DNA from: Streptomyces sp. NBC_01306
Lineage (GTDB): Bacteria; Actinomycetota; Actinomycetes; Streptomycetales; Streptomycetaceae
Reading direction: 5' to 3'
Assembly: GCF_026340465.1 (NCBI RefSeq)
Contig: NZ_JAPEPC010000001.1
Coordinates: 4,326,001-4,390,000 of the forward strand
Length of the DNA stretch: 64,000 nt
The notes below the pieces were generated by a model. It ran no database searches. It had not been told where the DNA came from and worked only from the letters and a program-made list of their open reading frames with translations. Below are positions 1 to 64,000 of this stretch, piece after piece (position 1 is the first letter of the stretch; every line of letters begins with the position of its first letter). The translations under genes and the position numbers were made by a program.

Positions 1-1293
1 CGTACGAGGATCGGCAGGGCCGGAGCGCGGCATGTGATCGCCGACCACCGGATCGTGCCGGGACTCGCGGTGGACGGCCTCGTGGACGGTCTCCAGGCGA
101 AGATCATCGTGGGCGGGGAGCACGAGGGCTGGACCGGCTTCGCCAACTCGGAAGACCACGAGGGCGGTTACGTACCGGAAGGCCCCACCGAGGCCGACGA
201 GCCGCTGTTCTACTACTTCACCTCCGGCTCCACCGCACGGCCGAAACTGGTGGTGCACACACACGTCAGCTACGCGATCGGGCATCTGGCGAGCATGTAC
301 TGGAACGGGCTCAAGCCAGGGGATGTGCACCTCAACGTCTCCGCCCCGGCCTGGGCGAAGTACCCATGGAGCTCACTGTTCGGGCCCTGGAACGCCGAGG
401 CCACCGTGGTGTCCATGGACAGCGCCGACGCCACCCCTGAGCGGCTGGCGGAGGTGTTGCGGAGCGGGACGGTCACCAGCTTCTGTGCGCCGCCCAGCAT
501 CTGGAGGGCACTGATCCGGACCGGGCTGCCCGACGGCCTGCCCGGGTTGCGGCACGCGGTGAGCGTCGGCGAGCCGCTCATGGGCGACGTGGTCGAACAG
601 GTACGCAAACTGGCCGGGGTGACCGTCCGCAACGGGTTCGGGCAGTCCGAGGTCACCGCGATGGCCGGGGTCACCGCCTCCTCACCGGCGGCCCCGGTCT
701 CCATGGGCTACCCGCTGCCCGGCTACGAACTGGTGGTGGTCAAGCCCGGCACCGACGAGCCGGCTCAGGAGGGAGAACTCTGCCTGGACCTGTCCAACAG
801 TCCGGTCGGCATGATGAGGGGCTACCTGGACCCGGAGGACAACGCCACCAGCCACACCCCGGGCGGCCTCTACCGGACTGGTGACCTGGCCCGGTGGGAC
901 AGCGACGGATCCCTGGTCTGTCTCGGGCGGCGCAAGGACGTGTTCGACGGGCCGGACGGCGTGCCGATCGCGCCCCTGGAACTGGAGCACGTGCTGGTGC
1001 TGCACCCCGCCGTCGCCGAACTGTCCGTAGTGCCGGTGTCCGAGGGCACGGCACTGCTGCCCAAGGCGTACGTCGTGCTCGCCGCCGGGTGGAACGCCAG
1101 CCGGGCCACCGCCGAGGTGCTCTTCGCGTACCAGCGGGAACAGCTGCCCGCGCCCAAGCTCGTACGGTTCGTGGAGTTCGTGGACGACCTGCCGCGCACC
1201 GAATCGGGGAAGGTCCGGCGAGAGGCCGTGCGGTCGCTGCGGAGGTCCCGGAACGTCGAGTACACCGCCGAGCTGCCGACTGCCCAGGCGTAG
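1..1293 (+). CDS. AMP-dependent acyl-CoA synthetase/ligase, 5' end outside the window
   Basis: ANL-superfamily adenylating enzyme, expected to activate a carboxylic acid with ATP and join it to CoA. The frame is open to base 1 (it reads GARHVIADHR just before the first GTG at 34), so the N-terminus lies outside the window. Visible motifs in order are the phosphate loop YFTSGSTARPK (usual form TSG[ST]TG.PK), the GFGQSE adenine-binding motif, YRTGDLARWDSDG with the ATP-ribose aspartate, the hinge GRRKDVFD, and ESGKVRR with the catalytic lysine. All parts needed for catalysis in the visible portion are present. The A-for-G change in the phosphate loop is a small departure. The substrate cannot be read from sequence; the TSGSTA..K form and short linker recall benzoate/medium-chain CoA ligases. 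It runs toward the next gene with a 61-base gap. Confidence 0.85.
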   Translation, partial: RTRIGRAGARHVIADHRIVPGLAVDGLVDGLQAKIIVGGEHEGWTGFANSEDHEGGYVPEGPTEADEPLFYYFTSGSTARPKLVVHTHVSYAIGHLASMYWNGLKPGDVHLNVSAPAWAKYPWSSLFGPWNAEATVVSMDSADATPERLAEVLRSGTVTSFCAPPSIWRALIRTGLPDGLPGLRHAVSVGEPLMGDVVEQVRKLAGVTVRNGFGQSEVTAMAGVTASSPAAPVSMGYPLPGYELVVVKPGTDEPAQEGELCLDLSNSPVGMMRGYLDPEDNATSHTPGGLYRTGDLARWDSDGSLVCLGRRKDVFDGPDGVPIAPLELEHVLVLHPAVAELSVVPVSEGTALLPKAYVVLAAGWNASRATAEVLFAYQREQLPAPKLVRFVEFVDDLPRTESGKVRREAVRSLRRSRNVEYTAELPTAQA

Positions 1294-1354
1294 TTGATCA
1301 ACGTAAGGATCGCGCTCTTAAACGGTCGCCCCTGGTCGATTAGAGTGCTCCGCC

Positions 1355-2470
1355 ATGAGCGCATCAACCACTCCCCTCTGGGGCCGCACCGAGCAGCAGG
1401 ACTTCCGCAGCCGGGTGCGCGGATGCCTGCTGGGCGGTGCGCTGGGCGATGCGCTCGGGGCGGGTGTCGCGGGGCAGGGGCTCGACGCCATACGTGAGAC
1501 CCATGGGGCCGGCGGCCTCACCGACTTCGCCGCCGTGTACGGCAGACGCGGGGCGGTCACGGCCGCGACCCAGCTCTCCCTGTTCACCGTCGACGGTCTG
1601 ATACGGGCGCAGGTCCGGCGGGACACCGGTGCCTGGCATCCGCCCACCGATGTGTACCGGGCCCATCTGCGGTGGGCGGCGACCCAGCGCGACTGGGGAC
1701 CCGACGAGCGCCGCACGGACAACGGCTGGCTCGCCTGCGAGGAGTGGCTGTACACCCGCCGCGACCCCGAACGGAGCTGTCTGACGGGGTTCGGCGACGA
1801 GGTGATGGGCACCCTGGACAAACCCAGGAACCCGGAGGCGCGCGACGCGTCGGCCGTCAGCCGGTCCGCGCCCTTCGGGTTGCTCGTCGGCTGGGAGCCG
1901 GGGCTCGTCTTTCAACTGGCCGTCGAATGCGCCGCGCAGAGCCACGGCCACCCCACCGGCTACCTCAGCGCCGGGGCGCACGCCGTCATCGTGCACGGGC
2001 TCGCGCGCGGCGAGAGCCTCGACGCGGCGGTGCAGCACGCGCTGGGCCAGCTGACCCCTCGCCCCGGCCACCAGCCGGTCACCGACGCCCTCCAGCACGC
2101 GCTCGGCGCCGTACGCCAGGGGATGCCCAGCCCCACCCGCGTCGAGTCGCTGGGCGACGGCGAACTGGCCGATGAGGCACTCGCGATCGGGGTGTACTGC
2201 GCGCTGGTCGGCGAGGACGTACGCCATGGGCTGCGCCTCGCCGTGAACCACAGCGGCCCGTCCCAGGCCACCGGCGCCATCTGCGGCAGCCTGCTGGGCG
2301 CTCTGCACGGCGAGACCGCGCTGCCGCCGGGCTGGCTCGCGGAGCTGGAGGGACGTGCGACGGTGCTCCAGCTCGCCGACGACTTCTCGATGGAGATGAC
2401 CCAGGGCCCGGCGCTGCACAGCCCGGCGCTCACCACACCGGCCTGGCTCTCCCGCTACCCGAGGGGCTGA
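1355..2470 (+). CDS. ADP-ribosylglycohydrolase-family protein with degenerate metal site (likely pseudoenzyme)
   Basis: The fold signature of the DraG/ARH family is clear: RGCLLGGALGDALGAG at the N-terminus, a TLF-like helix after the first motif, and AVNHSG....TGAICGSLLGALHG near the C-terminus. 371 aa is a normal family length. Active members bind two Mg ions through an ITDDT motif and a C-terminal GDSDSTG motif. Here these read VTAAT (about residues 69-73) and GPSQATG (about residue 307), so all four aspartates are missing. Hydrolysis of ADP-ribose is therefore unlikely; a binding or regulatory role is an inference. ATG at 1355 follows a 61-base gap after the ligase. It is convergent with the symporter. 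Confidence 0.85.
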   Translation: MSASTTPLWGRTEQQDFRSRVRGCLLGGALGDALGAGVAGQGLDAIRETHGAGGLTDFAAVYGRRGAVTAATQLSLFTVDGLIRAQVRRDTGAWHPPTDVYRAHLRWAATQRDWGPDERRTDNGWLACEEWLYTRRDPERSCLTGFGDEVMGTLDKPRNPEARDASAVSRSAPFGLLVGWEPGLVFQLAVECAAQSHGHPTGYLSAGAHAVIVHGLARGESLDAAVQHALGQLTPRPGHQPVTDALQHALGAVRQGMPSPTRVESLGDGELADEALAIGVYCALVGEDVRHGLRLAVNHSGPSQATGAICGSLLGALHGETALPPGWLAELEGRATVLQLADDFSMEMTQGPALHSPALTTPAWLSRYPRG

Positions 2471-2539
2471 CGGGCTGAGCCGACCGGCCGGGCGGACGCC
2501 ACCGCGTACGTACAGCCGCGCCGCGCCCCCGGTCAGCCG

Positions 2540-4123
2540 TCAGCCGTCAGCGCCTTCGCGCCCCCGCACCTTCGCGTCGGCCGCGCCGCCCTGCGCCGGT
2601 ACGGCAGCGGCTGACGCCGTGTCCGGGCCGTCGCCGTCCATGTTGACCTTCGCGATGATCGCGTCGCGCTCCGGTGTGTCCTCCGGCTTGATGAAGCCGA
2701 TGAGGATGTAGAGCACCAGCGAGATCGCGAGGGGCAGCGAGACCTGCCACTCCAGGGCGACGTCCGTGTTGGTGGAGCCGTCCAGGTGGTAGTTGGTGAA
2801 GTAGAACGCGAGCAGCCCCGCGGCCCAGCTGACCAGCGCCGCCGTCGGCCCGGACTTCCGGAACGAGCGCAGCAGGCCGAGCATGAACGGGATCGCGATC
2901 GGGCCCATCAGACCGGCCACCCACTTGATGACGACCGAGATGATGTCCTTGAACGTGGGCGAGTTGATCTGGGTCGCCAGCGCCATCGACAGGGCGAGGA
3001 AGCCGAGCGTCGAGATCCGCGCGGCCAGCAGCCCGGTGCGGCTGCTCCACTCGCGGGCCGACTTGGACATGGCCGGGGCGATGTCCCGGGTGAAGACGGC
3101 GGAGATGGCGTTGGCGTCCGACGAGCACATGGCCATCGTGTGCGAGAAGAAGCCGACGACGACCAGGCCGAGCAGGCCGTGCGGCAGCAGCGACTCGGAC
3201 ATCAGCGCGTACGCGTCCGACGCGTCCGGCTTCTGCGCGTGCACCAGCAGCGGCGCGCACCACATGGGGAAGAAGAGGACGGCGGGCCAGACCAGCCAGA
3301 GGACGGCGGACAGCGTGGCCGAACGAGTCGCGGAGCGCGGGGAGTCGGTGGCCATGTAGCGCTGGGCCTGGTTCCACATGCCGCCGTTGTACTCGAAGGT
3401 CTTGATGAAGAGATACGCCAGCAGGAACGTCATCGTGTAGGGGCCGGCCGTCGGGTCGGTGTGGCCGCTGGGGAGCTTGTCCCAGACCGTCCACAGCGTG
3501 CTGAAGCCGTCGAGCTTGCCCATGGCGGCGACCAGCATCGCGACACCGGCGACCAGCTGGATGATGAACTGCCCCAGCTCGGTGAGCGCGTCGGCCCACA
3601 GACCGCCGACCGTGCAGTAAATGGCCGTGATCACACCGGTGATGAAGATGCCCTGGGTGATGGTGATGCCGGTGAAGACGGCGAGCAGGGTGGAGATGGC
3701 CGCCCACTTGGCACCGACGTCCACGATCTTCAGCAGCAGCCCGGACCAGGCCAGCGCCTGCTGGGTCTGGATGTTGTAGCGGTCCTTCAGGTATTCGAGC
3801 GGTGAGGCCACATGCAGCCGGGAGCGCAGCCGGTTCAGCCGGGGCGCGAAGAGCTTCGCGCCGATCCCGATGCCGATGGCGATCGGGAGCGACCAGGTGA
3901 CCATGGATGTGAGTCCGTACTGGTACGAGATTCCGGCGTACCCGGTGAACATCACCGCGCTGTAGCCGGACATGTGGTGGGAGATGCCCGACAGCCACCA
4001 CGGCATTCTGCCGCCGGCGGTGAAGAAGTCGCTCACGTTGTCCACACGCTTGTGGGACCAGAAGCCGATCGCGATCATCACGCCGAAGTAACCGATGAGC
4101 ACGGTCCAGTCGAGACTGTTCAT
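2540..4123 (-). CDS. Sodium:solute symporter (SSS family)
   Basis: Cation-coupled uptake permease of the cytoplasmic membrane. The N-terminus WTVLIGYFGVMIAIGFW is the first membrane helix, followed by the SSS hallmark FFTAGGRMPWWLSGISHHMSG and about 13 hydrophobic segments, ending in a charged Ala-rich cytoplasmic tail. Start chosen at 4123 (MNSLDW), because GGAGGGG lies 6-8 bases upstream; an in-frame codon at 4159 would add 12 residues without a ribosome site. Length of 527 aa is typical. The substrate is not readable; nearby acyl-CoA ligase and SDR genes suggest an organic acid, but that is inference. The short motif gtcagcc is repeated at the stop. Confidence 0.85.
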   Translation of the reverse strand: MNSLDWTVLIGYFGVMIAIGFWSHKRVDNVSDFFTAGGRMPWWLSGISHHMSGYSAVMFTGYAGISYQYGLTSMVTWSLPIAIGIGIGAKLFAPRLNRLRSRLHVASPLEYLKDRYNIQTQQALAWSGLLLKIVDVGAKWAAISTLLAVFTGITITQGIFITGVITAIYCTVGGLWADALTELGQFIIQLVAGVAMLVAAMGKLDGFSTLWTVWDKLPSGHTDPTAGPYTMTFLLAYLFIKTFEYNGGMWNQAQRYMATDSPRSATRSATLSAVLWLVWPAVLFFPMWCAPLLVHAQKPDASDAYALMSESLLPHGLLGLVVVGFFSHTMAMCSSDANAISAVFTRDIAPAMSKSAREWSSRTGLLAARISTLGFLALSMALATQINSPTFKDIISVVIKWVAGLMGPIAIPFMLGLLRSFRKSGPTAALVSWAAGLLAFYFTNYHLDGSTNTDVALEWQVSLPLAISLVLYILIGFIKPEDTPERDAIIAKVNMDGDGPDTASAAAVPAQGGAADAKVRGREGADG

Positions 4124-4490
4124 GTGCCCCCTCCAGGGGTCCGCCTGTACTGAGTTCATCTCGATGAACCGCGATGGAACCTCGATGAACGGGAAACGCT
4201 TCGCCAGTACGTCGATCGGGCGGCGCCCCCGTGCGGGACCGGGGGCTTCACGGATTGAACCCTCTGTGCCAAGGGCCGGTCAAGGGTTCAGCGATCACAA
4301 GTATGAACAGGGGTCAGTAAGTCGAACGATTTTGCGTCCTCTTGACTCACGGACCCGTTGCTCTCGGAGTGACGGGGGCCACACCATGAGCGGGCACTTC
4401 GCCAGCGGCAGCCATCCGGAGGCAGAACGGCAGGACCGCACGGGATGCGGGTCCCGTGCGGTCCGAGAAAAGGAGGTCCAACTGAGCTGT
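4124..4490. other. Intergenic region upstream of the symporter
   Basis: No gene is supported here. It holds the SDR terminator hairpin (4433-4464) and presumably the symporter promoter, which I could not pin to a consensus. A perfect AAGGAGGT (near 4471) on the plus strand has no start codon at a usable distance. Confidence 0.5.
4433..4464 (-). terminator. Hairpin terminator of the SDR gene
   Basis: Perfect 12-bp inverted repeat, GGACCGCACGGG and CCCGTGCGGTCC, with an 8-base loop. It lies 26 bases beyond the SDR stop codon on the reverse strand. There is no T-tract, as is usual for Streptomyces terminators. Confidence 0.7.
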
Positions 4491-5318
4491 TCAGCGCATC
4501 AGTTCACCGGCATTGACTAGCAGCGACTGCCCGGTGATGGCCCGCGCGCGGTCGGAGGCCAGGAAGATCGCGGCGTCCGCCACGTCACCGTCCGTCGCCA
4601 GCTCGGGCAGGGCCATCCGGCCGGTCAGCCGGCTGAGCACCTCCGCCTCGGGGACGCCCTCGGTGTGCGCGGTGAACTGGACGAACGCCTGCACCGGCGG
4701 CCCCCACATCCAGCCGGGCAGCACGGTGTTCACCCGGATCCGGTGCGGCCCCAGCTCGCGCGCCATGGAGTACATGGCCGAGGTGAGCGCGCCCTTCGAC
4801 GCCGCGTACGCGGCCTGGTGCACCTCTGACGGTGCGGCCACCGCCGACTGCGTCCCGACGATGACGACCGATCCGCCCCGCGCCTTGAGCCCGGGCAGGC
4901 AGGCCCGTGTCATCCGCAGCGTACCGAGCAGGTTGACGTCGATGACGCCCTGCCAGGTGGTGAAGTCGGCGTCCTCGATCCCGCCGAAGTAGCCGTCCCA
5001 GGCGGCGACATGGACCACCGCGTCGATCCCGCCGAACCGCTCGATCGCCAGCGCGGCGAGGGCGTCGCACTGTGACTCGTCGCCGATGTCCGTGGGCAGA
5101 TGGGCGGTCCGGGTGCCCGAGGGGTCGATCTCGGCGGCTGCCTTCACGAGGTTCGCCTCGGTGCGCGCGCCGAGTACGGCGTTGCCACCGTCCCGTACGA
5201 CCGCCGCGGCCACCTGGTGGCCGAGCCCGGCCCCGACGCCGGACACGACGACGGTCTTCCCCGCGAGCGCCGCGCCCTGCGATTCCGTGGGGCGGGATTC
5301 CGTGGCACGGCTTTCCAT
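4491..5318 (-). CDS. SDR-family NAD(P)-dependent oxidoreductase
   Basis: Classical short-chain dehydrogenase/reductase of 275 aa. The cofactor loop is SGVGAGLG (about residues 26-33); the acidic or basic residue after the second strand reads GARTEANL, compatible with NADP or NAD. The catalytic set is S (GTQSAVAAP), Y and K (YAASK), followed by the LPGWMWGP loop. The C-terminus FLASDRARAITGQSLLVNAG is the usual SDR ending. GGAGGG lies 6 bases before the ATG at 5318. A short AT-poor duplication (ESRATESRPTES) makes up the N-terminal tail. Substrate unknown. It is divergent from the next gene, with which it may share a promoter. Confidence 0.88.
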   Translation of the reverse strand: MESRATESRPTESQGAALAGKTVVVSGVGAGLGHQVAAAVVRDGGNAVLGARTEANLVKAAAEIDPSGTRTAHLPTDIGDESQCDALAALAIERFGGIDAVVHVAAWDGYFGGIEDADFTTWQGVIDVNLLGTLRMTRACLPGLKARGGSVVIVGTQSAVAAPSEVHQAAYAASKGALTSAMYSMARELGPHRIRVNTVLPGWMWGPPVQAFVQFTAHTEGVPEAEVLSRLTGRMALPELATDGDVADAAIFLASDRARAITGQSLLVNAGELMR

Positions 5319-5404
5319 GGTGGGGCCCTCCGGACTCTGGCAGTTTTCCTGACGGAGCGTCAGAGTAGGTCCGTCCAGCGGTGGAACGGAAGAGGGAGGA
5401 CGGG

Positions 5405-6328
5405 GTGCCGATGAGCGAGAAGTCAGGGAGCGGAAGCGGAACCGGGAGCGGAAGTGCGGCGGTCGGCGGGGGTGCGGGCGGCGGGCAGGCGGCCGGTGGC
5501 ACCCGGAGCGAGGTGTACGGCGAGCTGGCCTCGGTCGGGCCGTACGGGGTGCGGCCCGGCCACGCCCTGATCACCATGGTGGAGCCTCATCCGGGCCATG
5601 AGTACGCGTACAACCGGTGGTACGAGGACGACCACTTCTACGCCGGTGCCATGGCGATGCCCTGGATGTACTCGGGCCGCCGCTGGGTCGCCACCCGGGA
5701 GCTCCAGGAACTGCGCTACCCGGAGAAGTCGGCGGTCGCCCAGCCGGTGACGGCCGGCTGCTACATCACGACGTACTGGGTGACCGAGGGCCGCTACGAC
5801 GAGCACATGAAGTGGACCGTCGGCATCAACAAGCGGCTGAACCGGGACGGCCGGGTCTACCAGGACCGTACGCATGTCTTCACGTCGTTCCAGGACCACG
5901 AGGCGACGGTCTACCGGGACGGGGCCGCCGGGCCGCGCGACTTCCACGCGCTCGACCATCCGTACGCGGGTCTTGTCGTCGAGGTGGTCGACGCCGAAGG
6001 ACCCGAACAGCGGGCCGAGTTGCTGGAGTGGCTGCGGGCGAAGCATCTGCCGAAGCGGCTCGCGGGCGGGCCGGCGGCGATGGTGACGATCTTCCGGCCG
6101 ACACCGCTGCCGAGCGACCGGATGGCGTATGTGAAGCAGGTGGAGGGGGTGGATACCCGGCTCACGCTGCTCTGGTTCCTGGAGACCGACCCGAGGGAGG
6201 TCTGGGAACAGTCCTTCACCGGGCTCGACGGGGATCTGGCCGAGCGCGGGCTGGGGCGGGTGGAGCTGGTGGCACCCTTCGTGCCGACCGTGCCGGGAAC
6301 CGACCGCTACGTCGACCAACTGCGCTGA
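5405..6328 (+). CDS. Conserved protein of unknown function, possible dimeric alpha/beta-barrel fold
   Basis: I do not recognise a named family with certainty. After a Gly/Ser-rich 35-residue leader the protein opens with LITMVEPHPGHEYAYNRWYE and DDHFYAGAMAMPW, a pattern like EthD/antibiotic-monooxygenase-type ferredoxin folds (MVxPxPGxExxYNxWYxxxH). A second similar half begins near YAGLVVEVVDAEG and contains WLRAKHLP. It is soluble and has no signal peptide. GGGAGG sits 5 bases before the GTG at 5405; an ATG at 5411 is the alternative start. Divergent from the SDR gene, so a joint catabolic role with the SDR and ligase is possible but unproven. Confidence 0.6.
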   Translation: MPMSEKSGSGSGTGSGSAAVGGGAGGGQAAGGTRSEVYGELASVGPYGVRPGHALITMVEPHPGHEYAYNRWYEDDHFYAGAMAMPWMYSGRRWVATRELQELRYPEKSAVAQPVTAGCYITTYWVTEGRYDEHMKWTVGINKRLNRDGRVYQDRTHVFTSFQDHEATVYRDGAAGPRDFHALDHPYAGLVVEVVDAEGPEQRAELLEWLRAKHLPKRLAGGPAAMVTIFRPTPLPSDRMAYVKQVEGVDTRLTLLWFLETDPREVWEQSFTGLDGDLAERGLGRVELVAPFVPTVPGTDRYVDQLR

Positions 6329-6509
6329 CCGGGGCGGCTGCGGCGGCTGTTCAGGACCGGCGGCTTCGGCTGGGGCGGGCGGCCTTGTCCGGACAAGCGG
6401 CCGGTCATGGCCGGGCCCGCCCGGTCATGACCGAGCCCCCTCGGCCGGGACGGCGATCCAGTCGAGAGGGCTCTTGTTCAACGAGCGGGGTGACCATGGG
6501 GGCCGGGGA

Positions 6510-6719
6510 TCAGTCGAGAGTGAACGCGCCCTGGCCCACTTCGCTCACGAAGCTGTTCCACGAAGCGGGAACAAAGGTGATCGACGGGCCGTCGGCGACT
6601 TTTGAGTCCCGCACGGCGATGGCCTGCGTGAGCGGTGACTTGACCTCGACGCATGCACCATTACCCGTGGAATACGAAGACTTGGTCCAGGACTCGGTCG
6701 CACCCTGCTGAATTGCCAT
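6510..6719 (-). CDS. DUF397 domain protein
   Basis: 69-residue actinobacterial small protein. The pattern W.KSSYS...GACVEV...AIAVRDSK....P.ITF....W..FV is the DUF397 signature. These proteins are typically encoded beside an XRE/DUF5753 regulator, as here (191 bases downstream of it on the same strand), and are thought to work as its partner in developmental or antibiotic control. That role is known for the family and is not shown by this sequence. Confidence 0.9.
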   Translation of the reverse strand: MAIQQGATESWTKSSYSTGNGACVEVKSPLTQAIAVRDSKVADGPSITFVPASWNSFVSEVGQGAFTLD

Positions 6720-6910
6720 GTTCGCTCCGGTATGCAGTGGTCGTGTGCGCCGCCGTTCTCGGTGGCGTGGTCGACGCTACTCGCGAACTCTGCTGTCCGA
6801 GACGGCCGTTCACCCGACCGGATGGCTTATGCCTGTTCAGTCTTCCGCTCCGGGGCGGCTGGGGTGTACCGTGCCGACCTTGAATCCAGGAATCGGACAT
6901 AGCTGGCTAT

Positions 6911-7768
6911 TCAGCGTGCGTAGCCCTTGGCGATATCCATGATGAACTGCCGCGTCTGATCCACGTTGAGGGCCTGCGCGCGCAAGTGCTCATACATCAC
7001 GCTGTACTTCTGCACATCGTGCGCTTTCTCCAGATAGAGGTCGCTGGTGACGCCCTCGATGTAGACCACGCTGGAGTCCGCCGCGTCGGGGAATTCCAGA
7101 ATGGCGTACTGGCCGTTGATGCCGGGGTGCGCGCCCACGGCGAACGGCAGTACCTGCACCGTGACATGAGGGAGCTGGGACAGCTCGACGAGGTGTTCCA
7201 GCTGGGCGATCATCAGCTGCTTGTCGCCGATGACCCGGAGCAGCGCGGACTCGTCGATCACGACCCAGAGCCGCAGCGGGGACTCGTCGGCGCTGACCCG
7301 TTCCTGGCGGCGCAGCCGGACCTGGACCCGCTTCTCGATGTCGGTCACGGCGGTCTCCGGCAGCGCGCCGGCGATCAGGGCCTCGGCGTACTGCTTGGTC
7401 TGGAGCAGCCCGGGGACGACCTGCGGGTCGTACACGCGCAGGCTGGCCGCGTCGGTCTCCAGGCCGATGTAGACGCTGTACGGGATGTCGCCGAAGGCGT
7501 GCCACCAGCCCTGCTGGCGGGAGTCCTTGGCCATTTGCATCAGCGAGTCGACGATCCGGACGTCCTCGACCTCGTACACGCCGCAGAGGTCGCGGACATC
7601 GCGCTGGCTGATGGAGCGGCGGCCGTTCTCCAGGCGGCTGATCTTCGACTGGGAGACGAGCAGGCGCTCGGCGACCTCTTCGGCCGTCATGCCCTTGAGC
7701 TCACGGAGCCTGCGCAGCTCCTGGCCGAGCCGGCGCCGCCTGACAGTGGGATTGACGTTGGACGCCAC
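6911..7768 (-). CDS. XRE-family helix-turn-helix regulator with DUF5753 domain
   Basis: 285 aa. Residues about 14-68 form a helix-turn-helix (LGQELRRLRELKGMTAEEVAERL, then VSQSKISRLENGRR). The rest is DUF5753, recognised by YIGLETDAASLRVYDPQVVPGLLQT, the typical core, and by FPDAADSSVVYIEG near the end. Family members such as WhiJ-like regulators sit beside a DUF397 gene, as here. It probably binds DNA as a dimer and is tuned by the small protein. ATG at 7768 is preceded by GGAGGTGCAG. Confidence 0.9.
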   Translation of the reverse strand: MASNVNPTVRRRRLGQELRRLRELKGMTAEEVAERLLVSQSKISRLENGRRSISQRDVRDLCGVYEVEDVRIVDSLMQMAKDSRQQGWWHAFGDIPYSVYIGLETDAASLRVYDPQVVPGLLQTKQYAEALIAGALPETAVTDIEKRVQVRLRRQERVSADESPLRLWVVIDESALLRVIGDKQLMIAQLEHLVELSQLPHVTVQVLPFAVGAHPGINGQYAILEFPDAADSSVVYIEGVTSDLYLEKAHDVQKYSVMYEHLRAQALNVDQTRQFIMDIAKGYAR

Positions 7769-7885
7769 GGGAACTGCACCTCCGGCATTGACGTACTGAG
7801 CCCTACCGCGATGTGCCCGGTAGGTCTTACTGCTCAGCAGATTGCCACCAATGCAACGCGCTGCGCTGGGAAATGGCCAGAGAGT

Positions 7886-7924
7886 GAGCGCGCGGGGCCG
7901 GCGACGTGCCGGCCCCGCGCGCTC
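7886..7924 (-). terminator. Strong hairpin terminator after the GPP34 gene
   Basis: Perfect 17-bp inverted repeat beginning GAGCGCGCGGGG with a 5-base loop (gacgt). It lies about 100 bases past the stop of the reverse-strand GPP34 gene and upstream of the XRE gene start. Confidence 0.8.
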
Positions 7925-8024
7925 GTGTTGCGGCTCCCGAACCGGGTCTTGGGGACGTCGGTGCGGCGGCTCTGATGCTCGTTCGTGCTCGTGGTGCGGT
8001 TGAGCTCACCCGGTGCGGCTGGGC

Positions 8025-8738
8025 TCAGTGCGCCGCCACGCGGGCCATGGACCCGTGGTGCGACTGCATCGGCGCGGCGTTGCCCGGTGCCGGTGCTGCT
8101 CGGCGCGGCTGTGCCACCGCACCGTTCTGGACGTCCATGACGGCGTGCGCCACGAGACCGCCCATGGGGTCGTGTCTGATCAGGTCCCGGAGGCGGGAGC
8201 GTGATGAGCGCCCCTCGTTGCCGGGGTAGAGGTGCTTGCCGAGCCCCACTGCGTGAGCGAGCGCGGCGAGCGCCGCGGTCCGCGGGTCCGGCGGTACGCC
8301 GGTGCGGATCGCACTGTCCAGCCGGGCCCTGATGTCCCGGCTGATCGCTGTCTCCGTCGCCTGGTAGCGAGTCGTCGGCAGCACTCCGCACATCTGGCCC
8401 GCCACGGCATGCACCATGCCGCACCGCTCCAGATGAGCGAGGTAAATCTGGCGGAGCCCCAGCCGGGGCCCGCCGATCCAGTGAACTGCCCGGACCGGGC
8501 TGCCGCGCCTGCGCAGCAGTTCCAGTGCGGAGTCCAGTGTTGGATCTCCTGTCGGCCGTGCCATCACCACGGCGATACGATCCCCGTCCGGGGCTATCCG
8601 TCCTGCCAGAGCCAGCTCTACTAGCTGGGCTCCGGCCAGGCCGAGGTCGAGCGACTGCGGCTGCGCTGTGGTACCCGTGGTCGGGTCCAGAGCGAGCAGT
8701 AGAAGCTCTTCCGGAATCGTTCTGCGGCTCCTGCCCAT
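8025..8738 (-). CDS. GPP34 (GOLPH3/Vps74-like) family protein
   Basis: The start MGRSRRTIPEELLLLALDP and the pattern LDLGLAGAQLVELALAGRI, then LRRRGSPVRAVHWIGGPRLGLRQIYLAHLE, match the actinobacterial GPP34 family. Eukaryotic relatives bind phosphatidylinositol-4-phosphate at the Golgi; the bacterial role is unknown, presumably at the membrane surface. Start at 8738 chosen because GGGGAGG lies 7 bases upstream; the frame extends 26 residues further without a ribosome site. The last 35 residues are Ala/Pro/His-rich and outside the domain. Confidence 0.85.
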   Translation of the reverse strand: MGRSRRTIPEELLLLALDPTTGTTAQPQSLDLGLAGAQLVELALAGRIAPDGDRIAVVMARPTGDPTLDSALELLRRRGSPVRAVHWIGGPRLGLRQIYLAHLERCGMVHAVAGQMCGVLPTTRYQATETAISRDIRARLDSAIRTGVPPDPRTAALAALAHAVGLGKHLYPGNEGRSSRSRLRDLIRHDPMGGLVAHAVMDVQNGAVAQPRRAAPAPGNAAPMQSHHGSMARVAAH

Positions 8739-8931
8739 CCATGCCTCCCCGCGTGGATGAGTGACAGGGTGACCCCTCTCACATTGGTCTGTCGAGAGCG
8801 CCTGGGTGTTTTGCACCGGAATCTAGATGTATGTCGTTCTCGTCCGGTGCAGCGGTTAAGCGCCCACACAGGACACTGGTAGATGGTTCGGACAGGCGGG
8901 AATTCCCGCGCGGCGTATCCAGGAGGCATCG

Positions 8932-11556
8932 GTGGCGGGCGAGTCCCCCGACAAGTCGGAGCAGCGGAAGTCGTCAGAGGGAACGGCTCCCGGTACGAGC
9001 GATCCGAGGCTTGCGGTCTTCCGCTCGGTGCCGGATCCGGAAGCGGGCGCGGTGTCCGGGTCGCAGTCGGGCGACGCACGGCTGCGTGAGGCGGTGGCCG
9101 CGTGGGTCGCGGCGGCGGACGAGCCGGCGGGTGACCCGTCGGGCGAGTCGGCGGACGGGCCGTCGGACGGTTCGTCGGACGGGAAGGATCCGTCGGGCGC
9201 GGACGGTGCGGACGGTGTGGCTGGTGCAGCCGATACGTCCGGTGCGGACGGTGCGGAAGGTGCGGAAGGTGCTGCGGAGGAGGCCTCGAAGACCCACGTG
9301 ATGGCCGGGCCCCCTGCCGACACGCCCGAAACGGCCGACGAAGACGAATCCGACTCGAACGCGGAGTCGACGGGTGAGGGCGCTCAGGGCGCTTCCGGGG
9401 CCGCAACCGCGTCCGAGGCGCCCCAGAGCGCCCCGGAGGGTGCGGGGGCGCGCACGGGCGCTTCAGGCGGCGCGGACGCCCCCGCCGAGGCGAACGGTGA
9501 CGCGGATTCCGACGATGCGCCGGAGAGCGCGGCGATCGGGACGGGCGGAACGGGTACCGGCGGCACCACGAGCGACACCGCAACGGGCACCACGGACGCG
9601 AAGGCATCCGAGGGTGCTGGGTCTGGGTCTGGGTCTGGCTCTGACGCGGACTCCGGCGCCGATGCGGATGTGGATGCGGCCGACGCCGACGCCGAAGCCG
9701 ACAAGCCGGCTGCGAAGCCTGCTGCCCGTGCGGACGCAGAGTCCGACGCCGACGGGAAGACGGACGCCGACGCCGAAGCGGATGCCGCGACCGCCGACAC
9801 CACCGCCGGGGACACGCCCGGCGCCACGTCGGACGCGAAGCCGGAAGCCGAGCCCGACGTCGCAAACGCAAAGTCCGCCCCGAAGGGCGATGCGAAGGAT
9901 GACGCGAAGGCCGAAGCGAAGGCCGATGCGAAGGCCGATGCGAAGGCCGAAGCGAAGGGCACCCCGAAGGCCGACAACGAGGCCGACGGCGAGGCCGTCG
10001 ATCAGCCCACCGGTATCTTCCGTGTCCCTTCCCGCCCCGTGATCGACCGGCCCACCACCACGCTGAAGCGCAGCACCTTCGTGCCGCTGCGCCCCGACGA
10101 CGTACCCGGTGAGCGGAAGAAGCAGCCCGCCCCGGTCCCGTCGCCCGCCAAGCCCCCGGCCGGGATCCCCGCCGCGAGCAGCACCACCAGCGCCACCGGT
10201 CCCACCGCCACCGCGGCCGGTGCCGGTGCCGCGCAGCCGGGCGTCGTCGAGCCGACCCGGCAGCTGGCGATGCCGCCCAAGCCGCCGCTCGACCTGCTCG
10301 CCGAGCTGACCAACAAACCGGCCCCGCCGGAAACCCCGGTGCGGACCGTCGTCCGCCGGTTCAAGATCTGGACACCGCTGGTGATCCTGCTGCTGATCAT
10401 CTTTGCAGTCGTACAGGCGGTCCGGCCGCTTCCTGATCCGAGCCTGTCCCTGACCGCCGCGCCGTCGTACTCGTTCGGCGGGTCCAAGGTCACCCTGCCC
10501 TGGCCGAGCGAGGGCCAGGGGAAGATCTCCGTGGCGGGGCTCGGCACCGTGGACGGTTTCGGGGACGAGAAGCCCGTGCCGATCGCGAGTATGGCCAAGT
10601 CGATGACGGCCTACCTGATCCTGCAGGACCACCCGATGAAGCCCGGTGCGAAGGGCGCGTCGATTCCGGTCGACGCCACGGCGGAGAAGGAAGGCCACTA
10701 CGACAAGACCGGTGGTGAGTCCACTCTCAACACCATCAAGAAGGGCGACGTCCTCTCCGAGAAGGACGCGCTCAGCGCGATCATGATCCCGTCGGCGAAC
10801 AACGTCGCGCGGCTGCTCGCCCGCTGGGACTCGGGCTCGGAAGCGGTGTTCGTGAAGAAGATGAACGACACCGCCAAGAAGCTCGGCATGACCAACACGA
10901 AGTACACCGACCCCTCGGGGCTGACCGCCTCCACGGTCAGCACGGCTGCCGACCAGGTGAAGCTGGGCCAGGAGCTCGTGAAGATCCCGGCGTTGATGGA
11001 CATCACGAAGCTCCCGAGCTGGACCGACCCGTCGGGCAAGACCTGGGGCAACTACAACCGGCTGGTCCCCTACAACGGTGCGATCGGCATGAAGACCGGC
11101 TCCACCACCAACGCCGGTGCCAGCCTGCTCTTCGCCGCGGAGCAGAAGGTCGGCGGCACGACGCAGTACATCGTCGGAGCGATCCTCTCGCAGCACAAGA
11201 CGCCGATCATCGACACGGTGAACGCGGTGAGCAAGACAGCGCTGCTGGCCACCGAGTCCGCGCTCACCTCGCGGAACGTGGTGAAGAAGGGCGAGGTCGT
11301 CGGGTACGTGGACGACGGGCTCGGCGGGCAGACCCCGGTCGTCGCCACCAGGGACTTCGAGGCGGCCGGCTGGGCCGGTCTGAAGGTCGACATCAAGATC
11401 GGCAACAGCAAGACGATTCCGCACTCGGCGAAGGCCGGGACGGTCGTCGGCCAGCTGACCGTCGGCTCCGGACCGGGCAAGGTCTCCGCCCCGGTCGCCC
11501 TCCAGAAGGATCTTCCGGAGCCCGGCTTCGGAGCGAAGCTGACCCGCGTCGGCTGA
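8932..11556 (+). CDS. D-alanyl-D-alanine carboxypeptidase (peptidase S11) with long low-complexity cytoplasmic N-terminus
   Basis: Membrane-anchored penicillin-binding protein that trims the terminal D-Ala from peptidoglycan stem peptides. Residues 1 to about 470 are disordered, rich in Ala, Asp, Glu, Gly and Lys, with reiterated DAKAEAK-type units near 9890-9960 and no signal peptide. A membrane helix (about 478-497, WTPLVILLLIIFAVVQAV) follows. The outside domain has the three active-site motifs: SMAK (SxxK, Ser near 553), SAN (SxN, about 620) and KTGST (about 720). A C-terminal beta domain follows. GTG at 8932 has AGGAGG 6 bases upstream. Family members are usually about 400 aa, so the head more than doubles the protein. 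Confidence 0.9.
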   Translation: MAGESPDKSEQRKSSEGTAPGTSDPRLAVFRSVPDPEAGAVSGSQSGDARLREAVAAWVAAADEPAGDPSGESADGPSDGSSDGKDPSGADGADGVAGAADTSGADGAEGAEGAAEEASKTHVMAGPPADTPETADEDESDSNAESTGEGAQGASGAATASEAPQSAPEGAGARTGASGGADAPAEANGDADSDDAPESAAIGTGGTGTGGTTSDTATGTTDAKASEGAGSGSGSGSDADSGADADVDAADADAEADKPAAKPAARADAESDADGKTDADAEADAATADTTAGDTPGATSDAKPEAEPDVANAKSAPKGDAKDDAKAEAKADAKADAKAEAKGTPKADNEADGEAVDQPTGIFRVPSRPVIDRPTTTLKRSTFVPLRPDDVPGERKKQPAPVPSPAKPPAGIPAASSTTSATGPTATAAGAGAAQPGVVEPTRQLAMPPKPPLDLLAELTNKPAPPETPVRTVVRRFKIWTPLVILLLIIFAVVQAVRPLPDPSLSLTAAPSYSFGGSKVTLPWPSEGQGKISVAGLGTVDGFGDEKPVPIASMAKSMTAYLILQDHPMKPGAKGASIPVDATAEKEGHYDKTGGESTLNTIKKGDVLSEKDALSAIMIPSANNVARLLARWDSGSEAVFVKKMNDTAKKLGMTNTKYTDPSGLTASTVSTAADQVKLGQELVKIPALMDITKLPSWTDPSGKTWGNYNRLVPYNGAIGMKTGSTTNAGASLLFAAEQKVGGTTQYIVGAILSQHKTPIIDTVNAVSKTALLATESALTSRNVVKKGEVVGYVDDGLGGQTPVVATRDFEAAGWAGLKVDIKIGNSKTIPHSAKAGTVVGQLTVGSGPGKVSAPVALQKDLPEPGFGAKLTRVG

Positions 11557-11634
11557 GCGCCCGACCGGGCACCTCACTCCGGCATCCATCAGGCGCCCGA
11601 CCAGGCGCCCGACCAGGCGTCCGAGTGAGTATCA

Positions 11635-11675
11635 GGGCTGCCGCCTCCGGCCTTCACGACCGGCGGCGGCAGCCC
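11635..11675 (+). terminator. Hairpin terminator of the carboxypeptidase gene
   Basis: Arms GGGCTGCCGCC and GGCGGCAGCCC with an inner CCGG/CCGG pair, then attt. It lies 79 bases after the stop. Just before it the unit caggcgcccgac is repeated about three times (11590-11622). Confidence 0.65.
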
Positions 11676-11751
11676 ATTTCGTACGTGTTAGCGTCGCTGG
11701 GCAACTCTGGGCGCGGGGACTGCGTCCTCCTTCGCAGGAGAGCGAGCCTTG

Positions 11752-13620
11752 GTGACCACAGCAGACCCGACACGTGAAGAAGGCAGAGGGAGCCCCCGCG
11801 CCGGGGGCCGTACCGGCCTGCTCTCACGGGGTGACGGGCCGGGGCAGCGGCCCTCGGACCGGATGCCGTGGACCTGGCCGGCCGCCCACCCCGTCGTCAC
11901 CGCGACCGCCGTGGCCGCCGTCGCGCACATCCTCTGGTTCTTCTTCTTCGCCAACAGTGGTGGCGACCTCGCGGCGCAGGACGCCTGGGCCGAGTTCGTC
12001 GGCCGCCACCCGGCGTCCGCGTACAACCTCGCCTGGTACGGCGGGATGCACCCCGTCTCGTACAGCGTGGTCTCGCCGTATCTGATGTCCGTGCTCGGTG
12101 TCCGTACGACGATGATGATCGCCGGGACGGTCTCGGCCGCGCTGACCGCGCTGATCCTCGTGCGGCTGCGCGCCGTCCGTAATCCGCTGCTGTGCGCGCT
12201 CGCCGCCGACTTCGCGTTTCTCTGCAACGCGCTGTCCGGCCGGGTCACGTTCGGCCTCGGCACGATGTTCGCGCTGGGCGCGGTGGCCGCGGTCTTCTGC
12301 TGGCCGCACCGCTGGCGCACCCGCCGCTGGGCGAAGGCCTGGGTCGCCGCCCCGCTCGCCGGGCTCGCCACCGCGAGCAGCCCTGTGGCCGGGCTCTTCC
12401 TGGGTGTGGTGGCCGCCGCGCTCTTCCTCAACAAGCGGCGCCCCGGCGCCTATGCGCTGGGGCTCGCACCGGTCGCCGTGGTCGCGCTGTCCGCCTGGCT
12501 GTTCCCGTTCTCCGGCACCCAGCCGATGTCGGTGGGGACGGCTTCGCTCCCCCTCCTCTACGGGGTGTTCGTCCTCTTCCTGGTCCCGAAGGAGTGGCGC
12601 ACGGTCCGTACGGGCGCGGCCGTGTACGCGCTGGGCGTGGTGCTCACCTGGCTGATCAACTCGGAGATCGGCTCGAACATCTCCCGGCTGCCGATGCTCT
12701 TCGCAGGGGTGGTGCTGCTCGCGGCGCTGCCGTACACGGTGCCGAAGTCGCGCAAGTGGTACGCCCTGGTGATCGCGTTCATCGGGCTCAATGTGTGGAT
12801 CGGCTTCAAGGGCGTCGACGACGTGGTGCGCACCGCCCCCGCCGCCTCCTGGACCCGGGAACTCGCCCCGCTGGTCAACCAGCTCCAGAAGAGGGGCGCG
12901 GACAAGGGCCGGGTCGAGGTCGTCCCGGCCAAGAGCCACCGGGAGGCCTCCGCGCTCTCCCCGTACGTCAATCTGGCCCGCGGCTGGAACCGCCAGGCCG
13001 ACATGGAGCGCAACCCGATCTTCTACGACGACACCCTCGACTCGGTCAACTACAAGGCCTGGCTGGCCCGCTGGGCGGTGCGGTACGTCGTACTGCCCAC
13101 GGGGGCCCCGGACACCGGGGCCGGCCAGGAGGAGAAGCTCGTCCAGGACGGCCTGCCGTATCTCAAGCGGCTCTGGGGCGACGACAACTGGCAGCTGTTC
13201 GCCGTCGACCGGCCGACGCCGATGGCCGACCCGCCGGGCACCGTGGAGCGCGCCGAGGAGGGCGGGCTGACCGTCCGGGTGAAGCAGCGGGGCCGGGTGC
13301 TGATCCGGATCCCGTACTCGCCGTGGCTGGGTCTGGTCGACGACAAGGGCAAGAGCGTCGAGCCGCCGCAGGAGACGGAGGCGTCCAAGGGGCGCGGCGA
13401 GGGCGAGCCGAAGGCCTTCGCCAACACGCACGGCTGCCTGGCGAAGACGGACAAGGACGCGGACGGCGACGAGTGGACGGAACTGCTCGCCCCGAAGGCC
13501 GGTGTCTACCGGCTGGCTTCGCCCTACCGGCTGCCGCGCGGGACACCGTGCCCGGACGAACTGAAGGACACCCTGCCCGCGGGCGCCCCGGACCAGCGGG
13601 TGGCTCCGGGCCACCCCTGA
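11752..13620 (+). CDS. Polytopic membrane protein, GT-C glycosyltransferase-like (function uncertain)
   Basis: About 620 aa with a charged leader, some ten hydrophobic segments in the first 370 residues, then a soluble domain of about 230 residues outside the membrane. The first loop contains GGDLAAQDAWAEFVGRHP and YNLAWYGGMHPVSYSV, reminiscent of the acidic first loop of GT-C glycosyltransferases. Such genes are often mislabelled as transporters. The polymer or lipid substrate is unknown. Position between a carboxypeptidase and a poly-glutamate-type operon fits envelope work. GTG at 11752 is preferred; a TTG one codon earlier is equally spaced from AGGAG. It converges on the NlpC/P60 gene. 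Confidence 0.65.
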   Translation: MTTADPTREEGRGSPRAGGRTGLLSRGDGPGQRPSDRMPWTWPAAHPVVTATAVAAVAHILWFFFFANSGGDLAAQDAWAEFVGRHPASAYNLAWYGGMHPVSYSVVSPYLMSVLGVRTTMMIAGTVSAALTALILVRLRAVRNPLLCALAADFAFLCNALSGRVTFGLGTMFALGAVAAVFCWPHRWRTRRWAKAWVAAPLAGLATASSPVAGLFLGVVAAALFLNKRRPGAYALGLAPVAVVALSAWLFPFSGTQPMSVGTASLPLLYGVFVLFLVPKEWRTVRTGAAVYALGVVLTWLINSEIGSNISRLPMLFAGVVLLAALPYTVPKSRKWYALVIAFIGLNVWIGFKGVDDVVRTAPAASWTRELAPLVNQLQKRGADKGRVEVVPAKSHREASALSPYVNLARGWNRQADMERNPIFYDDTLDSVNYKAWLARWAVRYVVLPTGAPDTGAGQEEKLVQDGLPYLKRLWGDDNWQLFAVDRPTPMADPPGTVERAEEGGLTVRVKQRGRVLIRIPYSPWLGLVDDKGKSVEPPQETEASKGRGEGEPKAFANTHGCLAKTDKDADGDEWTELLAPKAGVYRLASPYRLPRGTPCPDELKDTLPAGAPDQRVAPGHP

Positions 13621-13640
13621 GCGTGGGCGCTCCTGATCCT

Positions 13641-13677
13641 GGGACGCCCCAGTCTCCCGTGGTTCCTGGGGTGTCCC
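13641..13677. terminator. Bidirectional hairpin between convergent genes
   Basis: Arms GGGACGCCCCAG and CTGGGGTGTCCC pair over 12 positions with one G-T pair. The hairpin lies 20 bases after the plus-strand stop and 5 bases after the minus-strand stop. Confidence 0.75.
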
Positions 13678-13681
13678 TCCC

Positions 13682-14770
13682 TCAGATCCGCTTCGCGCTG
13701 CGCAGTGTCGCCGCGTAGTAGCCGTTGCCGTCGAGGCGGGAGGTGCCGCCCTTGTCGCCGATGGTCGGGCCGTTCACCTCTTCGCGGCTGGAGACGAAGA
13801 TCAGGTGGCCGTCCGTGTCGTGGCCCATGTACATGCCGATGTGGTCGAGCCGCTGCCCGGTCCGCTGGTCGAGCTTGAAGAACACCAGGTCACCGGGTTG
13901 CAGGACATCGATCGAGGTCGGCCGGTCCGCAGGCGTGATGCCCTTGAGCGGGATGACATCGGCGCCCAGCTTGGAGCGGCCGATGCCGTTCGCGGTACGG
14001 GGCAGACCGTCACCCTGGCCGTCCAGCGGGGCGAGCGGGTAGCGCGCGCGGTAGCCGAAGATCGTCCGCATGAAGCCGGAGCAGTCGATCGCGCGGTACC
14101 GCGCCTTCGAGGGCTGCCGGGTGACACCGTTGCGGAAGGTGTACGGGATGCCGAGGTAGTCGAAGAAGTCCGACTGTTCGAGGCGCAGGTCGTTGCCCTC
14201 GCTGCCTTCCGGGTTGATCGGCCCGAAGTTCGCGTCGCCCGTGTACGGGACGCCCTCGTCGTCCTTCTTGACCGGCGCCCCTTCCACGTACTGGAAGGCG
14301 AACGCGAAGAGGTCGTCCTCCTCGCTGCCGTAGTACTTCTTGAACCAGTCCTGGAACCACTGCTGCTTCTCGGCGCCCTTCTTCCACTTCTCGGGCATCA
14401 GCCGCACCCAACTCTCCGTGACCACACGGGACTTGGTATTGGCCGGCTCCGCGAAGGTGCGGGACGGGCCGGTGAGCGTCGCCGTGCGGGCCGCGTCGGT
14501 GAAGGTGGCGAGCACCTTGCCGTCGGCGTCGCGCAGGACGGTACGGGCAGGCGAGTTGAGCCGTTCCCAGGTCTTCCCGGTCTTCAGCGAGTCGCCCGCG
14601 GTCCGCAGACCGGGCTTGTCGGTGACGGCCTGGACGGTGGGCGCCTTGGCCTGTTCGTCCTGGCGCAGCTCCACCGTGAAGTACGCGCTGCCCGCGAGCA
14701 GCGCGAGGACGGTGGTGGCGTGCAGGACCGTGCGGCTGCGCTTCGACTTCTTGGTACGCGGAGCGGTCAT
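13682..14770 (-). CDS. NlpC/P60-family cell-wall hydrolase
   Basis: 362 aa, exported through an N-terminal hydrophobic segment (VLHATTVLALLAGSAYF, about residues 15-31) that may stay as an anchor. The last 150 residues hold an NlpC/P60 papain-like fold: the cysteine is in RAIDCSGFMRTIFGY, the histidine in LDHIGMYMGHD. A preceding SH3-like region contains VTESWVRLMPEKW. Members cut gamma-D-Glu-to-diamino-acid bonds in peptidoglycan; gamma-glutamyl polymers are a chemically related target. It is the last gene of the pgs operon, 9 bases after pgsC, with a ribosome site overlapping that stop. Confidence 0.85.
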   Translation of the reverse strand: MTAPRTKKSKRSRTVLHATTVLALLAGSAYFTVELRQDEQAKAPTVQAVTDKPGLRTAGDSLKTGKTWERLNSPARTVLRDADGKVLATFTDAARTATLTGPSRTFAEPANTKSRVVTESWVRLMPEKWKKGAEKQQWFQDWFKKYYGSEEDDLFAFAFQYVEGAPVKKDDEGVPYTGDANFGPINPEGSEGNDLRLEQSDFFDYLGIPYTFRNGVTRQPSKARYRAIDCSGFMRTIFGYRARYPLAPLDGQGDGLPRTANGIGRSKLGADVIPLKGITPADRPTSIDVLQPGDLVFFKLDQRTGQRLDHIGMYMGHDTDGHLIFVSSREEVNGPTIGDKGGTSRLDGNGYYAATLRSAKRI

Positions 14771-14779
14771 GGGATCACC

Positions 14780-15262
14780 TCAGGCAGACGGGAGAGCGCC
14801 GAGCAGGATGCCGGCGGTCAGGACGACGTAGGCGAGGAGCGAGACCGAGCCGGTGGCCAGCAGCGTCGCCCCCTTGGGCTGGCGGACCAGCTGGTAGGCG
14901 ATGAGGCCGGGAACGATGAAGCCGAGCGTCTGGTTCGCGTACATCAGCGGGAACTCCACCTGGAGCACGATCATCACCGTCGCCTGGAGGATCACCCCGG
15001 TCAGCACCACGGCGGAGAAGAGCCGCTTGCCGTAGAGGATGACGACCTTCTGGAGCATCAGCACGGAGACGTACGTGAGGACGGTGACCCCGACGACCAT
15101 CGCCGCCCGCTGCAGATCCTCGACGAGCGTCAGCGCGAGCCAGCCGGGCGTGATCATGCCGCCGGGGGAGAGGTTGGTCGTCAGATAGCAGACCAGGGAG
15201 AACATCAGGCCGAGAGCGATACCGATGGCGGCGATCTCGGGCGTCAGGACGGTGGGGATCAA
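14780..15262 (-). CDS. pgsC: PgsC/CapC-like membrane subunit of poly-gamma-glutamate synthase
   Basis: 160 aa with about four or five membrane helices. It begins LIPTVLTPEIAAIGIALGL and contains LSPGGMITPGWLAL and NQTLGFIVPGLIAYQL, the conserved PgsC pattern; Bacillus PgsC is 149 aa. It partners PgsB in the membrane complex that polymerises and exports glutamate. I place the start at a TTG (15262) that overlaps the pgsB stop as TTGA, with AGGAG 8 bases upstream. A much longer reading frame runs on upstream but is a shadow of pgsB. Confidence 0.82.
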   Translation of the reverse strand: MIPTVLTPEIAAIGIALGLMFSLVCYLTTNLSPGGMITPGWLALTLVEDLQRAAMVVGVTVLTYVSVLMLQKVVILYGKRLFSAVVLTGVILQATVMIVLQVEFPLMYANQTLGFIVPGLIAYQLVRQPKGATLLATGSVSLLAYVVLTAGILLGALPSA

Positions 15263-16917
15263 CGGGGGTCTCCTGCGCTGTTCTGCCGGCTCTGCTGGTA
15301 CGGGTCGTGCGACGGATGCGGCTCGTGCGGCTCGTGCTGGTGCTGGGGCTGGTACAGGACGACCGGGTACTGCGGCTCCGTGTATGCCTGGTCGGGGTGC
15401 GCCTGGTCGGGGTACGGCGGCTCCCGGTACGCCTGCTCCGGGTGCGCCTGCTCCGGGTACACGGCCGGTTCGAACATGCCGCGGGGCTGCTGCCGCGATT
15501 GCTGCGATTGATGGGGCTGTTGAGGCTGTTGGGGCTGCTGTTCCTGCTGGTACGAGTACGGCTGGTGCTGCGGCTGGTAACGGGTCTCGTACGCCTCCGG
15601 GTAGGGCGCGTACGGGTCCAGATGCGGCCGGTACTGCTGCCCCAGCGTCTCGTCGTGCCGGGGGTGGTGCGGGTGCTGCGGACTGCGCTGTTCCGGTATG
15701 GCGGGCGCCTCGGCCGGGGGCGTCTCGTCCGGGGTCTCGTCGGGCGGGAGTTCGGCGAGGTGCTCCAGGAGCAGTTCGCCCTGGCCGTGGATGTTGCCGA
15801 TGGCGATGAGCGAGGAGTCGGGGCCGAGCTCCCCGAGCAGCGCTGCCATGAACTCGTCCGGGTCGCGCCGGTCGCCGCCGAGGTCGACCGCACGGTCTCG
15901 CCACTCGGCGGGTATCGCGTCGATGGCGCTCTTCGCGGGGTGGCCGATGACGAAGACCTTGTCGGGCCGGAGATCGGGGATGATCTCGCCCATCTGCCCG
16001 TTGCGCTCGACGCGGTCGGGACGGCAGTTGATGACGACGTGCAGCGGACGGTGCACGGCGCCCAGGTCGAGCAGCTGGTTGACGTTCATCAGCGTCGACT
16101 CGGGGTCGTTGGCCGCGAAGACATTGGCGAACCTGAGCTTCTTGCCGTCGGGCGTCAGATACCGCTCGACGGAGAGGACGCCCGGGTCCGGCGGGGCGTC
16201 GTACATCCCCTTGAGGGCCGTCTCCCGTTCCACGCCGAGGAGTTCGGCGACCTTCAGCGCGATGGCCACGTTCTCCTTGAACGTGAACCAGCTGAACCCG
16301 CGCAGCTCCTCGTCGCTGACCGTCTCCGGATCGGCGTAGACCAGCTCGCAGTCCCGTGCGTCGGCCTCCTCCTGGAGGATCGCGAACCGGTCGACCTCAG
16401 CGGTGACACAGATACCGCCCTCCGGCATGGAGCGGCAGAGCGAGCGCGCCACGTCGTCCAGGGTCGGGCCCATCTCGGCCAGATGGTCCTCGCGTACGTT
16501 GCAGAGCACGCCGATCGTGGAGCGGATCAGCTTGGACTGGTTGATCTCCTGGAGCGCCGGCATCACCGCCATGCACTCGATGACCAGTGCCTGCGGATCG
16601 TAGGACGCGGCCCGGCGCACGATGCCGATCTGCTCGACCACGTTGGCAAGGCCGAACTTCCGGTAGACCGGCTCCTCGGTGGCGTCGGGGTGGATGAACC
16701 GGGCAGCGGTGCCCGTGGTCTTGGCGACCGTCACCAGATCCCCGCCACGCAGTGCGCCCGCGCAGAGCCGGGTGATGGAGGACTTGCCGCGGATGCCGTT
16801 CACCAGGACCCGGGAGGGAATGCGCTCCAGGTTGATGAAGTGGCGGCGCTGCTCGACGATGCCCGCAACGAGCAGGATCGCGCAGCAGACCACCAGCACG
16901 GTGTAGAGGAACAGCAC
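15259..16917 (-). CDS. pgsB: PgsB/CapB-type poly-gamma-glutamate ligase with a long Gln/Pro/Tyr-rich tail
   Basis: ATP-dependent Mur-ligase-like amide ligase. A single N-terminal membrane helix (LFLYTVLVVCCAILLVAGIV) is followed by RIPSRVLVNGIRGKSSITRL with the P-loop G..GKS, then VIECMAV and the VREDH motif. These define the PgsB/CapB family, which joins glutamates through gamma-carboxylates. Bacillus PgsB is 393 aa; this protein is 552 aa. The extra C-terminal 145 residues are a low-complexity Q/P/H/Y-rich tail with repeated YPxQAHPxQAY-like units. GTG at 16917 is 6 bases after the upstream gene's stop, so the genes are co-transcribed. The polymer made here is inferred. Confidence 0.88.
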   Translation of the reverse strand: MLFLYTVLVVCCAILLVAGIVEQRRHFINLERIPSRVLVNGIRGKSSITRLCAGALRGGDLVTVAKTTGTAARFIHPDATEEPVYRKFGLANVVEQIGIVRRAASYDPQALVIECMAVMPALQEINQSKLIRSTIGVLCNVREDHLAEMGPTLDDVARSLCRSMPEGGICVTAEVDRFAILQEEADARDCELVYADPETVSDEELRGFSWFTFKENVAIALKVAELLGVERETALKGMYDAPPDPGVLSVERYLTPDGKKLRFANVFAANDPESTLMNVNQLLDLGAVHRPLHVVINCRPDRVERNGQMGEIIPDLRPDKVFVIGHPAKSAIDAIPAEWRDRAVDLGGDRRDPDEFMAALLGELGPDSSLIAIGNIHGQGELLLEHLAELPPDETPDETPPAEAPAIPEQRSPQHPHHPRHDETLGQQYRPHLDPYAPYPEAYETRYQPQHQPYSYQQEQQPQQPQQPHQSQQSRQQPRGMFEPAVYPEQAHPEQAYREPPYPDQAHPDQAYTEPQYPVVLYQPQHQHEPHEPHPSHDPYQQSRQNSAGDPR

Positions 16918-16923
16918 GTCCGG

Positions 16924-19257
16924 TCAGGTCCTTTCGGCGTGGGTCGCGGGCGCCGCGGGTGCGCTCGGCGCGGTGGGCGCGGTGGGCGCGGTGTCGCGCT
17001 TCGGCTGCGCCGGGAGCTGCTGGCGTACGAGCTCCAGAGAGCGGGTGACGGCGCCGACCTCGTCGTGGTGGCGCGGGTACAGGACGGTGCGGCGGTCTCC
17101 GCCGGCGAGGGCCTCGGCCTGGTCGGCGAGTGCCCGCAGCGGGCGTACGACGACGATGTGCAGCCAGCCGAGGCAGGCGGCGACAGCGGCCATCCCGAGC
17201 AGCCCGCCGAGCACGGTGAGGTTCTGTCTGCGGTATTCGGGGATGGCCAGAGAGCGTGCGGGCTGCTCGCTGACCACGGTCCAGCCGAGGGTCTTCGCCG
17301 CTCCTCCGCCGACGAAGGGCGCGGCTGCCGCGATCTGCACGGAGCCGCCGTCGCGGTAGAGGATGCCGCTGGGGTGCGGGCTGATGCCGGTCTGCTGGTT
17401 GGTCCCCGCGACGAGGGTCCTGAGGCGTTCGTTCGGGAGCCGGTGGAAGGCCCGGTAACCGGTGTTGCCGCCGATGACCCGCTGGTCGGCGTCCACGACC
17501 CGGACCTCGCCGAGCCCGGGCCGCTTGAGCAGCGCGTTCAGGAACTCGATCCGGAACTCCCCGATCACGGTGGAGCCGCTGCGGCTGGGGATCCCGGCAT
17601 ACCCGACGATGAGCGGCTTCTTGCCCGAGTGGTTGAGCACCCGGATCGAATGGCCGGCCTTGGCGCGGCTCACCGGCTGGTGGGGGGTGTCGCCCGCGTG
17701 GGCGACGACCTTCCCCGACGGGTCGACGACGTACAGCGACTGGTAGCGGTCGTGCTCCAGGCGGGTGCGCTCCAGGACGGTGTGCATATCGGCGGGCGAG
17801 GTGTCGCTGCCGATCAGTGTGGCCACCGAGAGAAGGTCGGCCTGGCCCTCGTTGAGGGCGCGGCGCACCCGGTCGGTGAGGGTGTCGGTGCGCTCGCGCT
17901 GGTCGTTGACGAGCTGCTGCGGTACGACGGCGGTGTCGTCGGCGCGGTTGAGGAGCAGCAGCATCGGCGCGCACCAGACGAGCAGCAGCGCGCCGCAGAC
18001 CAGGACGAGCCCGCGGCTGCCGAATTCGCCGGTGCGCGCGAACCTGCCGCGCCGCTGGGGAGCGGCCGCCCCCGCGGGTTCGCCGAGCAGTTGCCGGCGC
18101 AGCCGCTCAAGGGCGCGTCCGATCCTGGCGGCCTCCCCGTACGCGGGGGAGCTGACCGGGCGGGTCAGGTCGCCGCGGGTCAGCCTGCGGCTCTCCAGGA
18201 AGAGCCGGAGCAGCGGGCGTTGGACGGTGCCGAGCAGCAGCGCGACGGCGAGGGCCCCGATGACGACCAGCGCCCCGGCCGCGATCAGGCCGAAGAGCGG
18301 TCCGGCGACGGCGGTGGGGTTCTCCGAGACCGGGACCATGGCCACGACGCTGAGGCCGAGACCGGTGGCGATGGTCGGCTCACCGGGCTGCGGCCCGGCG
18401 AGCGAGGCGTATCCGGCGATGCTCCGGTCGCCCGTGTGGACGGCGCCCACCAGGCTCCCGCTGACACCGGGGAACCCGCCCGAGCCGGGCTCCCTGGCCG
18501 AGATGGGGTTCCGGCGCACCTTCACCGCGGCTGTCTTCGCGAAGCTCTTGAGCTGCCTTTCGGCCCGTTTGGCGTCGGCGCGCTGGGTGGCGGTGCGGAC
18601 CTGCTCGGGCTCGGGGATGCCGTCGCTGGAGAGGATCTCCGCTTCGTCGTCGATGACGGCGATGGAACGGAACTGGCCCAGGCTGATGCCGGGGAAGCGC
18701 AGATTGCTGGAGGCGACCAGGAGTTGCTGCGGGGTGCCGGGCCATGACAGCACGGCGAAGGAGAGCAGCCGGGTCTCGCCGTTGGCGAGCCGCACCATGC
18801 GCGGGCTGAGCCCGTCCTTGGCGCGGAGTTTGGTGGTGTCGACGGCGGTGAGGGGGACGTTCTCGCCGCGGGCCGCCAGCAGTTTTCCGGAGGAGATCTG
18901 GACGACGGCCGTGCCGGTCCACTTCTGGTAGACGCTGCTGACCTTGTCGAGCACGGCGTCGGGCGACGCGGGCGCTCCGGCGTTGAAGAGGTTCGCGGTC
19001 CGGCCCAGGTCGGTGAAGCTCTCGTCGATCGAGGCGCGCAGCGCGATGGCGCCGTCCTCGGCGAACTGCTGCTGCGAGGTCAGCACCGCCTTGGGGACGG
19101 GGTCCTGCACCGTACGCCCGAGGTTGAGTGCCGTGATCCCGGCCAGGGAGAGCAGCAGGACCGAGAGGACCGCGATGGGCGGTCGTATGCCACCCAGCAG
19201 CGACATGTCGGCCCGGCGGCGGACCTTGTGTCGCCGCTTCGCAGGCGTGGCGGCCAT
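16924..19257 (-). CDS. Tandem dCache-like/HAMP transmembrane sensor lacking an output domain
   Basis: 777 aa. Layout: membrane helix (about 20-42), an outside region of about 275 residues, helix (about 320-345), HAMP (LRLFLESRRLTRGDLTRPV), then a second copy of the same plan. That second copy has helix about 416-437, an outside dCache-like domain with SLYVVDPSGKVVAHAGD and VRVVDADQRVIGG, helix about 678-703, and a second HAMP (PLRALADQAEALAGGD). The protein stops soon after in an Ala/Pro-rich tail; no kinase, GGDEF or methyl-accepting domain is present. ATG at 19257 follows AAAGGGAA; a longer frame upstream lacks a ribosome site. First gene of the operon, 6 bases before pgsB, so it probably senses something for, or holds, the synthase. 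Confidence 0.8.
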   Translation of the reverse strand: MAATPAKRRHKVRRRADMSLLGGIRPPIAVLSVLLLSLAGITALNLGRTVQDPVPKAVLTSQQQFAEDGAIALRASIDESFTDLGRTANLFNAGAPASPDAVLDKVSSVYQKWTGTAVVQISSGKLLAARGENVPLTAVDTTKLRAKDGLSPRMVRLANGETRLLSFAVLSWPGTPQQLLVASSNLRFPGISLGQFRSIAVIDDEAEILSSDGIPEPEQVRTATQRADAKRAERQLKSFAKTAAVKVRRNPISAREPGSGGFPGVSGSLVGAVHTGDRSIAGYASLAGPQPGEPTIATGLGLSVVAMVPVSENPTAVAGPLFGLIAAGALVVIGALAVALLLGTVQRPLLRLFLESRRLTRGDLTRPVSSPAYGEAARIGRALERLRRQLLGEPAGAAAPQRRGRFARTGEFGSRGLVLVCGALLLVWCAPMLLLLNRADDTAVVPQQLVNDQRERTDTLTDRVRRALNEGQADLLSVATLIGSDTSPADMHTVLERTRLEHDRYQSLYVVDPSGKVVAHAGDTPHQPVSRAKAGHSIRVLNHSGKKPLIVGYAGIPSRSGSTVIGEFRIEFLNALLKRPGLGEVRVVDADQRVIGGNTGYRAFHRLPNERLRTLVAGTNQQTGISPHPSGILYRDGGSVQIAAAAPFVGGGAAKTLGWTVVSEQPARSLAIPEYRRQNLTVLGGLLGMAAVAACLGWLHIVVVRPLRALADQAEALAGGDRRTVLYPRHHDEVGAVTRSLELVRQQLPAQPKRDTAPTAPTAPSAPAAPATHAERT

Positions 19258-19622
19258 GAGCGTTCCCTTTCTGGGACTTCTTCCCGGGAGTTCTTCCGGG
19301 ACTTCTGGGTCGGGCAGGGCGGGGTGGGGCGGGGTGGACCGGATGGCGCGGGCCGTGCCGTCGGAACTGTCCGGGCCGGAACTGTGTGTGTCGGAACGGT
19401 GAGTGATCGGAACGCGGTCGCGAAAATGCATGACACGTTCGAATTGAGAACGGTTGTAAGGAAAGTGGCGGGTGTGACTCAGCGCACACAGCTGACTCAC
19501 AGCGTCCGCCGTGCCGGTCCACCCGGCAGACATCCGGGGGTGTCTCTCCGGTAACCGCGACGTCTCCCGGGCGCCCCCGCCCGTTCACCGGCCGGCCGCT
19601 GCCGCCCGGACCGCACCGCAGG
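19258..19622 (-). promoter_or_regulatory. Leader/promoter region of the pgs operon with an imperfect inverted repeat
   Basis: 365 bases with no gene. It is relatively A/T-rich around 19425-19470 and must carry the promoter of the reverse-strand sensor-pgsBC operon. At 19474-19500, GTGACTCAGC and GCTGACTCAC form a 9-of-10 inverted repeat with a 7-base loop, a candidate operator or RNA hairpin. No sigma consensus was identified. Confidence 0.45.
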
Positions 19623-20855
19623 TCAGCCGGGCAGACTCTCCAGCGGCTTCAGCCCGTCCTGCGCCGCCCCGCGGTTCAGCATCGTGCCCTCGGTGCGCTC
19701 GAACGCCAGCCGGTAGCGAGCCTTTTCCTCCGCGGTCAGCTTCCCGCTGTCACGCAGCGCCGCCGCCACATCGATGAGCCGGTGGTCCTGCACCGCGTCG
19801 GCGGCCGGCGGATTCGCCGCGTCGGACTCGGGCGGGATGGAGACGAGCGTCGGTACGTACCGTGCCCGGACCTCCCACTTGCCGCCCCGCTTCTGGAAGT
19901 CGAACCAGCCGATGACGCCCTCCTCGGTCAGCCCGGACGGCACCTCGTGCCGTGCGACCTGATTGCCGAGCCCGTACGCGATCCAGGTCCCGTCGACCTT
20001 CTCCATCGGCTGGACGACATGGGCGTGATGGCCGATGACCAGATCGATGCCGGTCTCACGGGCGATCCGGCGGGCCAGGCCGATCTGCCCCGAACTCGGC
20101 TCGGGGTGGTGTTCGCGGCCCCAGTGGATGCTGAGGATCACCACATCGGCGCCGGCTTCACGGGCGCGCAGCTCGGCCTTCCTGATCCGGTCGAAGGCCG
20201 TCAGGTTGGCGAGCCAGGGCTTGTCCGCCGGGACCTCGCGCCCGTTGAACCCGAAGGCGTACGAGATCTGTGCGACCTTGACGCCCTTCACGTCCATGAT
20301 CAGCGGCCGGTCGGCCTCCGCACTGCTGCGGGCCGAACCGGTGTGCTTGAGCCCGGCCTTGTCGAGTGCGTCGAGCGTGCGCTTCACGCCGGGCGCGCCG
20401 TGGTCGAGGGTGTGGTTCGACGCGGTGGAGCAGGTGTCGTAGCCGATCTGCTTGACCGCGGTGGTGATCTGCGGAGGCACCAGGAAGTCCGGGAAGCTGC
20501 GGAAGGGGCCGTTGGGCTCGCCCACCACCGGCTCGAAGTGGCAGATCGCCAGATCGGCCCGGGAGATGACGGGTTGCACCCCGGCCATCAGCCGGTAGAA
20601 GTCGAGCCCCTGCTTGCCTTCGGCCTTGGCATCCTTGCGGGCCTGCTCGATGAGCGGCGGATGGATGAGGATGTCACCCGCAGCGGCCACGGAGAACGAC
20701 TGCCCGCCGCCCTTGCCCGATGCGCCGTGGCCCGATGTTCCCGACGCGTCCGAACCGTCGCCGCCGTTCAGGAGCGAGCACCCCACCGCAGCCAGTGCGA
20801 GGAGAGCCGTCGCTGCGGCGCGGGTTGTGAAGGAGGCGTAAGGGTGTCGTGTCAC
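19623..20855 (-). CDS. capA: CapA/PgsA-family lipoprotein
   Basis: 410 aa. The N-terminus has Arg residues, a hydrophobic stretch and a lipobox-like LAAVGC, so it is probably lipidated and outside the membrane. The metallophosphatase-like CapA fold is marked by AAAGDILIHPPL, TASNHTLDHG, LSIHWGREHH and VIGHHAHVVQPME. In Bacillus, CapA/PgsA helps the PgsBC synthase export or release poly-gamma-glutamate. It lies 365 bases upstream of the sensor-pgsBC operon on the same strand but apparently has its own promoter. The start is GTG 20855, only 20 bases from the start of the divergent gene. Confidence 0.88.
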   Translation of the reverse strand: MTRHPYASFTTRAAATALLALAAVGCSLLNGGDGSDASGTSGHGASGKGGGQSFSVAAAGDILIHPPLIEQARKDAKAEGKQGLDFYRLMAGVQPVISRADLAICHFEPVVGEPNGPFRSFPDFLVPPQITTAVKQIGYDTCSTASNHTLDHGAPGVKRTLDALDKAGLKHTGSARSSAEADRPLIMDVKGVKVAQISYAFGFNGREVPADKPWLANLTAFDRIRKAELRAREAGADVVILSIHWGREHHPEPSSGQIGLARRIARETGIDLVIGHHAHVVQPMEKVDGTWIAYGLGNQVARHEVPSGLTEEGVIGWFDFQKRGGKWEVRARYVPTLVSIPPESDAANPPAADAVQDHRLIDVAAALRDSGKLTAEEKARYRLAFERTEGTMLNRGAAQDGLKPLESLPG

Positions 20856-20875
20856 CCGTGTATTTTTACTTCAAT

Positions 20876-21940
20876 ATGACGAGTCCTTGGGCCGGTAAAA
20901 AAGTGATCTTTGCAATATCGCTGGTCACAGCGTTGGTGGCGGTGGGTGTGGTGCTCGTCACGTCCAGCGGAGGAGGCGGTTCCGCCAAGGACCGGCCGCA
21001 ACGTGCCCGCCCGCGCGAGCAGGTCGACCTCGCCGCACGGATCGATGACTTCACCCGGCAGACGATCCGCCGCAGCGCCTTCCGCCCGCCCACCGCCCTG
21101 GAGCGCCGTGCGGTCGCCGACGGCGTCGGCCTGTATCTGGACGGACGCCGCGCGGAGGCCGGGAGGCGCCTGGCCGAGGTCGACTTCGGCGTCTCCGCTT
21201 TCACCGACACGGCCACCGGCCGCCCCTTCGCCGAATTCGCGGACCGGGCACGGGAGTCCACCCGGGGATGGGGCCGGGTGTACGTGGACCTGCCGCAGGC
21301 CGGGCGGCCCGCGGCGAAGTGGTCCGTGCAGGTTCCGCACCCGGTCGCCGATGCCGACAGCGAGAAACTGGGGGTGGGGGCGTGGCGCGCCACACCCGGT
21401 GGGGTGCTGGTGCTGGCGGGCGCCAACCGCAGGGCGGGCAAGGACGGCGCGGCGGATGTGGCCCACCGCCGGGACACGGTCTTCCACGCGGTCTGCGCCG
21501 AACTGATCGCCCGCCGGCTGCCGGGCATCCAGGTGCACGGCTTCGCCGACTCCACCGAGCCCGACTACGACGTGATCGTCTCCACCGGCCGGGGCGACCA
21601 CGGCCGCACCTGGGGCGAAGGCCTGGCGGCAGCGCTGTCCCGGCAGGGCTTCGACGTCTGCCGGGTCTGGGTGCGCCGCTGCTCACTCGAAGGCCGTACG
21701 AACGTCCAGGGGCGCGCCGCGGCCGACGCCGGACTCCCTTTCCTGCATGTGGAGTTCAGCCGCACGGTGCGGAAGTCCCCGGAGCGGATCACCCGCGCGG
21801 TGAAGGCGATCAGGGAGGCGGCGGGGCCGGCCGGCGGGGCTGCGCGGCCGGGGGCTGGCGCGCGTGCGGGGGCGGGTGCGCGGGCGGATGAGGGGACAGG
21901 TATGAGTGCGGATGCGAACGAGGGCGCAGTTGTGGGGTGA
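20876..21940 (+). CDS. Membrane-anchored or secreted protein, putative metallohydrolase-like
   Basis: About 354 aa with one N-terminal hydrophobic segment (VIFAISLVTALVAVGVVLV) and the rest outside the cell. Conserved-looking blocks are VPHPVADADSE, LVLAGANRRA, ADVAHRRDTVFHAVCAEL, QVHGF and FLHVEFSR. Several of these place His, Asp or Glu as in zinc amidases, or as in poly-gamma-glutamate hydrolases. I cannot confirm the family. A low-complexity Gly/Ala tail ends it. ATG 20876 has no ribosome site and may be leaderless; GTG 20849 has AGGAGG 12 bases upstream but would overlap capA. Divergent from capA, so a role in trimming the same polymer is plausible. Confidence 0.6.
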   Translation: MTSPWAGKKVIFAISLVTALVAVGVVLVTSSGGGGSAKDRPQRARPREQVDLAARIDDFTRQTIRRSAFRPPTALERRAVADGVGLYLDGRRAEAGRRLAEVDFGVSAFTDTATGRPFAEFADRARESTRGWGRVYVDLPQAGRPAAKWSVQVPHPVADADSEKLGVGAWRATPGGVLVLAGANRRAGKDGAADVAHRRDTVFHAVCAELIARRLPGIQVHGFADSTEPDYDVIVSTGRGDHGRTWGEGLAAALSRQGFDVCRVWVRRCSLEGRTNVQGRAAADAGLPFLHVEFSRTVRKSPERITRAVKAIREAAGPAGGAARPGAGARAGAGARADEGTGMSADANEGAVVG

Positions 21941-22042
21941 GCGCGCAGTGGTGGTGTGCGGGCGCTGTCGACCGGTGCGGTGGGCCGGCCGGGGGCGAAG
22001 TTCCGCCACCCGGTGCCGTGTTGAGTGGCAGGATCCCCGTAT

Positions 22043-23428
22043 GTGAGCCACGACCGCAGCGCGTTCATGACCATCGCGAGGACCGCAGCCCCGCTCTACG
22101 TCACCACCCTGGCCGCGTCGGCGGGTTCGCTCGTCGACACGGTGCTGCTGGGCCGGCACGCGACCGCCTCACTGGCCGCCTTCGCGGTGGCGGTGGCGGT
22201 TTTCGGGCCGGCCACCGCCACCGTGGCCGGCGCGCTGCGCGGGGTGATGCCGTTCATCACGCCCCACCGTGAGAATCCGGACGAACTGCTGCCGCTCGTA
22301 CGGAGCGGGATGTGGCTGGCGTTCGCGGTGGGCGGGGTGTGCGCGGCCGTGGTCGCCGCGGTCCCGCTCATCGGCGGACTCTGGGGCGTACAGCCTGCCG
22401 TACTCCACCAACTGGGGCTGCTGCCCTGGCTGCTGGCGGGCAGTGTGCTGCTGATTGCCGTCGGCGGATCGGCGACATCGGTCCTGGTCGCGCTGGGCCG
22501 CTCCGCGCAGGTGATGCGTTCCGGTCTGGTGGGCACCGCCGTATCCGTCACGCTGTCGATCCTGCTGGTCGGCGGCCCGGGGCCGCTCCCGAGCCATGGA
22601 CTGACCGGCGCGGGCGTGGCCATGCTCGCCTCCAGTCTGATCAGCACCGTCCTCAACCAACTGGCCCTGCGGCGGCGGACGGTACTGGCGGGACGGCCGC
22701 TGCGCCCCGGCCGGCCCGACCCGCGGCGCGTGCTGCGGCTGGCCGCGGTGGGCATCCCGCTCGGCGGCACGGTCCTGGTGAAGTTCTCGGTGCTGGGCAT
22801 GCTGACGTTCGCGGCGGCCCGGATCAGTACGGACGCGGCAGCCGTGCACGGCGTCTCGGAGTCGCTGGTGAACGTCATCTTCACCGCGGCGGTCGCGGTC
22901 GGCCAGTCCACGGTCCCGCTGATCGCCGACTACGCGTCCAAGCGTGACCTCAGGAGGATCCGCCGCAGTGTGGGGGCGGGGGTCAGGGTGGCCCTGAGTG
23001 CGGTCACCGTGCTGGGGGCGGTGCTGCTGGCGCTGCGCGGCCCAGTGGTGGGCCTGTTCACGACGGACGACTCGCTCAGCCACCAGGTGATGAGACTGCT
23101 GCCTCTGGTCCTCGCGGTGGTGGTCGCGGACGCACTGCAGGCGGTGGCGGGCTTCGCCCTGGTCGGACTCAGACGAACGGGCCCGAGTCTCGTGTCAACG
23201 GTGGTGTGGTTCGGGGTACTTGCCGCTCTGGCGGTCCCGGTGGCCGATACGTACGGTCTGACGGGCCTCTGGGCAGCGCTTGCGGGTGCGAACCTCCTGC
23301 AGGCCGGAACCAAGTCGCACTCATTCCTGCGGCACAGCTCCCGCCTGCGGACGCAAGGGGTCGCCGTAGCCCGTACGGGTGGCACCAGTGAGTCCGCAGG
23401 ACGCACCACGCCCGGGGTACAAGGCTGA
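22043..23428 (+). CDS. MATE-family multidrug/metabolite exporter
   Basis: About 461 aa with twelve hydrophobic segments in two halves. The N-terminal half has ARTAAPLYVTTLAASAGSLVDTVLLGRH, matching the MATE opening (P...........VDT..+G), and the second half has IPLGGTVLVKFSVLGMLTF. It should export cationic or neutral small molecules using a proton or sodium gradient. GTG 22043 follows AGGA; an in-frame GTG at 22025 adds six residues. It is not obviously co-transcribed with the gene upstream, which ends 102 bases earlier. Confidence 0.85.
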   Translation: MSHDRSAFMTIARTAAPLYVTTLAASAGSLVDTVLLGRHATASLAAFAVAVAVFGPATATVAGALRGVMPFITPHRENPDELLPLVRSGMWLAFAVGGVCAAVVAAVPLIGGLWGVQPAVLHQLGLLPWLLAGSVLLIAVGGSATSVLVALGRSAQVMRSGLVGTAVSVTLSILLVGGPGPLPSHGLTGAGVAMLASSLISTVLNQLALRRRTVLAGRPLRPGRPDPRRVLRLAAVGIPLGGTVLVKFSVLGMLTFAAARISTDAAAVHGVSESLVNVIFTAAVAVGQSTVPLIADYASKRDLRRIRRSVGAGVRVALSAVTVLGAVLLALRGPVVGLFTTDDSLSHQVMRLLPLVLAVVVADALQAVAGFALVGLRRTGPSLVSTVVWFGVLAALAVPVADTYGLTGLWAALAGANLLQAGTKSHSFLRHSSRLRTQGVAVARTGGTSESAGRTTPGVQG

Positions 23429-23450
23429 GGGGTGAGCCGAGGAGTGACCC

Positions 23451-23657
23451 ATGGTGCTGACACCGCCGCAATGCCCCCACTGCCGTGACCCCCGTCCGCT
23501 GTGGAAGGACACCAGCACCACCGGGCCGAAGGTCCCGGACGGATGGCGCTGGTACTGCACAGGATGCAGACAGGTGTGGGAACCCACGAACGACCACAGG
23601 GCGAGGTACCGGGCCGTCGCACCGAACGGGCCGGGCGTATATGCGGGGATCCGCTGA
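23451..23657 (+). CDS. Small zinc-ribbon protein
   Basis: 68 aa with two knuckles, CPHC near the N-terminus and CTGC about 25 residues later, the arrangement of a zinc ribbon. GAGGAG lies 7 bases before the ATG, 23 bases after the MATE stop, so it is probably co-transcribed. Function unknown. Its last codons are already part of the 28-bp tandem repeat, so its C-terminus may have been rewritten by repeat expansion. Confidence 0.6.
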   Translation: MVLTPPQCPHCRDPRPLWKDTSTTGPKVPDGWRWYCTGCRQVWEPTNDHRARYRAVAPNGPGVYAGIR

Positions 23658-23770
23658 GCCGGGCGTATGTGCGGGGACCTGCTGAGCCGGGCGTATGTGC
23701 GGGGACCTGCTGAGCTGAGGTACGCGCGGGGATCCGCTGAGCCCGCGTGCGCGCTGGGCTCCGCTGAGCC
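23633..23770. repeat. 28-bp tandem repeat, about five copies
   Basis: The octamer GCTGAGCC/T recurs at 23653, 23681, 23709, 23736 and 23763, a period of 28, 28, 27 and 27 bases. Each unit continues as GGGCGTATGTGCGGGG or a variant. The two central units are nearly identical and the outer ones diverge. The period is not a multiple of three, so it does not encode a repeat peptide. Confidence 0.85.
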
Positions 23771-23806
23771 GGTGCGTGCAAGGGCCTGCCGTGCTGTACT
23801 GGCAAG

Positions 23807-24721
23807 GTGGAGCGAAAGCACTCATTGGCAGCGGTCACGCACCTGAGGCGCCCCGGCGGGGCGGCTTCGGACAGTGCGCGGGACCGGCGGGCCGAGGAGA
23901 TTCGTACCCGGGTCCGGCTGATGATCGAGATCACGGCGCGGGCAGGGGCGTACCGGAAGGGCCTGGTCGCGGCCGCCCGCCGGCTCAGCCCGGAGGAGGC
24001 GACGATCCTGTCGGATCTGGAGCGCCACGGACTGCAGGTGCCCCAGCTGCACGACGTGCTGTGCGGTGGCCATGTGCTGGTCGACGACCCGCAGTTGTAC
24101 GAGGACTGGCGGTTCGCCAAGGTCAGCCACGAGCGGCTGTCCAGCCACCACCGTGACATCGACAAGACGCTCTATCCCGACATCGGAATGCGCGGGGACG
24201 TGGTGCGGGAGAAGCTGCACGGGCGTACCGCCCAGGGCACCTGGGTGCAGCTGGAGAAGACACCGGCCGCGTTCGGCGGGCGGAAGCTGCCCAGCGTGAG
24301 CGACCTTCGCCACCTCATGGACTACGTGGTCTACCGGATCACGCGCAGCAATGTCGGGCCCTGGGGCCTGTCCCGGATGACCGAGCGGCGCCCGATGTAT
24401 CTGGCGCCGTTCCTCGCCGTGCCGACGTCCCTGACGCCTCCGGTCGCGCGGTTGCTGACCCAGGCACTGCGCCGGATCGAGGAAGCCGACGACGTCACCG
24501 CCGTCTCCGCCGACCTGGCGGCCCGGTTCTTCCCGCCCCCGGACCGGCAGGACCTGGCCGGCGAGCTGGGACAGTCGCTGTCCGGCAGGGCGGGCCGTGG
24601 GCTGTTCGGCAGCTCCGGGGTATGGGTGACCGAGACCCTCTCACGCAGCGCCGCCGCGGTTCTCCGGGAGAGCCGTGTGCCGCCTGCGGTGGACATTCTG
24701 CAGCCGGGAAGGCCGTCATGA
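23807..24721 (+). CDS. Protein of unknown function (first of a coupled pair)
   Basis: 304 aa, soluble, basic N-terminus, GTG start. I recognise no family. Notable blocks are VLVDDPQLYEDWRFAKVSHE, TLYPDIGMRGDVVREKLHGR and RSNVGPWGLSRM. No signal peptide or membrane helix. There is no clear ribosome site before the GTG, so it may be translated leaderless. Its stop overlaps the next start as ATGA, so the two proteins are made together and may interact. Confidence 0.6.
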   Translation: MERKHSLAAVTHLRRPGGAASDSARDRRAEEIRTRVRLMIEITARAGAYRKGLVAAARRLSPEEATILSDLERHGLQVPQLHDVLCGGHVLVDDPQLYEDWRFAKVSHERLSSHHRDIDKTLYPDIGMRGDVVREKLHGRTAQGTWVQLEKTPAAFGGRKLPSVSDLRHLMDYVVYRITRSNVGPWGLSRMTERRPMYLAPFLAVPTSLTPPVARLLTQALRRIEEADDVTAVSADLAARFFPPPDRQDLAGELGQSLSGRAGRGLFGSSGVWVTETLSRSAAAVLRESRVPPAVDILQPGRPS

Positions 24722-25509
24722 GCGACGAGCAGCGCGATGTTCCCCCTCCGACGCCGTCGGACGCGGGGTCGGACGGATCGGACACAGGGTCGGAGACGGG
24801 GGAGGCGTCCGTCCCTTCGGGGCTGGTGTCGGCCGTGGTGAACCTGGTGAACACGGGACCGGTACTGCTCGGTGCGTACACCATCGCGGAGCTCACCGCC
24901 GTGGACGCGATCGTGGACTTCCTGGAGGCCAGGCCGTCGGACGACGTGATCGCCGAGGCCGTCCGCTCGCTGGCGGCACGCCAACTGCTGCTGGCGGGGG
25001 ATACGGGCGAGCAGGTCCAGGTGCAGGGAGACCTGGGCATCGCCGTGGCGTTCCAGCAGAGGGCCCGCAAGGTACTCGATGCCCGTACGACCGGGTCGGG
25101 CCCGGGTGAGCCCTGGCGGATCCTGTTGCTCCCCCAGCCCGAGCGGATCTGTCTCATGGTTCACATCGACGCGCTCGGCGTCCACCAGCTGGGCCTGTAC
25201 AAGCTCGACGAGGCCCTGAACATGCTTACCGAGTGGCTGCCGCGAGGCTCGTCGGCGGACCCCGACGAGACAACGGACCCCGAGGCCGTGCTCGCCGCAT
25301 CGGAGCGCTCCGCGCTGATCACCGTCACCGACTACACGGCAGAGGGATCGGCCGAGACCGCGGGCACCAGCAGGGATCTGGTGCTGGCCCGCAGCGGCGG
25401 ACGGCTGCACGCCCTCGCCCGGGACCCCGCCGACCGGGAGAAGCTGGTGCCGCACCCGGAAGCGCGCAGGGACAACGTCCGTGAACGGCTCATCGATCTG
25501 CTGGGGTAG
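24718..25509 (+). CDS. Protein of unknown function (second of a coupled pair)
   Basis: 263 aa. Start ATG 24718 overlaps the upstream stop (ATGA) with GGAAGG 5 bases upstream; a longer frame exists but is not supported. A Ser/Asp/Gly-rich acidic head is followed by a fold beginning VSAVVNLVNTGPVLLGAYTIAELTAVDAI. A later block reads ICLMVHIDALGVHQLGLYKLDEALNML, which superficially resembles ESX-associated EspG-like proteins. That resemblance is too weak to name it. Partner of the 304-aa protein by coupling. Confidence 0.6.
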   Translation: MSDEQRDVPPPTPSDAGSDGSDTGSETGEASVPSGLVSAVVNLVNTGPVLLGAYTIAELTAVDAIVDFLEARPSDDVIAEAVRSLAARQLLLAGDTGEQVQVQGDLGIAVAFQQRARKVLDARTTGSGPGEPWRILLLPQPERICLMVHIDALGVHQLGLYKLDEALNMLTEWLPRGSSADPDETTDPEAVLAASERSALITVTDYTAEGSAETAGTSRDLVLARSGGRLHALARDPADREKLVPHPEARRDNVRERLIDLLG

Positions 25510-25565
25510 ACAACTGAACTGCCGGGGCCCGGGCACCGCTCACGCAAACGGCTCCCGCAGGCCAC

Positions 25566-26333
25566 TCACCGCCCTGCGGCAGCGTCGCTCTGCTCGGGTG
25601 CTTCGGCGGTGCTGAGTATGGTGCGGATCGCGGTCACCACCGCGGAGTTCTCTTCGTCCGGCACCTTCCGGATCTCTGTGCCGGGGGCGTGGATCATGGA
25701 GTCCAGGAGCCCGTCCGCCAGGCCGAGTACGAGTTGTTCGGCGGAGGCGTGGGGGAAGAGGCTGTGGGTGAGGGCGACGTTGCCGTGCAGCCCGGCCCAC
25801 AGGGTCTGGGCGAGTTGCTCCACAGGGAGGGTGAGTGCGTAGCCGTCGTTCTTGCAGCGGGTGACGGCCTCCCGGAAGCGTTCCGAGACCAGCCTGGCGG
25901 GGTGGCGTCCGATGCGGTCGGCGTCGACGGCCGGCTGGCGCATCTCGTACATGAGCCGGTACTGACCCGGTGCGCGGAGGGCGAAGCGGCAGTAGGTGTG
26001 CACCTGGGCCCGCAGCCGGGCGAGCAGGTCCGCCCCCTCGGCGCGGGCGGTTTCGTCGGCGGCGCGCATCTGGTCGGCAAGGTCGCGGTACTTGTCGGCG
26101 AGCGCTTCCCAGATCATCTCGGTCTTGTCGGAGAAGTGCAGGTAGAGGCTGGGTGCGGAGACCCCTACCTCCTTGGCCACTGCTCGGATGGTGAGCTTCT
26201 CCGTGCTGCCCCACTCGACCAGCAGCCGGTTGACCGCGTCCAGGATCTCCCCGCGGAGCCGTTCGCCCTCTCCCTTGCGGGAACGGGCCCGTTCGGTGGC
26301 CGGTTGCCCGGGTTCGGTCGGCTGCGCGCACAT
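25566..26333 (-). CDS. TetR-family transcriptional regulator
   Basis: 255 aa. Residues about 25-70 form the DNA-binding domain: ILDAVNRLLVEWG, LTIRAVAKEVGVSAPSLYLHFSDKTEM. The ligand domain is all-helical, with a WAGLHGNVAL motif. It is the nearest regulator to the P450 operon and, before the MITE and IS inserted, would have been separated from it by only the 18-bp array. A link to that operon is an inference. It converges on the unknown gene pair. Confidence 0.88.
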   Translation of the reverse strand: MCAQPTEPGQPATERARSRKGEGERLRGEILDAVNRLLVEWGSTEKLTIRAVAKEVGVSAPSLYLHFSDKTEMIWEALADKYRDLADQMRAADETARAEGADLLARLRAQVHTYCRFALRAPGQYRLMYEMRQPAVDADRIGRHPARLVSERFREAVTRCKNDGYALTLPVEQLAQTLWAGLHGNVALTHSLFPHASAEQLVLGLADGLLDSMIHAPGTEIRKVPDEENSAVVTAIRTILSTAEAPEQSDAAAGR

Positions 26334-26518
26334 GGTCGGTCCTTTCCTTCTGCGCGCCCGAGCCTACGCGCGCCGCAGGCCCCGGCCGCGCCGGCCGTGT
26401 CGGGGCTGCCCCAGGTGGTCGTGGCGAAGGCCGGGGTCGATGGGGGTGGGGGTGCCGGACGGCTGCGGCCGGGCGGCCGGGCAGTCGGGTGGCCGTCCGG
26501 CACCGCGGACGGGCGGGG

Positions 26519-26540
26519 TCAGCGGGTGACCACGGGCTAG
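26519..26540. repeat. Detached unit of the P450 3'-end 18-bp repeat, ending in the MITE target CTAG
   Basis: tcagcgggtgaccacggg plus CTAG matches the 18-bp units found at 28148-28255, on the other side of the MITE and IS. The array was therefore once continuous. Confidence 0.75.
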
Positions 26541-26701
26541 TGCCACGGCAGGCAACGTTTGCCCCGTCGCGACGCCCGGCACACACTCTCGCCGCACCGG
26601 CCGAAAGCCCAAGTACGTCCAGTACAAGGGCTTCCGGCCGGCACGCCGAGAGCACGCACCGAACGCCGCTCCTTGACGGGCAAACCTTGCCTGCCGCGGC
26701 A
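26541..26701. mobile_element. 161-bp MITE with CTAG target duplication
   Basis: The ends TGCCACGGCAGGCAACG and, on the other strand, TGCCGCGGCAGGCAAGG, are inverted repeats matching at 22 of 24 positions. The element is flanked by CTAG at 26537-26540 and 26702-26705. The interior is also largely self-complementary (GGCCGAAAGCCC against GGGCTTCCGGCC), so one strand can fold into a single long hairpin. It has no coding capacity. A 4-base CTAG duplication is typical of IS701-family transposases. The inverted repeats differ from those of the adjacent IS, so another IS701-type transposase probably moved it. Confidence 0.8.
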
Positions 26702-26705
26702 CTAG

Positions 26706-28147
26706 TAGGGCTTGGTCAGGTCAGTACGAGCGTGGGTATGTCGCGGTGGCAGGTGGGGCAGGCGCCGGCCCAGACCGCGAGGAGTATCTGCAGCTCGCGG
26801 ACGACTTGGTAGAGGCTCAGACCGGCGCCGTGTCTTTTGGGGCTCTGGCCAGTCGTTGCAGGGTGCAGAAGGCGTGGGCGACGGAGACGAGTGTGACGTG
26901 GTGGTGCCAGCCGTTGAAGGTGCGGCCCTCGAAATGGGTCAGGCCCAGGGCCTGTTTCATCTCCCGGTAGTCGTGCTCGATGCGCCAACGGAGCTTGGCG
27001 AGGCGGACCAACGTGGTCAGTGGAGTGTCGGTGGGCAGGTCGGAGAGCCAGAACTGGACCGGTTCGGGTTCGTTTGCCGGCCACTCGGCCAGCAGCCAGC
27101 ACTCCGGCAACTGCGGGCCCTGGACCGCCTGACGGATCTCGCGTCCGGCGGGGCGAATCCGCAGGGCGACAAACCGCGAGTACATGCGCTTGAAGCCGCT
27201 GCGGCTGGTGCCAGGCCGCGAGCCCTCCCGCCATTGCACGGGTTTGGCCGCCTTCCGGCCTGCTTCCATGGCCAGTTGTTTCACCGACTGTGGTTTGTCC
27301 AGATACTTCACAACCGGTGGGCGTCCGGTTCCGGAGTACGGAACGGCCACGGGAACGGCCTGGCCGGGGTGGGCCGTGAGCGTCGTGGAGATCCCGACGA
27401 CGTAATTCAGGCCGCGGGCCTGAACACCGAGCCGGAAAGCGGTGGCGTCGCCGTATCCAGCGTCCGCGATGGCCAACGGGATCTCAATGCCCCACGAGCG
27501 CGTCTCGTCCAGCATGTCCAGGGCCAGCTGCCACTTCTCCACGTGCCCGACATCGTCGGGAATGCCACAGGAGGCGCGGCGGGCGACCCTGTCCGGGTTC
27601 GCCTTCGGCGAGGCCGCATCCCACGTCTCGGGCAGGAACAGCCGCCAGTCCACCGCCGAGGAGGCGTGATCGGAGGCCAGGTGCAGCGAAACGCCCACCT
27701 GGCAGTTGGTGACCTTGCCGGCGGTGCCGGTGTACTGCCGCGACACACACGCCGAAGCATTTCCGTCCTTGAGGAAGCCGGTGTCGTCGAAGATCAGCGC
27801 GCTCGGCTGGATCGCCGCCTCCATTTTCCACGCCAGCCGGGCCCTGATGTGTGAGGGGTCCCACGGACTGGTGGTGACGAAGTGAGCCAGCGCCTGCCGG
27901 TTCCCCTCCTCCCCGAGGCGGGCCGCCATCGGCTCGACGGACTTCCGCTTGCCGTCGGTCAACAGCCCGCGCAGGTAGACCTGCCCCCAGCGACGTTGAT
28001 CCTTTCTCGCGAACGGCTCGAACACCTCCGCCGCAAACGTCTCCAACTCACCACGCACACAGGCAATCTCGTCCGGAGTCACACCCTCTCAACGCCGGAC
28101 CACACCCAACGGACACGCTCCACCACCATCAACATGACCAAGCCCTA
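26706..28147. mobile_element. Complete IS701-family insertion sequence, 1442 bp
   Basis: The ends are TAGGGCTTGGTCAGGT and, inverted, TAGGGCTTGGTCATGT (15 of 16 match). It is flanked by CTAG at 26702-26705 and 28148-28151, a 4-bp target duplication typical of the family. The left CTAG is shared with the right end of the MITE, so one inserted next to the other. It carries one intact transposase gene and looks recent. Confidence 0.9.
26817..28082 (-). CDS. IS701-family DDE transposase
   Basis: 421 aa, the usual length. Acidic catalytic residues are visible: the first in SALIFDDTGFLKDG, the second in LAIADAGYG, and the glutamate in KLRWRIEHDYREMKQ followed by LGLTHFEGR, the family signature. 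The GTG at 28082 lies just inside the right inverted repeat. The frame is intact, so the element may still move. Confidence 0.92.
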   Translation of the reverse strand: MTPDEIACVRGELETFAAEVFEPFARKDQRRWGQVYLRGLLTDGKRKSVEPMAARLGEEGNRQALAHFVTTSPWDPSHIRARLAWKMEAAIQPSALIFDDTGFLKDGNASACVSRQYTGTAGKVTNCQVGVSLHLASDHASSAVDWRLFLPETWDAASPKANPDRVARRASCGIPDDVGHVEKWQLALDMLDETRSWGIEIPLAIADAGYGDATAFRLGVQARGLNYVVGISTTLTAHPGQAVPVAVPYSGTGRPPVVKYLDKPQSVKQLAMEAGRKAAKPVQWREGSRPGTSRSGFKRMYSRFVALRIRPAGREIRQAVQGPQLPECWLLAEWPANEPEPVQFWLSDLPTDTPLTTLVRLAKLRWRIEHDYREMKQALGLTHFEGRTFNGWHHHVTLVSVAHAFCTLQRLARAPKDTAPV

Positions 28148-28255
28148 CTAGTGGGTGACCGCGAGCTAGCAGGTGTCCACGAGCCAGCAGGTGTCCACGA
28201 GCTAGTGGGTGACCATGAGCCAGCGAGAGACCATGAGCTAGCGGGTGACCATGAG
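28148..28255. repeat. 18-bp tandem array derived from the P450 stop region
   Basis: Six units of 18 bp begin at 28148, 28166, 28184, 28202, 28220 and 28238. The last unit, ctagcgggtgaccatgag, is the coding end of the P450 gene on the reverse strand (Leu-Met-Val-Thr-Arg-stop plus part of the previous codon). Units differ by one to four bases. Four of six contain CTAG, the target of the IS and MITE. Confidence 0.9.
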
Positions 28256-29446
28256 CTTCTTCACCGCGTAGTTGGTGCCGTATGTGTCCATGGGGACCTC
28301 ATCGGCGGGCACCGCGAGGCGCAGATGAGGGAAGCGGGCGAAGAGCCGCGGCAGCACCGTCTTGAGCTCGGCGCGGGCGATGTTCTGGCCCAGGCACTGG
28401 TGGACGCCGTAGCCGAAGGCCAGGTGGCGGGTCATCCTGCGGTCGAAGTCGGGGGTGTCCGGGTTGTCGAAGACGCGCGGGTCGCGGTTGGCGGCGGGCA
28501 TGGCGACGACCACGAGGTCGCCCTTCGCGATCTGCTGGCCGCCCAGTTCGAGGTTCTCCTTGGCGACGCGGCCGAGGCCGAACTGCACGATGGTCAGGTA
28601 GCGCAGCAGTTCCTCGACGGCCGGGCCGGTCTTCTCCGGCTGGGCGGTGAAGTCCTTCCGCTGCTCGTCGTGGGTGAGCAGGGTGAAGGCGGAGAGGCCC
28701 AGCATGGCGGCGGTGGTGTCGTGCCCGGCGAAGAGCAACAGCACCCCCATGCCGATCAGTTCGTCGTCCTTGAGGAAGGACCCCTCCGCGTCGGCGACCT
28801 GGATCAGCTCTGCGAGCAGACCGTCGGCCGCGCCCGTACGGCGCTTCTCGGCGACAAGATTCGTGATGTAGTCGATGAGCCACTTCGCGCCGCGGTCGCG
28901 CTCCTCGCGGGGGTTGGCCATGTCCATCATGGCCTCGGTGGCGTGGTGGAAGCCGTCCCGGTCCTCGTAGGGCACCCCGAGCAGCTCGCAGATCACCAGG
29001 CAGGGAATGGGCAGCGACATCGCCTGCACGAAGTCGAACGTCTCCGGGCCGGCCGCGATGGCGTCCAGGTGCTCGTCGACGATGCGGTCAATGTAGGGCT
29101 GAAGCCGCTTCTGTACGTTCTTCGGTGTGAAGCGGCCGGTCAGCAGCCTGCGGTACTGGCTGTGATCGGGTTCGTCCATCATCACGAACGTCGGGTTGAA
29201 CGGCGCCTCCTGGTCGGCCTCGGAGACTTCGCCCTCGGGGGTGTCGTGCCGGGGGCGGCGGGCGCTCATCCGCGGGTCGGAGAAGACCTGACTGCCTTCC
29301 TCGAAGCGGGTCACCAGCCAGCCGGTGGAGCCGTTGGGGAAGCGGACCCGGGTGACGGGCTGCTCCTCGCGCAACTGGTCGTACTCCAGCGGCGGGTCGA
29401 GCGGCCGGGTGCGCTGGACGGGCATGGCGGGAAGGGGCGCGGTCAT
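28238..29446 (-). CDS. Cytochrome P450
   Basis: 402 aa, soluble bacterial P450. I-helix oxygen-binding motif FAGHDTT (about residue 237), ExxR helix ELLRYL, and heme loop FGYGVHQCLGQNIAR with the cysteine ligand near residue 351. It hydroxylates or otherwise oxidises a small hydrophobic substrate using electrons from the ferredoxin and reductase encoded upstream. Start ATG 29446 overlaps the previous stop as ATGA with GGAGAA upstream. The last gene of a four-gene coupled operon; its stop codon is embedded in the 18-bp tandem array. CYP family not assigned. Confidence 0.93.
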   Translation of the reverse strand: MTAPLPAMPVQRTRPLDPPLEYDQLREEQPVTRVRFPNGSTGWLVTRFEEGSQVFSDPRMSARRPRHDTPEGEVSEADQEAPFNPTFVMMDEPDHSQYRRLLTGRFTPKNVQKRLQPYIDRIVDEHLDAIAAGPETFDFVQAMSLPIPCLVICELLGVPYEDRDGFHHATEAMMDMANPREERDRGAKWLIDYITNLVAEKRRTGAADGLLAELIQVADAEGSFLKDDELIGMGVLLLFAGHDTTAAMLGLSAFTLLTHDEQRKDFTAQPEKTGPAVEELLRYLTIVQFGLGRVAKENLELGGQQIAKGDLVVVAMPAANRDPRVFDNPDTPDFDRRMTRHLAFGYGVHQCLGQNIARAELKTVLPRLFARFPHLRLAVPADEVPMDTYGTNYAVKKLMVTR

Positions 29447-30837
29447 CGCTTCTCCGTGGGGGTGTGGTCGGATGCGGTGTGGTCGGGTGCGGTGGTGTGG
29501 GCGGCCAGGGCTGCGGTGACGCCCTGGTAGGTGGCGGTGGCGTTGCACCAGCCGACGTACAGCGCCAGGTGCAGCACGGCCTCGTGCAGCTGCTCCGGGG
29601 TGAACTCCCCGTTGGCCAGGGCGCCGGCGGTCTGGATCTGGATCAGGTCGGCCCGGCCGGTGGACGCGGCGACGCCGAGGGTGAGCAGCCGCCGGTCGCG
29701 TACGGACAGTTCAGAACGGCTCCAGACATCCGCGAAGAGGTAGTCGACGGTGTCGGTCGTGAAAGGGTCGGCGGGCTCGCCGACGCGGTCCGCCAGTTCG
29801 GGGCCGTAGACCCGCTTCATCATTTCCACGCCCCGCTCACGCCGGTCCTGCGGCAGCGGCGTGAGCGGCCGTGCGGGAGCGTCGTCCAGTCCGAGGGTCT
29901 GCCGGGCGCCCTCGCGGGTGACGTCCACCAGAGGTGTGTCCACGCCGAGCGAGGCGCCCAACTCCTGTGCCGCGCCGAGGTCCTTGACCATCAGGGTCTC
30001 GACCTGCCGCAGCAGCGACTCCGGTACGCCGTCCTGCTTCATGTGCAGCAGCTGCAGCAGGGTGGCACCTTCGGGGTCGGCGCTCTCGATGACGGTGGCG
30101 AGCGCGCCGAGGTCCACACCCGCCGCCTCCACCAGCGCGGAGGCTTCGGCCACGGTGCGCCAGCTGCCGTACGTGACGACATTGCGGGCGATCTTGGTGG
30201 CCATTCCGGCGCCGGAAGGGCCGCAGTGCACGACCTTCTTGGCCCAGTCCCGCAGCACCGGCATCGCCTGTTCGACGGTTGCGTCGGCGCCGCCGACGAT
30301 GGCGACCATGCCGTGCTCGGCGGCCTTGTCGCCCGGGGTGACCCCGCAGTCGAGGAACCCGACGCCCGACTCCCGGCAGGCGGCGGCCAGTTCGCGGACG
30401 GCGGGCAGGTCGACGGTGCTGAGCAGTACGACCGTCAGGTCCGGATGGGCCGCGGACAGCAGCCCGCCCTCGCCGCAGATCACGTCGCGGGCCTGTGCGG
30501 CATTGACGACCGCCACCATCACCACGTCGCTGCGCCGCGCGACCTCGGCGGGCGAGGACCGGGGAGCCGGTACGCCGTCCAGCAGGTCCGCTGCGTCCGG
30601 GCGGATGTCGTGGACCACCGGGGTCCGGCCGCTGCGGGCCAGGCTGACGGCAACCCCACCGCCGATCATGCCGAGCCCCACGACGCCGGCCCGCGGCCTA
30701 CCGGCGCCTGTGGCCGATCGGTCTGCGTCCGGTCCGTCTGCGTCCGATCCGTCTGTGCCCGGCCCGTCTGCGATCGATCCGTCTGCGCTTGCACGGTCTT
30801 CACCTGCACGGTCTGTGCTTGCACTGTCTGCGGGCAT
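29443..30837 (-). CDS. 3-hydroxyisobutyrate dehydrogenase-like / carboxymuconolactone decarboxylase-like fusion
   Basis: 464 aa. An acidic Ser/Asp/Gly leader of about 47 residues comes from a short DNA repeat. A Rossmann domain follows (VVGLGMIGGGVA, about 49-60), then the beta-hydroxyacid dehydrogenase core with TPGDKAAEHGMVAIVGG and the catalytic-lysine helix GMATKIARN. From about residue 323 a second domain begins (ERGVEMMKRVYGPE, later SVRDRRLLTLGVAAS and EAVLHLALYVG), which is the carboxymuconolactone decarboxylase/AhpD-like fold. Starts in a TGATG overlap with the reductase gene. The fusion suggests two steps on one substrate; the compound is unknown. Confidence 0.85.
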   Translation of the reverse strand: MPADSASTDRAGEDRASADGSIADGPGTDGSDADGPDADRSATGAGRPRAGVVGLGMIGGGVAVSLARSGRTPVVHDIRPDAADLLDGVPAPRSSPAEVARRSDVVMVAVVNAAQARDVICGEGGLLSAAHPDLTVVLLSTVDLPAVRELAAACRESGVGFLDCGVTPGDKAAEHGMVAIVGGADATVEQAMPVLRDWAKKVVHCGPSGAGMATKIARNVVTYGSWRTVAEASALVEAAGVDLGALATVIESADPEGATLLQLLHMKQDGVPESLLRQVETLMVKDLGAAQELGASLGVDTPLVDVTREGARQTLGLDDAPARPLTPLPQDRRERGVEMMKRVYGPELADRVGEPADPFTTDTVDYLFADVWSRSELSVRDRRLLTLGVAASTGRADLIQIQTAGALANGEFTPEQLHEAVLHLALYVGWCNATATYQGVTAALAAHTTAPDHTASDHTPTEKR

Positions 30838-32108
30838 CAGCGGGCCCTTCCGGTCGTTGCGGGATTGCTGTCGGAGGACGTGGATGACGTGGCTGTCTGC
30901 GCCTCCGCAGCTGCTGCCAGGGCCTCGTCCCACGGGGTGCGGGCGGCCACGAGGGCGCGCAGGGCGCGCAGCGGGCGGAGCATGTTGACGCCGACCGCTG
31001 CGCAGACCCGGCCGCCCTTTCCGTAGAGAGCGGTGAACTTCCGCTGCTCCAAGGAGCCGTCCACGAGCGTGAATTGATCGGCTCCGCGGGTGAGCCCATG
31101 GATCTGGATCTTCAGGTCGTACTGGTCGGACCACACGTAGGGCACCGTGCTGAACGGCTTCGCGGCGCCGGGCCCGGCCAGCAGGTTGCGCGCGGCCGCC
31201 AGTCCCTGTTCGGCGGCGTTGGTGCGGTGCTCGATCCGGATACGCGTCCCGGTGACCGGATCGGGCCAGGAGGCGACATCGCCCGCGGCCCAGACGCCGT
31301 CCCCGGCACAGAGGGTGGCGTCGCACTCGACACCGTTGCCGAGCGGGACGCCGCTGCCCGCCAGCCATTCGACGTTGGGCTGTGCGCCGATGCCGACCAG
31401 CACCGCACCGGCGCTCACCGTGCGGCCGTCGGACAGGGCGACGCCGGTCGCCCGCCCACGATCGCTCAGGACCCGCTCGACGCTCACACCCGTCTCGATG
31501 CGCACCCCGTGCTCGGCGTGCACCTGGCGCAGCATGGCGCCGACGTCGGAGCCCAGGGCGTCACTCATCGGTTGCGGAGTGTCGGTGACCAGGGTGACCT
31601 CACAGCCCAGGCCACGCGCGACGGCGGCGGCCTCCGCGCCGACGAAACCTCCGCCGACGACCACCAAGTGCGGCGCGAGCGCGAGCTCCGCTTTCAGCGC
31701 GAGGGCATCCTCCAGGGTGCGCAGTACATGCACCCCGGTCACCTCCTCGGTGCCGGGCAGACGCCGGGCGCGAGTGCCGGTGGCGACCACGAGCGCCTCG
31801 TACGCCACCCGGGAACCGCCGGCCAGCACCACCTCACGCGCCCGGGTGTCCAGTGCCGTGGCTGCCGAGCCGGGCCGCAGGTCCAGGTCCAGCCCCGACA
31901 ACACATCGGGGGTACGCAGCGCGAGACGCCCGGCTTCCCAACTGCCCGACAGCAGCTGCTTGGACAGCGGCGGCCGGTCGTACGGAGTGTGCTCTTCCTC
32001 GCCGAGCAGTGTCAGCGTGCCGTCGTAGCCCTGGCGGCGCAGCCCTTCGGCGGCGGCGAGACCGGCCGCCGAGGCGCCGACGACCACGACGGAGCGCGGC
32101 CACGTCAC
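30837..32108 (-). CDS. FAD-dependent ferredoxin reductase
   Basis: 423 aa. FAD-binding VVVVGASAAGLAAAEGLRRQG at the N-terminus, YDRPPLSKQ, and a second dinucleotide fold LVVVGGGFVGAEAAA for NAD(P)H, followed by VWAAGDVA. This is the rubredoxin/putidaredoxin-reductase type that reduces small ferredoxins for P450s. GTG start overlaps the ferredoxin stop as GTGA; the stop overlaps the fusion gene start. The C-terminal tail is Ala/Thr/Ser-rich. Confidence 0.92.
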   Translation of the reverse strand: MTWPRSVVVVGASAAGLAAAEGLRRQGYDGTLTLLGEEEHTPYDRPPLSKQLLSGSWEAGRLALRTPDVLSGLDLDLRPGSAATALDTRAREVVLAGGSRVAYEALVVATGTRARRLPGTEEVTGVHVLRTLEDALALKAELALAPHLVVVGGGFVGAEAAAVARGLGCEVTLVTDTPQPMSDALGSDVGAMLRQVHAEHGVRIETGVSVERVLSDRGRATGVALSDGRTVSAGAVLVGIGAQPNVEWLAGSGVPLGNGVECDATLCAGDGVWAAGDVASWPDPVTGTRIRIEHRTNAAEQGLAAARNLLAGPGAAKPFSTVPYVWSDQYDLKIQIHGLTRGADQFTLVDGSLEQRKFTALYGKGGRVCAAVGVNMLRPLRALRALVAARTPWDEALAAAAEAQTATSSTSSDSNPATTGRAR

Positions 32109-32299
32109 TCGCGCACCTCGATGGCGGCTGCGGGACAGACGGCCGCAGCCTCACGCACGTTCCCGTACTGCTCCTGCGGCGGGTCCTGGTCCAACAGGAC
32201 GACGATGCCGTCCTCGTCCCGCTGGTCGAACACCTCCGGCGCCACCAGCACGCACTGGCCGGCCCCGCAGCACTTGTCCTCTTCGATGGCGATCTTCAT
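32105..32299 (-). CDS. Small ferredoxin, 3Fe-4S type
   Basis: 64 aa. Cluster ligands appear in DKCCGAGQCV and in AAAVCPAAAI, the short P450-partner ferredoxin pattern with three effective cysteines plus one extra. GGAGG lies 9 bases upstream of the ATG. First gene of the four-gene redox operon; it carries electrons from the reductase to the P450. Confidence 0.93.
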   Translation of the reverse strand: MKIAIEEDKCCGAGQCVLVAPEVFDQRDEDGIVVLLDQDPPQEQYGNVREAAAVCPAAAIEVRE

Positions 32300-32373
32300 G
32301 GGGGGATACCTCCGGCGCGCCTCTGGAAACGAGGCAGCGCGGTACAGGGCAGCAATATCGCTGCACCAGTCAC

Positions 32374-32387
32374 CTAACTAAGTTCAG
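32374..32387. promoter_or_regulatory. Candidate operator upstream of the P450 operon
   Basis: ctAACTAAGTTcag contains a perfect 9-bp palindrome (AACT-A-AGTT) 75 bases upstream of the ferredoxin start, a position and shape that suit a TetR-family repressor. The link to the TetR gene at 25566 is inferred. Confidence 0.35.
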
Positions 32388-32505
32388 TCACGGACGTTAC
32401 GACTCTGCCGGTCCCGTGTCCAGCCTGGTTTCGGGGGTGTGCGAGGAACGGGAGCGGGGAGGGGGGCCCGCGGCCGAACCCACCGCGACGAGGTTGGCGG
32501 CCGCA

Positions 32506-32655
32506 CGTGCGGGAATGGTCCCCACGGGCCACCGGGGAACCAGCCAGGACGTGGCCGACGCGGCACTCTTCCTCGCCTCGGACGAGTCCGCGTTCATCAC
32601 CGGCGTCATCCTGCCTGACGACGGCGACTTCACCCTCCGGGCAGGAACCCACTGA
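32506..32655 (+). pseudogene. Remnant of a short-chain dehydrogenase gene
   Basis: The 50 codons read VPTGHRGTSQDVADAALFLA and then SDESAFITGVILPDDGDF, the typical SDR C-terminus with an Asp-for-Gly change near the end. No N-terminal cofactor or catalytic part exists upstream. This is a 3' fragment left by an old rearrangement, probably of the redox gene cluster beside it. Confidence 0.7.
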
Positions 32656-32993
32656 ACGCCCCGGCCTGCAAGGCATAAACCGATCGTCCACCGTCTCGCC
32701 CACCATCGCCGCAGCCTCGCGCCTTGCGAAGATCGCTCACGCAAACGGCCCCGGACGAAGTCCGAGGCCGGGCCGAGCCGCTACCTGAGGGAGAAACCCC
32801 AGGTGAGCGCGGTAGTACGTTGTGCCCCCGGCAGGATTCGAACCTGCGACGCTCGCTTGAGGAGCGAGGTTGGGCGATCCGGGGGCCGAGCTACGGGAGG
32901 CCTACTCCAGCGGTGGAAGTACGGCGGTCCGGCCGCGATGGCGGCTGTGAAAATCGCTGTCCGATTGTCGGAACGCAGTGGTAGAGGTTCAGG
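32656..32993. other. Left boundary of the tRNA-Arg island
   Basis: 338 bases without a protein gene. 32738-32850 resembles 44960-45080: the same hairpin CGGCCCCGGAC..GTCCGAGGCCG, then gggagaaaccccagg, then the 30-base tRNA 3' end. This marks an attachment-site copy with its flank. The decayed tRNA copy (32823-32901) follows. Confidence 0.6.
32821..32901 (-). pseudogene. Decayed tRNA-Arg copy at an attachment site
   Basis: Bases 32821-32850 are identical to the 3' end of the tRNA-Arg at 45051-45080 (T-arm and acceptor). Beyond that the match is poor: the anticodon loop would read TCCTCAA without the invariant U33, and the 5' acceptor GCCTCCC does not match. It is a remnant, not a working tRNA. 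Confidence 0.7.
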
Positions 32994-33791
32994 GTGACAA
33001 TGACACTTGAGTTCCCCGTTCTGCTGCGACAGATCGACGAACGGTCGACCGCCTTCCGCGCCGCGGTCGCCTCCGCGCCCAGCCTCGACGTACAGGTGCC
33101 GACCTGCCCCGAGTGGACGCTGTTCGATCTGGCGCAGCACATCGGCGAGGGGCGCCGTGACTGGGCCGCCACCGTCGCCGCAGGGCCTGCTCCGGCCAAG
33201 TCCGCAGCGGAGGGCGCCCCGGCTGCGCCTCGGGAACGGGAGGCTCTGCTGGCCTGGTTGGCGGAGTCCACGGAGCAACTGCTGGACGCACTGCGGAAGG
33301 CCGGCCCGGATCGCGGTTGCTGGACATGGTGGGAGACGTCGCAGTCGCCGCAGATCTCCGGTGCCGTAGCTCGGCACCAGCTCCAGCAGATGGCGGTGCA
33401 CACGTACGACGCCCAGATCACCGTGGGCGACCCGCAGCCGCTGCCGGCCGAGGTGGCGCTCGACGGTGTCGACGAGTTCCTGTCCACCTGCGTCGCAACG
33501 ACAAGTGCCTGGCCGCACAAGCCCGCTGTCGTCGACTTCCACGCCTCCGAGGGCCGCTCATGGCGCCTCTCGCTCTCCGCCGACGGCGCACGGACCGCCC
33601 GCCTCCCCGGGCCCGGCACCATGCCGGCCAACGCTGCCGGCCAGGACCCGGACGCGGCCGCCGCCTCCGCCTGGGGCACGGCCGACCAGCTGGTCCTCAT
33701 CCTGCACGACCGTATCCCGGTCAACTCCCTGAAGCTCGACGGCGACCAACATCTCTTCGAGCAGCTCAGCGCCTGGGACCCGGAAGAGTAG
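32994..33791 (+). CDS. Maleylpyruvate isomerase-family (DinB-like, mycothiol-dependent) protein
   Basis: 265 aa. The N-terminus has VPTCPEWTLFDLAQHIGEGRRDW, the family metal-site histidine region, then ARHQLQQMAVHTYDAQITVG with further His/Asp ligands, and a C-terminal MDMPI domain (AWGTADQLVLILHDRIP). Family members use mycothiol, the actinobacterial thiol, in isomerisation or detoxification. GTG 32994 or ATG 33000 could start it. It sits just inside the left island boundary. Confidence 0.8.
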   Translation: MTMTLEFPVLLRQIDERSTAFRAAVASAPSLDVQVPTCPEWTLFDLAQHIGEGRRDWAATVAAGPAPAKSAAEGAPAAPREREALLAWLAESTEQLLDALRKAGPDRGCWTWWETSQSPQISGAVARHQLQQMAVHTYDAQITVGDPQPLPAEVALDGVDEFLSTCVATTSAWPHKPAVVDFHASEGRSWRLSLSADGARTARLPGPGTMPANAAGQDPDAAAASAWGTADQLVLILHDRIPVNSLKLDGDQHLFEQLSAWDPEE

Positions 33792-34074
33792 AACGTGACG
33801 AACTTGTCCGGCGCGGGCTGGTGGCCGTAGGTGCCGACGCCTTCCTCACTGCGAGTAGTGGTTGGGAAGGATCACAGAGGCGGGTCACGGGGCGCTTCGT
33901 GCGCCGTTGCGTTGATGAAGTGTCAGGGGGTGCCCGCAGGACCGTGGAGCCGGGCCCAGTCTGGTCGGCCGGCGGCAGTTGGTGGGAAGATGGCCGACAT
34001 GACGATCACCAGAAAGGCCGATGCCGCGTAGACGGCCTGGCCGCGTCCGTACCGAGCTTCCGCGCCGGCCTCGG

Positions 34075-34383
34075 ATGCAAGAAGACATCACGACCATCCA
34101 TGGTCTGTCCTCGGCAGCACTCGCTGAAGTTCGACGAATTGAGCGCCAGAAGAAGTACCTCTGGCCGGGCTTGATCGGGTCGGCCATGGTGCGCTGGCGA
34201 AGCTTCGTCCACCAGCCGAACCATCGCTTGTGGGACTACGAGAGCGGCGGCTGCACGGAATGGGCCTGCTGCGGAGACCCCAGGCAGGCCCGTGAGCACC
34301 TCGAAGCAGTGATGCTGTCGATGTCCCGACGACGGGCTCGCGAGCTCCGCAGCCTGGTTGAAGCCCTCGACAGACGCTATTGA
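34075..34383 (+). CDS. Small protein of unknown function
   Basis: 102 aa beginning MQEDITTIHGL. It contains WRSFVHQPNHRLWDYESGGC and ends in a basic helix (SRRRARELRSLVEALDRRY). No recognised domain. The frame extends 18 codons further upstream with another ATG. The 283 bases before it hold nothing I can name. Confidence 0.5.
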   Translation: MQEDITTIHGLSSAALAEVRRIERQKKYLWPGLIGSAMVRWRSFVHQPNHRLWDYESGGCTEWACCGDPRQAREHLEAVMLSMSRRRARELRSLVEALDRRY

Positions 34384-34465
34384 CGCGAAGCGGACACCAC
34401 CGTCACAGCTCGGGATTAAACGACCAAGATCAAGTGCAAAGCGCCAACGGCTGTACCGCTGGTCC

Positions 34466-34828
34466 CTAACGCCGGTTCCCAAAGACGCGCGGCACCCACT
34501 GGTCGAGTTGGGTGCCGAAGGCCGCTGCTGATTTGATGCCGAACGCCGGTATCGGTCCACCGTCGTCGAGGCCGTCGAAGTAGTCCACGTCGGCCCAGCC
34601 GCCCCGGAACAGCACCACGGACAGTCCAGCGTCCTCCGGGCCGGAGATGAGCACGCCGACGGAGTCGGGATCACGCACGAGAGTTCTGTCAGTCTCAAGC
34701 TGCTGAGGCCACGGCGCGGCTCCGCCCCGCCACGTCACCTGCCCGACCGCGAGGCCGGCCGCCAGCCATCGTGCAGTCCGCTCAGCGATTGCTGCGGCGG
34801 CCTGATCAAGATCGATGACGCGCTCCAT
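34466..34828 (-). CDS. Small acidic protein of unknown function
   Basis: 120 aa from ATG 34828 (MERVIDLDQAAAAIAERTARWLAAG). It contains VLISGPEDAGLSVVLFRGGWADVDYFDG, resembling immunity/SUKH-like small proteins of Streptomyces in composition only. No ribosome site of normal spacing is visible; a start 16 codons earlier is possible. Confidence 0.5.
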   Translation of the reverse strand: MERVIDLDQAAAAIAERTARWLAAGLAVGQVTWRGGAAPWPQQLETDRTLVRDPDSVGVLISGPEDAGLSVVLFRGGWADVDYFDGLDDGGPIPAFGIKSAAAFGTQLDQWVPRVFGNRR

Positions 34829-35081
34829 GAGCGGATCATGCCCCACTCCGACGCACCGTTCCACTGACTTCCACACACCCTCCGGTCGGACCGCACACTA
34901 CTGAGCCGACTCAGGTGCTCTCAATTCGCAGCGACATTTTCAGAGTGCCCTGCCATCAACCGCTCTTGGAAGACACCGACAAACGCTCTCCGGCCTTACC
35001 TACGCAGCCAGCTACTGGACGGTCGGCGCTAAGCTGCTGTTCCTGTGCCGCCCGACTTGGCGAACTCGTAGTCTCCAGCCC

Positions 35082-35546
35082 ATGGAATGGACAGCGCTAG
35101 TTGCCACGGCAGTGGGTGCGGTTATCGGGGTGGGCAGCACCCTCGCCACAGACCGAGTGCGTTGGCGACGGGACATGGGCGAGCGTGACAGAGACACTCT
35201 GCGCACGGTGTCTGCCCAGTTCCTGGAGGCCCTGACTGAAGCGCGCGATGCGATAAGCGATGCCAGCCGATCCGGACACCTACCAGCGAATGAGCGAACC
35301 GAGCTCGCTCGCGCCGGCATCCTGGCCCACGGCGTGCACTCGAAGCAGTACCAACTGGAGCTACTGGCCACGCCGGAAGTGGCTCAGTCTGCCAAGGATG
35401 CCGCCTACCAGCTGCTCCTCTACCGGGACGTGGTGGTCGCCGGACACCTGCGTGACGATCCTGAGTGCGCACAAGTACGCCGCGCCTTCCGGGACGCGCG
35501 CCAGAACCTCATGGCTGCCATGCGGTCGTCGCTGGCTCGCCCCTGA
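35082..35546 (+). CDS. Small membrane-anchored protein of unknown function
   Basis: 154 aa with one N-terminal hydrophobic helix (WTALVATAVGAVIGVGSTLA) and a long helical cytoplasmic part starting DRVRWRRDMGERDRDTLRTV. This is a common type in Streptomyces mobile islands; no function is known. Confidence 0.6.
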   Translation: MEWTALVATAVGAVIGVGSTLATDRVRWRRDMGERDRDTLRTVSAQFLEALTEARDAISDASRSGHLPANERTELARAGILAHGVHSKQYQLELLATPEVAQSAKDAAYQLLLYRDVVVAGHLRDDPECAQVRRAFRDARQNLMAAMRSSLARP

Positions 35547-35772
35547 GAGCCCTGACCGCAGCTTTCCCTTCCCGAGCGAATTCCTGCCGGAGGTGGACAA
35601 GACCTTGCGCACTTCGTCGGCCCCGGGAGTAACGGAAGGATCTATCAGCACATGATTAATGGCCGTGACTGAGAGATCGCAGGCCGCCTGGCGCGATGAT
35701 CCGTACGGCGCGGGGCGAAACGGACTCATAGCGGTCTTTGCGGCGCGTGTGTGGCATGGCCGCGATCATGCA

Positions 35773-35815
35773 GAAGGGCCAGTTCTGGAGGATCATGCCT
35801 CAGAACTGGCCCTTC
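35773..35815. terminator. Strong hairpin beside the middle attachment site
   Basis: Perfect 15-bp stem, GAAGGGCCAGTTCTG and CAGAACTGGCCCTTC, with a 13-base loop. It ends 4 bases from the tRNA 3'-end repeat, where a tRNA transcript on the reverse strand would terminate. Confidence 0.75.
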
Positions 35816-35819
35816 ATCG

Positions 35820-35863
35820 TGTGCCCCCGGCAGGATTCGAACCTGCGACACCCGCTTTAGGAG
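35820..35863 (-). repeat. Attachment-site repeat: 44-bp copy of the tRNA-Arg 3' half
   Basis: Identical to 45051-45094, the 3' half of tRNA-Arg from the anticodon stem to beyond the acceptor end. This is the expected att core of a tRNA-integrating element whose integrase fragment lies at the other end. Confidence 0.85.
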
Positions 35864-35967
35864 TTCGATCCGGGCCCGCCCCAGATGTCTTCGTTGTCTG
35901 GTCCGACGGTTGTTCAGAGGTGGGGGCGCGTGCCGCCGTCCGGCCTCGTTGATGTCAACTTTGGATG

Positions 35968-36480
35968 TCAGGAATCAGGCTCGACGCGGCATCGGTCGTG
36001 TGGGCACTCGTCGTCTCGCTGGTGCGACTGTCGGAGGTTGTCCAGTGCGGCGCTGGGGAAGTCGTGCTGGACCCATCTCTTCCGGTAGCCGGCTTCGCCG
36101 TGGAGCCGCAACACCGTCTCGGCAGCCTCCATGACTACATGGCCCAAAGAGCTACGCGGCTGTGTCGAGCTCCAACAGGGGATGCCCTGATCATCGGGCG
36201 CGTTCCAGCTCTCGGACACGTCCGGGAATTGGGAGATGGTGATTTCCACGTTCGCTTCGTGGCGCCGGAGCCTCCACCTGACTTCGACAGGTTCAAGGTC
36301 GAAGGAGACCCGCTGGACAGCGTCTGTCTCGTAGAGCCCAGCGACCGCGTACAAGAGGTCGGAGAGGGCGTTGGTGCAGTAGCTGACGGTGTCCTTGCGC
36401 TCCGACATGCCGTCTGCGATTCGGTACGTTGCCCACCCGCTGCCGCTCAGTTCCCAGGTGAACTGGAGGTCATCCTTCAT
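35968..36480 (-). CDS. Protein of unknown function
   Basis: 170 aa, start ATG 36480 (MKDDLQFTWELSGSGW) preceded by GGAGGGG. Contains YCTNALSDLLYAVAGLYETDA and a predicted mixed alpha/beta structure resembling small Streptomyces immunity-type proteins. No membrane segment. It lies downstream of the GntR gene on the same strand (41 bases). Confidence 0.55.
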   Translation of the reverse strand: MKDDLQFTWELSGSGWATYRIADGMSERKDTVSYCTNALSDLLYAVAGLYETDAVQRVSFDLEPVEVRWRLRRHEANVEITISQFPDVSESWNAPDDQGIPCWSSTQPRSSLGHVVMEAAETVLRLHGEAGYRKRWVQHDFPSAALDNLRQSHQRDDECPHDRCRVEPDS

Positions 36481-36521
36481 TCCGCCCCTCCCGCGTCCGT
36501 TCAATGACGGTACCGCCTACG

Positions 36522-37286
36522 TCAGTGGTCTCGACGGTGGATGGGGATCTCGTAGACGATCTCGCAGTGAGCGGCGGGCACGATGATGTCCGCGGTCTCC
36601 ACGGGCCGTCCCTCGTCGCTGTAGTAGGTCCGTCGGATGTGTGTGACAAGTGCGGCCTTCTGGATACCGAGGAGAGACGCCTCCTCGGTGGTCGCCTGCC
36701 GCGGCTCCGGCTGTTCCACCGCGTGGCAGACGGTGATGCCGATCTGGGCCATGCGGTTCACAACACCTGCCCCTGCGTGCGGCCCTCCCTCGGGGAGGAC
36801 GACGAGTGTGCCGGCGGTGAGGTCATACGGTTCCCAGCTCGTCGACAGTTGCACCGGTCTGGCGTCGGCCAGGAACTCGTACACGGTGCGGACGCACAGG
36901 TCGCCTTCGGCAATACCGAGCCGAGCCGCGATGTCCGTCGGTGCGGGGACCTTGGCCTCGGTCCTGCTCTCCCAGTCCCCTTGCCTCCCCACGGCCTTCA
37001 TGTCCGCGCGGAACGGGGAACCGTCGCGCTGCTCGCGCGCCGTGGAGCGGACCACTCGCACGCGCTGGCGGGGCTCGTCAACGTACGTGCCAGAACCGGC
37101 GCGGCCCTCCAGAACTCCCTGGGAGATCAGTAGCTCCTGAGCCCGCCGGACCACGTTCTCGCCGACGCCGCATTCCTGGGCGATCTGGGCGCGCGAGGGC
37201 AGCCGGTCGCCCGGCGTCCACTCGTGATCCGCGATCCGCTGCCGAAGGGTGTCGGCGATGCGGAGATAGGGCGGCTGCTCAGGCAT
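36522..37286 (-). CDS. GntR-family (HutC type) regulator of the integrated element
   Basis: 254 aa. Winged helix YLRIADTLRQRIADHEWTPG, LPSRAQIAQECGVGENVVRRA, then a UTRA ligand domain ending IVPAAHCEIVYEIPIHR. Regulators of this type (KorSA-like) control transfer and replication genes of Streptomyces integrative elements. Directly upstream are two CTAGTnnACTAG palindromes, the likely binding site, shared with the divergent small-gene operon. Confidence 0.87.
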   Translation of the reverse strand: MPEQPPYLRIADTLRQRIADHEWTPGDRLPSRAQIAQECGVGENVVRRAQELLISQGVLEGRAGSGTYVDEPRQRVRVVRSTAREQRDGSPFRADMKAVGRQGDWESRTEAKVPAPTDIAARLGIAEGDLCVRTVYEFLADARPVQLSTSWEPYDLTAGTLVVLPEGGPHAGAGVVNRMAQIGITVCHAVEQPEPRQATTEEASLLGIQKAALVTHIRRTYYSDEGRPVETADIIVPAAHCEIVYEIPIHRRDH

Positions 37287-37295
37287 ATGGAAAAT

Positions 37296-37326
37296 CTAGT
37301 CCACTAGCTCTAATCTAGTTAACTAG
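37296..37326. promoter_or_regulatory. Twin operator CTAGTnnACTAG
   Basis: CTAGTCCACTAG (37296-37307) and CTAGTTAACTAG (37315-37326) are two 12-bp palindromes spaced 19 bp centre to centre, in the 77-base gap between the divergent GntR gene and the small-gene operon. Best read as the GntR binding site. Confidence 0.8.
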
Positions 37327-37363
37327 CTTCACGTACTGTGATCACCTGGCGACGGAGACACCT

Positions 37364-37642
37364 GTGCCCGCTTCCGAACTGAGCGCCGAGAACATCGCCG
37401 CCCGGTTGTCCGCCGCCGGACTCACCCCGCGCGTGGAGCAGCACGCGCGACACACGTCGATCGAAGTGGAGGTGCCGGACGACTTCCCCGCCGGCTCATG
37501 GAGGGAGGTCCTGGAGGTGGTGGCGGAGGCCGATCGATTCGGCCTTCTCGCCAGCAACGTGAACGGCCGCACCTTATGGGCCGCCGTTCGCAGAACGGTC
37601 CCCGCGACGGGCGATGTCCGGGGACCTGGCCATCAGCGATAG
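37364..37642 (+). CDS. Small AICE-type protein
   Basis: 92 aa, GTG start with GGAGA upstream. It reads LSAENIAARLSAAGLTPRVEQ, then SIEVEVPDDFPAGSWREVLEVVAEADRFG. A frequent first gene after the GntR/KorSA operator in Streptomyces integrative elements; function unknown. Confidence 0.65.
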   Translation: MPASELSAENIAARLSAAGLTPRVEQHARHTSIEVEVPDDFPAGSWREVLEVVAEADRFGLLASNVNGRTLWAAVRRTVPATGDVRGPGHQR

Positions 37643-37654
37643 GAGCTGATCAGC

Positions 37655-37951
37655 GTGTTCAACCGTATCCGCCGTGCCCTCTCACGCACCAGTGAGCGGT
37701 GCCTCTCGAAGAGTCTGCACAGCCGCCCCTTAACACCCAACCGAACGAGAGTCGTTCACCTCACCGCCTTCAATCCGCCCTCGCTGCCGACAGGACGGTC
37801 CCAAGGCCACACCGAGGTTCCCGCCGGGGAGGAGACGGAGCTCGTCCGCCCATATGTGCTGGCCAATGAGGAACGGAGGCGGCGACACCAGGCAGCTGTA
37901 CTGCCCGCCTCCCTTCTCCGCCCCCGGCTCACCGCGGCGGAGGCCCTTTGA
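37655..37951 (+). CDS. Small AICE-type basic protein
   Basis: 98 aa, GTG start 12 bases after the previous stop, with AGGAG. It begins FNRIRRALSRTSER and ends LVRPYVLANEERRRRHQ, a pattern repeated in small proteins of Streptomyces integrated plasmids. The stop overlaps the next start as TGATG. Function unknown. Confidence 0.65.
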   Translation: MFNRIRRALSRTSERCLSKSLHSRPLTPNRTRVVHLTAFNPPSLPTGRSQGHTEVPAGEETELVRPYVLANEERRRRHQAAVLPASLLRPRLTAAEAL

Positions 37952-38151
37952 TGCCCGCTCGTCAGCAGCCACGCGTGGCGATGAAGGCGTCCCCCTACAA
38001 GTCGAGTTCGTGCTCGATCGGTACTCACCGTGAATGCGCGCACTCCTCTCCGGCCGTGGCACCGGTCGGAGTCCCCGTGATCTACGAAGCGTGCGAGTGC
38101 CCCTGCCACCCGACCGTCGTACCGACCACCCCGAGGGAGGTGGCCACGTGA
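37951..38151 (+). CDS. Small Cys-rich AICE-type protein
   Basis: 66 aa from ATG 37951. Ligand-like residues appear in CSIGTHRECAH and YEACECPCHP, so it may bind zinc. Coupled upstream by TGATG and downstream by GTGA. Function unknown. Confidence 0.6.
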   Translation: MPARQQPRVAMKASPYKSSSCSIGTHRECAHSSPAVAPVGVPVIYEACECPCHPTVVPTTPREVAT

Positions 38152-38372
38152 GGAGATGGACGCCCAGCGTGGTTACCGCAGTCAACGTCGAGATCACCTC
38201 GGCCAGCGTCCAGCGCGGCGACGTCATCCAGATCGGCGGCCAACCATGCCGCGTGGCCGACCTCTTCCAACTACCGCTACGCGCAAAGCGCCTTCGTTTC
38301 GAGTCCGGCGAGCTTCTCACCATGCACTCGCGGACCCGGCTCGTCGCCCTGCGCATGTCGGGAAGGTGGTGA
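38148..38372 (+). CDS. Small AICE-type protein
   Basis: 74 aa from GTG 38148, which overlaps the previous stop (GTGA). It reads ITSASVQRGDVIQIGGQPCRV, followed by a basic stretch, resembling a small beta-barrel (KOW-like) nucleic-acid binder. The stop overlaps the GntR-like gene start. Inferred function only. Confidence 0.55.
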   Translation: MRRWTPSVVTAVNVEITSASVQRGDVIQIGGQPCRVADLFQLPLRAKRLRFESGELLTMHSRTRLVALRMSGRW

Positions 38373-39110
38373 CAGTGCCCGTGGCTTCCCGCCGTCAGGT
38401 CATCGCCGACGATCTCCGGGAGCAGATCTCGACCGGCCGCATCAAAGCCGGCGAACGTCTCCCCTCGGAGGCACAGCTCGCCACCCGCTACACGGTCAGC
38501 ACACCAACCCTGCGGAGTGCCCTGGCGGTCCTCCAAGGGGAAGGGCTCGTGGAAAAGGTTCACGGCAGGGGGAACTTCGTCCGGTATCCCCTGCGCAGAA
38601 TCACGTACGTCGGCGGCGGTCGCACATCCGATATGGCAACCGCGATGCCGGCATCTCTCCGCATCAACGTCTGCGACCCAGCTTCAAGCGCGAGGGGAAC
38701 TGGCCAGTCTCATGCGCGTGCCGGCAAGTAGTCCGCTGACGGAATTCCTCTGCCTCTGCCACGACGGGAACTCACCGCACAGCCTGGCCCGCATCTATGT
38801 TCCTCGCGACCTGGCGCCCGTTGAGGGGTACGACGAGTCGCTCTGGCGCGAGGGGGTGGATTCCCGGCTTGCTCACCTCCGCCCGCCTTTGGCCGAGGTC
38901 CAAGAACAGGTCACCGCGCGCTTCCCGACACCATCGGAAGCAGCGACTCTCCGAATCAGCTCGGCCTTGCCAGTTCTCGCGATAACTCGCCTGGCGGCCG
39001 ACACCACGGGACGCGTCATCGAGGCGGCACTCCTGGTGCTTCCGGGCGACCGGGCAGACGCCCTGTTCACCAGCCACGCGACGACCGAAGAGAGGGGAAC
39101 GGAAGGATGA
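38369..39110 (+). pseudogene. GntR-family regulator broken by a frameshift
   Basis: The first frame (38369-38731) encodes a complete winged helix: RRQVIADDLREQISTG, LPSEAQLATRYTVSTPTLRSA, GLVEKVHGRGNFVR. The UTRA half continues in another frame: ATQLQARGELASLMRVP, then SPHSLARIYVP and ARFPTPSEAATLRIS, to 39110. The frames join near 38679. A single inserted or missing base splits the gene, so it is either inactive, makes only the DNA-binding half, or the read has an error. Start overlaps the previous stop; end overlaps the next gene (ATGA). Confidence 0.8.
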
Positions 39111-39451
39111 TCACCCATAACGAGCTGCGGCTCCTCCCGTGGTCGGGCCCCGAGGGCAAGCCCTGCTACCTGAGTACCGACGACGCCAACGGCTACCTAT
39201 CCCGCCTGGCCGACAGCACCGAAGCGGTACAACTCGGCCTGGCTGCCGAACTCCTGGAAGCGTCGGATGTACTCGGCGATAGGGACGCGGGCCTGAAGGA
39301 GCTGCGTGTCCTGGCGGGGGACTTGACGGGAGCTCTGCGCGATGTCCTCCGCGTAGCGATCAGCAGGGGGCACCGTCTGTCTGCACCGGAGTTCGGTGAT
39401 GGCGAAGAGGACGGCGAGGGTCCGCGACTCCCGGCAGCAGCCTTCGGCTAG
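39107..39451 (+). CDS. Small AICE-type protein
   Basis: 114 aa, ATG overlapping the stop of the GntR-like gene (ATGA). It reads LPWSGPEGKPCYLSTDD, then YLSRLADSTEAVQLGLAAELL. A helical protein common at the end of such gene strings in Streptomyces; no known function. Last gene of the five-gene coupled run. Confidence 0.62.
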   Translation: MITHNELRLLPWSGPEGKPCYLSTDDANGYLSRLADSTEAVQLGLAAELLEASDVLGDRDAGLKELRVLAGDLTGALRDVLRVAISRGHRLSAPEFGDGEEDGEGPRLPAAAFG

Positions 39452-39893
39452 CAGCAAAGGCACCTCCAACGCAGGGGTGCCCCAGCCCCCCGTCTGGGGC
39501 TCCCCCGCACCGATCCACCAGCTCGACATACACCTCAGCGCATAGCAGAGGCGGGGGTTTTTACACGACCTCTTCGTCCCGAAGCAACTCGGGTGCCCGT
39601 TGTCCTTGGGCTGCTGCACCTGTCACCTGCGCTGATGGTCCGCTGGCGTACACGGTTGTTCGCGAGTGTGCGTCGCGGTTGTCACGCAGTTAGACACTCA
39701 GGCGTCATGCGGTCCCTCACTCCTCGCCGGGCGGTTCGAGTAGGTCGCGGGCGAGCCGAGGGCCGGGCCGTACCGGAAGTCGACTTCGTCCCACCTGGTG
39801 GGTGCTGCCCAGTCGACTGCGAGGAAGGAGTCTTCCCTCACACGAGGTGCCGCGTCGTTCGGGTTGGCCGCCCTGTCTGCGTCCCACTGCCAG
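39452..39893. other. Gene-free stretch with terminator structures
   Basis: 442 bases. The first 110 carry hairpins (see 39479-39562). I see nothing in the rest. In a complete element this is where replication, transfer or excision genes would start, so the gap probably marks a deletion. Confidence 0.45.
39479..39562 (+). terminator. Terminator of the small-gene operon
   Basis: Hairpin GCCCCAG/CTGGGGC (39479-39500), then CCCCCGC (39502) pairing with GCGGGGG (39551-39557) immediately before TTTTT, an unusually classical Rho-independent ending for this genome. Confidence 0.55.
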
Positions 39894-41141
39894 TCAGATG
39901 ACGTCGGCCTGCCCCTGATGCGGCTGTTCCAACTGTTGTTCCCGCTTGCGCTGCTCCACCCGCAGCATCTCTACGTTCTCCGCGAACCTCTCCAGGTTTA
40001 CCGCCGAGTCCGCATCCGAGTATGGCGTAATGCCCAGATCGAAGGCCGTGGCGTGCTGTTCTACCTGGTCTGCGGTCTGCTGAAGGTTGTATGCCCGCTC
40101 ACGGAATTTGAAGTAGCCCGTCACCGCGGTTGCGAACGCGAGGAACGACCCCAGCACGATCAGGATCGTCTTACCCGGCTGCGGGGTATCCCAGAAAGCC
40201 GTAGTTGCCGTGGTCCCCACGGACGCGAAGAACACCCCCCACTGGAACCAGTTGTGAATACGCCGATAGAACCTTGTATCCCGCCTAAGACGCTCTACCA
40301 CCCGCGGTAGGCGCTCTCGGTAGCCGTCCCTATGCTCCCTCGTGGGGCGCGCCTTTGAGGCGTTGAGGATCCATCGGTCATGGATTATCTCCAGATCTCT
40401 GCGGAGCAGGAACACCGACTGGACACCGTGTTTGTCGTCCTTCACCCGCAGAATGAAGCCGACCAGGAACACCACTACTAGGACCAGCATCACCGCGATG
40501 GTCACGATGTTGAACGTGCGCAGGTCCGGCACGTCTTCCGGCCACAGGTTTCCCCACCCGACCACTGCCAGAACCAGCAGCATCACCACAAGCGGTACCA
40601 GCCGGAGCCACCGTGACAGAAGAGCCCTGCGTATACGGCGCTCCGTTGTCGCGATGTCCCGCCGGTAGGTGATAACGCTGTTGGCATACTCGTGCTGTCG
40701 AGCGGGCTCTAAATTCCATCCGTACTCTCGTTTTGGGTCGTTGAGGTATTCAATGACCTCCTCAACGAGGCTGCCCCAGGTGGAATTTGATTCCGCGGTG
40801 AAAACACTCTCAAGTCGTACGTACCGCTTGTATCGATCAGGTGACCCATACTGTTGGTGGAAGACGTATGCACCGTCACTGGTGTATCTGACCTGTCGGG
40901 CTATTTGAACGAATAGAGTCCATTTGAGTTCTTCTCTATCGGTTTTCCAAGCGGCGGAGAGGATCGCGTCTACGCCCTCCCAGGTCAATACGAAGTCTTC
41001 GGGGAGGGGGGTGAGCATGTCGGCCTCGGACAGCCGCTGGTCTTCGTGTGCGAGGTGACGCAGGACATCACCCACCCACGGTTTGTAACTGCCGGCGGTC
41101 TCGGGTTCATGTTCGCGCGGCACGTCAGTGAGGCCAGACAT
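39894..41141 (-). CDS. Four-helix membrane protein with C-terminal DUF4231/SLATT-like domain
   Basis: 415 aa, start ATG 41141 with GGAGG 9 bases upstream. A soluble N-terminal region of about 175 residues (LTWEGVDAILSAAWK, EYGWNLEPARQHEYA) is followed by helix pairs at about 178-199/208-228 and 300-317/325-344. The last part (RFYRRIHNWFQWG, YFKFRERAYNLQQTADQVEQ) matches the DUF4231/SLATT 2-TM pattern. SLATT proteins are predicted pore-forming effectors of bacterial conflict systems. Divergent from the Shedu gene. A defence role is an inference from family and neighbourhood. Confidence 0.75.
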   Translation of the reverse strand: MSGLTDVPREHEPETAGSYKPWVGDVLRHLAHEDQRLSEADMLTPLPEDFVLTWEGVDAILSAAWKTDREELKWTLFVQIARQVRYTSDGAYVFHQQYGSPDRYKRYVRLESVFTAESNSTWGSLVEEVIEYLNDPKREYGWNLEPARQHEYANSVITYRRDIATTERRIRRALLSRWLRLVPLVVMLLVLAVVGWGNLWPEDVPDLRTFNIVTIAVMLVLVVVFLVGFILRVKDDKHGVQSVFLLRRDLEIIHDRWILNASKARPTREHRDGYRERLPRVVERLRRDTRFYRRIHNWFQWGVFFASVGTTATTAFWDTPQPGKTILIVLGSFLAFATAVTGYFKFRERAYNLQQTADQVEQHATAFDLGITPYSDADSAVNLERFAENVEMLRVEQRKREQQLEQPHQGQADVI

Positions 41142-41313
41142 CGTGGAGTGCCTCCCGGTCAAGGGTGGTGGTGTGTCGTCGACGGCACGCTACCGCCGCC
41201 CTGTCTTCCATAGACAGGTAACCCTTTTGCCTGGAAGTGGAGTTGACCGCCCCTACCCCTAGAGAGCGCTGGCCTCGCGCTTGCACGTTCGCTCAGCCCA
41301 CCACTTATCCCAG

Positions 41314-41397
41314 CTCCCATCCCGTCCGCCGTCGACCCACGCACCATGGACCACGTCTGCTCGGCTCTGCCTGGGTCGACGGTGGACGGGATGGGAG
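41314..41397. repeat. 26-bp inverted repeat forming a very strong hairpin
   Basis: Arms 41314-41339 and 41372-41397 pair at every position with one G-T wobble, starting CTCCCATCCCGTCC. The loop is 32 bases. It could be a terminator of an unseen transcript, a small RNA, or a leftover mobile-element hairpin. Confidence 0.8.
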
Positions 41398-41828
41398 ACC
41401 TCCCCACGCTCACCACGATGTGCCTGCGGCCGGGAACGGCGCCACCTCCTACCCGGTGCCGGCCGATCCCCCGCCGGAGGCATCGTCCTTGAGCGCGGAA
41501 CGGGTTGGCCCGAGTCCTATCCACACGTGGACGAGTGTTCAACGCAGGTCGAGCAGAAGGCAGCCGGTGCTCGGCCCCGTCGTAGTGCTGTGCTGTTCAG
41601 CCACAACTGATCACTGGTGGCCGGGACCTGCGGCCGTCTTATCGATCAACGCTCTGAACTGCGGTGCAGTCGTCGCCAGTTGTCAGCGCTGGTCACCAAC
41701 GAGTGCCCTTCCGCGGCCCCAGGACGGCCCGGGAGGGCGTTCGTGCGTTTGGCCCCGTTGTCGATGCTGCTGTCGTCATGCGGCGGTTGCGCTGCACTTG
41801 GGCCATGGTGACGTGCGCGAACCCTGTG

Positions 41829-41842
41829 CTCTGTGCACAGAG
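41829..41842. promoter_or_regulatory. Perfect palindrome upstream of the Shedu gene
   Basis: CTCTGTGCACAGAG, a 14-bp perfect palindrome, 64 bases before the proposed GTG. A plausible repressor operator; the regulator is not known. Confidence 0.45.
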
Positions 41843-41905
41843 TTGGTGCTAACGTCCAGTCACGACACCTTCATCACATTTCCTTCACATCGAGGGGCGG
41901 TTGCT

Positions 41906-42963
41906 GTGAGCGACTCGGGCGACATGAGGATCTGGGGCAGGGATCGCGAGGACGAAGAGAGCTCATTCTTCGTACGCGAAGCGCGGACATCAAGAACGGG
42001 CCGCGAGTCTTCAAGCAAGTCACCCTTTCAACGTTCGGCAACCCGGATACAGGTGAAGTCAGGAACGTGCAGCTTCAACTCGCCACCTATCCAAAAAAGT
42101 TGGGCGATAACGGGTACGACTTCGAGAATCCCACGCAAAAATGGCGATGTGAAAATAGCGAAATCGAGCGCCTTGTAGCATTCCTGTCGGATGACGTTAG
42201 GGCCACTGGTAGGTACCGCATCGTTGATGCTGCATCAGCGTCTACTGCCATGCTCACGCTGCTGGAAAATGGTGATGTTGACCCGGCCGCGTTGGGTGCG
42301 GCTCTCTCGGAGCATAGGGATCTTTCTGCTGTTATCGCTGCGTTGACTGCAACGACTGCTGGTCTGTCTGCTGCCGAGGCGGCAGTGATAGCTCGGCGGA
42401 GAGCTGTTCTGAATGAACTGAAAACCCTAGCTGTGCGAGAAGGTGTTACTGAGACAGATATGCAGAAGGCGATGGAGCGGCATCACTGGCTCTTTGGTGG
42501 CCAATATGTTGGAGTAGCTCACAGGCAAAGTCTAACTATGCTGGATCGCCATGACATTCCGCTCGTTGGGGCGAATGGGTCGCTGCATATAGTCGAGCTC
42601 AAGGGGTCCAATATCGAGTCGTTGGTCAAGAAGTACAGGAGCCACCACATTGTCGGGAGCGAGGTTCATGAGGCGACTAGCCAGGTTATGAATTATCTTA
42701 AGCATCTAGACCAGCAAGGCGCCAGCATGGAGCAAACTTTTAGGAATAATCATGGAGTGGAATATGATACGAGCAGACTCTGCGGAACGGTCGTTATGGG
42801 GCATTCTAGATTTGTTCCGGGTGTAGGTAGGAAGATAATTGATCAGACACTGCGTACCTTCAACTCGCACCTGAGCCGAGTTGAAGTTATGACCTATGAA
42901 GATGTGCTTGACAGGGCGGAAATGGCGCTTCGTTTCGAAGAAAGCACAGCTGACGACCAATAG
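41906..42963 (+). CDS. sduA: Shedu-family (DUF4263) anti-phage nuclease with an apparent frameshift near 41985
   Basis: The C-terminal 200 residues match SduA/DUF4263: MERHHWLFGGQYVGVAHR, then DIPLVGANGSLHIVELKGSN with the E.K of a PD-(D/E)XK nuclease (GAG 42595, AAG 42601), then KKYRSHHIVGSEVHEATSQV. Shedu alone protects bacteria from phage. The likely start is GTG 41906 with GAGGGG 8 bases upstream (SDSGDMRIWGRDREDE...SSFFVREAR). That frame must shift at about 41985 to join SADIKNGPRVFKQVTLSTFG, which continues to 42963. A one-base loss in the cgcgg run explains it. Codon use is clearly less GC-rich than in neighbours, indicating recent transfer. Confidence 0.85.
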
Positions 42964-43023
42964 TGCCGCTTAGCGATTTACGGGTAAGCGAAGTGCGTGC
43001 TCAATTTTCTTCGAGGGGGAGGC

Positions 43024-43734
43024 ATGCTGCACCGTCTGCGCAGTTTGTGGCGAGAAACACCGTCAGTCACAAGACGCCTCTGCGTCGTCATGCCTGCGAC
43101 GGGTGGTCTGCTGATTGCAGTGGGCCTGGCTGGTGACGCAAAAGGTTGGTGGGAGGGGTACAGCTTTCTCACCAACCTGGTATCCAGCCTGACTGGCCTC
43201 ATGTTTGCGGTGCCGTTCGCCCTCGTTGTTCTTAGTCGACTTAGTGAAACTCACGCGGAACTGGCCGAGCGGCGAGCCGCAATCCGCTTCGGTGAGCGCA
43301 CCGTCCGAAATTTCTTGGCAATTCTTGTGCCAGTTAAGAGTGCCCTGCGTGATGAGCTGATGGCATTCGTTCATCCGGACCGGTCCGACATGCAGCAGCT
43401 GCTTGACGAGATTAAGGAAAAGCTGCGTCAGTATGACGCCATTCTGGAAAGTGTCGAAGAGCGCTGGCGGGTCGTAAGTGACCAAGCGATGCCTAGGCTA
43501 GCTGAGGTTGGTATGCGGCTCGAAATGGAATCTTCTGCGACTCGCTATGTTCAGGCGGTTGGGAGTCTCTCCCAGCTGAAGAGCTATGTTGCTGACATCC
43601 ACGTTGCGCCGCCCGGTAGTTCGGGCACGCATCTCGTCCATGATGGAGGCCGTGGAGTGGTCGGCAGTATAATTGCTGCTATTGACGAATTGCCCACGTC
43701 GGCCCGATTCCGTTTTACGGAAGATGGGTCTTGA
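43024..43734 (+). CDS. Small 2-TM protein with helical cytoplasmic domain, downstream of Shedu
   Basis: 236 aa. Two close membrane helices (about 20-38 and 50-74: LTGLMFAVPFALVVLSRL) are followed by a long helical, coiled-coil-like part (MQQLLDEIKEKLRQYDAILESVEERW). Helix pair plus coiled coil suits an oligomeric membrane effector or anchor; no family recognised. ATG 43024 is directly preceded by GAGGGGGAGG; GTG 42997 is an alternative. It lies 60 bases after Shedu with the same low-GC codon use, so probably the same unit. Confidence 0.65.
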   Translation: MLHRLRSLWRETPSVTRRLCVVMPATGGLLIAVGLAGDAKGWWEGYSFLTNLVSSLTGLMFAVPFALVVLSRLSETHAELAERRAAIRFGERTVRNFLAILVPVKSALRDELMAFVHPDRSDMQQLLDEIKEKLRQYDAILESVEERWRVVSDQAMPRLAEVGMRLEMESSATRYVQAVGSLSQLKSYVADIHVAPPGSSGTHLVHDGGRGVVGSIIAAIDELPTSARFRFTEDGS

Positions 43735-43870
43735 AAGTCCGACTTGGAGGTTAAAGCACGACGTTGGGCCATGATCTTAGAGACTCGCCCCAAAGTGGCT
43801 GCCTAAAGCCGTGGAGCCGACCGCCCCAAGCCATAGAGGGTGTCTTCCTGGCCTTCCCCGCATGCACGCA

Positions 43871-43933
43871 GCGGGCCGCCGGGCCCGGCCAGCCGGGGCG
43901 GAGACATGAGGCAGGCCGGGCCCGGCGGCCCGC
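43871..43933. terminator. 20-bp perfect GC hairpin after the defence genes
   Basis: Arms GCGGGCCGCCGGGCCCGGCC (43871-43890) and its exact complement (43914-43933) with a 23-base loop. At 137 bases after the 2-TM gene it may end that operon; such a stem is far above terminator average. Confidence 0.65.
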
Positions 43934-44015
43934 GCCCGCGCCGTGCGCGGGCCTTGATGAAGTAGAGAAACTCTTACCGCACCAGCCACTCGGACGACTT
44001 GGGCGCCCCAGCGCC

Positions 44016-44224
44016 TCAGAGAGCGATTGGCCTGTATGTCAACGCTCGGTCGACAATCTTCTCCGCCGTCAGGCCCGGCTCGAAGTCCCAGAAGGTGTAG
44101 TCGCTGACGTGAGGACATGCCAGGACACGCACCAACACGTCGAGCAGCTGGCCCGCCTCCGCCCCAGTCGCGGTGTCGGTTCCATGGGGTGCCGTACCAG
44201 TCGGACCGCTTCCTCACGGCTCAT
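44016..44224 (-). pseudogene. E9imm-like small protein gene, frameshifted
   Basis: From ATG 44224 the reverse strand reads MSREEAVRLVRHPME, the start of Streptomyces E9imm-type (colicin-immunity-like) peptides. The matching C-terminal part, CPHVSDYTFWDFEPGLTAEK and VDRALTYRPIAL, ends at 44016 in a different frame. The span of 209 bases is one short of a multiple of three, so one base has been lost. Family named from memory of the pattern. Confidence 0.6.
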
Positions 44225-44244
44225 CCGACGCACCGGGTCCGTGT

Positions 44245-44480
44245 TCACAGGGTCTTGATTAGCCGGCGCCCGTCATGGCTGCGCATGTGGGGGCCTGCCC
44301 CGTCCAGCGCGTCCAGGAGGCGGATGGCGTAGACCTCGGCCATGCAGTCCTCGACCTCTGAGGGGGTGAGCCAGGCAACCGCCGAGGACTCGTCGGAGGT
44401 TCGCTCGTATCCTCCTGACGGCTTGCACCGGAAGACCAGGGCGACGATGCCGCGGGTGGTGTTCTTGTAGACGCCGGTCT
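44245..44480 (-). pseudogene. 3' fragment of a NUDIX hydrolase gene
   Basis: The reverse strand reads TGVYKNTTRGIVALVFRCKP, SDESSAVAWLTPSEVEDCM, YAIRLLDALD, then stop: the C-terminal half of an actinobacterial NUDIX protein. The NUDIX box itself (GX5EX7REUXEE) is absent. Homology ends at about 44480, exactly where the integrase fragment begins on the other strand, so a deletion or recombination joined the two. Confidence 0.75.
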
Positions 44481-45091
44481 CCGACACGGTCCAGGCCCTC
44501 AAGCGGCACCGTGTCCAGCAGGACAAGGACCGCGAGGAGTGGGGGAGCGCCTGGGTGGAGACCGGGAGGGTCTTCACCCGCGAGAACGGCGAACTACTCC
44601 ACCCTGCCAACATCACAAGGCGGTTCATCGACCTGTACGAGGAGATCACCCTCCCGCCGGTCCGGCTCCATGACCTCCGCCACGGTGCCGCGACTCTGGC
44701 TCACGCGGCCGGTGCCGGCCTGAAGGACATCCAGGAGATGCTCGGCCACTCCTCGATCACCATCACGTCGGACACGTACACGAGCCTGCTCCCCGAGGCA
44801 GATCTGGCAATCGCGGAGGCCGCGGCCCGGCTCGTGCCGCGAGCGCACGCCACTCCTGGGAACGCCGGTTCTGGGACGGACGCCCGGCCGACTGAAGCGG
44901 ACGAGTCCGTGTCGGACGGTGCTGATCCGTTGGGAGCTATTTCGGAGATCAACTCTCCGTCCGCTCACGCAAACGGCCCCGGACGCGAAGTCCGAGGCCG
45001 AATAGAGCGCCTTCCTGGGGGAGAAGCCCCAGGTCAGCGGGGTAATGCACTGTGCCCCCGGCAGGATTCGAACCTGCGACACCCGCTTTAG
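44481..45091 (+). pseudogene. 3' fragment of a tyrosine-recombinase integrase
   Basis: Reads TVQALKRHRVQQDKDREEWG, ETGRVFTRENGELLHP, then the catalytic part HDLRHGAATLAHAAG (Arg, His), LGHSSITITSDTYTSL (His, Tyr). The N-terminal half and first catalytic Arg are missing. The frame runs into the tRNA-Arg and stops at 45091, as is usual for integrases encoded beside their attachment site. Without its front half it is not expected to excise the element. Confidence 0.85.
44974..45000. terminator. Hairpin downstream of tRNA-Arg
   Basis: CGGCC-c-CGGAC and GTCCG-a-GGCCG with a 5-base loop, 53 bases beyond the tRNA 3' end. A closely similar hairpin sits beside the decayed tRNA copy near 32743. Confidence 0.65.
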
Positions 45092-45125
45092 GAGAGCGGT
45101 GCTCTATCCCCTGAGCTACGAAGGC
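45053..45125 (-). tRNA. tRNA-Arg (anticodon CCT)
   Basis: 73 nt. On the reverse strand the acceptor GCCTTCG pairs with CGGGGGC, D-arm GCTCAGGGGATAGAGC, anticodon loop CTCCTAA giving CCT, T-arm GCAGGTTCGAATCCTGC, discriminator A; CCA is not encoded. Intact and presumably functional; its 3' half is the attachment site of the island to its left. Confidence 0.93.
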
Positions 45126-45360
45126 GAGCCGTCAGCCACTGACCGACCCCGACAGGGTACCGGATGCGGAGTCGGCGGGTCTTGTGCGTCCTGCCTTCGC
45201 CGTCCGCGGCCCGTTCAGTGGCGGGGCCGGGGCGGTGAGGGGGACGCCACTGGGCCCTCTCGGTGGGGTAGGCCCAGTGTGCGGTGCGTGGTGTGCCCGG
45301 GGCTCGGGGCTGGTGGCGACCGGGTGCACCACACACCGCTGTGCGGATCGTGGGTGCGGG

Positions 45361-46287
45361 TTACTCCTCGACCAGCATTCCGCTGCGCAGGCTCTTCAGG
45401 ATGCGCGACAGGAGGCGGGAGACGTGCATCTGGGAGATGCCCAGCTTCTCGCCGATCTGGGACTGAGTCAGCTCCTCGCCGAAGCGCATCTCCACGATGC
45501 GGCGTTCGCGGCTGTCCAGCTTGCTCAGCAGCGGTGCCAGGGCGTGCAGGTCCTCGACCGTCTCCATCGCCGGGTCGGCCTCGCCCAGGACGTCGGCGAA
45601 GGTGCGGCCGCTCTTGGTGGCCTGGCCGTCGCCGGTCGACTCGTTGGGCATGTCCAGCGAGCCGGCGGTGTAGCCGTTGCTCGCGACGATGCCTTCGACG
45701 ATCTCCTCCTCGGTGAGCTGGAGGTGCCTGGCTAGTTCGGCGACGGTCGGGTCGCGGTCGAGCTCGACCGCCAGCTTTTCCTTCCCCTTGGCGATCTCGA
45801 CCCGCAACTCCTGCAGCCTGCGCGGGACATGGACCGCCCAGCTGGTGTCACGGAAGAAGCGCTTGATCTCGCCGACGATGTAAGGAACGGCAAATGTAGT
45901 GAATTCAACTTCGCGAGACAGGTCGAACCGGTCGATGGCCTTGATGAGACCGATCGTGCCGACCTGGTTGATGTCTTCCATCTCGCCGCTGCCGCGGTGA
46001 CGGAAGCGGCTCGCCGCGAACCTCACCAGCGAAAGGTTCATTTCAATAAGGGTGTTGCGGGCGTACTGGTATTCGTGCGTGCCCTCTTCGAGGACCTGGA
46101 GCTGGTCGAAAAAGATTTTGGAAAGCGCTCGTGCGTCCTTCGGTGCGACCTTCCCCGCATCCTCGATCCAGGGGAGATCTCCCACCTCCGGCGGCGCCGG
46201 TGCGGCAGCGGTAAGTGCCGGCTCGGCAGATACCGGCTCAGCAGGTGCCGACTCAGTCGTGGCGGCATGAGCGAATGTCTGCGTCAT
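45361..46287 (-). CDS. RNA polymerase sigma factor of the SigB/SigF/SigG type
   Basis: 308 aa. Region 2 reads SLVRFAASRFRHRG, MEDINQVGTIGLIKAIDRFD, EFTTFAVPYIVGEIKRFFRD; region 3 ARHLQLTEEEIVEGI; region 4 LDSRERRIVEMRFGEELTQSQIGEKLGISQMHVSRLLSR. Such sigma factors direct stress or development genes and are held by anti-sigma kinases. Start ATG 46287 has GGGGAGG 8 bases upstream. Its leader contains a 13-bp hairpin, and an anti-sigma-like gene is divergent. Confidence 0.9.
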   Translation of the reverse strand: MTQTFAHAATTESAPAEPVSAEPALTAAAPAPPEVGDLPWIEDAGKVAPKDARALSKIFFDQLQVLEEGTHEYQYARNTLIEMNLSLVRFAASRFRHRGSGEMEDINQVGTIGLIKAIDRFDLSREVEFTTFAVPYIVGEIKRFFRDTSWAVHVPRRLQELRVEIAKGKEKLAVELDRDPTVAELARHLQLTEEEIVEGIVASNGYTAGSLDMPNESTGDGQATKSGRTFADVLGEADPAMETVEDLHALAPLLSKLDSRERRIVEMRFGEELTQSQIGEKLGISQMHVSRLLSRILKSLRSGMLVEE

Positions 46288-46325
46288 GTCTTTCAGCCTC
46301 CCCAAGTAGCGGACCCCGTTCAATG

Positions 46326-46376
46326 TCCGCTCCTGCCCGGAGGTCGCGGTTTCAATCCCCTCAGGGCAGGAGCGGA
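46326..46376. promoter_or_regulatory. 13-bp inverted repeat in the sigma-factor leader
   Basis: TCCGCTCCTGCCC (46326-46338) and GGGCAGGAGCGGA (46364-46376) pair perfectly around a 25-base loop, 39 bases upstream of the sigma start. Could be an RNA hairpin or an operator. The rest of the 355-base gap 46288-46642 shows no gene. Confidence 0.6.
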
Positions 46377-46642
46377 TAAGGGTGTGGTGGTTTGTCCGGG
46401 TATCTCCCTTAGGTCGGCCCCAGGTTCGCTTCGCATCTGTCTCGTTCGCTGCCCCCCCCGGTGCCGTCGTGCCTCAGGCGGCTGGGGTCTCTGGTTCCCT
46501 GCCCTTTCTGCTCCATGCGTGTTCCTGCATGTGAGTGAATGGCGGGCATTTCCGCTGGATCCTCTCGGCTGGGGTAAGCGCGCAGCTACACGGAGATCAA
46601 CAGACGCGCCAAGAAGGGCGTTTCTATAGGCGGGTGAGTCAT

Positions 46643-47095
46643 ATGCATCAGGTGCATCAGGAATTCGGCGAGCGGAGCCTCGGTGTCGGTGTCGGTGTCG
46701 GTGTCGACGTCGATGGCCGTCAGTCCGTCGACTGGATCTGTCAGCCGCGTCTCGCGGCCGATGCCCGGGAGGCTGCCTTCAGGTTTCTCGCCGGGCTGCA
46801 TCCCGCGCCGCCCGCGCACGTGTCGCAGAATCTGGTCCTCTTGGTCTCCGAACTCGTCACCAACGCCCTGCGCCATGCCGGAGGCGTGACCGTCCTGCGG
46901 CTCAGGGCCGACCGGTGCAGTGTCGAAGTCGCCGTCGTGGATCCCAGCCCGGCTCATCCGCAGGACCGCACCCCCGACCTGGCCGGGCGTAACGGTGGGT
47001 TCGGCTGGCCGATGGTCCAGCGGCTCGCCCGTACCGTTGCCGTGCGCAACGAGGTCGGCGGCGGGAAGGCGGTCTGCGCCACCCTGACGCGGTGA
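46643..47095 (+). CDS. Anti-sigma regulatory factor-like ATP-binding protein (HATPase)
   Basis: 150 aa, RsbW/SpoIIAB-like single domain. N-box helix NLVLLVSELVTNALRHAGG, then VVDPSPAHP and GRNGGFGWPMVQRLA for ATP binding. A short Val/Gly/Asp repeat near the N-terminus comes from four ggtgtc hexamers. Family members bind or phosphorylate sigma/anti-anti-sigma proteins; the divergent sigma gene is the obvious candidate partner. ATG 46643 or GTG 46634. Confidence 0.8.
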   Translation: MHQVHQEFGERSLGVGVGVGVDVDGRQSVDWICQPRLAADAREAAFRFLAGLHPAPPAHVSQNLVLLVSELVTNALRHAGGVTVLRLRADRCSVEVAVVDPSPAHPQDRTPDLAGRNGGFGWPMVQRLARTVAVRNEVGGGKAVCATLTR

Positions 47096-47198
47096 CGCGG
47101 TGACGCGGATTTCCTTTGGGCGGTGGGGTGCTGGAGGCCGGGGTGTGCTTCTTCTTGACCCGGTGCAGATGCGGGCATAGCGTCCCAGGGGACTGAGC

Positions 47199-47206
47199 AA
47201 GCGCTT
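47199..47206. promoter_or_regulatory. AAGCGCTT palindrome before the acyl-CoA ligase
   Basis: AGCAAGCGCTTAG, 14 bases upstream of the start. TetR-type repressors of fatty-acid genes often bind such AAGCGCTT-centred sites in actinobacteria. Its position over the leader suits repression. Confidence 0.35.
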
Positions 47207-47220
47207 AGAGAGGGACTTCA

Positions 47221-49053
47221 GTGCCGCAGACCGAGCCCCCCACTGCTTCGCACGACCCCGCCGCCCAAGCCGTCCCTGCTCCTGCTTCCGGCCCCGGCCC
47301 CGCCGCCGTCGAAGCGACGCTGTGTGCTCCCGGCGCCCCCTTCGCCGTGGTCGCCGCGGAGGACGGTTCTCCGGTGTACGCGAGTGGGCCCCGCACCCTG
47401 CGGGAGTTCGTCGAAGCCGTCTGGGCCTTCGGGGACCAGCCGTTCCTCGTCGCCGAGAGCGGCACGTACACCTATGGCGAGTTCTTCGCGGCCGCCTCCG
47501 CGCTCGCCCGGCGGTTCGTGGACGTGTACGGGCTCCTGCCGGGTGACCGTGCGGTGGTCGCGATGCGGAACCATCCCGAGTGGCAGATCGCCTTCTGGGC
47601 CGCAGAGTTGGCCGGTCTCGTCGCCGTACCGCTCAACGCCTGGTGGACCGAGGACGAGTTCACGTACGCCCTGGACGACTGCCGGCCCCGTGTCCTGCTG
47701 GTCGACGGTGAACGGCTGGGGCGGGTCCTGCCGTGGGCCGAGCGGCAGGGGGCGGAGCCGGACGCGGACGCGGGGCCGTGGATCGTCGCCTTCCACCACG
47801 ATGGAACCGGAACCGGAACCGGAACCGGAACCGGAAACGGAAACGGAACCGAGACCGAGACCGCGTACGAGCGTTTTGAGCGCTACGTCGAGCTGCCCGC
47901 CGCCGACCCCGCGCTCGGTCCGCCCGACGTGGAGGTCCGCCCCGAGGACGACGCCACGATCATCTACACCTCGGGCACCACAGGCCGCCCCAAGGGCGCG
48001 GTGGCGACGCATCTGGCGCAGGTCGGCGCCATGATGAACCCCCTCTACCACGCTGCCGCCTCCGCACTGGCGCGCGGCACGGTTCCCGGTCAGGGGCCCG
48101 CGCCGGTGGCACTGATGACCTTCCCCTTCTTCCATGTGGCCGCCTTCACCAGCGTTTACGCGGCGATGTCCGCCGGCGGCACCCTCGTCCTGATGCGGAA
48201 GTGGGACGCGGAGAAGGCCCTGACCGCCATCCGTGCGCATGGCGTCACGTTCTACGCGGGCGTGCCCGCCACCGCGCTGCAACTGCTCGACGCGGCCGAG
48301 CGCAGCGGCGACGGCCTGGAGAGTCTGGTCATGCTCAGCACCGGAGGTGCCGCCGCCCCGCCCGATCTCGTACGCACGGTCGTGGCCCGGCACGGCGGGC
48401 GGATCGAGCCCCGGAACGGATATGGGCTGACGGAGACCTGCGGCGGCGTACTGGCGAACTTCGGAGCCGAGTACCGCGCCCACCCGGAGAGCGTCGGCCG
48501 CCCGACGCCCGCCACCGAGGTGCGCATCGCGGACCGGTCGGGCCGGGCGCTGGGCGACGGCGACATCGGTGAGCTGTGGCTGCGCGGGCAGGCGCTCGTC
48601 CGCGGGTACTGGAACGCCCCCGAGGCCACCGCGGCCGCCTTCCAGGACGGCTGGTTCAGGACCGGGGACCTCGCGACCGTCCACGAGGGGCGGGTCAACG
48701 TCGTGGACCGGATCAAGGACATGGTCGTCAGGGGCGGCGAGAACGTGTACTGCGTCGAGGTGGAGGCCGCTCTGCACGCGCATCCCGATGTGCTCGACGC
48801 GGCCGTGCTCGGGGTCGCGCACCCGGTCCTCGGCGAGGAGGTCGCCGCCGTGGTGCAGCTGCGGGACGGCAGCGAGGCCACGCCTGACGTGCTCCGGGCG
48901 CATGTCGGGGAGACGCTGGCCGCTTTCAAGGTTCCCGCGTACGTCTTCGTACGGGCGGAGCCGCTGCCCCGCAACGCGACGGGCAAGGTGCTCAAGCGCG
49001 AGCTGCGCGGGCCCGTCCAGGAGCAGGTGTCGCAGGTGTCGCGGGCCGACTGA
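47221..49053 (+). CDS. Fatty-acid-type acyl-CoA ligase (FadD-like)
   Basis: 610 aa, complete ANL enzyme. Phosphate loop IIYTSGTTGRPKGAV, GYGLTETCGG, WFRTGDLATVHEGRVNVVDRIKDMVVRGGENV, and catalytic lysine in NATGKVLKREL. It activates fatty or aromatic acids to CoA esters. A stretch of about 20 residues near 195-213, alternating Gly-Thr, Gly-Asn and Glu-Thr, is an insertion made by a hexanucleotide repeat (47803-47862) on a surface loop. GTG start with AGAGAGGGA. Confidence 0.92.
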   Translation: MPQTEPPTASHDPAAQAVPAPASGPGPAAVEATLCAPGAPFAVVAAEDGSPVYASGPRTLREFVEAVWAFGDQPFLVAESGTYTYGEFFAAASALARRFVDVYGLLPGDRAVVAMRNHPEWQIAFWAAELAGLVAVPLNAWWTEDEFTYALDDCRPRVLLVDGERLGRVLPWAERQGAEPDADAGPWIVAFHHDGTGTGTGTGTGNGNGTETETAYERFERYVELPAADPALGPPDVEVRPEDDATIIYTSGTTGRPKGAVATHLAQVGAMMNPLYHAAASALARGTVPGQGPAPVALMTFPFFHVAAFTSVYAAMSAGGTLVLMRKWDAEKALTAIRAHGVTFYAGVPATALQLLDAAERSGDGLESLVMLSTGGAAAPPDLVRTVVARHGGRIEPRNGYGLTETCGGVLANFGAEYRAHPESVGRPTPATEVRIADRSGRALGDGDIGELWLRGQALVRGYWNAPEATAAAFQDGWFRTGDLATVHEGRVNVVDRIKDMVVRGGENVYCVEVEAALHAHPDVLDAAVLGVAHPVLGEEVAAVVQLRDGSEATPDVLRAHVGETLAAFKVPAYVFVRAEPLPRNATGKVLKRELRGPVQEQVSQVSRAD

Positions 49054-49170
49054 TCCGCCGCGAAGGGGGGTGCTGGGGGAGCGGTCGGTCAGGTATGGCA
49101 GGGCGCGTCAGGAACGCCAGGTGCGTCAGGAATTCAGGAACGTCAGGCGCGTAGGTGCGTCAGGTGCGCG

Positions 49171-50514
49171 TCAGGAGCGGGTGATGCGTACCCGGTAGTC
49201 CCCGGACTTGTCCTTGCCGGTGATCTTGATGATGATCCCGTGCGCCGCGTCGGTGAAGGTCTGGCCCACCGTGTACGGGGCGTCCGACAGTTCGGCCTGC
49301 ACATTGGCGCGCAGGGTGCAGCCGCCGCTGTCCGGGGTGCTGTCCCGGACGGAGACCGGGCCCTGGCCGGTGTCGACGTCGCCGTCGACGCGGTAGACGA
49401 GTACCCCCGGGCGGCACACCGCGTCGTCGTTGCCCGCCCGGGTCCTGACCTCGACCACATAGGCGGCGGACTCGGACATCGGGATCACCGCCAGCTTGGT
49501 GCCGCCGCGTTCCTCCAGCGGGGAGAGCGCCGCCTCGTGGGTGCCGGGCGTCGACGCGCAGCTGACCTGGTTGTCGTCCAGCCAGCCGAGCTTCCACTTG
49601 TGCCAGCCCAGCATGTCGTTGTTGGCCCCCCAGTCCTCGGACATGATGTCCCAGTGCCCGACCGAGCCGCCGCCGCTGGAGGTGTAGAGGTCGGGGAGGC
49701 CGAAGGTGTGGCCGTTCTCGTGCGGCAGGACGCGGTAGCCGGTGCGGTCGTACGAACCCGATCCGTCGTCCTGACGGCTGTAGATGAACGACATGTTGGA
49801 GAGCTTGACGCCGTCCGCGACGGGCGCCTCGTCGTTGCCGGAGAACGTCACCGAGAGCACGGTGTCCAGCGCGGAAGGGCCCGCGTTCGGGGTGGCCAGC
49901 ACGTTGATCAGGTCGTACTTGCGGAAATCCACCTGCCGGTCGGCGGCCTTCGCGATGTCCTGGGCGAGCCGACGGTAGCCCGGCTGGTAGGGGGAGCCCC
50001 GCTGTATTCCGTACGAGCTGAACGGCGACGGCATCCGCAGCCAGCGCTTGACGGGGGCCTCGGGGTGGTAGTTGAGCCGCCCGTAGGAGCTCGTGCGGTA
50101 CCAGTTCGAGGTCTGCGGGAAGAACTCGCCGTACCGCTTCATCGCGGGCTCGGACCCATGCGCGTCCGGGAAGTCGACCATGAGCGTGAGGGCGTGGATG
50201 GAGCCGGTCGAGCGGGCGTAGCCCGGTGCGGTGGGCAGTCCCTCGGACATCTGGACGCCCAGCGCGCCGCCGATCCGGCACGGGCCGAGCGATACGGCGG
50301 AGTCGGCGCGTACGGCGAGCCGGCCGGTGGTGGCCGCGGGGCCGCCCGGCGGGGTCCGCTGGATCAGGGTGGTGCTGCCCGAGGTCAGCGCGGCCAGTGC
50401 GAGCGCGGCCAGGGTGACGACGGCCAGCGGACGGCGGGGGGAACGTATCCGGTAGCGGGGGGTCTGTGAACGGCCTGAGGGGCTGCCGCTCGACCTGGGG
50501 CGGGTCTGATGCAT
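49171..50514 (-). CDS. Secreted M6-family metalloprotease
   Basis: 447 aa from ATG 50514 (preceded by AAGGCGAAGG). Arg-rich leader and hydrophobic stretch LAVVTLAALALAALTSG form a signal peptide or anchor. Zinc motif HENGHTFGLPDLY (HExxH) lies in an M6 peptidase domain like immune inhibitor A (LTLMVDFPDAHGS, YYRTSSYG-like NWYRTSSYG). Expected to degrade extracellular protein. Confidence 0.87.
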   Translation of the reverse strand: MHQTRPRSSGSPSGRSQTPRYRIRSPRRPLAVVTLAALALAALTSGSTTLIQRTPPGGPAATTGRLAVRADSAVSLGPCRIGGALGVQMSEGLPTAPGYARSTGSIHALTLMVDFPDAHGSEPAMKRYGEFFPQTSNWYRTSSYGRLNYHPEAPVKRWLRMPSPFSSYGIQRGSPYQPGYRRLAQDIAKAADRQVDFRKYDLINVLATPNAGPSALDTVLSVTFSGNDEAPVADGVKLSNMSFIYSRQDDGSGSYDRTGYRVLPHENGHTFGLPDLYTSSGGGSVGHWDIMSEDWGANNDMLGWHKWKLGWLDDNQVSCASTPGTHEAALSPLEERGGTKLAVIPMSESAAYVVEVRTRAGNDDAVCRPGVLVYRVDGDVDTGQGPVSVRDSTPDSGGCTLRANVQAELSDAPYTVGQTFTDAAHGIIIKITGKDKSGDYRVRITRS

Positions 50515-50840
50515 GCCTTCGCCTTCGGGCCGCGGCAGCCGACGGTTCCGAGCTGCACTCGTTCGATCACCCTGTGTCGGGCACGGCGGAGGCGCGCGCT
50601 GGGTGGGCCGATCGGGGACATTCCGGGCACTTGGGGCGTGATGCGGGTCACACGTGGCGCGGGAAATAACTGGGGACCGTTTCCCCGTTTGAACCGGTGT
50701 CACAGCGAACCGGGGACACCCTCCCCGGTTACGGGAACCAGAACTGTCCGGGAACGAACCGGAACCGTCCGCGATTGATCGGGGACGGGGATGGATCGGC
50801 AGAAACAGACCGGGATATCGGGAAAGGGAAGGGAAGCGCC
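50515..50840. other. Divergent intergenic region
   Basis: 326 bases between the protease and TetR genes. Holds the hairpin AACCGGGG/CCCCGGTT at 50708-50730, a candidate TetR operator, and short ggaacc-rich repeats (50730-50765). No gene. Confidence 0.45.
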
Positions 50841-51479
50841 GTGGAAACCGCCACCGCCGTCCGGCCGCGCACCAGGGCCGACGCCCTGCGCAACCGGGAG
50901 CGGATCGTGTCGGCCGCGCGTGAGATGTTCGTGGAGTACGGGCCGGATGTGCCGCTCGACGAGATCGCCCGCCGGGCCGGCGTCGGCAACGCCACGCTCT
51001 ACCGCAACTTCCCCGACCGGATCGAACTCTTCCGGCATGTGGTTCTCTCCGTCATGGCCCGCGTCGCGGACCAGGTGGAGGCGGCCATCGCCGAAGAACC
51101 CGACAGTTTCGCCGCTCTCCGTCGTTTTGTGCACGCGGCGGCCGAAGAGAAGATCGGTGCGCTCTGCCCGATGCTCTCGGACGGCTTCGACCGCGCGGAC
51201 ACGGAGATCATGGCGGCGCGCGACCGGCTCTCGGAGTCCGTGGAGGACCTCATGGGCCGTGCGCGCGAGGAAGGGCAACTGCGCTCCGACGTCGCCGTCG
51301 GGGATCTGTTCGTCGCCCTCTCCCAGCTCACCCGGCCACTGCCGGGCGCGGGCTGCCTGGGTCTCGACCGCTTCGTCCACCGGCATCTGCAGCTGTTCCT
51401 CGACGGGCTTCAGGCCTCGGCGCGGACGGTACTTCCTGGGTCACCGGCGACTCTTGAAGACCTGCGTCGTCCGTCGTAA
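50841..51479 (+). CDS. TetR-family regulator
   Basis: 212 aa from GTG 50841 with GGGAAG upstream. DNA-binding domain RERIVSAAREMFVEYGPDVPLDEIARRAGVGNATLYRNFPDRIELF. The downstream MFS exporter (328 bases away, same strand) is the expected target, as in many TetR-efflux pairs. Confidence 0.88.
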   Translation: METATAVRPRTRADALRNRERIVSAAREMFVEYGPDVPLDEIARRAGVGNATLYRNFPDRIELFRHVVLSVMARVADQVEAAIAEEPDSFAALRRFVHAAAEEKIGALCPMLSDGFDRADTEIMAARDRLSESVEDLMGRAREEGQLRSDVAVGDLFVALSQLTRPLPGAGCLGLDRFVHRHLQLFLDGLQASARTVLPGSPATLEDLRRPS

Positions 51480-51494
51480 CGCAGCCGTAATGCC

Positions 51495-51760
51495 CGGGCT
51501 CCACGCTTGAACCCACGCTGAACACCAGCTTGAACACCCGCTTGAACACACCGAAGCCTGCACGCTGTTTGAACACGATGCTCGATCTCGACGTTTGATC
51601 ACGACGCCTGAACAGGACGCCCGATGCACGCCTGACCTCGATGCCCGACGCCCGCGTACGCCCCTGAAGCGCACGCCCGGAGCGCACACCCGCTAGACGT
51701 ACACCCGTTGAACGCCCACGCGTTGAACGCGCACCCGCGAGGCGCACGCCCGCGGGGGCT
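51495..51760. repeat. Degenerate short tandem repeat between TetR and MFS genes
   Basis: The motif cgcttgaac(a)c(c) and later cgcacgccc/cgttgaacgc recur about every 11-14 bases through 260 bases. Too diverged for a clean consensus. No protein gene in 51480-51806. Confidence 0.6.
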
Positions 51761-51806
51761 CTCTCGACTTCCGTTCCGACCTCTCCGCACCTAGGTGGCT
51801 ACCACC

Positions 51807-53348
51807 ATGTCAACTTCCATGTCGAAAACTCCCGACATATCACTCCCTGATCCCAATCGCTGGAAAGCGCTTGTCTTCATCGCCCTGGCGCAGCTGATGG
51901 TGGTGCTCGACGCGACGATCGTGAACATCGCGCTGCCGCACGCCCAGGTCGACCTGGGCATCTCGGACGCCAACAAGCAGTGGGTCATCACGGCCTACGC
52001 CCTCGCCTTCGGCGGGCTCCTGCTCTTCGGCGGCCGCATCGGCGACCTGTGGGGCCGTAAGCGGGCCTTCGTCATCGGGCTGCTCGGCTTCGCCGCGGCG
52101 TCCGCCGTCGGCGGTGCCGCCGCCAACGAGGCGATGCTGCTCACCTCCCGCGCCGCGCAGGGCGTCTTCGGCGCGCTGCTCGCACCGGCCGCCCTGTCGC
52201 TGCTCGCCGTGACCTTCACCGATGCCAAGGAGCGCGCCAAGGCGTTCGGCATCTTCGGAGCCATCGCCGGTGGTGGTGGCGCCGTGGGCCTGCTGCTCGG
52301 CGGATTCCTCACCGAGTACCTGGACTGGCGCTGGACGTTCTTCGTGAACATCCCGTTCGCCGCAGTCGCCGCGCTCGGTGCGTACTTCGTGATCCGTGAG
52401 CCCGCGGGCGGCCGCAACCGTTCGCCGCTGGACATCCCCGGCGTCCTGCTTTCCACGACGGGCCTGGTCTCGCTGGTGTACGGCTTCACGCGCGCCGCGT
52501 CCGACGGCTGGTCCGACCCGGTCACGATCGGCCTGTTCGTCGCCACCGTCGTCCTGCTCGGTGCGTTCGTCGCCGTCGAGTCGAAGGTCAAGGCCCCGCT
52601 GCTGCCGCTGCGCGTGGTCGCCGACCGCAACCGCGGTGGCATCTACGCCTCGCTCGGCCTGGCCATCATCGGGATGTTCGGTCTCTTCCTCTTCCTGACG
52701 TACTACCTCCAGGTCGTGCAGGGCTACTCCTCGGTCAGGACCGGCTTCGCCTTCCTGCCGATGGTCGCCGCCATGGTCACGGGCTCCACGCAGATCGGCG
52801 CCCGGCTGATGACCCGGGTGCCCGCCCGGTTCCTGATGGGTCCCGGCTTCGCCGTCGCGGCTGTCGGGATGCTGCTGCTGACCCGTATCGAGGTCGGTTC
52901 CTCGTACGCCACGGTGATCCTGCCGGGCGTGGTGCTGCTGGGCCTCGGCATGGGTACGGCGTTCATGCCCGCCATGTCGCTCGCCACGCACGGCATCGCA
53001 CCGCGTGACGCGGGTGTCGCGTCGGCGATGGTCAACACCTCGCAGCAGGTGGGTGGCGCGATCGGTACGGCGCTGCTCAACACGATCGCCGCCTCCGCCA
53101 CCACCGCGTACCTCGTGGGGCACGCGGCGGCCGGCGGCAACCCGAAGCTGATCCAGGCCCAGGCGCTGGTGCACGGCTACACGAACGCGATCTGGGTGGC
53201 GGTCGGCATCCTCGCGATCGCCTCGGCGATCGCGCTGACGTTCATCAACGCCGGTCGTCCCTCGGTCACTCCGACGGCATCGGGCTCCGGTTCCGGGGAC
53301 TCCGGCGCGGTCGAGGACGAGGTGCGGATCCCGGTGATCGCGCACTGA
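51807..53348 (+). CDS. MFS exporter, DHA2 (EmrB/QacA) type
   Basis: 513 aa with 14 hydrophobic helices. The first helix is ALAQLMVVLDATIVNIALP, the DHA2 motif, followed by GGRIGDLWGRKRAF (motif A) and motif C-like GGGGAVGLLLGG. Proton-driven drug or metabolite efflux. ATG 51807 has AGGTGG 9 bases upstream; GTG 51795 is the alternative. Confidence 0.9.
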   Translation: MSTSMSKTPDISLPDPNRWKALVFIALAQLMVVLDATIVNIALPHAQVDLGISDANKQWVITAYALAFGGLLLFGGRIGDLWGRKRAFVIGLLGFAAASAVGGAAANEAMLLTSRAAQGVFGALLAPAALSLLAVTFTDAKERAKAFGIFGAIAGGGGAVGLLLGGFLTEYLDWRWTFFVNIPFAAVAALGAYFVIREPAGGRNRSPLDIPGVLLSTTGLVSLVYGFTRAASDGWSDPVTIGLFVATVVLLGAFVAVESKVKAPLLPLRVVADRNRGGIYASLGLAIIGMFGLFLFLTYYLQVVQGYSSVRTGFAFLPMVAAMVTGSTQIGARLMTRVPARFLMGPGFAVAAVGMLLLTRIEVGSSYATVILPGVVLLGLGMGTAFMPAMSLATHGIAPRDAGVASAMVNTSQQVGGAIGTALLNTIAASATTAYLVGHAAAGGNPKLIQAQALVHGYTNAIWVAVGILAIASAIALTFINAGRPSVTPTASGSGSGDSGAVEDEVRIPVIAH

Positions 53349-53371
53349 GCCAGGTCGCCGCCCGGCGCGGG

Positions 53372-53468
53372 AGGTCTGATCCGGTACGGAAGGTCTGACC
53401 CGGTCGGAAGGTCTGATCCGGTACGGAAGGTCGTCCGACCCCGTACGGGAGGTCTGATCCGGTACGGA
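53372..53468. repeat. 19-bp tandem repeat after the MFS gene
   Basis: AGGTCTGATCCGGTACGGA occurs exactly at 53372, 53409 and 53450, with diverged copies between (53391, 53428), so five units in 97 bases. Possibly intergenic repeat expansion; it may also form weak hairpins. Confidence 0.8.
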
Positions 53469-53511
53469 AAGTCTGCCCTGGTTCCGCAGGCACGTCTCAG
53501 CAGTGGAGGCG

Positions 53512-54018
53512 TCAGCGGAGCCAGGGCAGATCCGCGTCCTCACCCTGTGGCTGGAGTCCTTCGGCCATCACCCGCATGATCTCGCCGAGCTGGCCGATCT
53601 GTTCGGGCGAGAGCCGGTCGAACAGTGCCTGCCGTACGGCATCGACATGGCCGGGCGCGGTCCGCTCCAGCACCTTCGTACCGGCGGGCGTCAGGACCGC
53701 GTTCTGGCCGCGCTTGTCGGACGGGCAGTCCTCGCGGCGCACCCAGCCGTTCCGCTCCAGCCGCGCTATCGCGTGCGAGAGCCGGGAGCGGGTGATCTTC
53801 GCGTCCATCGCCAGCTCGGTCATCCGCATCCGCCGCCGGGGCGCCTGGGAGAGCTTCACGAGGAGCCCGTAGTAGATGTGCGGCATCCCGGCGTCCCGCT
53901 GCAACTGGCGGTCGAGGTGATCCTCCAGGAGCGTGGTGGCATGGAGGTACGCGCGCCAGATGCGCTGCTCCTCGTCGCTGAGCCAGCGCGGTTCGTCAGG
54001 GGGCGGTGCCGAGGTCAT
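53512..54018 (-). CDS. MarR-family regulator
   Basis: 168 aa. Winged helix RMRMTELAMDAKITRSRLSHAIARLERNGWVRREDCPSD with the MarR wing DKRGQNAVLTPAG. Divergent from a LigB-type dioxygenase with a MarR-like palindrome between; this gene pairing is common and implies local control. ATG 54018 preferred, GTG 54027 possible. Confidence 0.9.
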   Translation of the reverse strand: MTSAPPPDEPRWLSDEEQRIWRAYLHATTLLEDHLDRQLQRDAGMPHIYYGLLVKLSQAPRRRMRMTELAMDAKITRSRLSHAIARLERNGWVRREDCPSDKRGQNAVLTPAGTKVLERTAPGHVDAVRQALFDRLSPEQIGQLGEIMRVMAEGLQPQGEDADLPWLR

Positions 54019-54041
54019 GTGCTCCACTGTACGACTCTTTC

Positions 54042-54053
54042 TTGAATATTAAA
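54042..54053. promoter_or_regulatory. MarR-type operator candidate
   Basis: TTGAATATTAAA is a near-perfect palindrome (TTnAATATTnAA) in an unusually A/T-rich spot between the MarR gene and the dioxygenase. Confidence 0.6.
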
Positions 54054-54118
54054 CTAGATGCGGCTAAGGTCTGGTCCCGAGTAAGTGCTTGAGACTTCAA
54101 TTAATGGAGTTGTCGCCC

Positions 54119-54898
54119 ATGACCGCCATCGCCCCCGAACGTATGCCCGCCCTCTATCTCTCCCATGGCGCGCCACCGCTCGCCGATGATCCGGTCTGGC
54201 CGGGCCAGCTCGCCGACTGGTCCGCCGGTCTGCCACGCCCCAAGGCCATTCTGATGGTCTCCGCACACTGGGAGGATGCCCCGCTGGCGCTCGGTGCGAC
54301 CGAGACAGTCCCCCTTGTTCATGACTTCTGGGGATTTCCCGAGCGGTACTACGCGGTGCGGTACGACGCTCCCGGTGCGCCCCTGCTGGCCGAGAACGTA
54401 CGGAAGTTGCTGCGCGGCGCCGGTCACCCGGTCCAGGACGTCCCGGACCGGGGCCTCGACCACGGTGCGTACGTCCCGCTGGTCGAGATGTTCCCGGACG
54501 CCGGCATACCCGTACTCCAGATCTCCATGCCGACGCTCGACCCGCGGAAGCTGATGGACATCGGGCGCAGGCTCGCCCCGCTGCGGGACGAAGGCGTGCT
54601 GATCGTCGGCAGCGGCTTCTTCACCCACAACCTGGCCGCGCTGCGACACGAGGGCGTCCCCGGCTGGTCCGCCGAGTTCGACGCCTGGGGGCGGGAGGCG
54701 ATGGCGGCGCAGGACATCGACGCGCTGCTCGACTTCGAGCACAAGTCCCCGTCCGGGCGGCTCGCCCATCCCCGTACCGAGCACTTCGCGCCGCTGTTCG
54801 TGACGCTCGGGGCGGCGGGGGACGGGCTGGAGAGCCGGCGCGACGTGATCGACGGCTTCTGGATGGGGCTGGCGAAGCGGTCGGTGCAGTTCGGGTAG
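54119..54898 (+). CDS. LigB/DODA-type extradiol dioxygenase
   Basis: 259 aa. Metal-site histidines are in YLSHGAPPLADD, SAHWED, GLDHGAYVPL and FFTHNL, matching class III ring-cleaving dioxygenases of the 4,5-DOPA dioxygenase type. It opens catechol-like rings using Fe(II) or Zn. ATG 54119 has GGAG 8 bases upstream. Likely regulated by the divergent MarR. Confidence 0.9.
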   Translation: MTAIAPERMPALYLSHGAPPLADDPVWPGQLADWSAGLPRPKAILMVSAHWEDAPLALGATETVPLVHDFWGFPERYYAVRYDAPGAPLLAENVRKLLRGAGHPVQDVPDRGLDHGAYVPLVEMFPDAGIPVLQISMPTLDPRKLMDIGRRLAPLRDEGVLIVGSGFFTHNLAALRHEGVPGWSAEFDAWGREAMAAQDIDALLDFEHKSPSGRLAHPRTEHFAPLFVTLGAAGDGLESRRDVIDGFWMGLAKRSVQFG

Positions 54899-55048
54899 GG
54901 GCTGCCGGCCGGGATCGGGGTGTGGGGGCAGGGGCCGGGGGCGGCCCGCGTCGAGAGCCTGCCCGGCCGTTGAGAGTGCCCGGCCGTCGAGAGCCTGCCC
55001 TGCCGGGGTGCCTCGGGAGGTAGCCCGGTTCCTGCCCGCCGGGCCGGG

Positions 55049-55576
55049 CTACCTCCCGCCGAGCTCCTTCTCGTACCAGGCGACGTCGTGGTACACGCCG
55101 AACTTCCGGCCGACCTCGCGGTACGTGCCCACCGGCGTGAAGCCGAAGCGGGCGTGCAGTGCGGCGGATGCCTCGTTGGGCATGGTGATGCCGGCGTACG
55201 CCCGGTGGACGTCCTCGTCGGCCAGCGCCTCGAACAGCGCCTTGTAGAGCATCGTGCCGATTCCGCGCCCCGCCGTGCCGGGGGCGCAGTACACGGTCAC
55301 CTCGACGGACGTGGCGTACGCGGCCTTCGGCCGGAATGCGCTGCTGGTTGCGTACCCCAGAATTCGGGCAGACGGTACCTCCTGCGCAACCAGCAGCCGG
55401 TGTGGGCCGTCTTCAGGGTGGGAGAGCAGCCACGGACGGCGTTCCTCGGGGGTGAAGACATTCGTGTCAAATGTGATCGCAGTCTCACGGACGTAGTGGT
55501 TGTAAAGGTCGGTGAGGTCCTGGAGATCCGCCTCCTTGCCAGGCCTGACCTGCATTTCCGTACCCTGCGCAGGCAT
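55049..55576 (-). CDS. GNAT acetyltransferase, phosphinothricin-acetyltransferase-like
   Basis: 175 aa. It reads YNHYVRETAITFDTNVFT, GYATSSAFRPKAAYATSVEVTVY, the acetyl-CoA loop GTAGRGIGTMLYKAL, and ALHARFGFTPVGTYREVGRKFG, all characteristic of the PAT/Bar-like branch. It acetylates an amino group of a small molecule; natural substrate unknown. ATG 55576 with GGGAGA upstream; longer frame not supported. Confidence 0.88.
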   Translation of the reverse strand: MPAQGTEMQVRPGKEADLQDLTDLYNHYVRETAITFDTNVFTPEERRPWLLSHPEDGPHRLLVAQEVPSARILGYATSSAFRPKAAYATSVEVTVYCAPGTAGRGIGTMLYKALFEALADEDVHRAYAGITMPNEASAALHARFGFTPVGTYREVGRKFGVYHDVAWYEKELGGR

Positions 55577-55637
55577 CTGCTCTCCCTTGGTGGCCGGACA
55601 GGGTACTGCATGATCACTAAAAACAGAGCGCGTCATG

Positions 55638-55663
55638 GGAATTCTGTCCGGATTCCAGTCGTT
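55638..55663 (+). promoter_or_regulatory. SigR-type promoter of hrdD
   Basis: GGAAT, exactly 18 bases, then GTT, which is the SigR (thiol-oxidative stress sigma) consensus described in Streptomyces. Transcription would start about 85-90 bases before the hrdD ATG. hrdD is a known SigR target in S. coelicolor. Confidence 0.75.
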
Positions 55664-55759
55664 GTTTCCATCAGATGCAGGACACCGGAGAGGGTGTTCC
55701 GCACCACACCGAGCCACTGATTCGCGACCTCATCACGTTACTCACGTTAGGGAGCACGC

Positions 55760-56740
55760 ATGGCAACCCGTGCCGTCGCCCGTCGATCCGACCGGGCAAG
55801 CAGCGTTCGCGCCGTAGGCGGGGAGATCGCCGACCGCGACCTGGTCGGCATGTACCTCGACGAAATCGCACGTACGCCACTGCTCGACGCCGAAAAAGAG
55901 GTCGAGCTGTCCCAGACCATCGAGGCCGGGGTGTACGCCCAGCAGGTTCTTGACGGTTCCGTGCAGAGCGAGGCGGGTGGGGCCTCGCGTGAGGAGCTGG
56001 AGGCGCTGGTTGCCGCCGGGGAGCGCGCCAAGGACGTCTTCATCCGGTCCAACCTGCGGCTGGTCGTCGCTGTGGCCCGCCGCTATCCGCGAGCCGGTCT
56101 GCCGCTGCTCGACCTGATCCAGGAGGGCAACGCGGGTCTGGTGCGCGCGGTCGAGAAGTTCGACTACGCCAAGGGCTTCAAGTTCTCCACGTATGCGACC
56201 TGGTGGATCCGGCAGGCCATCACCCGGTCGATAGCCGATCAGTCGCGCACCATCCGGCTCCCTGTCCACCTGGTGGAGGAGCTGGGCCGGATCCGCCGTG
56301 TCCAGCGCGAGTTCAACCGCGAGCACGGCCGCGACCCGGAGCACGAGGAGATCGCCGCTGAGCTGGACGCCAAGCCGCAGCGTGTGAGCGATGTGCTGGA
56401 CTGGGCCCGCGACCCGGTCAGTCTGAACATGCCGGTGGACGACCAGGGCGAGACGCAGTTCGGTGACCTCCTGGAGGACACGTCGGCGGTGTCGCCCGAG
56501 CAGTCCGTGATGACGCTGCTGCGCAGCGAGGAGCTCGACGAACTGATCGGCAGGCTCGATCACCGCACCGCTTCGATCATCAAGATGCGCTTCGGTATCG
56601 ACGACGGCCGGGAGCGGACGCTGACCGAGGTCGGCAAGGAGCACGGGCTGACACGTGAGCGGATCCGTCAGATCGAGAAGCACGCGCTGCTCGAACTGAA
56701 GAAGATGGCCGACGACGTGGGCTTCGACGCGGCGGCGTGA
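55760..56740 (+). CDS. hrdD: Group 2 (HrdD-like) RNA polymerase sigma factor
   Basis: 326 aa. Region 1.2/2: DLVGMYLDEIARTPLLDAEKEVELS, RSNLRLVVAVARRYPRAGLPLLDLIQEGN, FDYAKGFKFSTYATWWIRQAI; region 3/4 ends in LTEVGKEHGLTRERIRQIEKHAL. It lacks the long HrdB N-terminal extension, so it is an accessory HrdA/C/D type; the upstream SigR promoter favours HrdD. GGGAG precedes the ATG by 8 bases. Confidence 0.85.
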   Translation: MATRAVARRSDRASSVRAVGGEIADRDLVGMYLDEIARTPLLDAEKEVELSQTIEAGVYAQQVLDGSVQSEAGGASREELEALVAAGERAKDVFIRSNLRLVVAVARRYPRAGLPLLDLIQEGNAGLVRAVEKFDYAKGFKFSTYATWWIRQAITRSIADQSRTIRLPVHLVEELGRIRRVQREFNREHGRDPEHEEIAAELDAKPQRVSDVLDWARDPVSLNMPVDDQGETQFGDLLEDTSAVSPEQSVMTLLRSEELDELIGRLDHRTASIIKMRFGIDDGRERTLTEVGKEHGLTRERIRQIEKHALLELKKMADDVGFDAAA

Positions 56741-56788
56741 GCTGCCCGCCCGCCTGCCCGCACCGTCACGCTGTCACTTGATGGATGG

Positions 56789-56832
56789 CCGATCGCCGGA
56801 CTGCGCCTGCTGTGGCGCCGTCCGGCGATCGG
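56789..56832. terminator. Bidirectional terminator between hrdD and the MFS gene
   Basis: Perfect 12-bp arms CCGATCGCCGGA and TCCGGCGATCGG with a 20-base loop, between the convergent genes. Confidence 0.8.
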
Positions 56833-56882
56833 TTGGATCTGGGCCGGCTCATGCCGGCCGACTCATGTCGGCGGCTGTTCGC

Positions 56883-58592
56883 TCAGATGCTGAGCGCCGG
56901 TTCCGCTGAGGCCGGTTCCCCGAGGGGCCCGCCCGCGTCGGACTCCGCGTAGAGGTCGTCCCCCATGATGCCCGGGGTGGTGTCCCCGTCGATGCCTTCG
57001 TTGATGTCCGCGCCGATGTCCTTTCCGCTGCCCGCGGGCGCCCGCTTCGGCAGGGCGAACATCAGCAGGAAGATCACACCGAGCACCCCGACCACCCACC
57101 ACAGCGAGTGCATGAACGCGTGGACGAAGGCGGGCCCGGCCGCACTCGGTGCCGGCCGGTCGCTGATCGAGCCGAAGAACACCACGGACACCAGACCGAG
57201 CCCCAGCGCATTGCCCATCTGCTGCACGGTGTTGATCAGCCCGGAGGCCGACCCGGCGTGTTCCTTCGGGACGTCCGCGAGCACCGCGTCCGTCAGCGGC
57301 GCGACGATCAGCCCCATGCCGATCCCCATGACCACCAGCGGCAGCGCCATCTGCCAGGACGCGATCGCCGTCCCGTACCGGTCCGCCTCCCAGATGTAGA
57401 GCAGCAGTCCGGCCGCCATCAGCAGCGCGCCCGTCTGGAGCACCTTGCGGCCGAAGCGCGGCACCAGCTTCTGTACGGAGATACCGGCGGCAGCCGAGAC
57501 CGCGACCGAGAACGGGATCCCCGTGGTCCCGGCCCGCAGCGCGCTCCAGCCGAGGCCGATCTGCATGTACAGCGTCCAGACCAGGAAGAAGATGCCCAGC
57601 GCCACACCGAACGTGGCCTGTACCGCGATACCGGCCGCGAAGCTCTTCACCTTGAACAGCTCCAGCTCGACCAGCGGCGAACCGTCCTTCCGCGCCTTCA
57701 CCCGCTCGTACGCGACCAGCCCGCCGAACACCACGACGCTGCCCGCCATCAAGACGTAACCCCAGATCGGCCAGCCGAGCTCACGGCCGCGCGTCAGCGG
57801 ATAGAGCAGCATCAGCAGGCCCACCACGACGAGCAGCACACCGACGATGTCCAGCCGGAGGGCCTTCGGGGCCTTGGACTCGCTGATGAACCTGCGCCCG
57901 AGCAGCAGCCCGATCAGCCCGACCGGCAGGTTGATCAGGAAGATCGGGCGCCACTCCAGACCGGCGATGTTCCACTCGGTGAGCAGCGCGCCGAGCAGCG
58001 GGCCGGAGACCGCGCCCAGGCCGATGACCGCGCCGAACAGCCCGAAAACCTTGCCGCGCTCCTCCGCCGGGAAGGTGGCGTGCACGATCGAGAGCACCTG
58101 CGGCACCATCAGCGCCGCCATCGCGCCCTGCAGGATGCGTGAGGCGACCAGCATTTCGGGGTTGGCTGCGAAGCCGCACAGTGCGGAGGCCAGCGTGAAG
58201 CCGCCTATCCCGATGAGGAAGAGCTTCTTGCGGCCGTGGATGTCGCCGAGCCGGCCGCCCGTGATCAGCCCGGCGGCGAAGGCGAGCGCGTAACCGGCGG
58301 TGATCCACTGGATCTGGCCGAACGAGGCGCCGGTGTCCTTCTGGATGGACGGGATCGCGATGTTGACGATCGTGACGTCGACGAGGTCCATGAAGGCCGC
58401 CGTCATCACGATGGCGAGAGCGAACCATCGGCGGCGGTCCGCCCTGAGGACGGCCTGCGCGGCCTGTGCGGCCTGTGCGGCTTGCCCGGCCTGTGTGGCG
58501 TGCGCGGCCTGCGCCGTCTGCGGGTGCCGTACGTCCGGCGCATCCTCTGCAACCGGTGCATCCTGCGCGGTGGGCTGGGGTGTTGAGGTCAT
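56883..58592 (-). CDS. MFS exporter, DHA2 type
   Basis: 569 aa, 14 helices. An Ala/Gln leader with repeated QAA units precedes VMTAAFMDLVDVTIVNIAIP, then GGRLGDIHGRKKLF and a charged C-terminal tail. No ribosome site is visible before the ATG, so leaderless translation is possible. Divergent from a WYL regulator with a palindrome between them; probably its target. Confidence 0.88.
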   Translation of the reverse strand: MTSTPQPTAQDAPVAEDAPDVRHPQTAQAAHATQAGQAAQAAQAAQAVLRADRRRWFALAIVMTAAFMDLVDVTIVNIAIPSIQKDTGASFGQIQWITAGYALAFAAGLITGGRLGDIHGRKKLFLIGIGGFTLASALCGFAANPEMLVASRILQGAMAALMVPQVLSIVHATFPAEERGKVFGLFGAVIGLGAVSGPLLGALLTEWNIAGLEWRPIFLINLPVGLIGLLLGRRFISESKAPKALRLDIVGVLLVVVGLLMLLYPLTRGRELGWPIWGYVLMAGSVVVFGGLVAYERVKARKDGSPLVELELFKVKSFAAGIAVQATFGVALGIFFLVWTLYMQIGLGWSALRAGTTGIPFSVAVSAAAGISVQKLVPRFGRKVLQTGALLMAAGLLLYIWEADRYGTAIASWQMALPLVVMGIGMGLIVAPLTDAVLADVPKEHAGSASGLINTVQQMGNALGLGLVSVVFFGSISDRPAPSAAGPAFVHAFMHSLWWVVGVLGVIFLLMFALPKRAPAGSGKDIGADINEGIDGDTTPGIMGDDLYAESDAGGPLGEPASAEPALSI

Positions 58593-58614
58593 GCGGGGAA
58601 GTTAGGCGGCATAT

Positions 58615-58624
58615 AGGTCAACCT
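58615..58624. promoter_or_regulatory. Candidate operator between the MFS and WYL genes
   Basis: AGGTCAACCT, a 10-bp near-palindrome within 63 bases separating the two starts, about 22 bases upstream of the MFS start. Confidence 0.4.
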
Positions 58625-58654
58625 GTGTCCCAGTTCCGGGGCATCCTGACTGCC

Positions 58655-59638
58655 ATGACGGACACTCCGGTACGGCTGCTGCACCTTCTCTCGCTGCTCC
58701 AGACTCCGCGCGAATGGCCCGGCGGTGAACTCGCCGAGCGCCTCGACGTCAGCAGGCGCACGGTCCGGCGCGACATCGACCGGCTGCGCGACCTCGGCTA
58801 TCCGGTCCAGGCCACGATGGGGGCCGAGGGCGGCTACCGGCTGGTGGCGGGCAAGGCCATGCCTCCGCTGGTCCTCGACGACGAAGAGGCGGTGGCCATC
58901 GCGGTCGGGCTGCGCGCCGGGGCCGGGCACGCGGTCGAGGGCATCGAGGAGGCCTCCGTACGGGCCCTGGCCAAGCTGGAACAGGTGCTGCCGTCCAGGC
59001 TGCGCCACCGGGTCGCCACCCTCCAGGCCGCGACGATCCCGCTGACCAGCGGCGACGGCGCGACGGTCGACCCGGGCACGCTGACGGTGATCGCGGGCGC
59101 GGCCACTGGGCCCGAGCGGCTGCGCTTCGGCTACCGCGCGGGGAACGGTACGGAGACGAAGCGGCTGGTCGAGCCGTACCGGCTGGTCTCCACCGGGCGC
59201 CGCTGGTACCTGGTGGCGTACGACATCGACCGCGAGGACTGGCGTACGTTCCGGGTCGACCGGGTGAGCCGGCCGTTCGCGACCGGGGCGCGGTTCGTCC
59301 CGCGTGAGCTGCCTGTGGGTGACGCGGCGGAGTTCGTCAGCCAGTCCCTTTCACGGCGCCAGCTCTCGGTGGATCTCGACGTCACTTTCGAGGCCCCGGC
59401 CCAGTACGTGGCGGCCCGGCTGCCGAACGGGATGGGCGCGCCCGAAGTGCTGGACGAACGGCGCTGCCGGCTCAGGGCGCCGGTGGCGGACTCGCTGGAG
59501 TGGCTGGGGCTGCGGCTCGCGGTGGTGGACGCGGAGTTCACCGTGCACCACCCGCCCGAGCTGGTGGACTACCTGGCGGAGCTGGGGGCCCGACTGGGCC
59601 GCGCGGCGGGAGCAGGGGGCCGGCCGACGACGGGGTGA
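58655..59638 (+). CDS. HTH/WYL-domain transcriptional regulator (YafY type)
   Basis: 327 aa from ATG 58655. N-terminal helix-turn-helix LLQTPREWPGGELAERLDVSRRTVRRDIDRLRDLGYPV, then a WYL domain with VEPYRLVSTGRRWYLVAYDIDREDWRTFRVDRV and a C-terminal WCX-like extension. WYL domains bind small ligands or nucleotides. It likely controls the divergent MFS exporter. Confidence 0.9.
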   Translation: MTDTPVRLLHLLSLLQTPREWPGGELAERLDVSRRTVRRDIDRLRDLGYPVQATMGAEGGYRLVAGKAMPPLVLDDEEAVAIAVGLRAGAGHAVEGIEEASVRALAKLEQVLPSRLRHRVATLQAATIPLTSGDGATVDPGTLTVIAGAATGPERLRFGYRAGNGTETKRLVEPYRLVSTGRRWYLVAYDIDREDWRTFRVDRVSRPFATGARFVPRELPVGDAAEFVSQSLSRRQLSVDLDVTFEAPAQYVAARLPNGMGAPEVLDERRCRLRAPVADSLEWLGLRLAVVDAEFTVHHPPELVDYLAELGARLGRAAGAGGRPTTG

Positions 59639-59689
59639 GCGGGGATGCCGAGCGAGGGGGCCGGGCACCCGGGCACCCGGGCACGCCGA

Positions 59690-59795
59690 AGGGCTGGGGC
59701 TCACGGTGCTGGGGCTCACCGAGCTGGGCTTACGGTGCCGGGGCCTGCGGTGCTGGGGGTTGCGGTGCTCGGCTTACGGTGCTGGGGCCTGCGGA
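59690..59795. repeat. Short degenerate tandem repeat (ggtgctggggc-type)
   Basis: GGTGCTGGGGCT/CTGCGG and cggcttacggtgc recur five or six times between the WYL gene and the DUF6227 gene. No gene. Confidence 0.6.
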
Positions 59796-59833
59796 GCCGC
59801 CGTGGTGCGGGGCTCGGCGGAGTTCGGCGGGGC

Positions 59834-60580
59834 TCAGCGCACGCGGGCGCGGAGCTCCATCGCCGCGCGGGCCTCGCTCTGTGACGCGTACACCTCGCAC
59901 ATATGGCGTCCGTCGGGCGTCGCCGTGTGCTCGACCTCCCAGAGGCTGATCTCCCGGCCGTCGAGCAGCAGAAAGGCGTGTTCGTAGAGGGTGAAGGCCG
60001 CTGGGCCGACGCTCTCGAACCGGCACTGGCTGCCGAGGGCCTGGCTGATCTGGTGGGCGAACGCCGAACGCAGCAGCCGGGCGACGTCCTCACCGGGGCA
60101 GTCCGGGTTCTCCGCGCGGCGCAGCACCCGGCGGGCGTGGTCGGCCGACCGGTCGGCCGCATACGTCCTGGCCACCGCGGGCGGCGGCGCCGACTGGAGC
60201 GCCGTGAGGATCCCGAGATCGTCCTCCGGGTCGTCGTCGGGGAACATCGCGGCGGCGTCCGCCCCGCGGATCCGGGTCACGGCGAGTCTGGCCTCCGCCT
60301 CGCCCGGATACAGCTCGTACTTCGGGCCCTCACCCGTACCCGTCTCGTACACCAGCTCCCACAGCGCCAGATCGGTGCCGTCGGAGAGGAGGAACGTGTG
60401 CCGGTACGTCTCGCGGTGCAGCCCGGCGCCCGAGCTGTGGTGCGAGGAGTGCAGCGCTGTGCTGTGCGCCAGCGCGAAGCCGAGCCGCTCGACGGTGGCG
60501 TCGGGCAGCTCGAAAGCGTTCAGTGCGCGGCCGAGGAGTCGCGCGAGGTGCTCCTCGGTCGTCTCATGCGAATGGCTCAA
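59834..60580 (-). CDS. DUF6227 family protein
   Basis: About 248 aa. EEHLARLLGRALNAFELPDATVERL, HSSHHSSGAGLHRETYRHTFLLSDG and a second related half (ARLLRSAFAHQISQALG, EHAFLLLDGREISLWEVEHT) mark the Streptomyces DUF6227 family, apparently two repeats of one fold. Function unknown. Start uncertain: TTG 60580 has GGAGAG upstream; the frame extends to a TTG at 60664 without one. Confidence 0.7.
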   Translation of the reverse strand: MSHSHETTEEHLARLLGRALNAFELPDATVERLGFALAHSTALHSSHHSSGAGLHRETYRHTFLLSDGTDLALWELVYETGTGEGPKYELYPGEAEARLAVTRIRGADAAAMFPDDDPEDDLGILTALQSAPPPAVARTYAADRSADHARRVLRRAENPDCPGEDVARLLRSAFAHQISQALGSQCRFESVGPAAFTLYEHAFLLLDGREISLWEVEHTATPDGRHMCEVYASQSEARAAMELRARVR

Positions 60581-60737
60581 GGTCTCTCCAGGCCGTCGCG
60601 GCAAGTCATGGGGTCGGAACTCAACGTAGTCCCTGGGTCTGACAACGTGGCCTTCGTTCGGCAAAACGAAGGGGGCGTGCGGAAAGTTCCCGGGCGCCCC
60701 GCCAACTCACTTGTCCGGTAAGTCAGTAGATGCTGTG

Positions 60738-61985
60738 TCAGTTCGGATCGGTTCCCGCCCCCGTCCCGTACAGATCGCGGTGGGCCGGGAACCACCCGCC
60801 GGGGCCGTCCACCGATTCCGCTGCCCGGACGGCGCGCACCACGGCCCGGCTCAGTGCGTCGGCGCCCGCGGCCAGTACTTCGTTGAGGACACCCAGGTCG
60901 GGGCGGTGCCCTGTGCCGGTGGCAAGTGCGAAGACGGTATCGCCGTCGTGCAGGAGGTGGACGGGCCGCACGGCACGCGCGAGGCCGTCGTGCGCCGTGC
61001 CGGCCAGCTTCTGCGCCTGGGCGCGGGTGAGTTCGGCGTCGGTGGCCACGACGGCGATCGTGGTGTTCAGCGGGGGGCACGCATTGCGCTCGCGCGCCAG
61101 AGCCAGCTGCCGCTGCGCCTCCTCGTGAACGGCGGCGGTGGGGTATTCGGGCCGCCCCTGACCGTACTCGCCGTAGAGCACGCCCGTCAGCGGATCGACC
61201 GGCGAGCCCACCGAGTTGACCACGGCGAGGGCGCCCACGGTGACGCCCGACGCAAGCGTGATGCTCGCCGAGCCGACGCCACCCTTGAGTCCGCCGGCCA
61301 CCGCACCCGTACCGGCGCCGACGCTGCCCTGCTCGACCGGTGTGCCCGGTGCCGTGTCCGCCGCGGCTTCCACGGCCGCGCGTCCGGTCGACGCGTCCGG
61401 CCTGGCCCGCCAGTCGCCGCCGCGGCCCAGATCGAAGACGCACGCGGCGGGTACGACCGGGACGACCTGGGCGGGGTCGGGCCCGACCTGGAAGCCGCGG
61501 CCCTGCCCCTCCAGCCAGGCCATCACGCCGGATGCGGAGTCCAGCCCGTACGCGCTGCCGCCCGTCAGGACGACGGCGTCCACGCGCTGCACCAGGTTGC
61601 GTGGATCGAGGGCGTCCGTCTCCCGGGTGCCGGGGCCGCCGCCGCGTACATCCACTGCGGCGACCGCCCCGCCCGGCGGAGCCAGGACGACCGTGGTGCC
61701 ACTCAGCGCACGCTCCCCGGCGACCCGTGCGTGTCCGACCCGGAGGCCGTCCACATCGGTGAGCGAGTCCGAGCCGGAGTCCGAGCGGGAGCGGGAGCCC
61801 GAGCCGGAGCCCGAGTCGGAGTCCGAGCCAGGCCCAGGGGCGGGTGCAGGGGTGGGTGCAGCCCCAGGGCCGGAGCTTGAGTTCGCGGGCGGGTGTGCGG
61901 GTGTGCCGTGCGGGGCCGGGTTGTGCGAGCCGGCTGTGCGGGCCGCGTCAACAGGGCGCTCTGACGGGGTGTCTGCTGCGGTCAT
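60738..61985 (-). CDS. P1-family (DmpA-like, S58) peptidase
   Basis: 415 aa. The N-terminal 75 residues are Pro/Ser/Gly/Asp low complexity. The domain begins LTDVDGLRVGHARV, then VDAVVLTGGSAYGLDSASG, QGSVGAGTGA and GGLKGGVGSAS, the self-cleaving N-terminal-nucleophile motif, and IAVVATDAELTRAQAQKLA. These enzymes autoprocess to release an N-terminal Ser that acts on D- or beta-aminopeptides. Confidence 0.88.
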   Translation of the reverse strand: MTAADTPSERPVDAARTAGSHNPAPHGTPAHPPANSSSGPGAAPTPAPAPGPGSDSDSGSGSGSRSRSDSGSDSLTDVDGLRVGHARVAGERALSGTTVVLAPPGGAVAAVDVRGGGPGTRETDALDPRNLVQRVDAVVLTGGSAYGLDSASGVMAWLEGQGRGFQVGPDPAQVVPVVPAACVFDLGRGGDWRARPDASTGRAAVEAAADTAPGTPVEQGSVGAGTGAVAGGLKGGVGSASITLASGVTVGALAVVNSVGSPVDPLTGVLYGEYGQGRPEYPTAAVHEEAQRQLALARERNACPPLNTTIAVVATDAELTRAQAQKLAGTAHDGLARAVRPVHLLHDGDTVFALATGTGHRPDLGVLNEVLAAGADALSRAVVRAVRAAESVDGPGGWFPAHRDLYGTGAGTDPN

Positions 61986-62086
61986 GCCCCCATGGGACCA
62001 CTGCTGCCTGTGATGTGTGAGGTGACGCCCCTTGTTCTGCCCGCCGTTACCCCTGCCCCGTTGCCCTTGCCCCTGCTGTCATTGCG

Positions 62087-62404
62087 CTGAAGTGCAACCT
62101 CTGCTGCGACCGCACCGCGTACGGTCTCGCCCCCATGCGCGCCACGGTCTGCCCGACCGGGGCGCTGTTCTACGGAACGCTGGAGGAGCTCCAGGCGGAG
62201 CGCCCCGGCGTCCAGCTCGCCGATTCCTTCGCGTTCGGCGATGTCGTGGTCAAGACCGGCGTCGCGATGGTGGTCCCCGCCGAGAAGGTCCAGTGGCCGG
62301 TGCCCGGCGGGCTTCCGGTTGTCGAGGTCAATGGAGTCGATGTGAGAGAGACACCGGGTGTCGGTGGCCCCGGTGGTGCGGGGAGCGGGGGCGGCGGGCG
62401 ATGA
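62087..62404 (+). pseudogene. C-terminal remnant of a 4Fe-4S dicluster ferredoxin subunit
   Basis: Reads LKCNLCCDRTAYGLAPMRATVCPTGALFYGTLEEL then FAFGDVVVKTGVAMVVP: the last third of an HybA/DmsB-like electron-transfer subunit. The N-terminal cluster motifs are absent and the usual PMCATVCP reads PMRATVCP, losing a cluster ligand. No start with a ribosome site precedes it. It overlaps the Rieske gene (ATGA), so it is the dead first gene of that operon. Confidence 0.75.
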
Positions 62405-63128
62405 GCGTTACCCAGCAGCCGCCCGGCCAGCAGCCACCGGGCCGGCAGCCACCGGGTCAGCAGCCCCCAGGTCAGCAACCGCCCGGCCAGTCGTCGCCGG
62501 GTGGCGACTCGATGGACAACGGCGGGGCCCGTGAGGCGCTGCACGACCGGATCAGCGCGGACTCGCTCACCACGCGCCGCGACTATCTGCGGATCGTCAC
62601 CACCGTCTCCGGGGGCCTCGCCGTCGGCGGCCTCGGTGTCGCCGGGGGAGTGCTGAAGCGGCACGGCGACAGCGAGACCGCCCCCACCCCCAGGAAGGTC
62701 ACCGACCGGTTGCTGCCCGGTGAGTCCGTTGCCTTCCGCTTCCCGGCGACGAGGACCGTGCCGTGGCCGTACGTCTCGCGGACGGCACCCTCGCCGGCTA
62801 CTCCGCCGTCTGCACACACCTCGCCTGCGCCGTTCTGTGGCGCTTGGACCGCGGTGCCGAGGGGGAGCTCTACTGCCCCTGCCACGAGGGTGCCTTCGAC
62901 GCCCGGACCGGTGAGGTCACCGCCGGTCCGCCCCCTCGGGGACTGCCCCTGGTGCTCCTCGTGGAGAGAGATGACGGCAGTGTCTGGGCTCTTGCCACCG
63001 CCCGCTCCGGTGAGGACATCAAGCACGCGGTGTGCCGGCAGTTCAAGGACTCGGAGCCGGAGTCGACCGCGCGGATCGGCTGTCCCGGTGCGACGGGGGC
63101 GACACGCGAGAGAGGGGAGCAGACATGA
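62401..63128 (+). pseudogene. Rieske (2Fe-2S) protein gene with frameshift
   Basis: First frame from ATG 62401: Gln/Pro/Gly repeats, a twin-Arg-like export signal TTRRDYLRIVTTVSGGLAVGG, then PGESVAFRFP. At about 62745 the frame shifts to GDEDRAVAVRLADGTLAGYS, then CTHLACAVLW and CPCHEGAFD with the Cys/His cluster ligands, to 63128. One base is missing. Without correction, no cluster domain is made from the normal start. Confidence 0.8.
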
Positions 63129-63592
63129 GCGACCAACCACCGCAGCCCGAACCACCGCAGCCCGAACCACCGCAGCCTGAACCACCGCGCTCCGAACCAC
63201 CGCGCTCCGAACCACCGCGCTCCGAACCACCGCAGCCCGTGCCACCCCGCCCCGAGTACCGGCCGGGCAGTGTTGAGCCCCGTCTCAACCGGCCGCTCGC
63301 CGAACGGTATCCGCAGATCCGCGCCACCAGCGGGTACGGCGACCCGTGGATCCGGCACACCGGCCCCGGCCCCGGCGCGGGGAGCGAACAGGAGTCTGAA
63401 CGCTCCTCCAAGCTGACCGCCCGGCTCGTCCTGGCGATGACGGTCGTGATCGGCCAGCTCTGGGCGCTCACGATCACCGTCAACGAGTGGATGGAGGGAA
63501 ACACCGGCACCGCATGGTGGGGCGCCGGTTTCCTCTGTCTGTCGTTTCTGGTGGTACTCGGGCTCTGGCACCTCGACCCGAAGGACCGGTGA
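63125..63592 (+). CDS. Small membrane protein of the Rieske operon
   Basis: 155 aa, ATG overlapping the Rieske stop (ATGA), with GAGGGGAG upstream. N-terminal repeats of PEPPQ/PEPPRS, then two membrane helices (ARLVLAMTVVIGQLWALTITV and AGFLCLSFLVVLGLWHL). Function unknown; the operon suggests an accessory of a membrane redox complex. Confidence 0.65.
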   Translation: MSDQPPQPEPPQPEPPQPEPPRSEPPRSEPPRSEPPQPVPPRPEYRPGSVEPRLNRPLAERYPQIRATSGYGDPWIRHTGPGPGAGSEQESERSSKLTARLVLAMTVVIGQLWALTITVNEWMEGNTGTAWWGAGFLCLSFLVVLGLWHLDPKDR

Positions 63593-63682
63593 AGGGCAGG
63601 GCGGGCGACGGGCCACACCTGGCACAGGCCCTGGTGGGGGCAGGCGGAGCCGTACGGCAGCCGGGCGCCGTACCCTTGCCGT

Positions 63683-63946
63683 ATGAGCACTGCCCCCGCT
63701 TCCGGCCCCGGCCCCCGTGACGACGAGGACCGCGACCCCGCGGCCCCCTCCGGCGCGACGCCACCGGAGCCCGGGCCGAAGCCCACGCCGGTGTCCAAAC
63801 CGGTGTCCAAGCTGGTCTTCGACGATCCGCTCGATCAGCAGTCCCCGGACGACACGGACCACGGCTGGGGCGACCGGCCGTCCGGCGGGAGCAGTGCGTC
63901 GGATCTGGCCCGCTTCCTCGACGAGAAGCCGCCGCACCACATCTGA
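63683..63946 (+). CDS. Small conserved Streptomyces protein
   Basis: 87 aa. A Pro-rich disordered start leads to VSKLVFDDPLDQQSPDDTDHGWGDR and ends ASDLARFLDEKPPHHI, a very constant tail in Streptomyces homologues. No known function. ATG 63683; no strong ribosome site, so leaderless translation is possible. Confidence 0.7.
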   Translation: MSTAPASGPGPRDDEDRDPAAPSGATPPEPGPKPTPVSKPVSKLVFDDPLDQQSPDDTDHGWGDRPSGGSSASDLARFLDEKPPHHI

Positions 63947-64000
63947 CCCGCCCCTGGGTGCACCGGACGCGGAACGCTCCGCTCCGTCACCTGAGGCGCT

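Follow-up and report, generated by a model that had tools for sequence, protein, structure and literature searches.

Most of what is known about poly-gamma-glutamate (gamma-PGA) synthesis comes from Bacillus, where its regulation has been described as transcriptional. In Bacillus subtilis the gene for the NlpC/P60 enzyme PgdS lies downstream of pgsBCA (excerpts of PMC10897055 and PMC5880399), and PgsBC lacking PgsA has been described as producing L-rich PGA, which gives CapA-free synthesis a precedent (excerpt of PMC6029982). PgsA has been reported to be the chain epimerase (excerpt of PMC7168211). That Streptomyces carry gamma-PGA genes is stated in one sentence of PMC6506827, and a literature search, in which some sources were available in part, returned no experimental study or polymer report for this genus. 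The initial annotation of the locus described here held that polyglutamate is little described in Streptomyces, which agrees with that search as far as experiments are concerned and needs amending for the genes, already in print.

The locus lies in a stretch of 64,000 nucleotides from Streptomyces sp. NBC_01306 (the window), and its order is gene X, divergent, followed by CapA, Cache, PgsB, PgsC and NlpC (Table 1). We confirmed the coordinates and identities first annotated for the four tightly packed minus-strand genes encoding the dCache/HAMP protein, PgsB, PgsC and the NlpC/P60 protein. The gaps of 6 bases between the Cache gene and pgsB and of 9 bases between pgsC and the NlpC/P60 gene were also correct, but the TTGA overlap of pgsB and pgsC is 4 bases and not the 3 originally given. 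The synthase is not a three-part one lacking PgsA; a CapA/PgsA homologue, overlooked in that annotation, sits 365 bases upstream on the same strand. Gene X is a second neighbour that had been overlooked.

Table 1. Features of the locus, numbered from the first nucleotide of the window.
Feature	Position	Residues	Strand	Description or basis
NlpC/P60 gene	13682-14770		minus	PF00877; one N-terminal membrane anchor
pgsC	14780-15262		minus	integral membrane protein; TTG start; Caps_synth_CapC
pgsB	15259-16917		minus	membrane-anchored Mur-ligase-type amide ligase; TIGR04012
PgsB Pro/Ala/Gln-rich C-terminal tail	15262-15750	390 to end	minus	length varies
PgsB P-loop NGIRGKSS	16777-16800	40-47	minus	alignment
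Cache gene	16924-19257	777 aa	minus	tandem TM-dCache-TM-HAMP protein
HAMP2	17014-17151	703-748 (Pfam HAMP 702-748)	minus	conservation 0.74
Second extracellular dCache domain	17239-17949	437-673	minus	Pfam, model, Foldseek
HAMP1	18082-18225	345-392	minus	Pfam; conservation 0.70
First extracellular dCache domain	18298-19116	48-320	minus	model and hydropathy; approximate boundaries
CapA-Cache gap, 365 bases	19258-19622		minus	possible promoter site for the four-gene block
CapA/PgsA homologue	19623-20855		minus	PF09587; probable chain epimerase
Gene X	20849-21940		plus	divergent gene of an undescribed family; single N-terminal membrane anchor

Like Bacillus pgsBCA/capBCA, the locus encodes a PgsB above the equivalog cut-off and a PgsC family protein, with a CapA/PgsA homologue and an NlpC/P60 protein nearby (pgdS in Bacillus, per an excerpt of PMC10897055). 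It differs from these systems in its gene order, which is not B-C-A, in its extra dCache/HAMP protein, in the long variable tail of its PgsB and in a CapA that is optional within the window branch. A sequence scan of the locus found no sigma-70-like promoters, including in the CapA-Cache gap, and no more terminators than in shuffled sequences. This upstream gap was poorly conserved among five loci compared, and no conserved motif was seen in them. An anti-phage role was considered and rejected, as PADLOC gave no match for five proteins.

Across 197 Streptomycetales genomes, with at most five first-look candidates scored per genome, a PgsB above the cut-off and the Cache protein occurred in the same 46. 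Homologues of all four genes, in the same orientation, were present at 47 of 47 further loci; two of the Cache genes were broken or split, and the Cache-PgsB gap ranged from 1 to 19 bases, one broken locus excepted. Both counts are beyond what chance would give. Within this lineage the Cache protein is a fixed partner and not the unusual companion it had been taken for. Pseudonocardiaceae, a Jiangellales MAG and members of further families also carry Cache-PgsB-PgsC. The Cache gene was immediately upstream of PgsB in 80 of 80 loci, the best 80 of 587 by PgsB similarity, a set that is biased towards the window branch because it was ranked by similarity to one PgsB, and that partly repeats other surveyed loci. 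Carriers of the block include S. noursei (L150) and S. globisporus (L184). The Cache-linked loci number 130, or 120 once identical PgsBs are removed, and in a phylogenetic tree all 31 rows with a Cache-linked PgsB grouped in a single clade (support 96/95). PgsB and Cache divergence were correlated over 112 loci (Spearman 0.87; L039, L049, L069, L070, L139 and L159 were dropped beforehand), which is common descent and nothing more. Fifteen other actinobacterial PgsB-PgsC-CapA loci (L108-L115, L117-L123) likewise have PgsC and a PgsB above the cut-off, with CapA after PgsC in 14 of them, but a Cache homologue was found in 0/15 at E<=1e-2 and their PgsBs fall in other clades; an NlpC homologue, divergent, was present in three and an X homologue in one.

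The Cache protein matched Pfam HAMP above the cut-off (E 2.5e-10) and dCache_1 under it (E 6.4e-5). Its predicted model (mean pLDDT 80) matched dCache receptor domains in Foldseek, with E values down to 5e-8 for receptor models and of 5e-7 for a solved amino-acid receptor domain, and the two halves of the protein are homologous (hhalign 97.8%, E 7e-13). Cache proteins with a single module, those split over two genes and those that are fused all adjoin PgsB. When 38 Cache proteins were searched for domains at E<=0.01, the sole matches were HAMP, present in 38/38, and dCache_1; no output domain (kinase, cyclase or methyl-accepting) was recognised in any of the 38. The dCache-HAMP-cyclase receptors of related actinobacteria (L233-L236) have detectable similarity to the Cache protein, with HAMP in 4/4 and dCache_1 in 2/4, but all four examined terminate with a class III cyclase domain, which the PgsB-linked Cache proteins do not have. 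A sensor-like membrane protein that is without the usual signalling part and is paired with PgsB suggests direct receptor control of the enzyme.

We regard it as an evenly balanced proposition that the block is an actinobacterial branch of gamma-PGA-type synthase with a dedicated receptor subunit gating PgsBC. The Cache protein would contact PgsBC directly, an extracellular signal would reach PgsBC through its HAMP parts, and the synthase itself would be the output. Co-occurrence and adjacency of Cache and PgsB do not by themselves show contact. The HAMP columns were more conserved than the Cache columns (0.72 vs 0.44, p 4e-16), but HAMP parts of receptors are well conserved in general, so this contrast is not a specific sign that PgsB is contacted. 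Alternatively, the Cache protein could be a structural subunit that senses no ligand and whose large extracellular domains steer the growing chain or serve as a scaffold for CapA, NlpC and X where the polymer exits. Its obligate pairing with PgsB, the lack of a recognised output domain (38/38) and the variable extracellular domains that make up most of the protein would fit such a role, but a pure scaffold would have no need of two well-conserved HAMP parts, and the Foldseek matches identify a receptor fold; we consider a purely structural role unlikely. A fixed receptor subunit in the synthase, if true, would be a simple and testable example of a polymer-making machine that a receptor drives without second messengers.

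PgsB matched NCBIfam TIGR04012 (E 9e-112) with 373.6 bits against a cut-off of 222.7. Pfam returned Mur_ligase_M only, just under its cut-off (23.1 vs 24 bits), and a comparison by sequence with solved structures gave no convincing match. P-loop residues N40, G41, R43, G44, K45 and S46 were invariant in 14/14 PgsBs, and across 48 PgsBs from Streptomyces the tail continues for 17-302 residues past the GNIHGQGE motif. PgsC, encoded directly after PgsB, matched Pfam Caps_synth_CapC above the cut-off (E 5e-34) and reached 73.2 bits, under the NCBIfam PgsC equivalog cut-off of 96.45. Judged from sequence, the gene set looks able to give Streptomyces and some related bacteria a polymer of the polyglutamate type: PgsB, as ATP-dependent amide ligase, and PgsC, as its membrane partner, would make and export the polymer, with glutamate as the presumed substrate. 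The product might instead be another amide polymer, or a gamma-glutamyl wall modification, made by the same type of enzyme. The PgsC score is consistent with this, as are the absence of a Streptomyces polymer report from the partly available literature searched and the mere 33-40% identity of the window PgsB branch to other actinobacterial PgsBs. Against it stand the 150 bits by which PgsB exceeds the PgsB equivalog cut-off and the presence of CapA and NlpC, partner types of gamma-PGA loci (excerpts of PMC10897055, PMC7168211 and PMC5880399), and we judge a different product improbable. Least probable of all is that the Cache protein acts as a conventional receptor altering transcription of the block through a separate kinase or cyclase partner encoded elsewhere: the receptor fold, the HAMP parts and a response-regulator-like frame detected by motif scan upstream in 6/7 Pseudonocardiaceae loci would fit, but an output domain was recognised in 0/38 and the Pseudonocardiaceae response regulator would be a second regulator.

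Receptor gating of the synthase can be extended, more tentatively, to the whole branch as a receptor-gated polymer machine. It is possible, though we lean against it, that a Cache/HAMP receptor, having lost its enzymatic output, directly and post-translationally switches polymer export by PgsBC in response to a signal from outside the cell (perhaps the polymer itself or pieces of it), that having or lacking CapA determines whether the chain comes out D/L-mixed or almost purely L, and that X is a second, undescribed polymer-processing enzyme. Since about a quarter of the sampled Streptomycetales (46/197) carry the block, a common, unstudied surface polymer may have escaped notice.

The window CapA matched PF09587 (E 1e-66) and is the only PF09587 protein in the genome; its match to the NCBIfam MslH epimerase was weak (43.5 bits, cut-off 700). 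In loci that have it, CapA is the probable epimerase of the chain, turning part of it into D-glutamate. CapA lies beside the block in 73/130 Cache-linked loci and is optional for it. The Cache protein therefore need not replace CapA, and outright replacement in its simple form is unsupported. CapA-family proteins were found in 18/20 genomes without PgsB, so that CapA is not confined to this system. In 18 of the 19 genomes carrying a block without CapA, some CapA-family protein is encoded; only G113 has none. In G012, the CapA of the genome sits at its second block. Loci with and without CapA form a natural experiment, for which the predicted polymers are mixed D/L and L-rich, respectively.

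The NlpC/P60 protein matched PF00877 above the Pfam cut-off (E 2.6e-7), has Cys230 and His310 as its catalytic pair, and its model matched the DL-endopeptidase CwlO (Z 13.8). The catalytic His was present in 38/38 members and the Cys in 37/38, one member being without it; the third catalytic position, assigned by sequence alignment only, was Ser in 35/38 and His in three from B-C-A loci. NlpC probably trims the chain and would thereby release or shorten the polymer. A sensor together with a hydrolase in one transcript had been called unusual; a hydrolase beside the synthase genes is not, as pgdS occupies such a place downstream of pgsBCA in B. subtilis (excerpts of PMC10897055 and PMC5880399), so that both systems have an NlpC/P60 protein adjoining the synthase genes. 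PgdS differs in having three NlpC/P60 modules (excerpt of PMC5880399), compared with one in the window protein, and in carrying Gln at the aligned third catalytic position, which is Ser here.

The window copy of X gave no Pfam match at E<=1 and no NCBIfam match, its best E value against solved structures (0.2) was at chance level, and hmmscan gave no match to Gamma_PGA_hydro (PF05908, PghP-like). In hhalign, X and PF05908 aligned with a probability of 3.4% and a score of 26.6, compared with a maximum of 17.7 in 60 column shuffles and 26.8 for an unrelated Cache alignment; their motifs are partly collinear (HGF ... N ... E ... R), in an alignment scoring no better than this Cache control. X homologues were present in 103/130 Cache-linked loci and, with at most 10 first-look candidates scored per genome, in 35/46 PgsB-positive genomes. 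X and NlpC were both missing in 0/120 non-redundant loci; as chance would give about two and the loci are related, this count does not support a rule that one or the other is always present. X, anchored at the outer face, would take part in the same process, which would tie an undescribed protein family to this pathway. The likelier start of gene X is the ATG at 20876.

The initial annotation had placed four genes on the reverse strand as a tandem dCache/HAMP protein, PgsB, PgsC, and an NlpC/P60 hydrolase. Their positions and strand were confirmed in the sequence, and their identities were borne out by Pfam and NCBIfam profiles and, for the Cache protein, by a predicted model. The 6- and 9-base spacers also stood, while the TTGA overlap, previously counted as 3 bases, is 4 bases. 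Two neighboring genes had been overlooked: a CapA/PgsA homologue, which is the sole PF09587 protein in the window genome, and a divergent gene, X, whose window copy matched nothing in Pfam or NCBIfam. The annotated starts of CapA and X overlap by a few bases, or lie ∼20 bases apart if X begins at the ATG at 20876, meaning that two promoters must overlap coding sequence; the stretch between the starts (20849-20876) is AT-rich. A faint likeness of X to PghP-type hydrolases failed a control comparison. A D-Ala-D-Ala carboxypeptidase lies downstream (8932-11556), and a MATE-type transporter lies beyond X (22025-23428). PgsB carries a Pro/Ala/Gln-rich tail (15262-15750); across 48 PgsBs from Streptomyces, this tail is anywhere between 17 and 302 residues long.

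Genes of the pgs block and its neighbors in the window
Gene	Position	Strand	Remarks
NlpC/P60	13682-14770	minus	over Pfam cut-off
pgsC	14780-15262	minus	over Pfam CapC cut-off, below NCBIfam's
pgsB	15259-16917	minus	over NCBIfam PgsB cut-off
Cache	16924-19257	minus	two TM-Cache-TM-HAMP modules
CapA/PgsA homologue	19623-20855	minus	PF09587; 365 bases upstream of block, same strand
X	20849-21940	plus	back to back with CapA; one membrane anchor

Among 197 evenly drawn Streptomycetales genomes, PgsB exceeded its cut-off in 46 (a 47th match, in genome G021, was weak), and comparison of the lists placed the Cache protein in the identical 46 genomes. X was found in 35 of these and in 1 of the 151 others, there only as a weak fragment. 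The initial annotation had called for a survey of gene order; homologues of all four block genes lay on one strand at 47/47 further loci from the positive genomes, with CapA adjoining at 27 and X at 34. At individual loci, the Cache gene was in pieces (L039) or split across two frames (L069), or PgsC was split (L049). Genome G079 has two pgs blocks (L039 and L057) ∼48 kb apart, the Cache gene being broken in one, and genome G012 likewise has two. Named genomes were also scanned, with loci ordered by how closely they resembled a single PgsB. All 80 loci obtained have Cache and PgsC alongside PgsB, 70 have NlpC, and 45 have CapA; among their sources are Kibdelosporangium, Lentzea, Kutzneria, Amycolatopsis, Streptacidiphilus, and a Jiangellales MAG.

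Phylum-wide, PgsB exceeded the cut-off in 21 of 396 genomes. Seventeen of these belong to genera other than the window's; the Cache protein was present in 2 of them, and 15 gave none at E<=1e-2, in flanks limited in some cases by contig ends. PgsC was followed by CapA at 14 of these 15 Cache-less loci; an NlpC homologue lay divergently beside pgsB at 3 of the 15, and an X homologue followed at 1 of the 15; their presence there supports a link of both NlpC and X to the pathway. All 31 Cache-linked rows formed one clade in the PgsB tree (support 96/95), for which the program warned of long between-group branches.

HAMP was matched twice in the Cache protein by Pfam, the two halves are homologous, and the predicted model (mean pLDDT 80) matches chemoreceptor dCache domains in the Protein Data Bank. 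Two separate single-module genes lie upstream of pgsB at 6/7 Pseudonocardiaceae loci, both modules share one open frame in Kutzneria, and the Jiangellales MAG and a family outside the window's class (f20) have a single module. Both of these last single modules most resemble the C-terminal half of the protein from Streptomyces (for f20, 217 versus 102 bits). The fused form recurs in a further family (genome G782), with PgsB, PgsC, NlpC, and X. Thus, the modules became fused or doubled yet kept their place beside pgsB. A motif scan also found a response-regulator-like frame upstream of X at 6/7 Pseudonocardiaceae loci (L124, L125, L126, L128, L133, and L137; ∼3000-4930).

We infer that the Cache protein directly gates PgsBC. 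Across 38 Cache proteins, no domain besides HAMP and dCache was detected. A class-wide search with the single-module protein matched 28/374 genomes: 10 in the window's genus, every one in the PgsB list of the Streptomycetales survey; 2 others with PgsB adjacent; and 16 weak matches without strong similarity, of which the 4 examined were all HAMP-cyclase proteins. The closest outside relatives seen are therefore receptors with an output enzyme, whereas the PgsB-linked ones have none. HAMP columns were much more conserved than extracellular columns (0.72 versus 0.44, p 4e-16), the pattern that an inner side facing a constant partner and a variable outer side would produce, although general conservation of HAMP would account for part of this excess.

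By gene content the system belongs with the gamma-PGA synthases and is predicted to work like them; what is new, and sets it apart from known ones, is the receptor subunit, the gene order, and X. A hydrolase beside synthase genes has a precedent in pgdS, described as adjoining the gamma-PGA operon (PMC10897055). Open-licence papers yielded no experimental study of any Streptomyces PgsB and none joining Cache and PgsB; a single sentence in PMC6506827 already states that Streptomyces possesses gamma-PGA genes.

According to PMC7168211, which cites other work, PgsA turns L-Glu into D-Glu as the chain grows, and Bacillus subtilis PGA made without PgsA is reported as L-rich (D/L 5/95, versus 75/25 with PgsA; PMC6029982, which also mentions earlier studies where PgsA had seemed indispensable). 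Together with a weak match of the window CapA to the related epimerase MslH (43.5 bits; NCBIfam cut-off, 700), these reports lead us to predict a D/L-mixed polymer at loci with CapA and an L-rich one at loci without it. The predicted NlpC model matches DL-endopeptidases, and its homologues keep the catalytic Cys (37/38) and His (38/38). By alignment, the third catalytic position is Ser in 35/38 and His only in 3 from Cache-less loci, so activity should not be taken for granted. In the homologue at locus L074 (7280-8389), Ser replaces the catalytic Cys, and this protein may be inactive.
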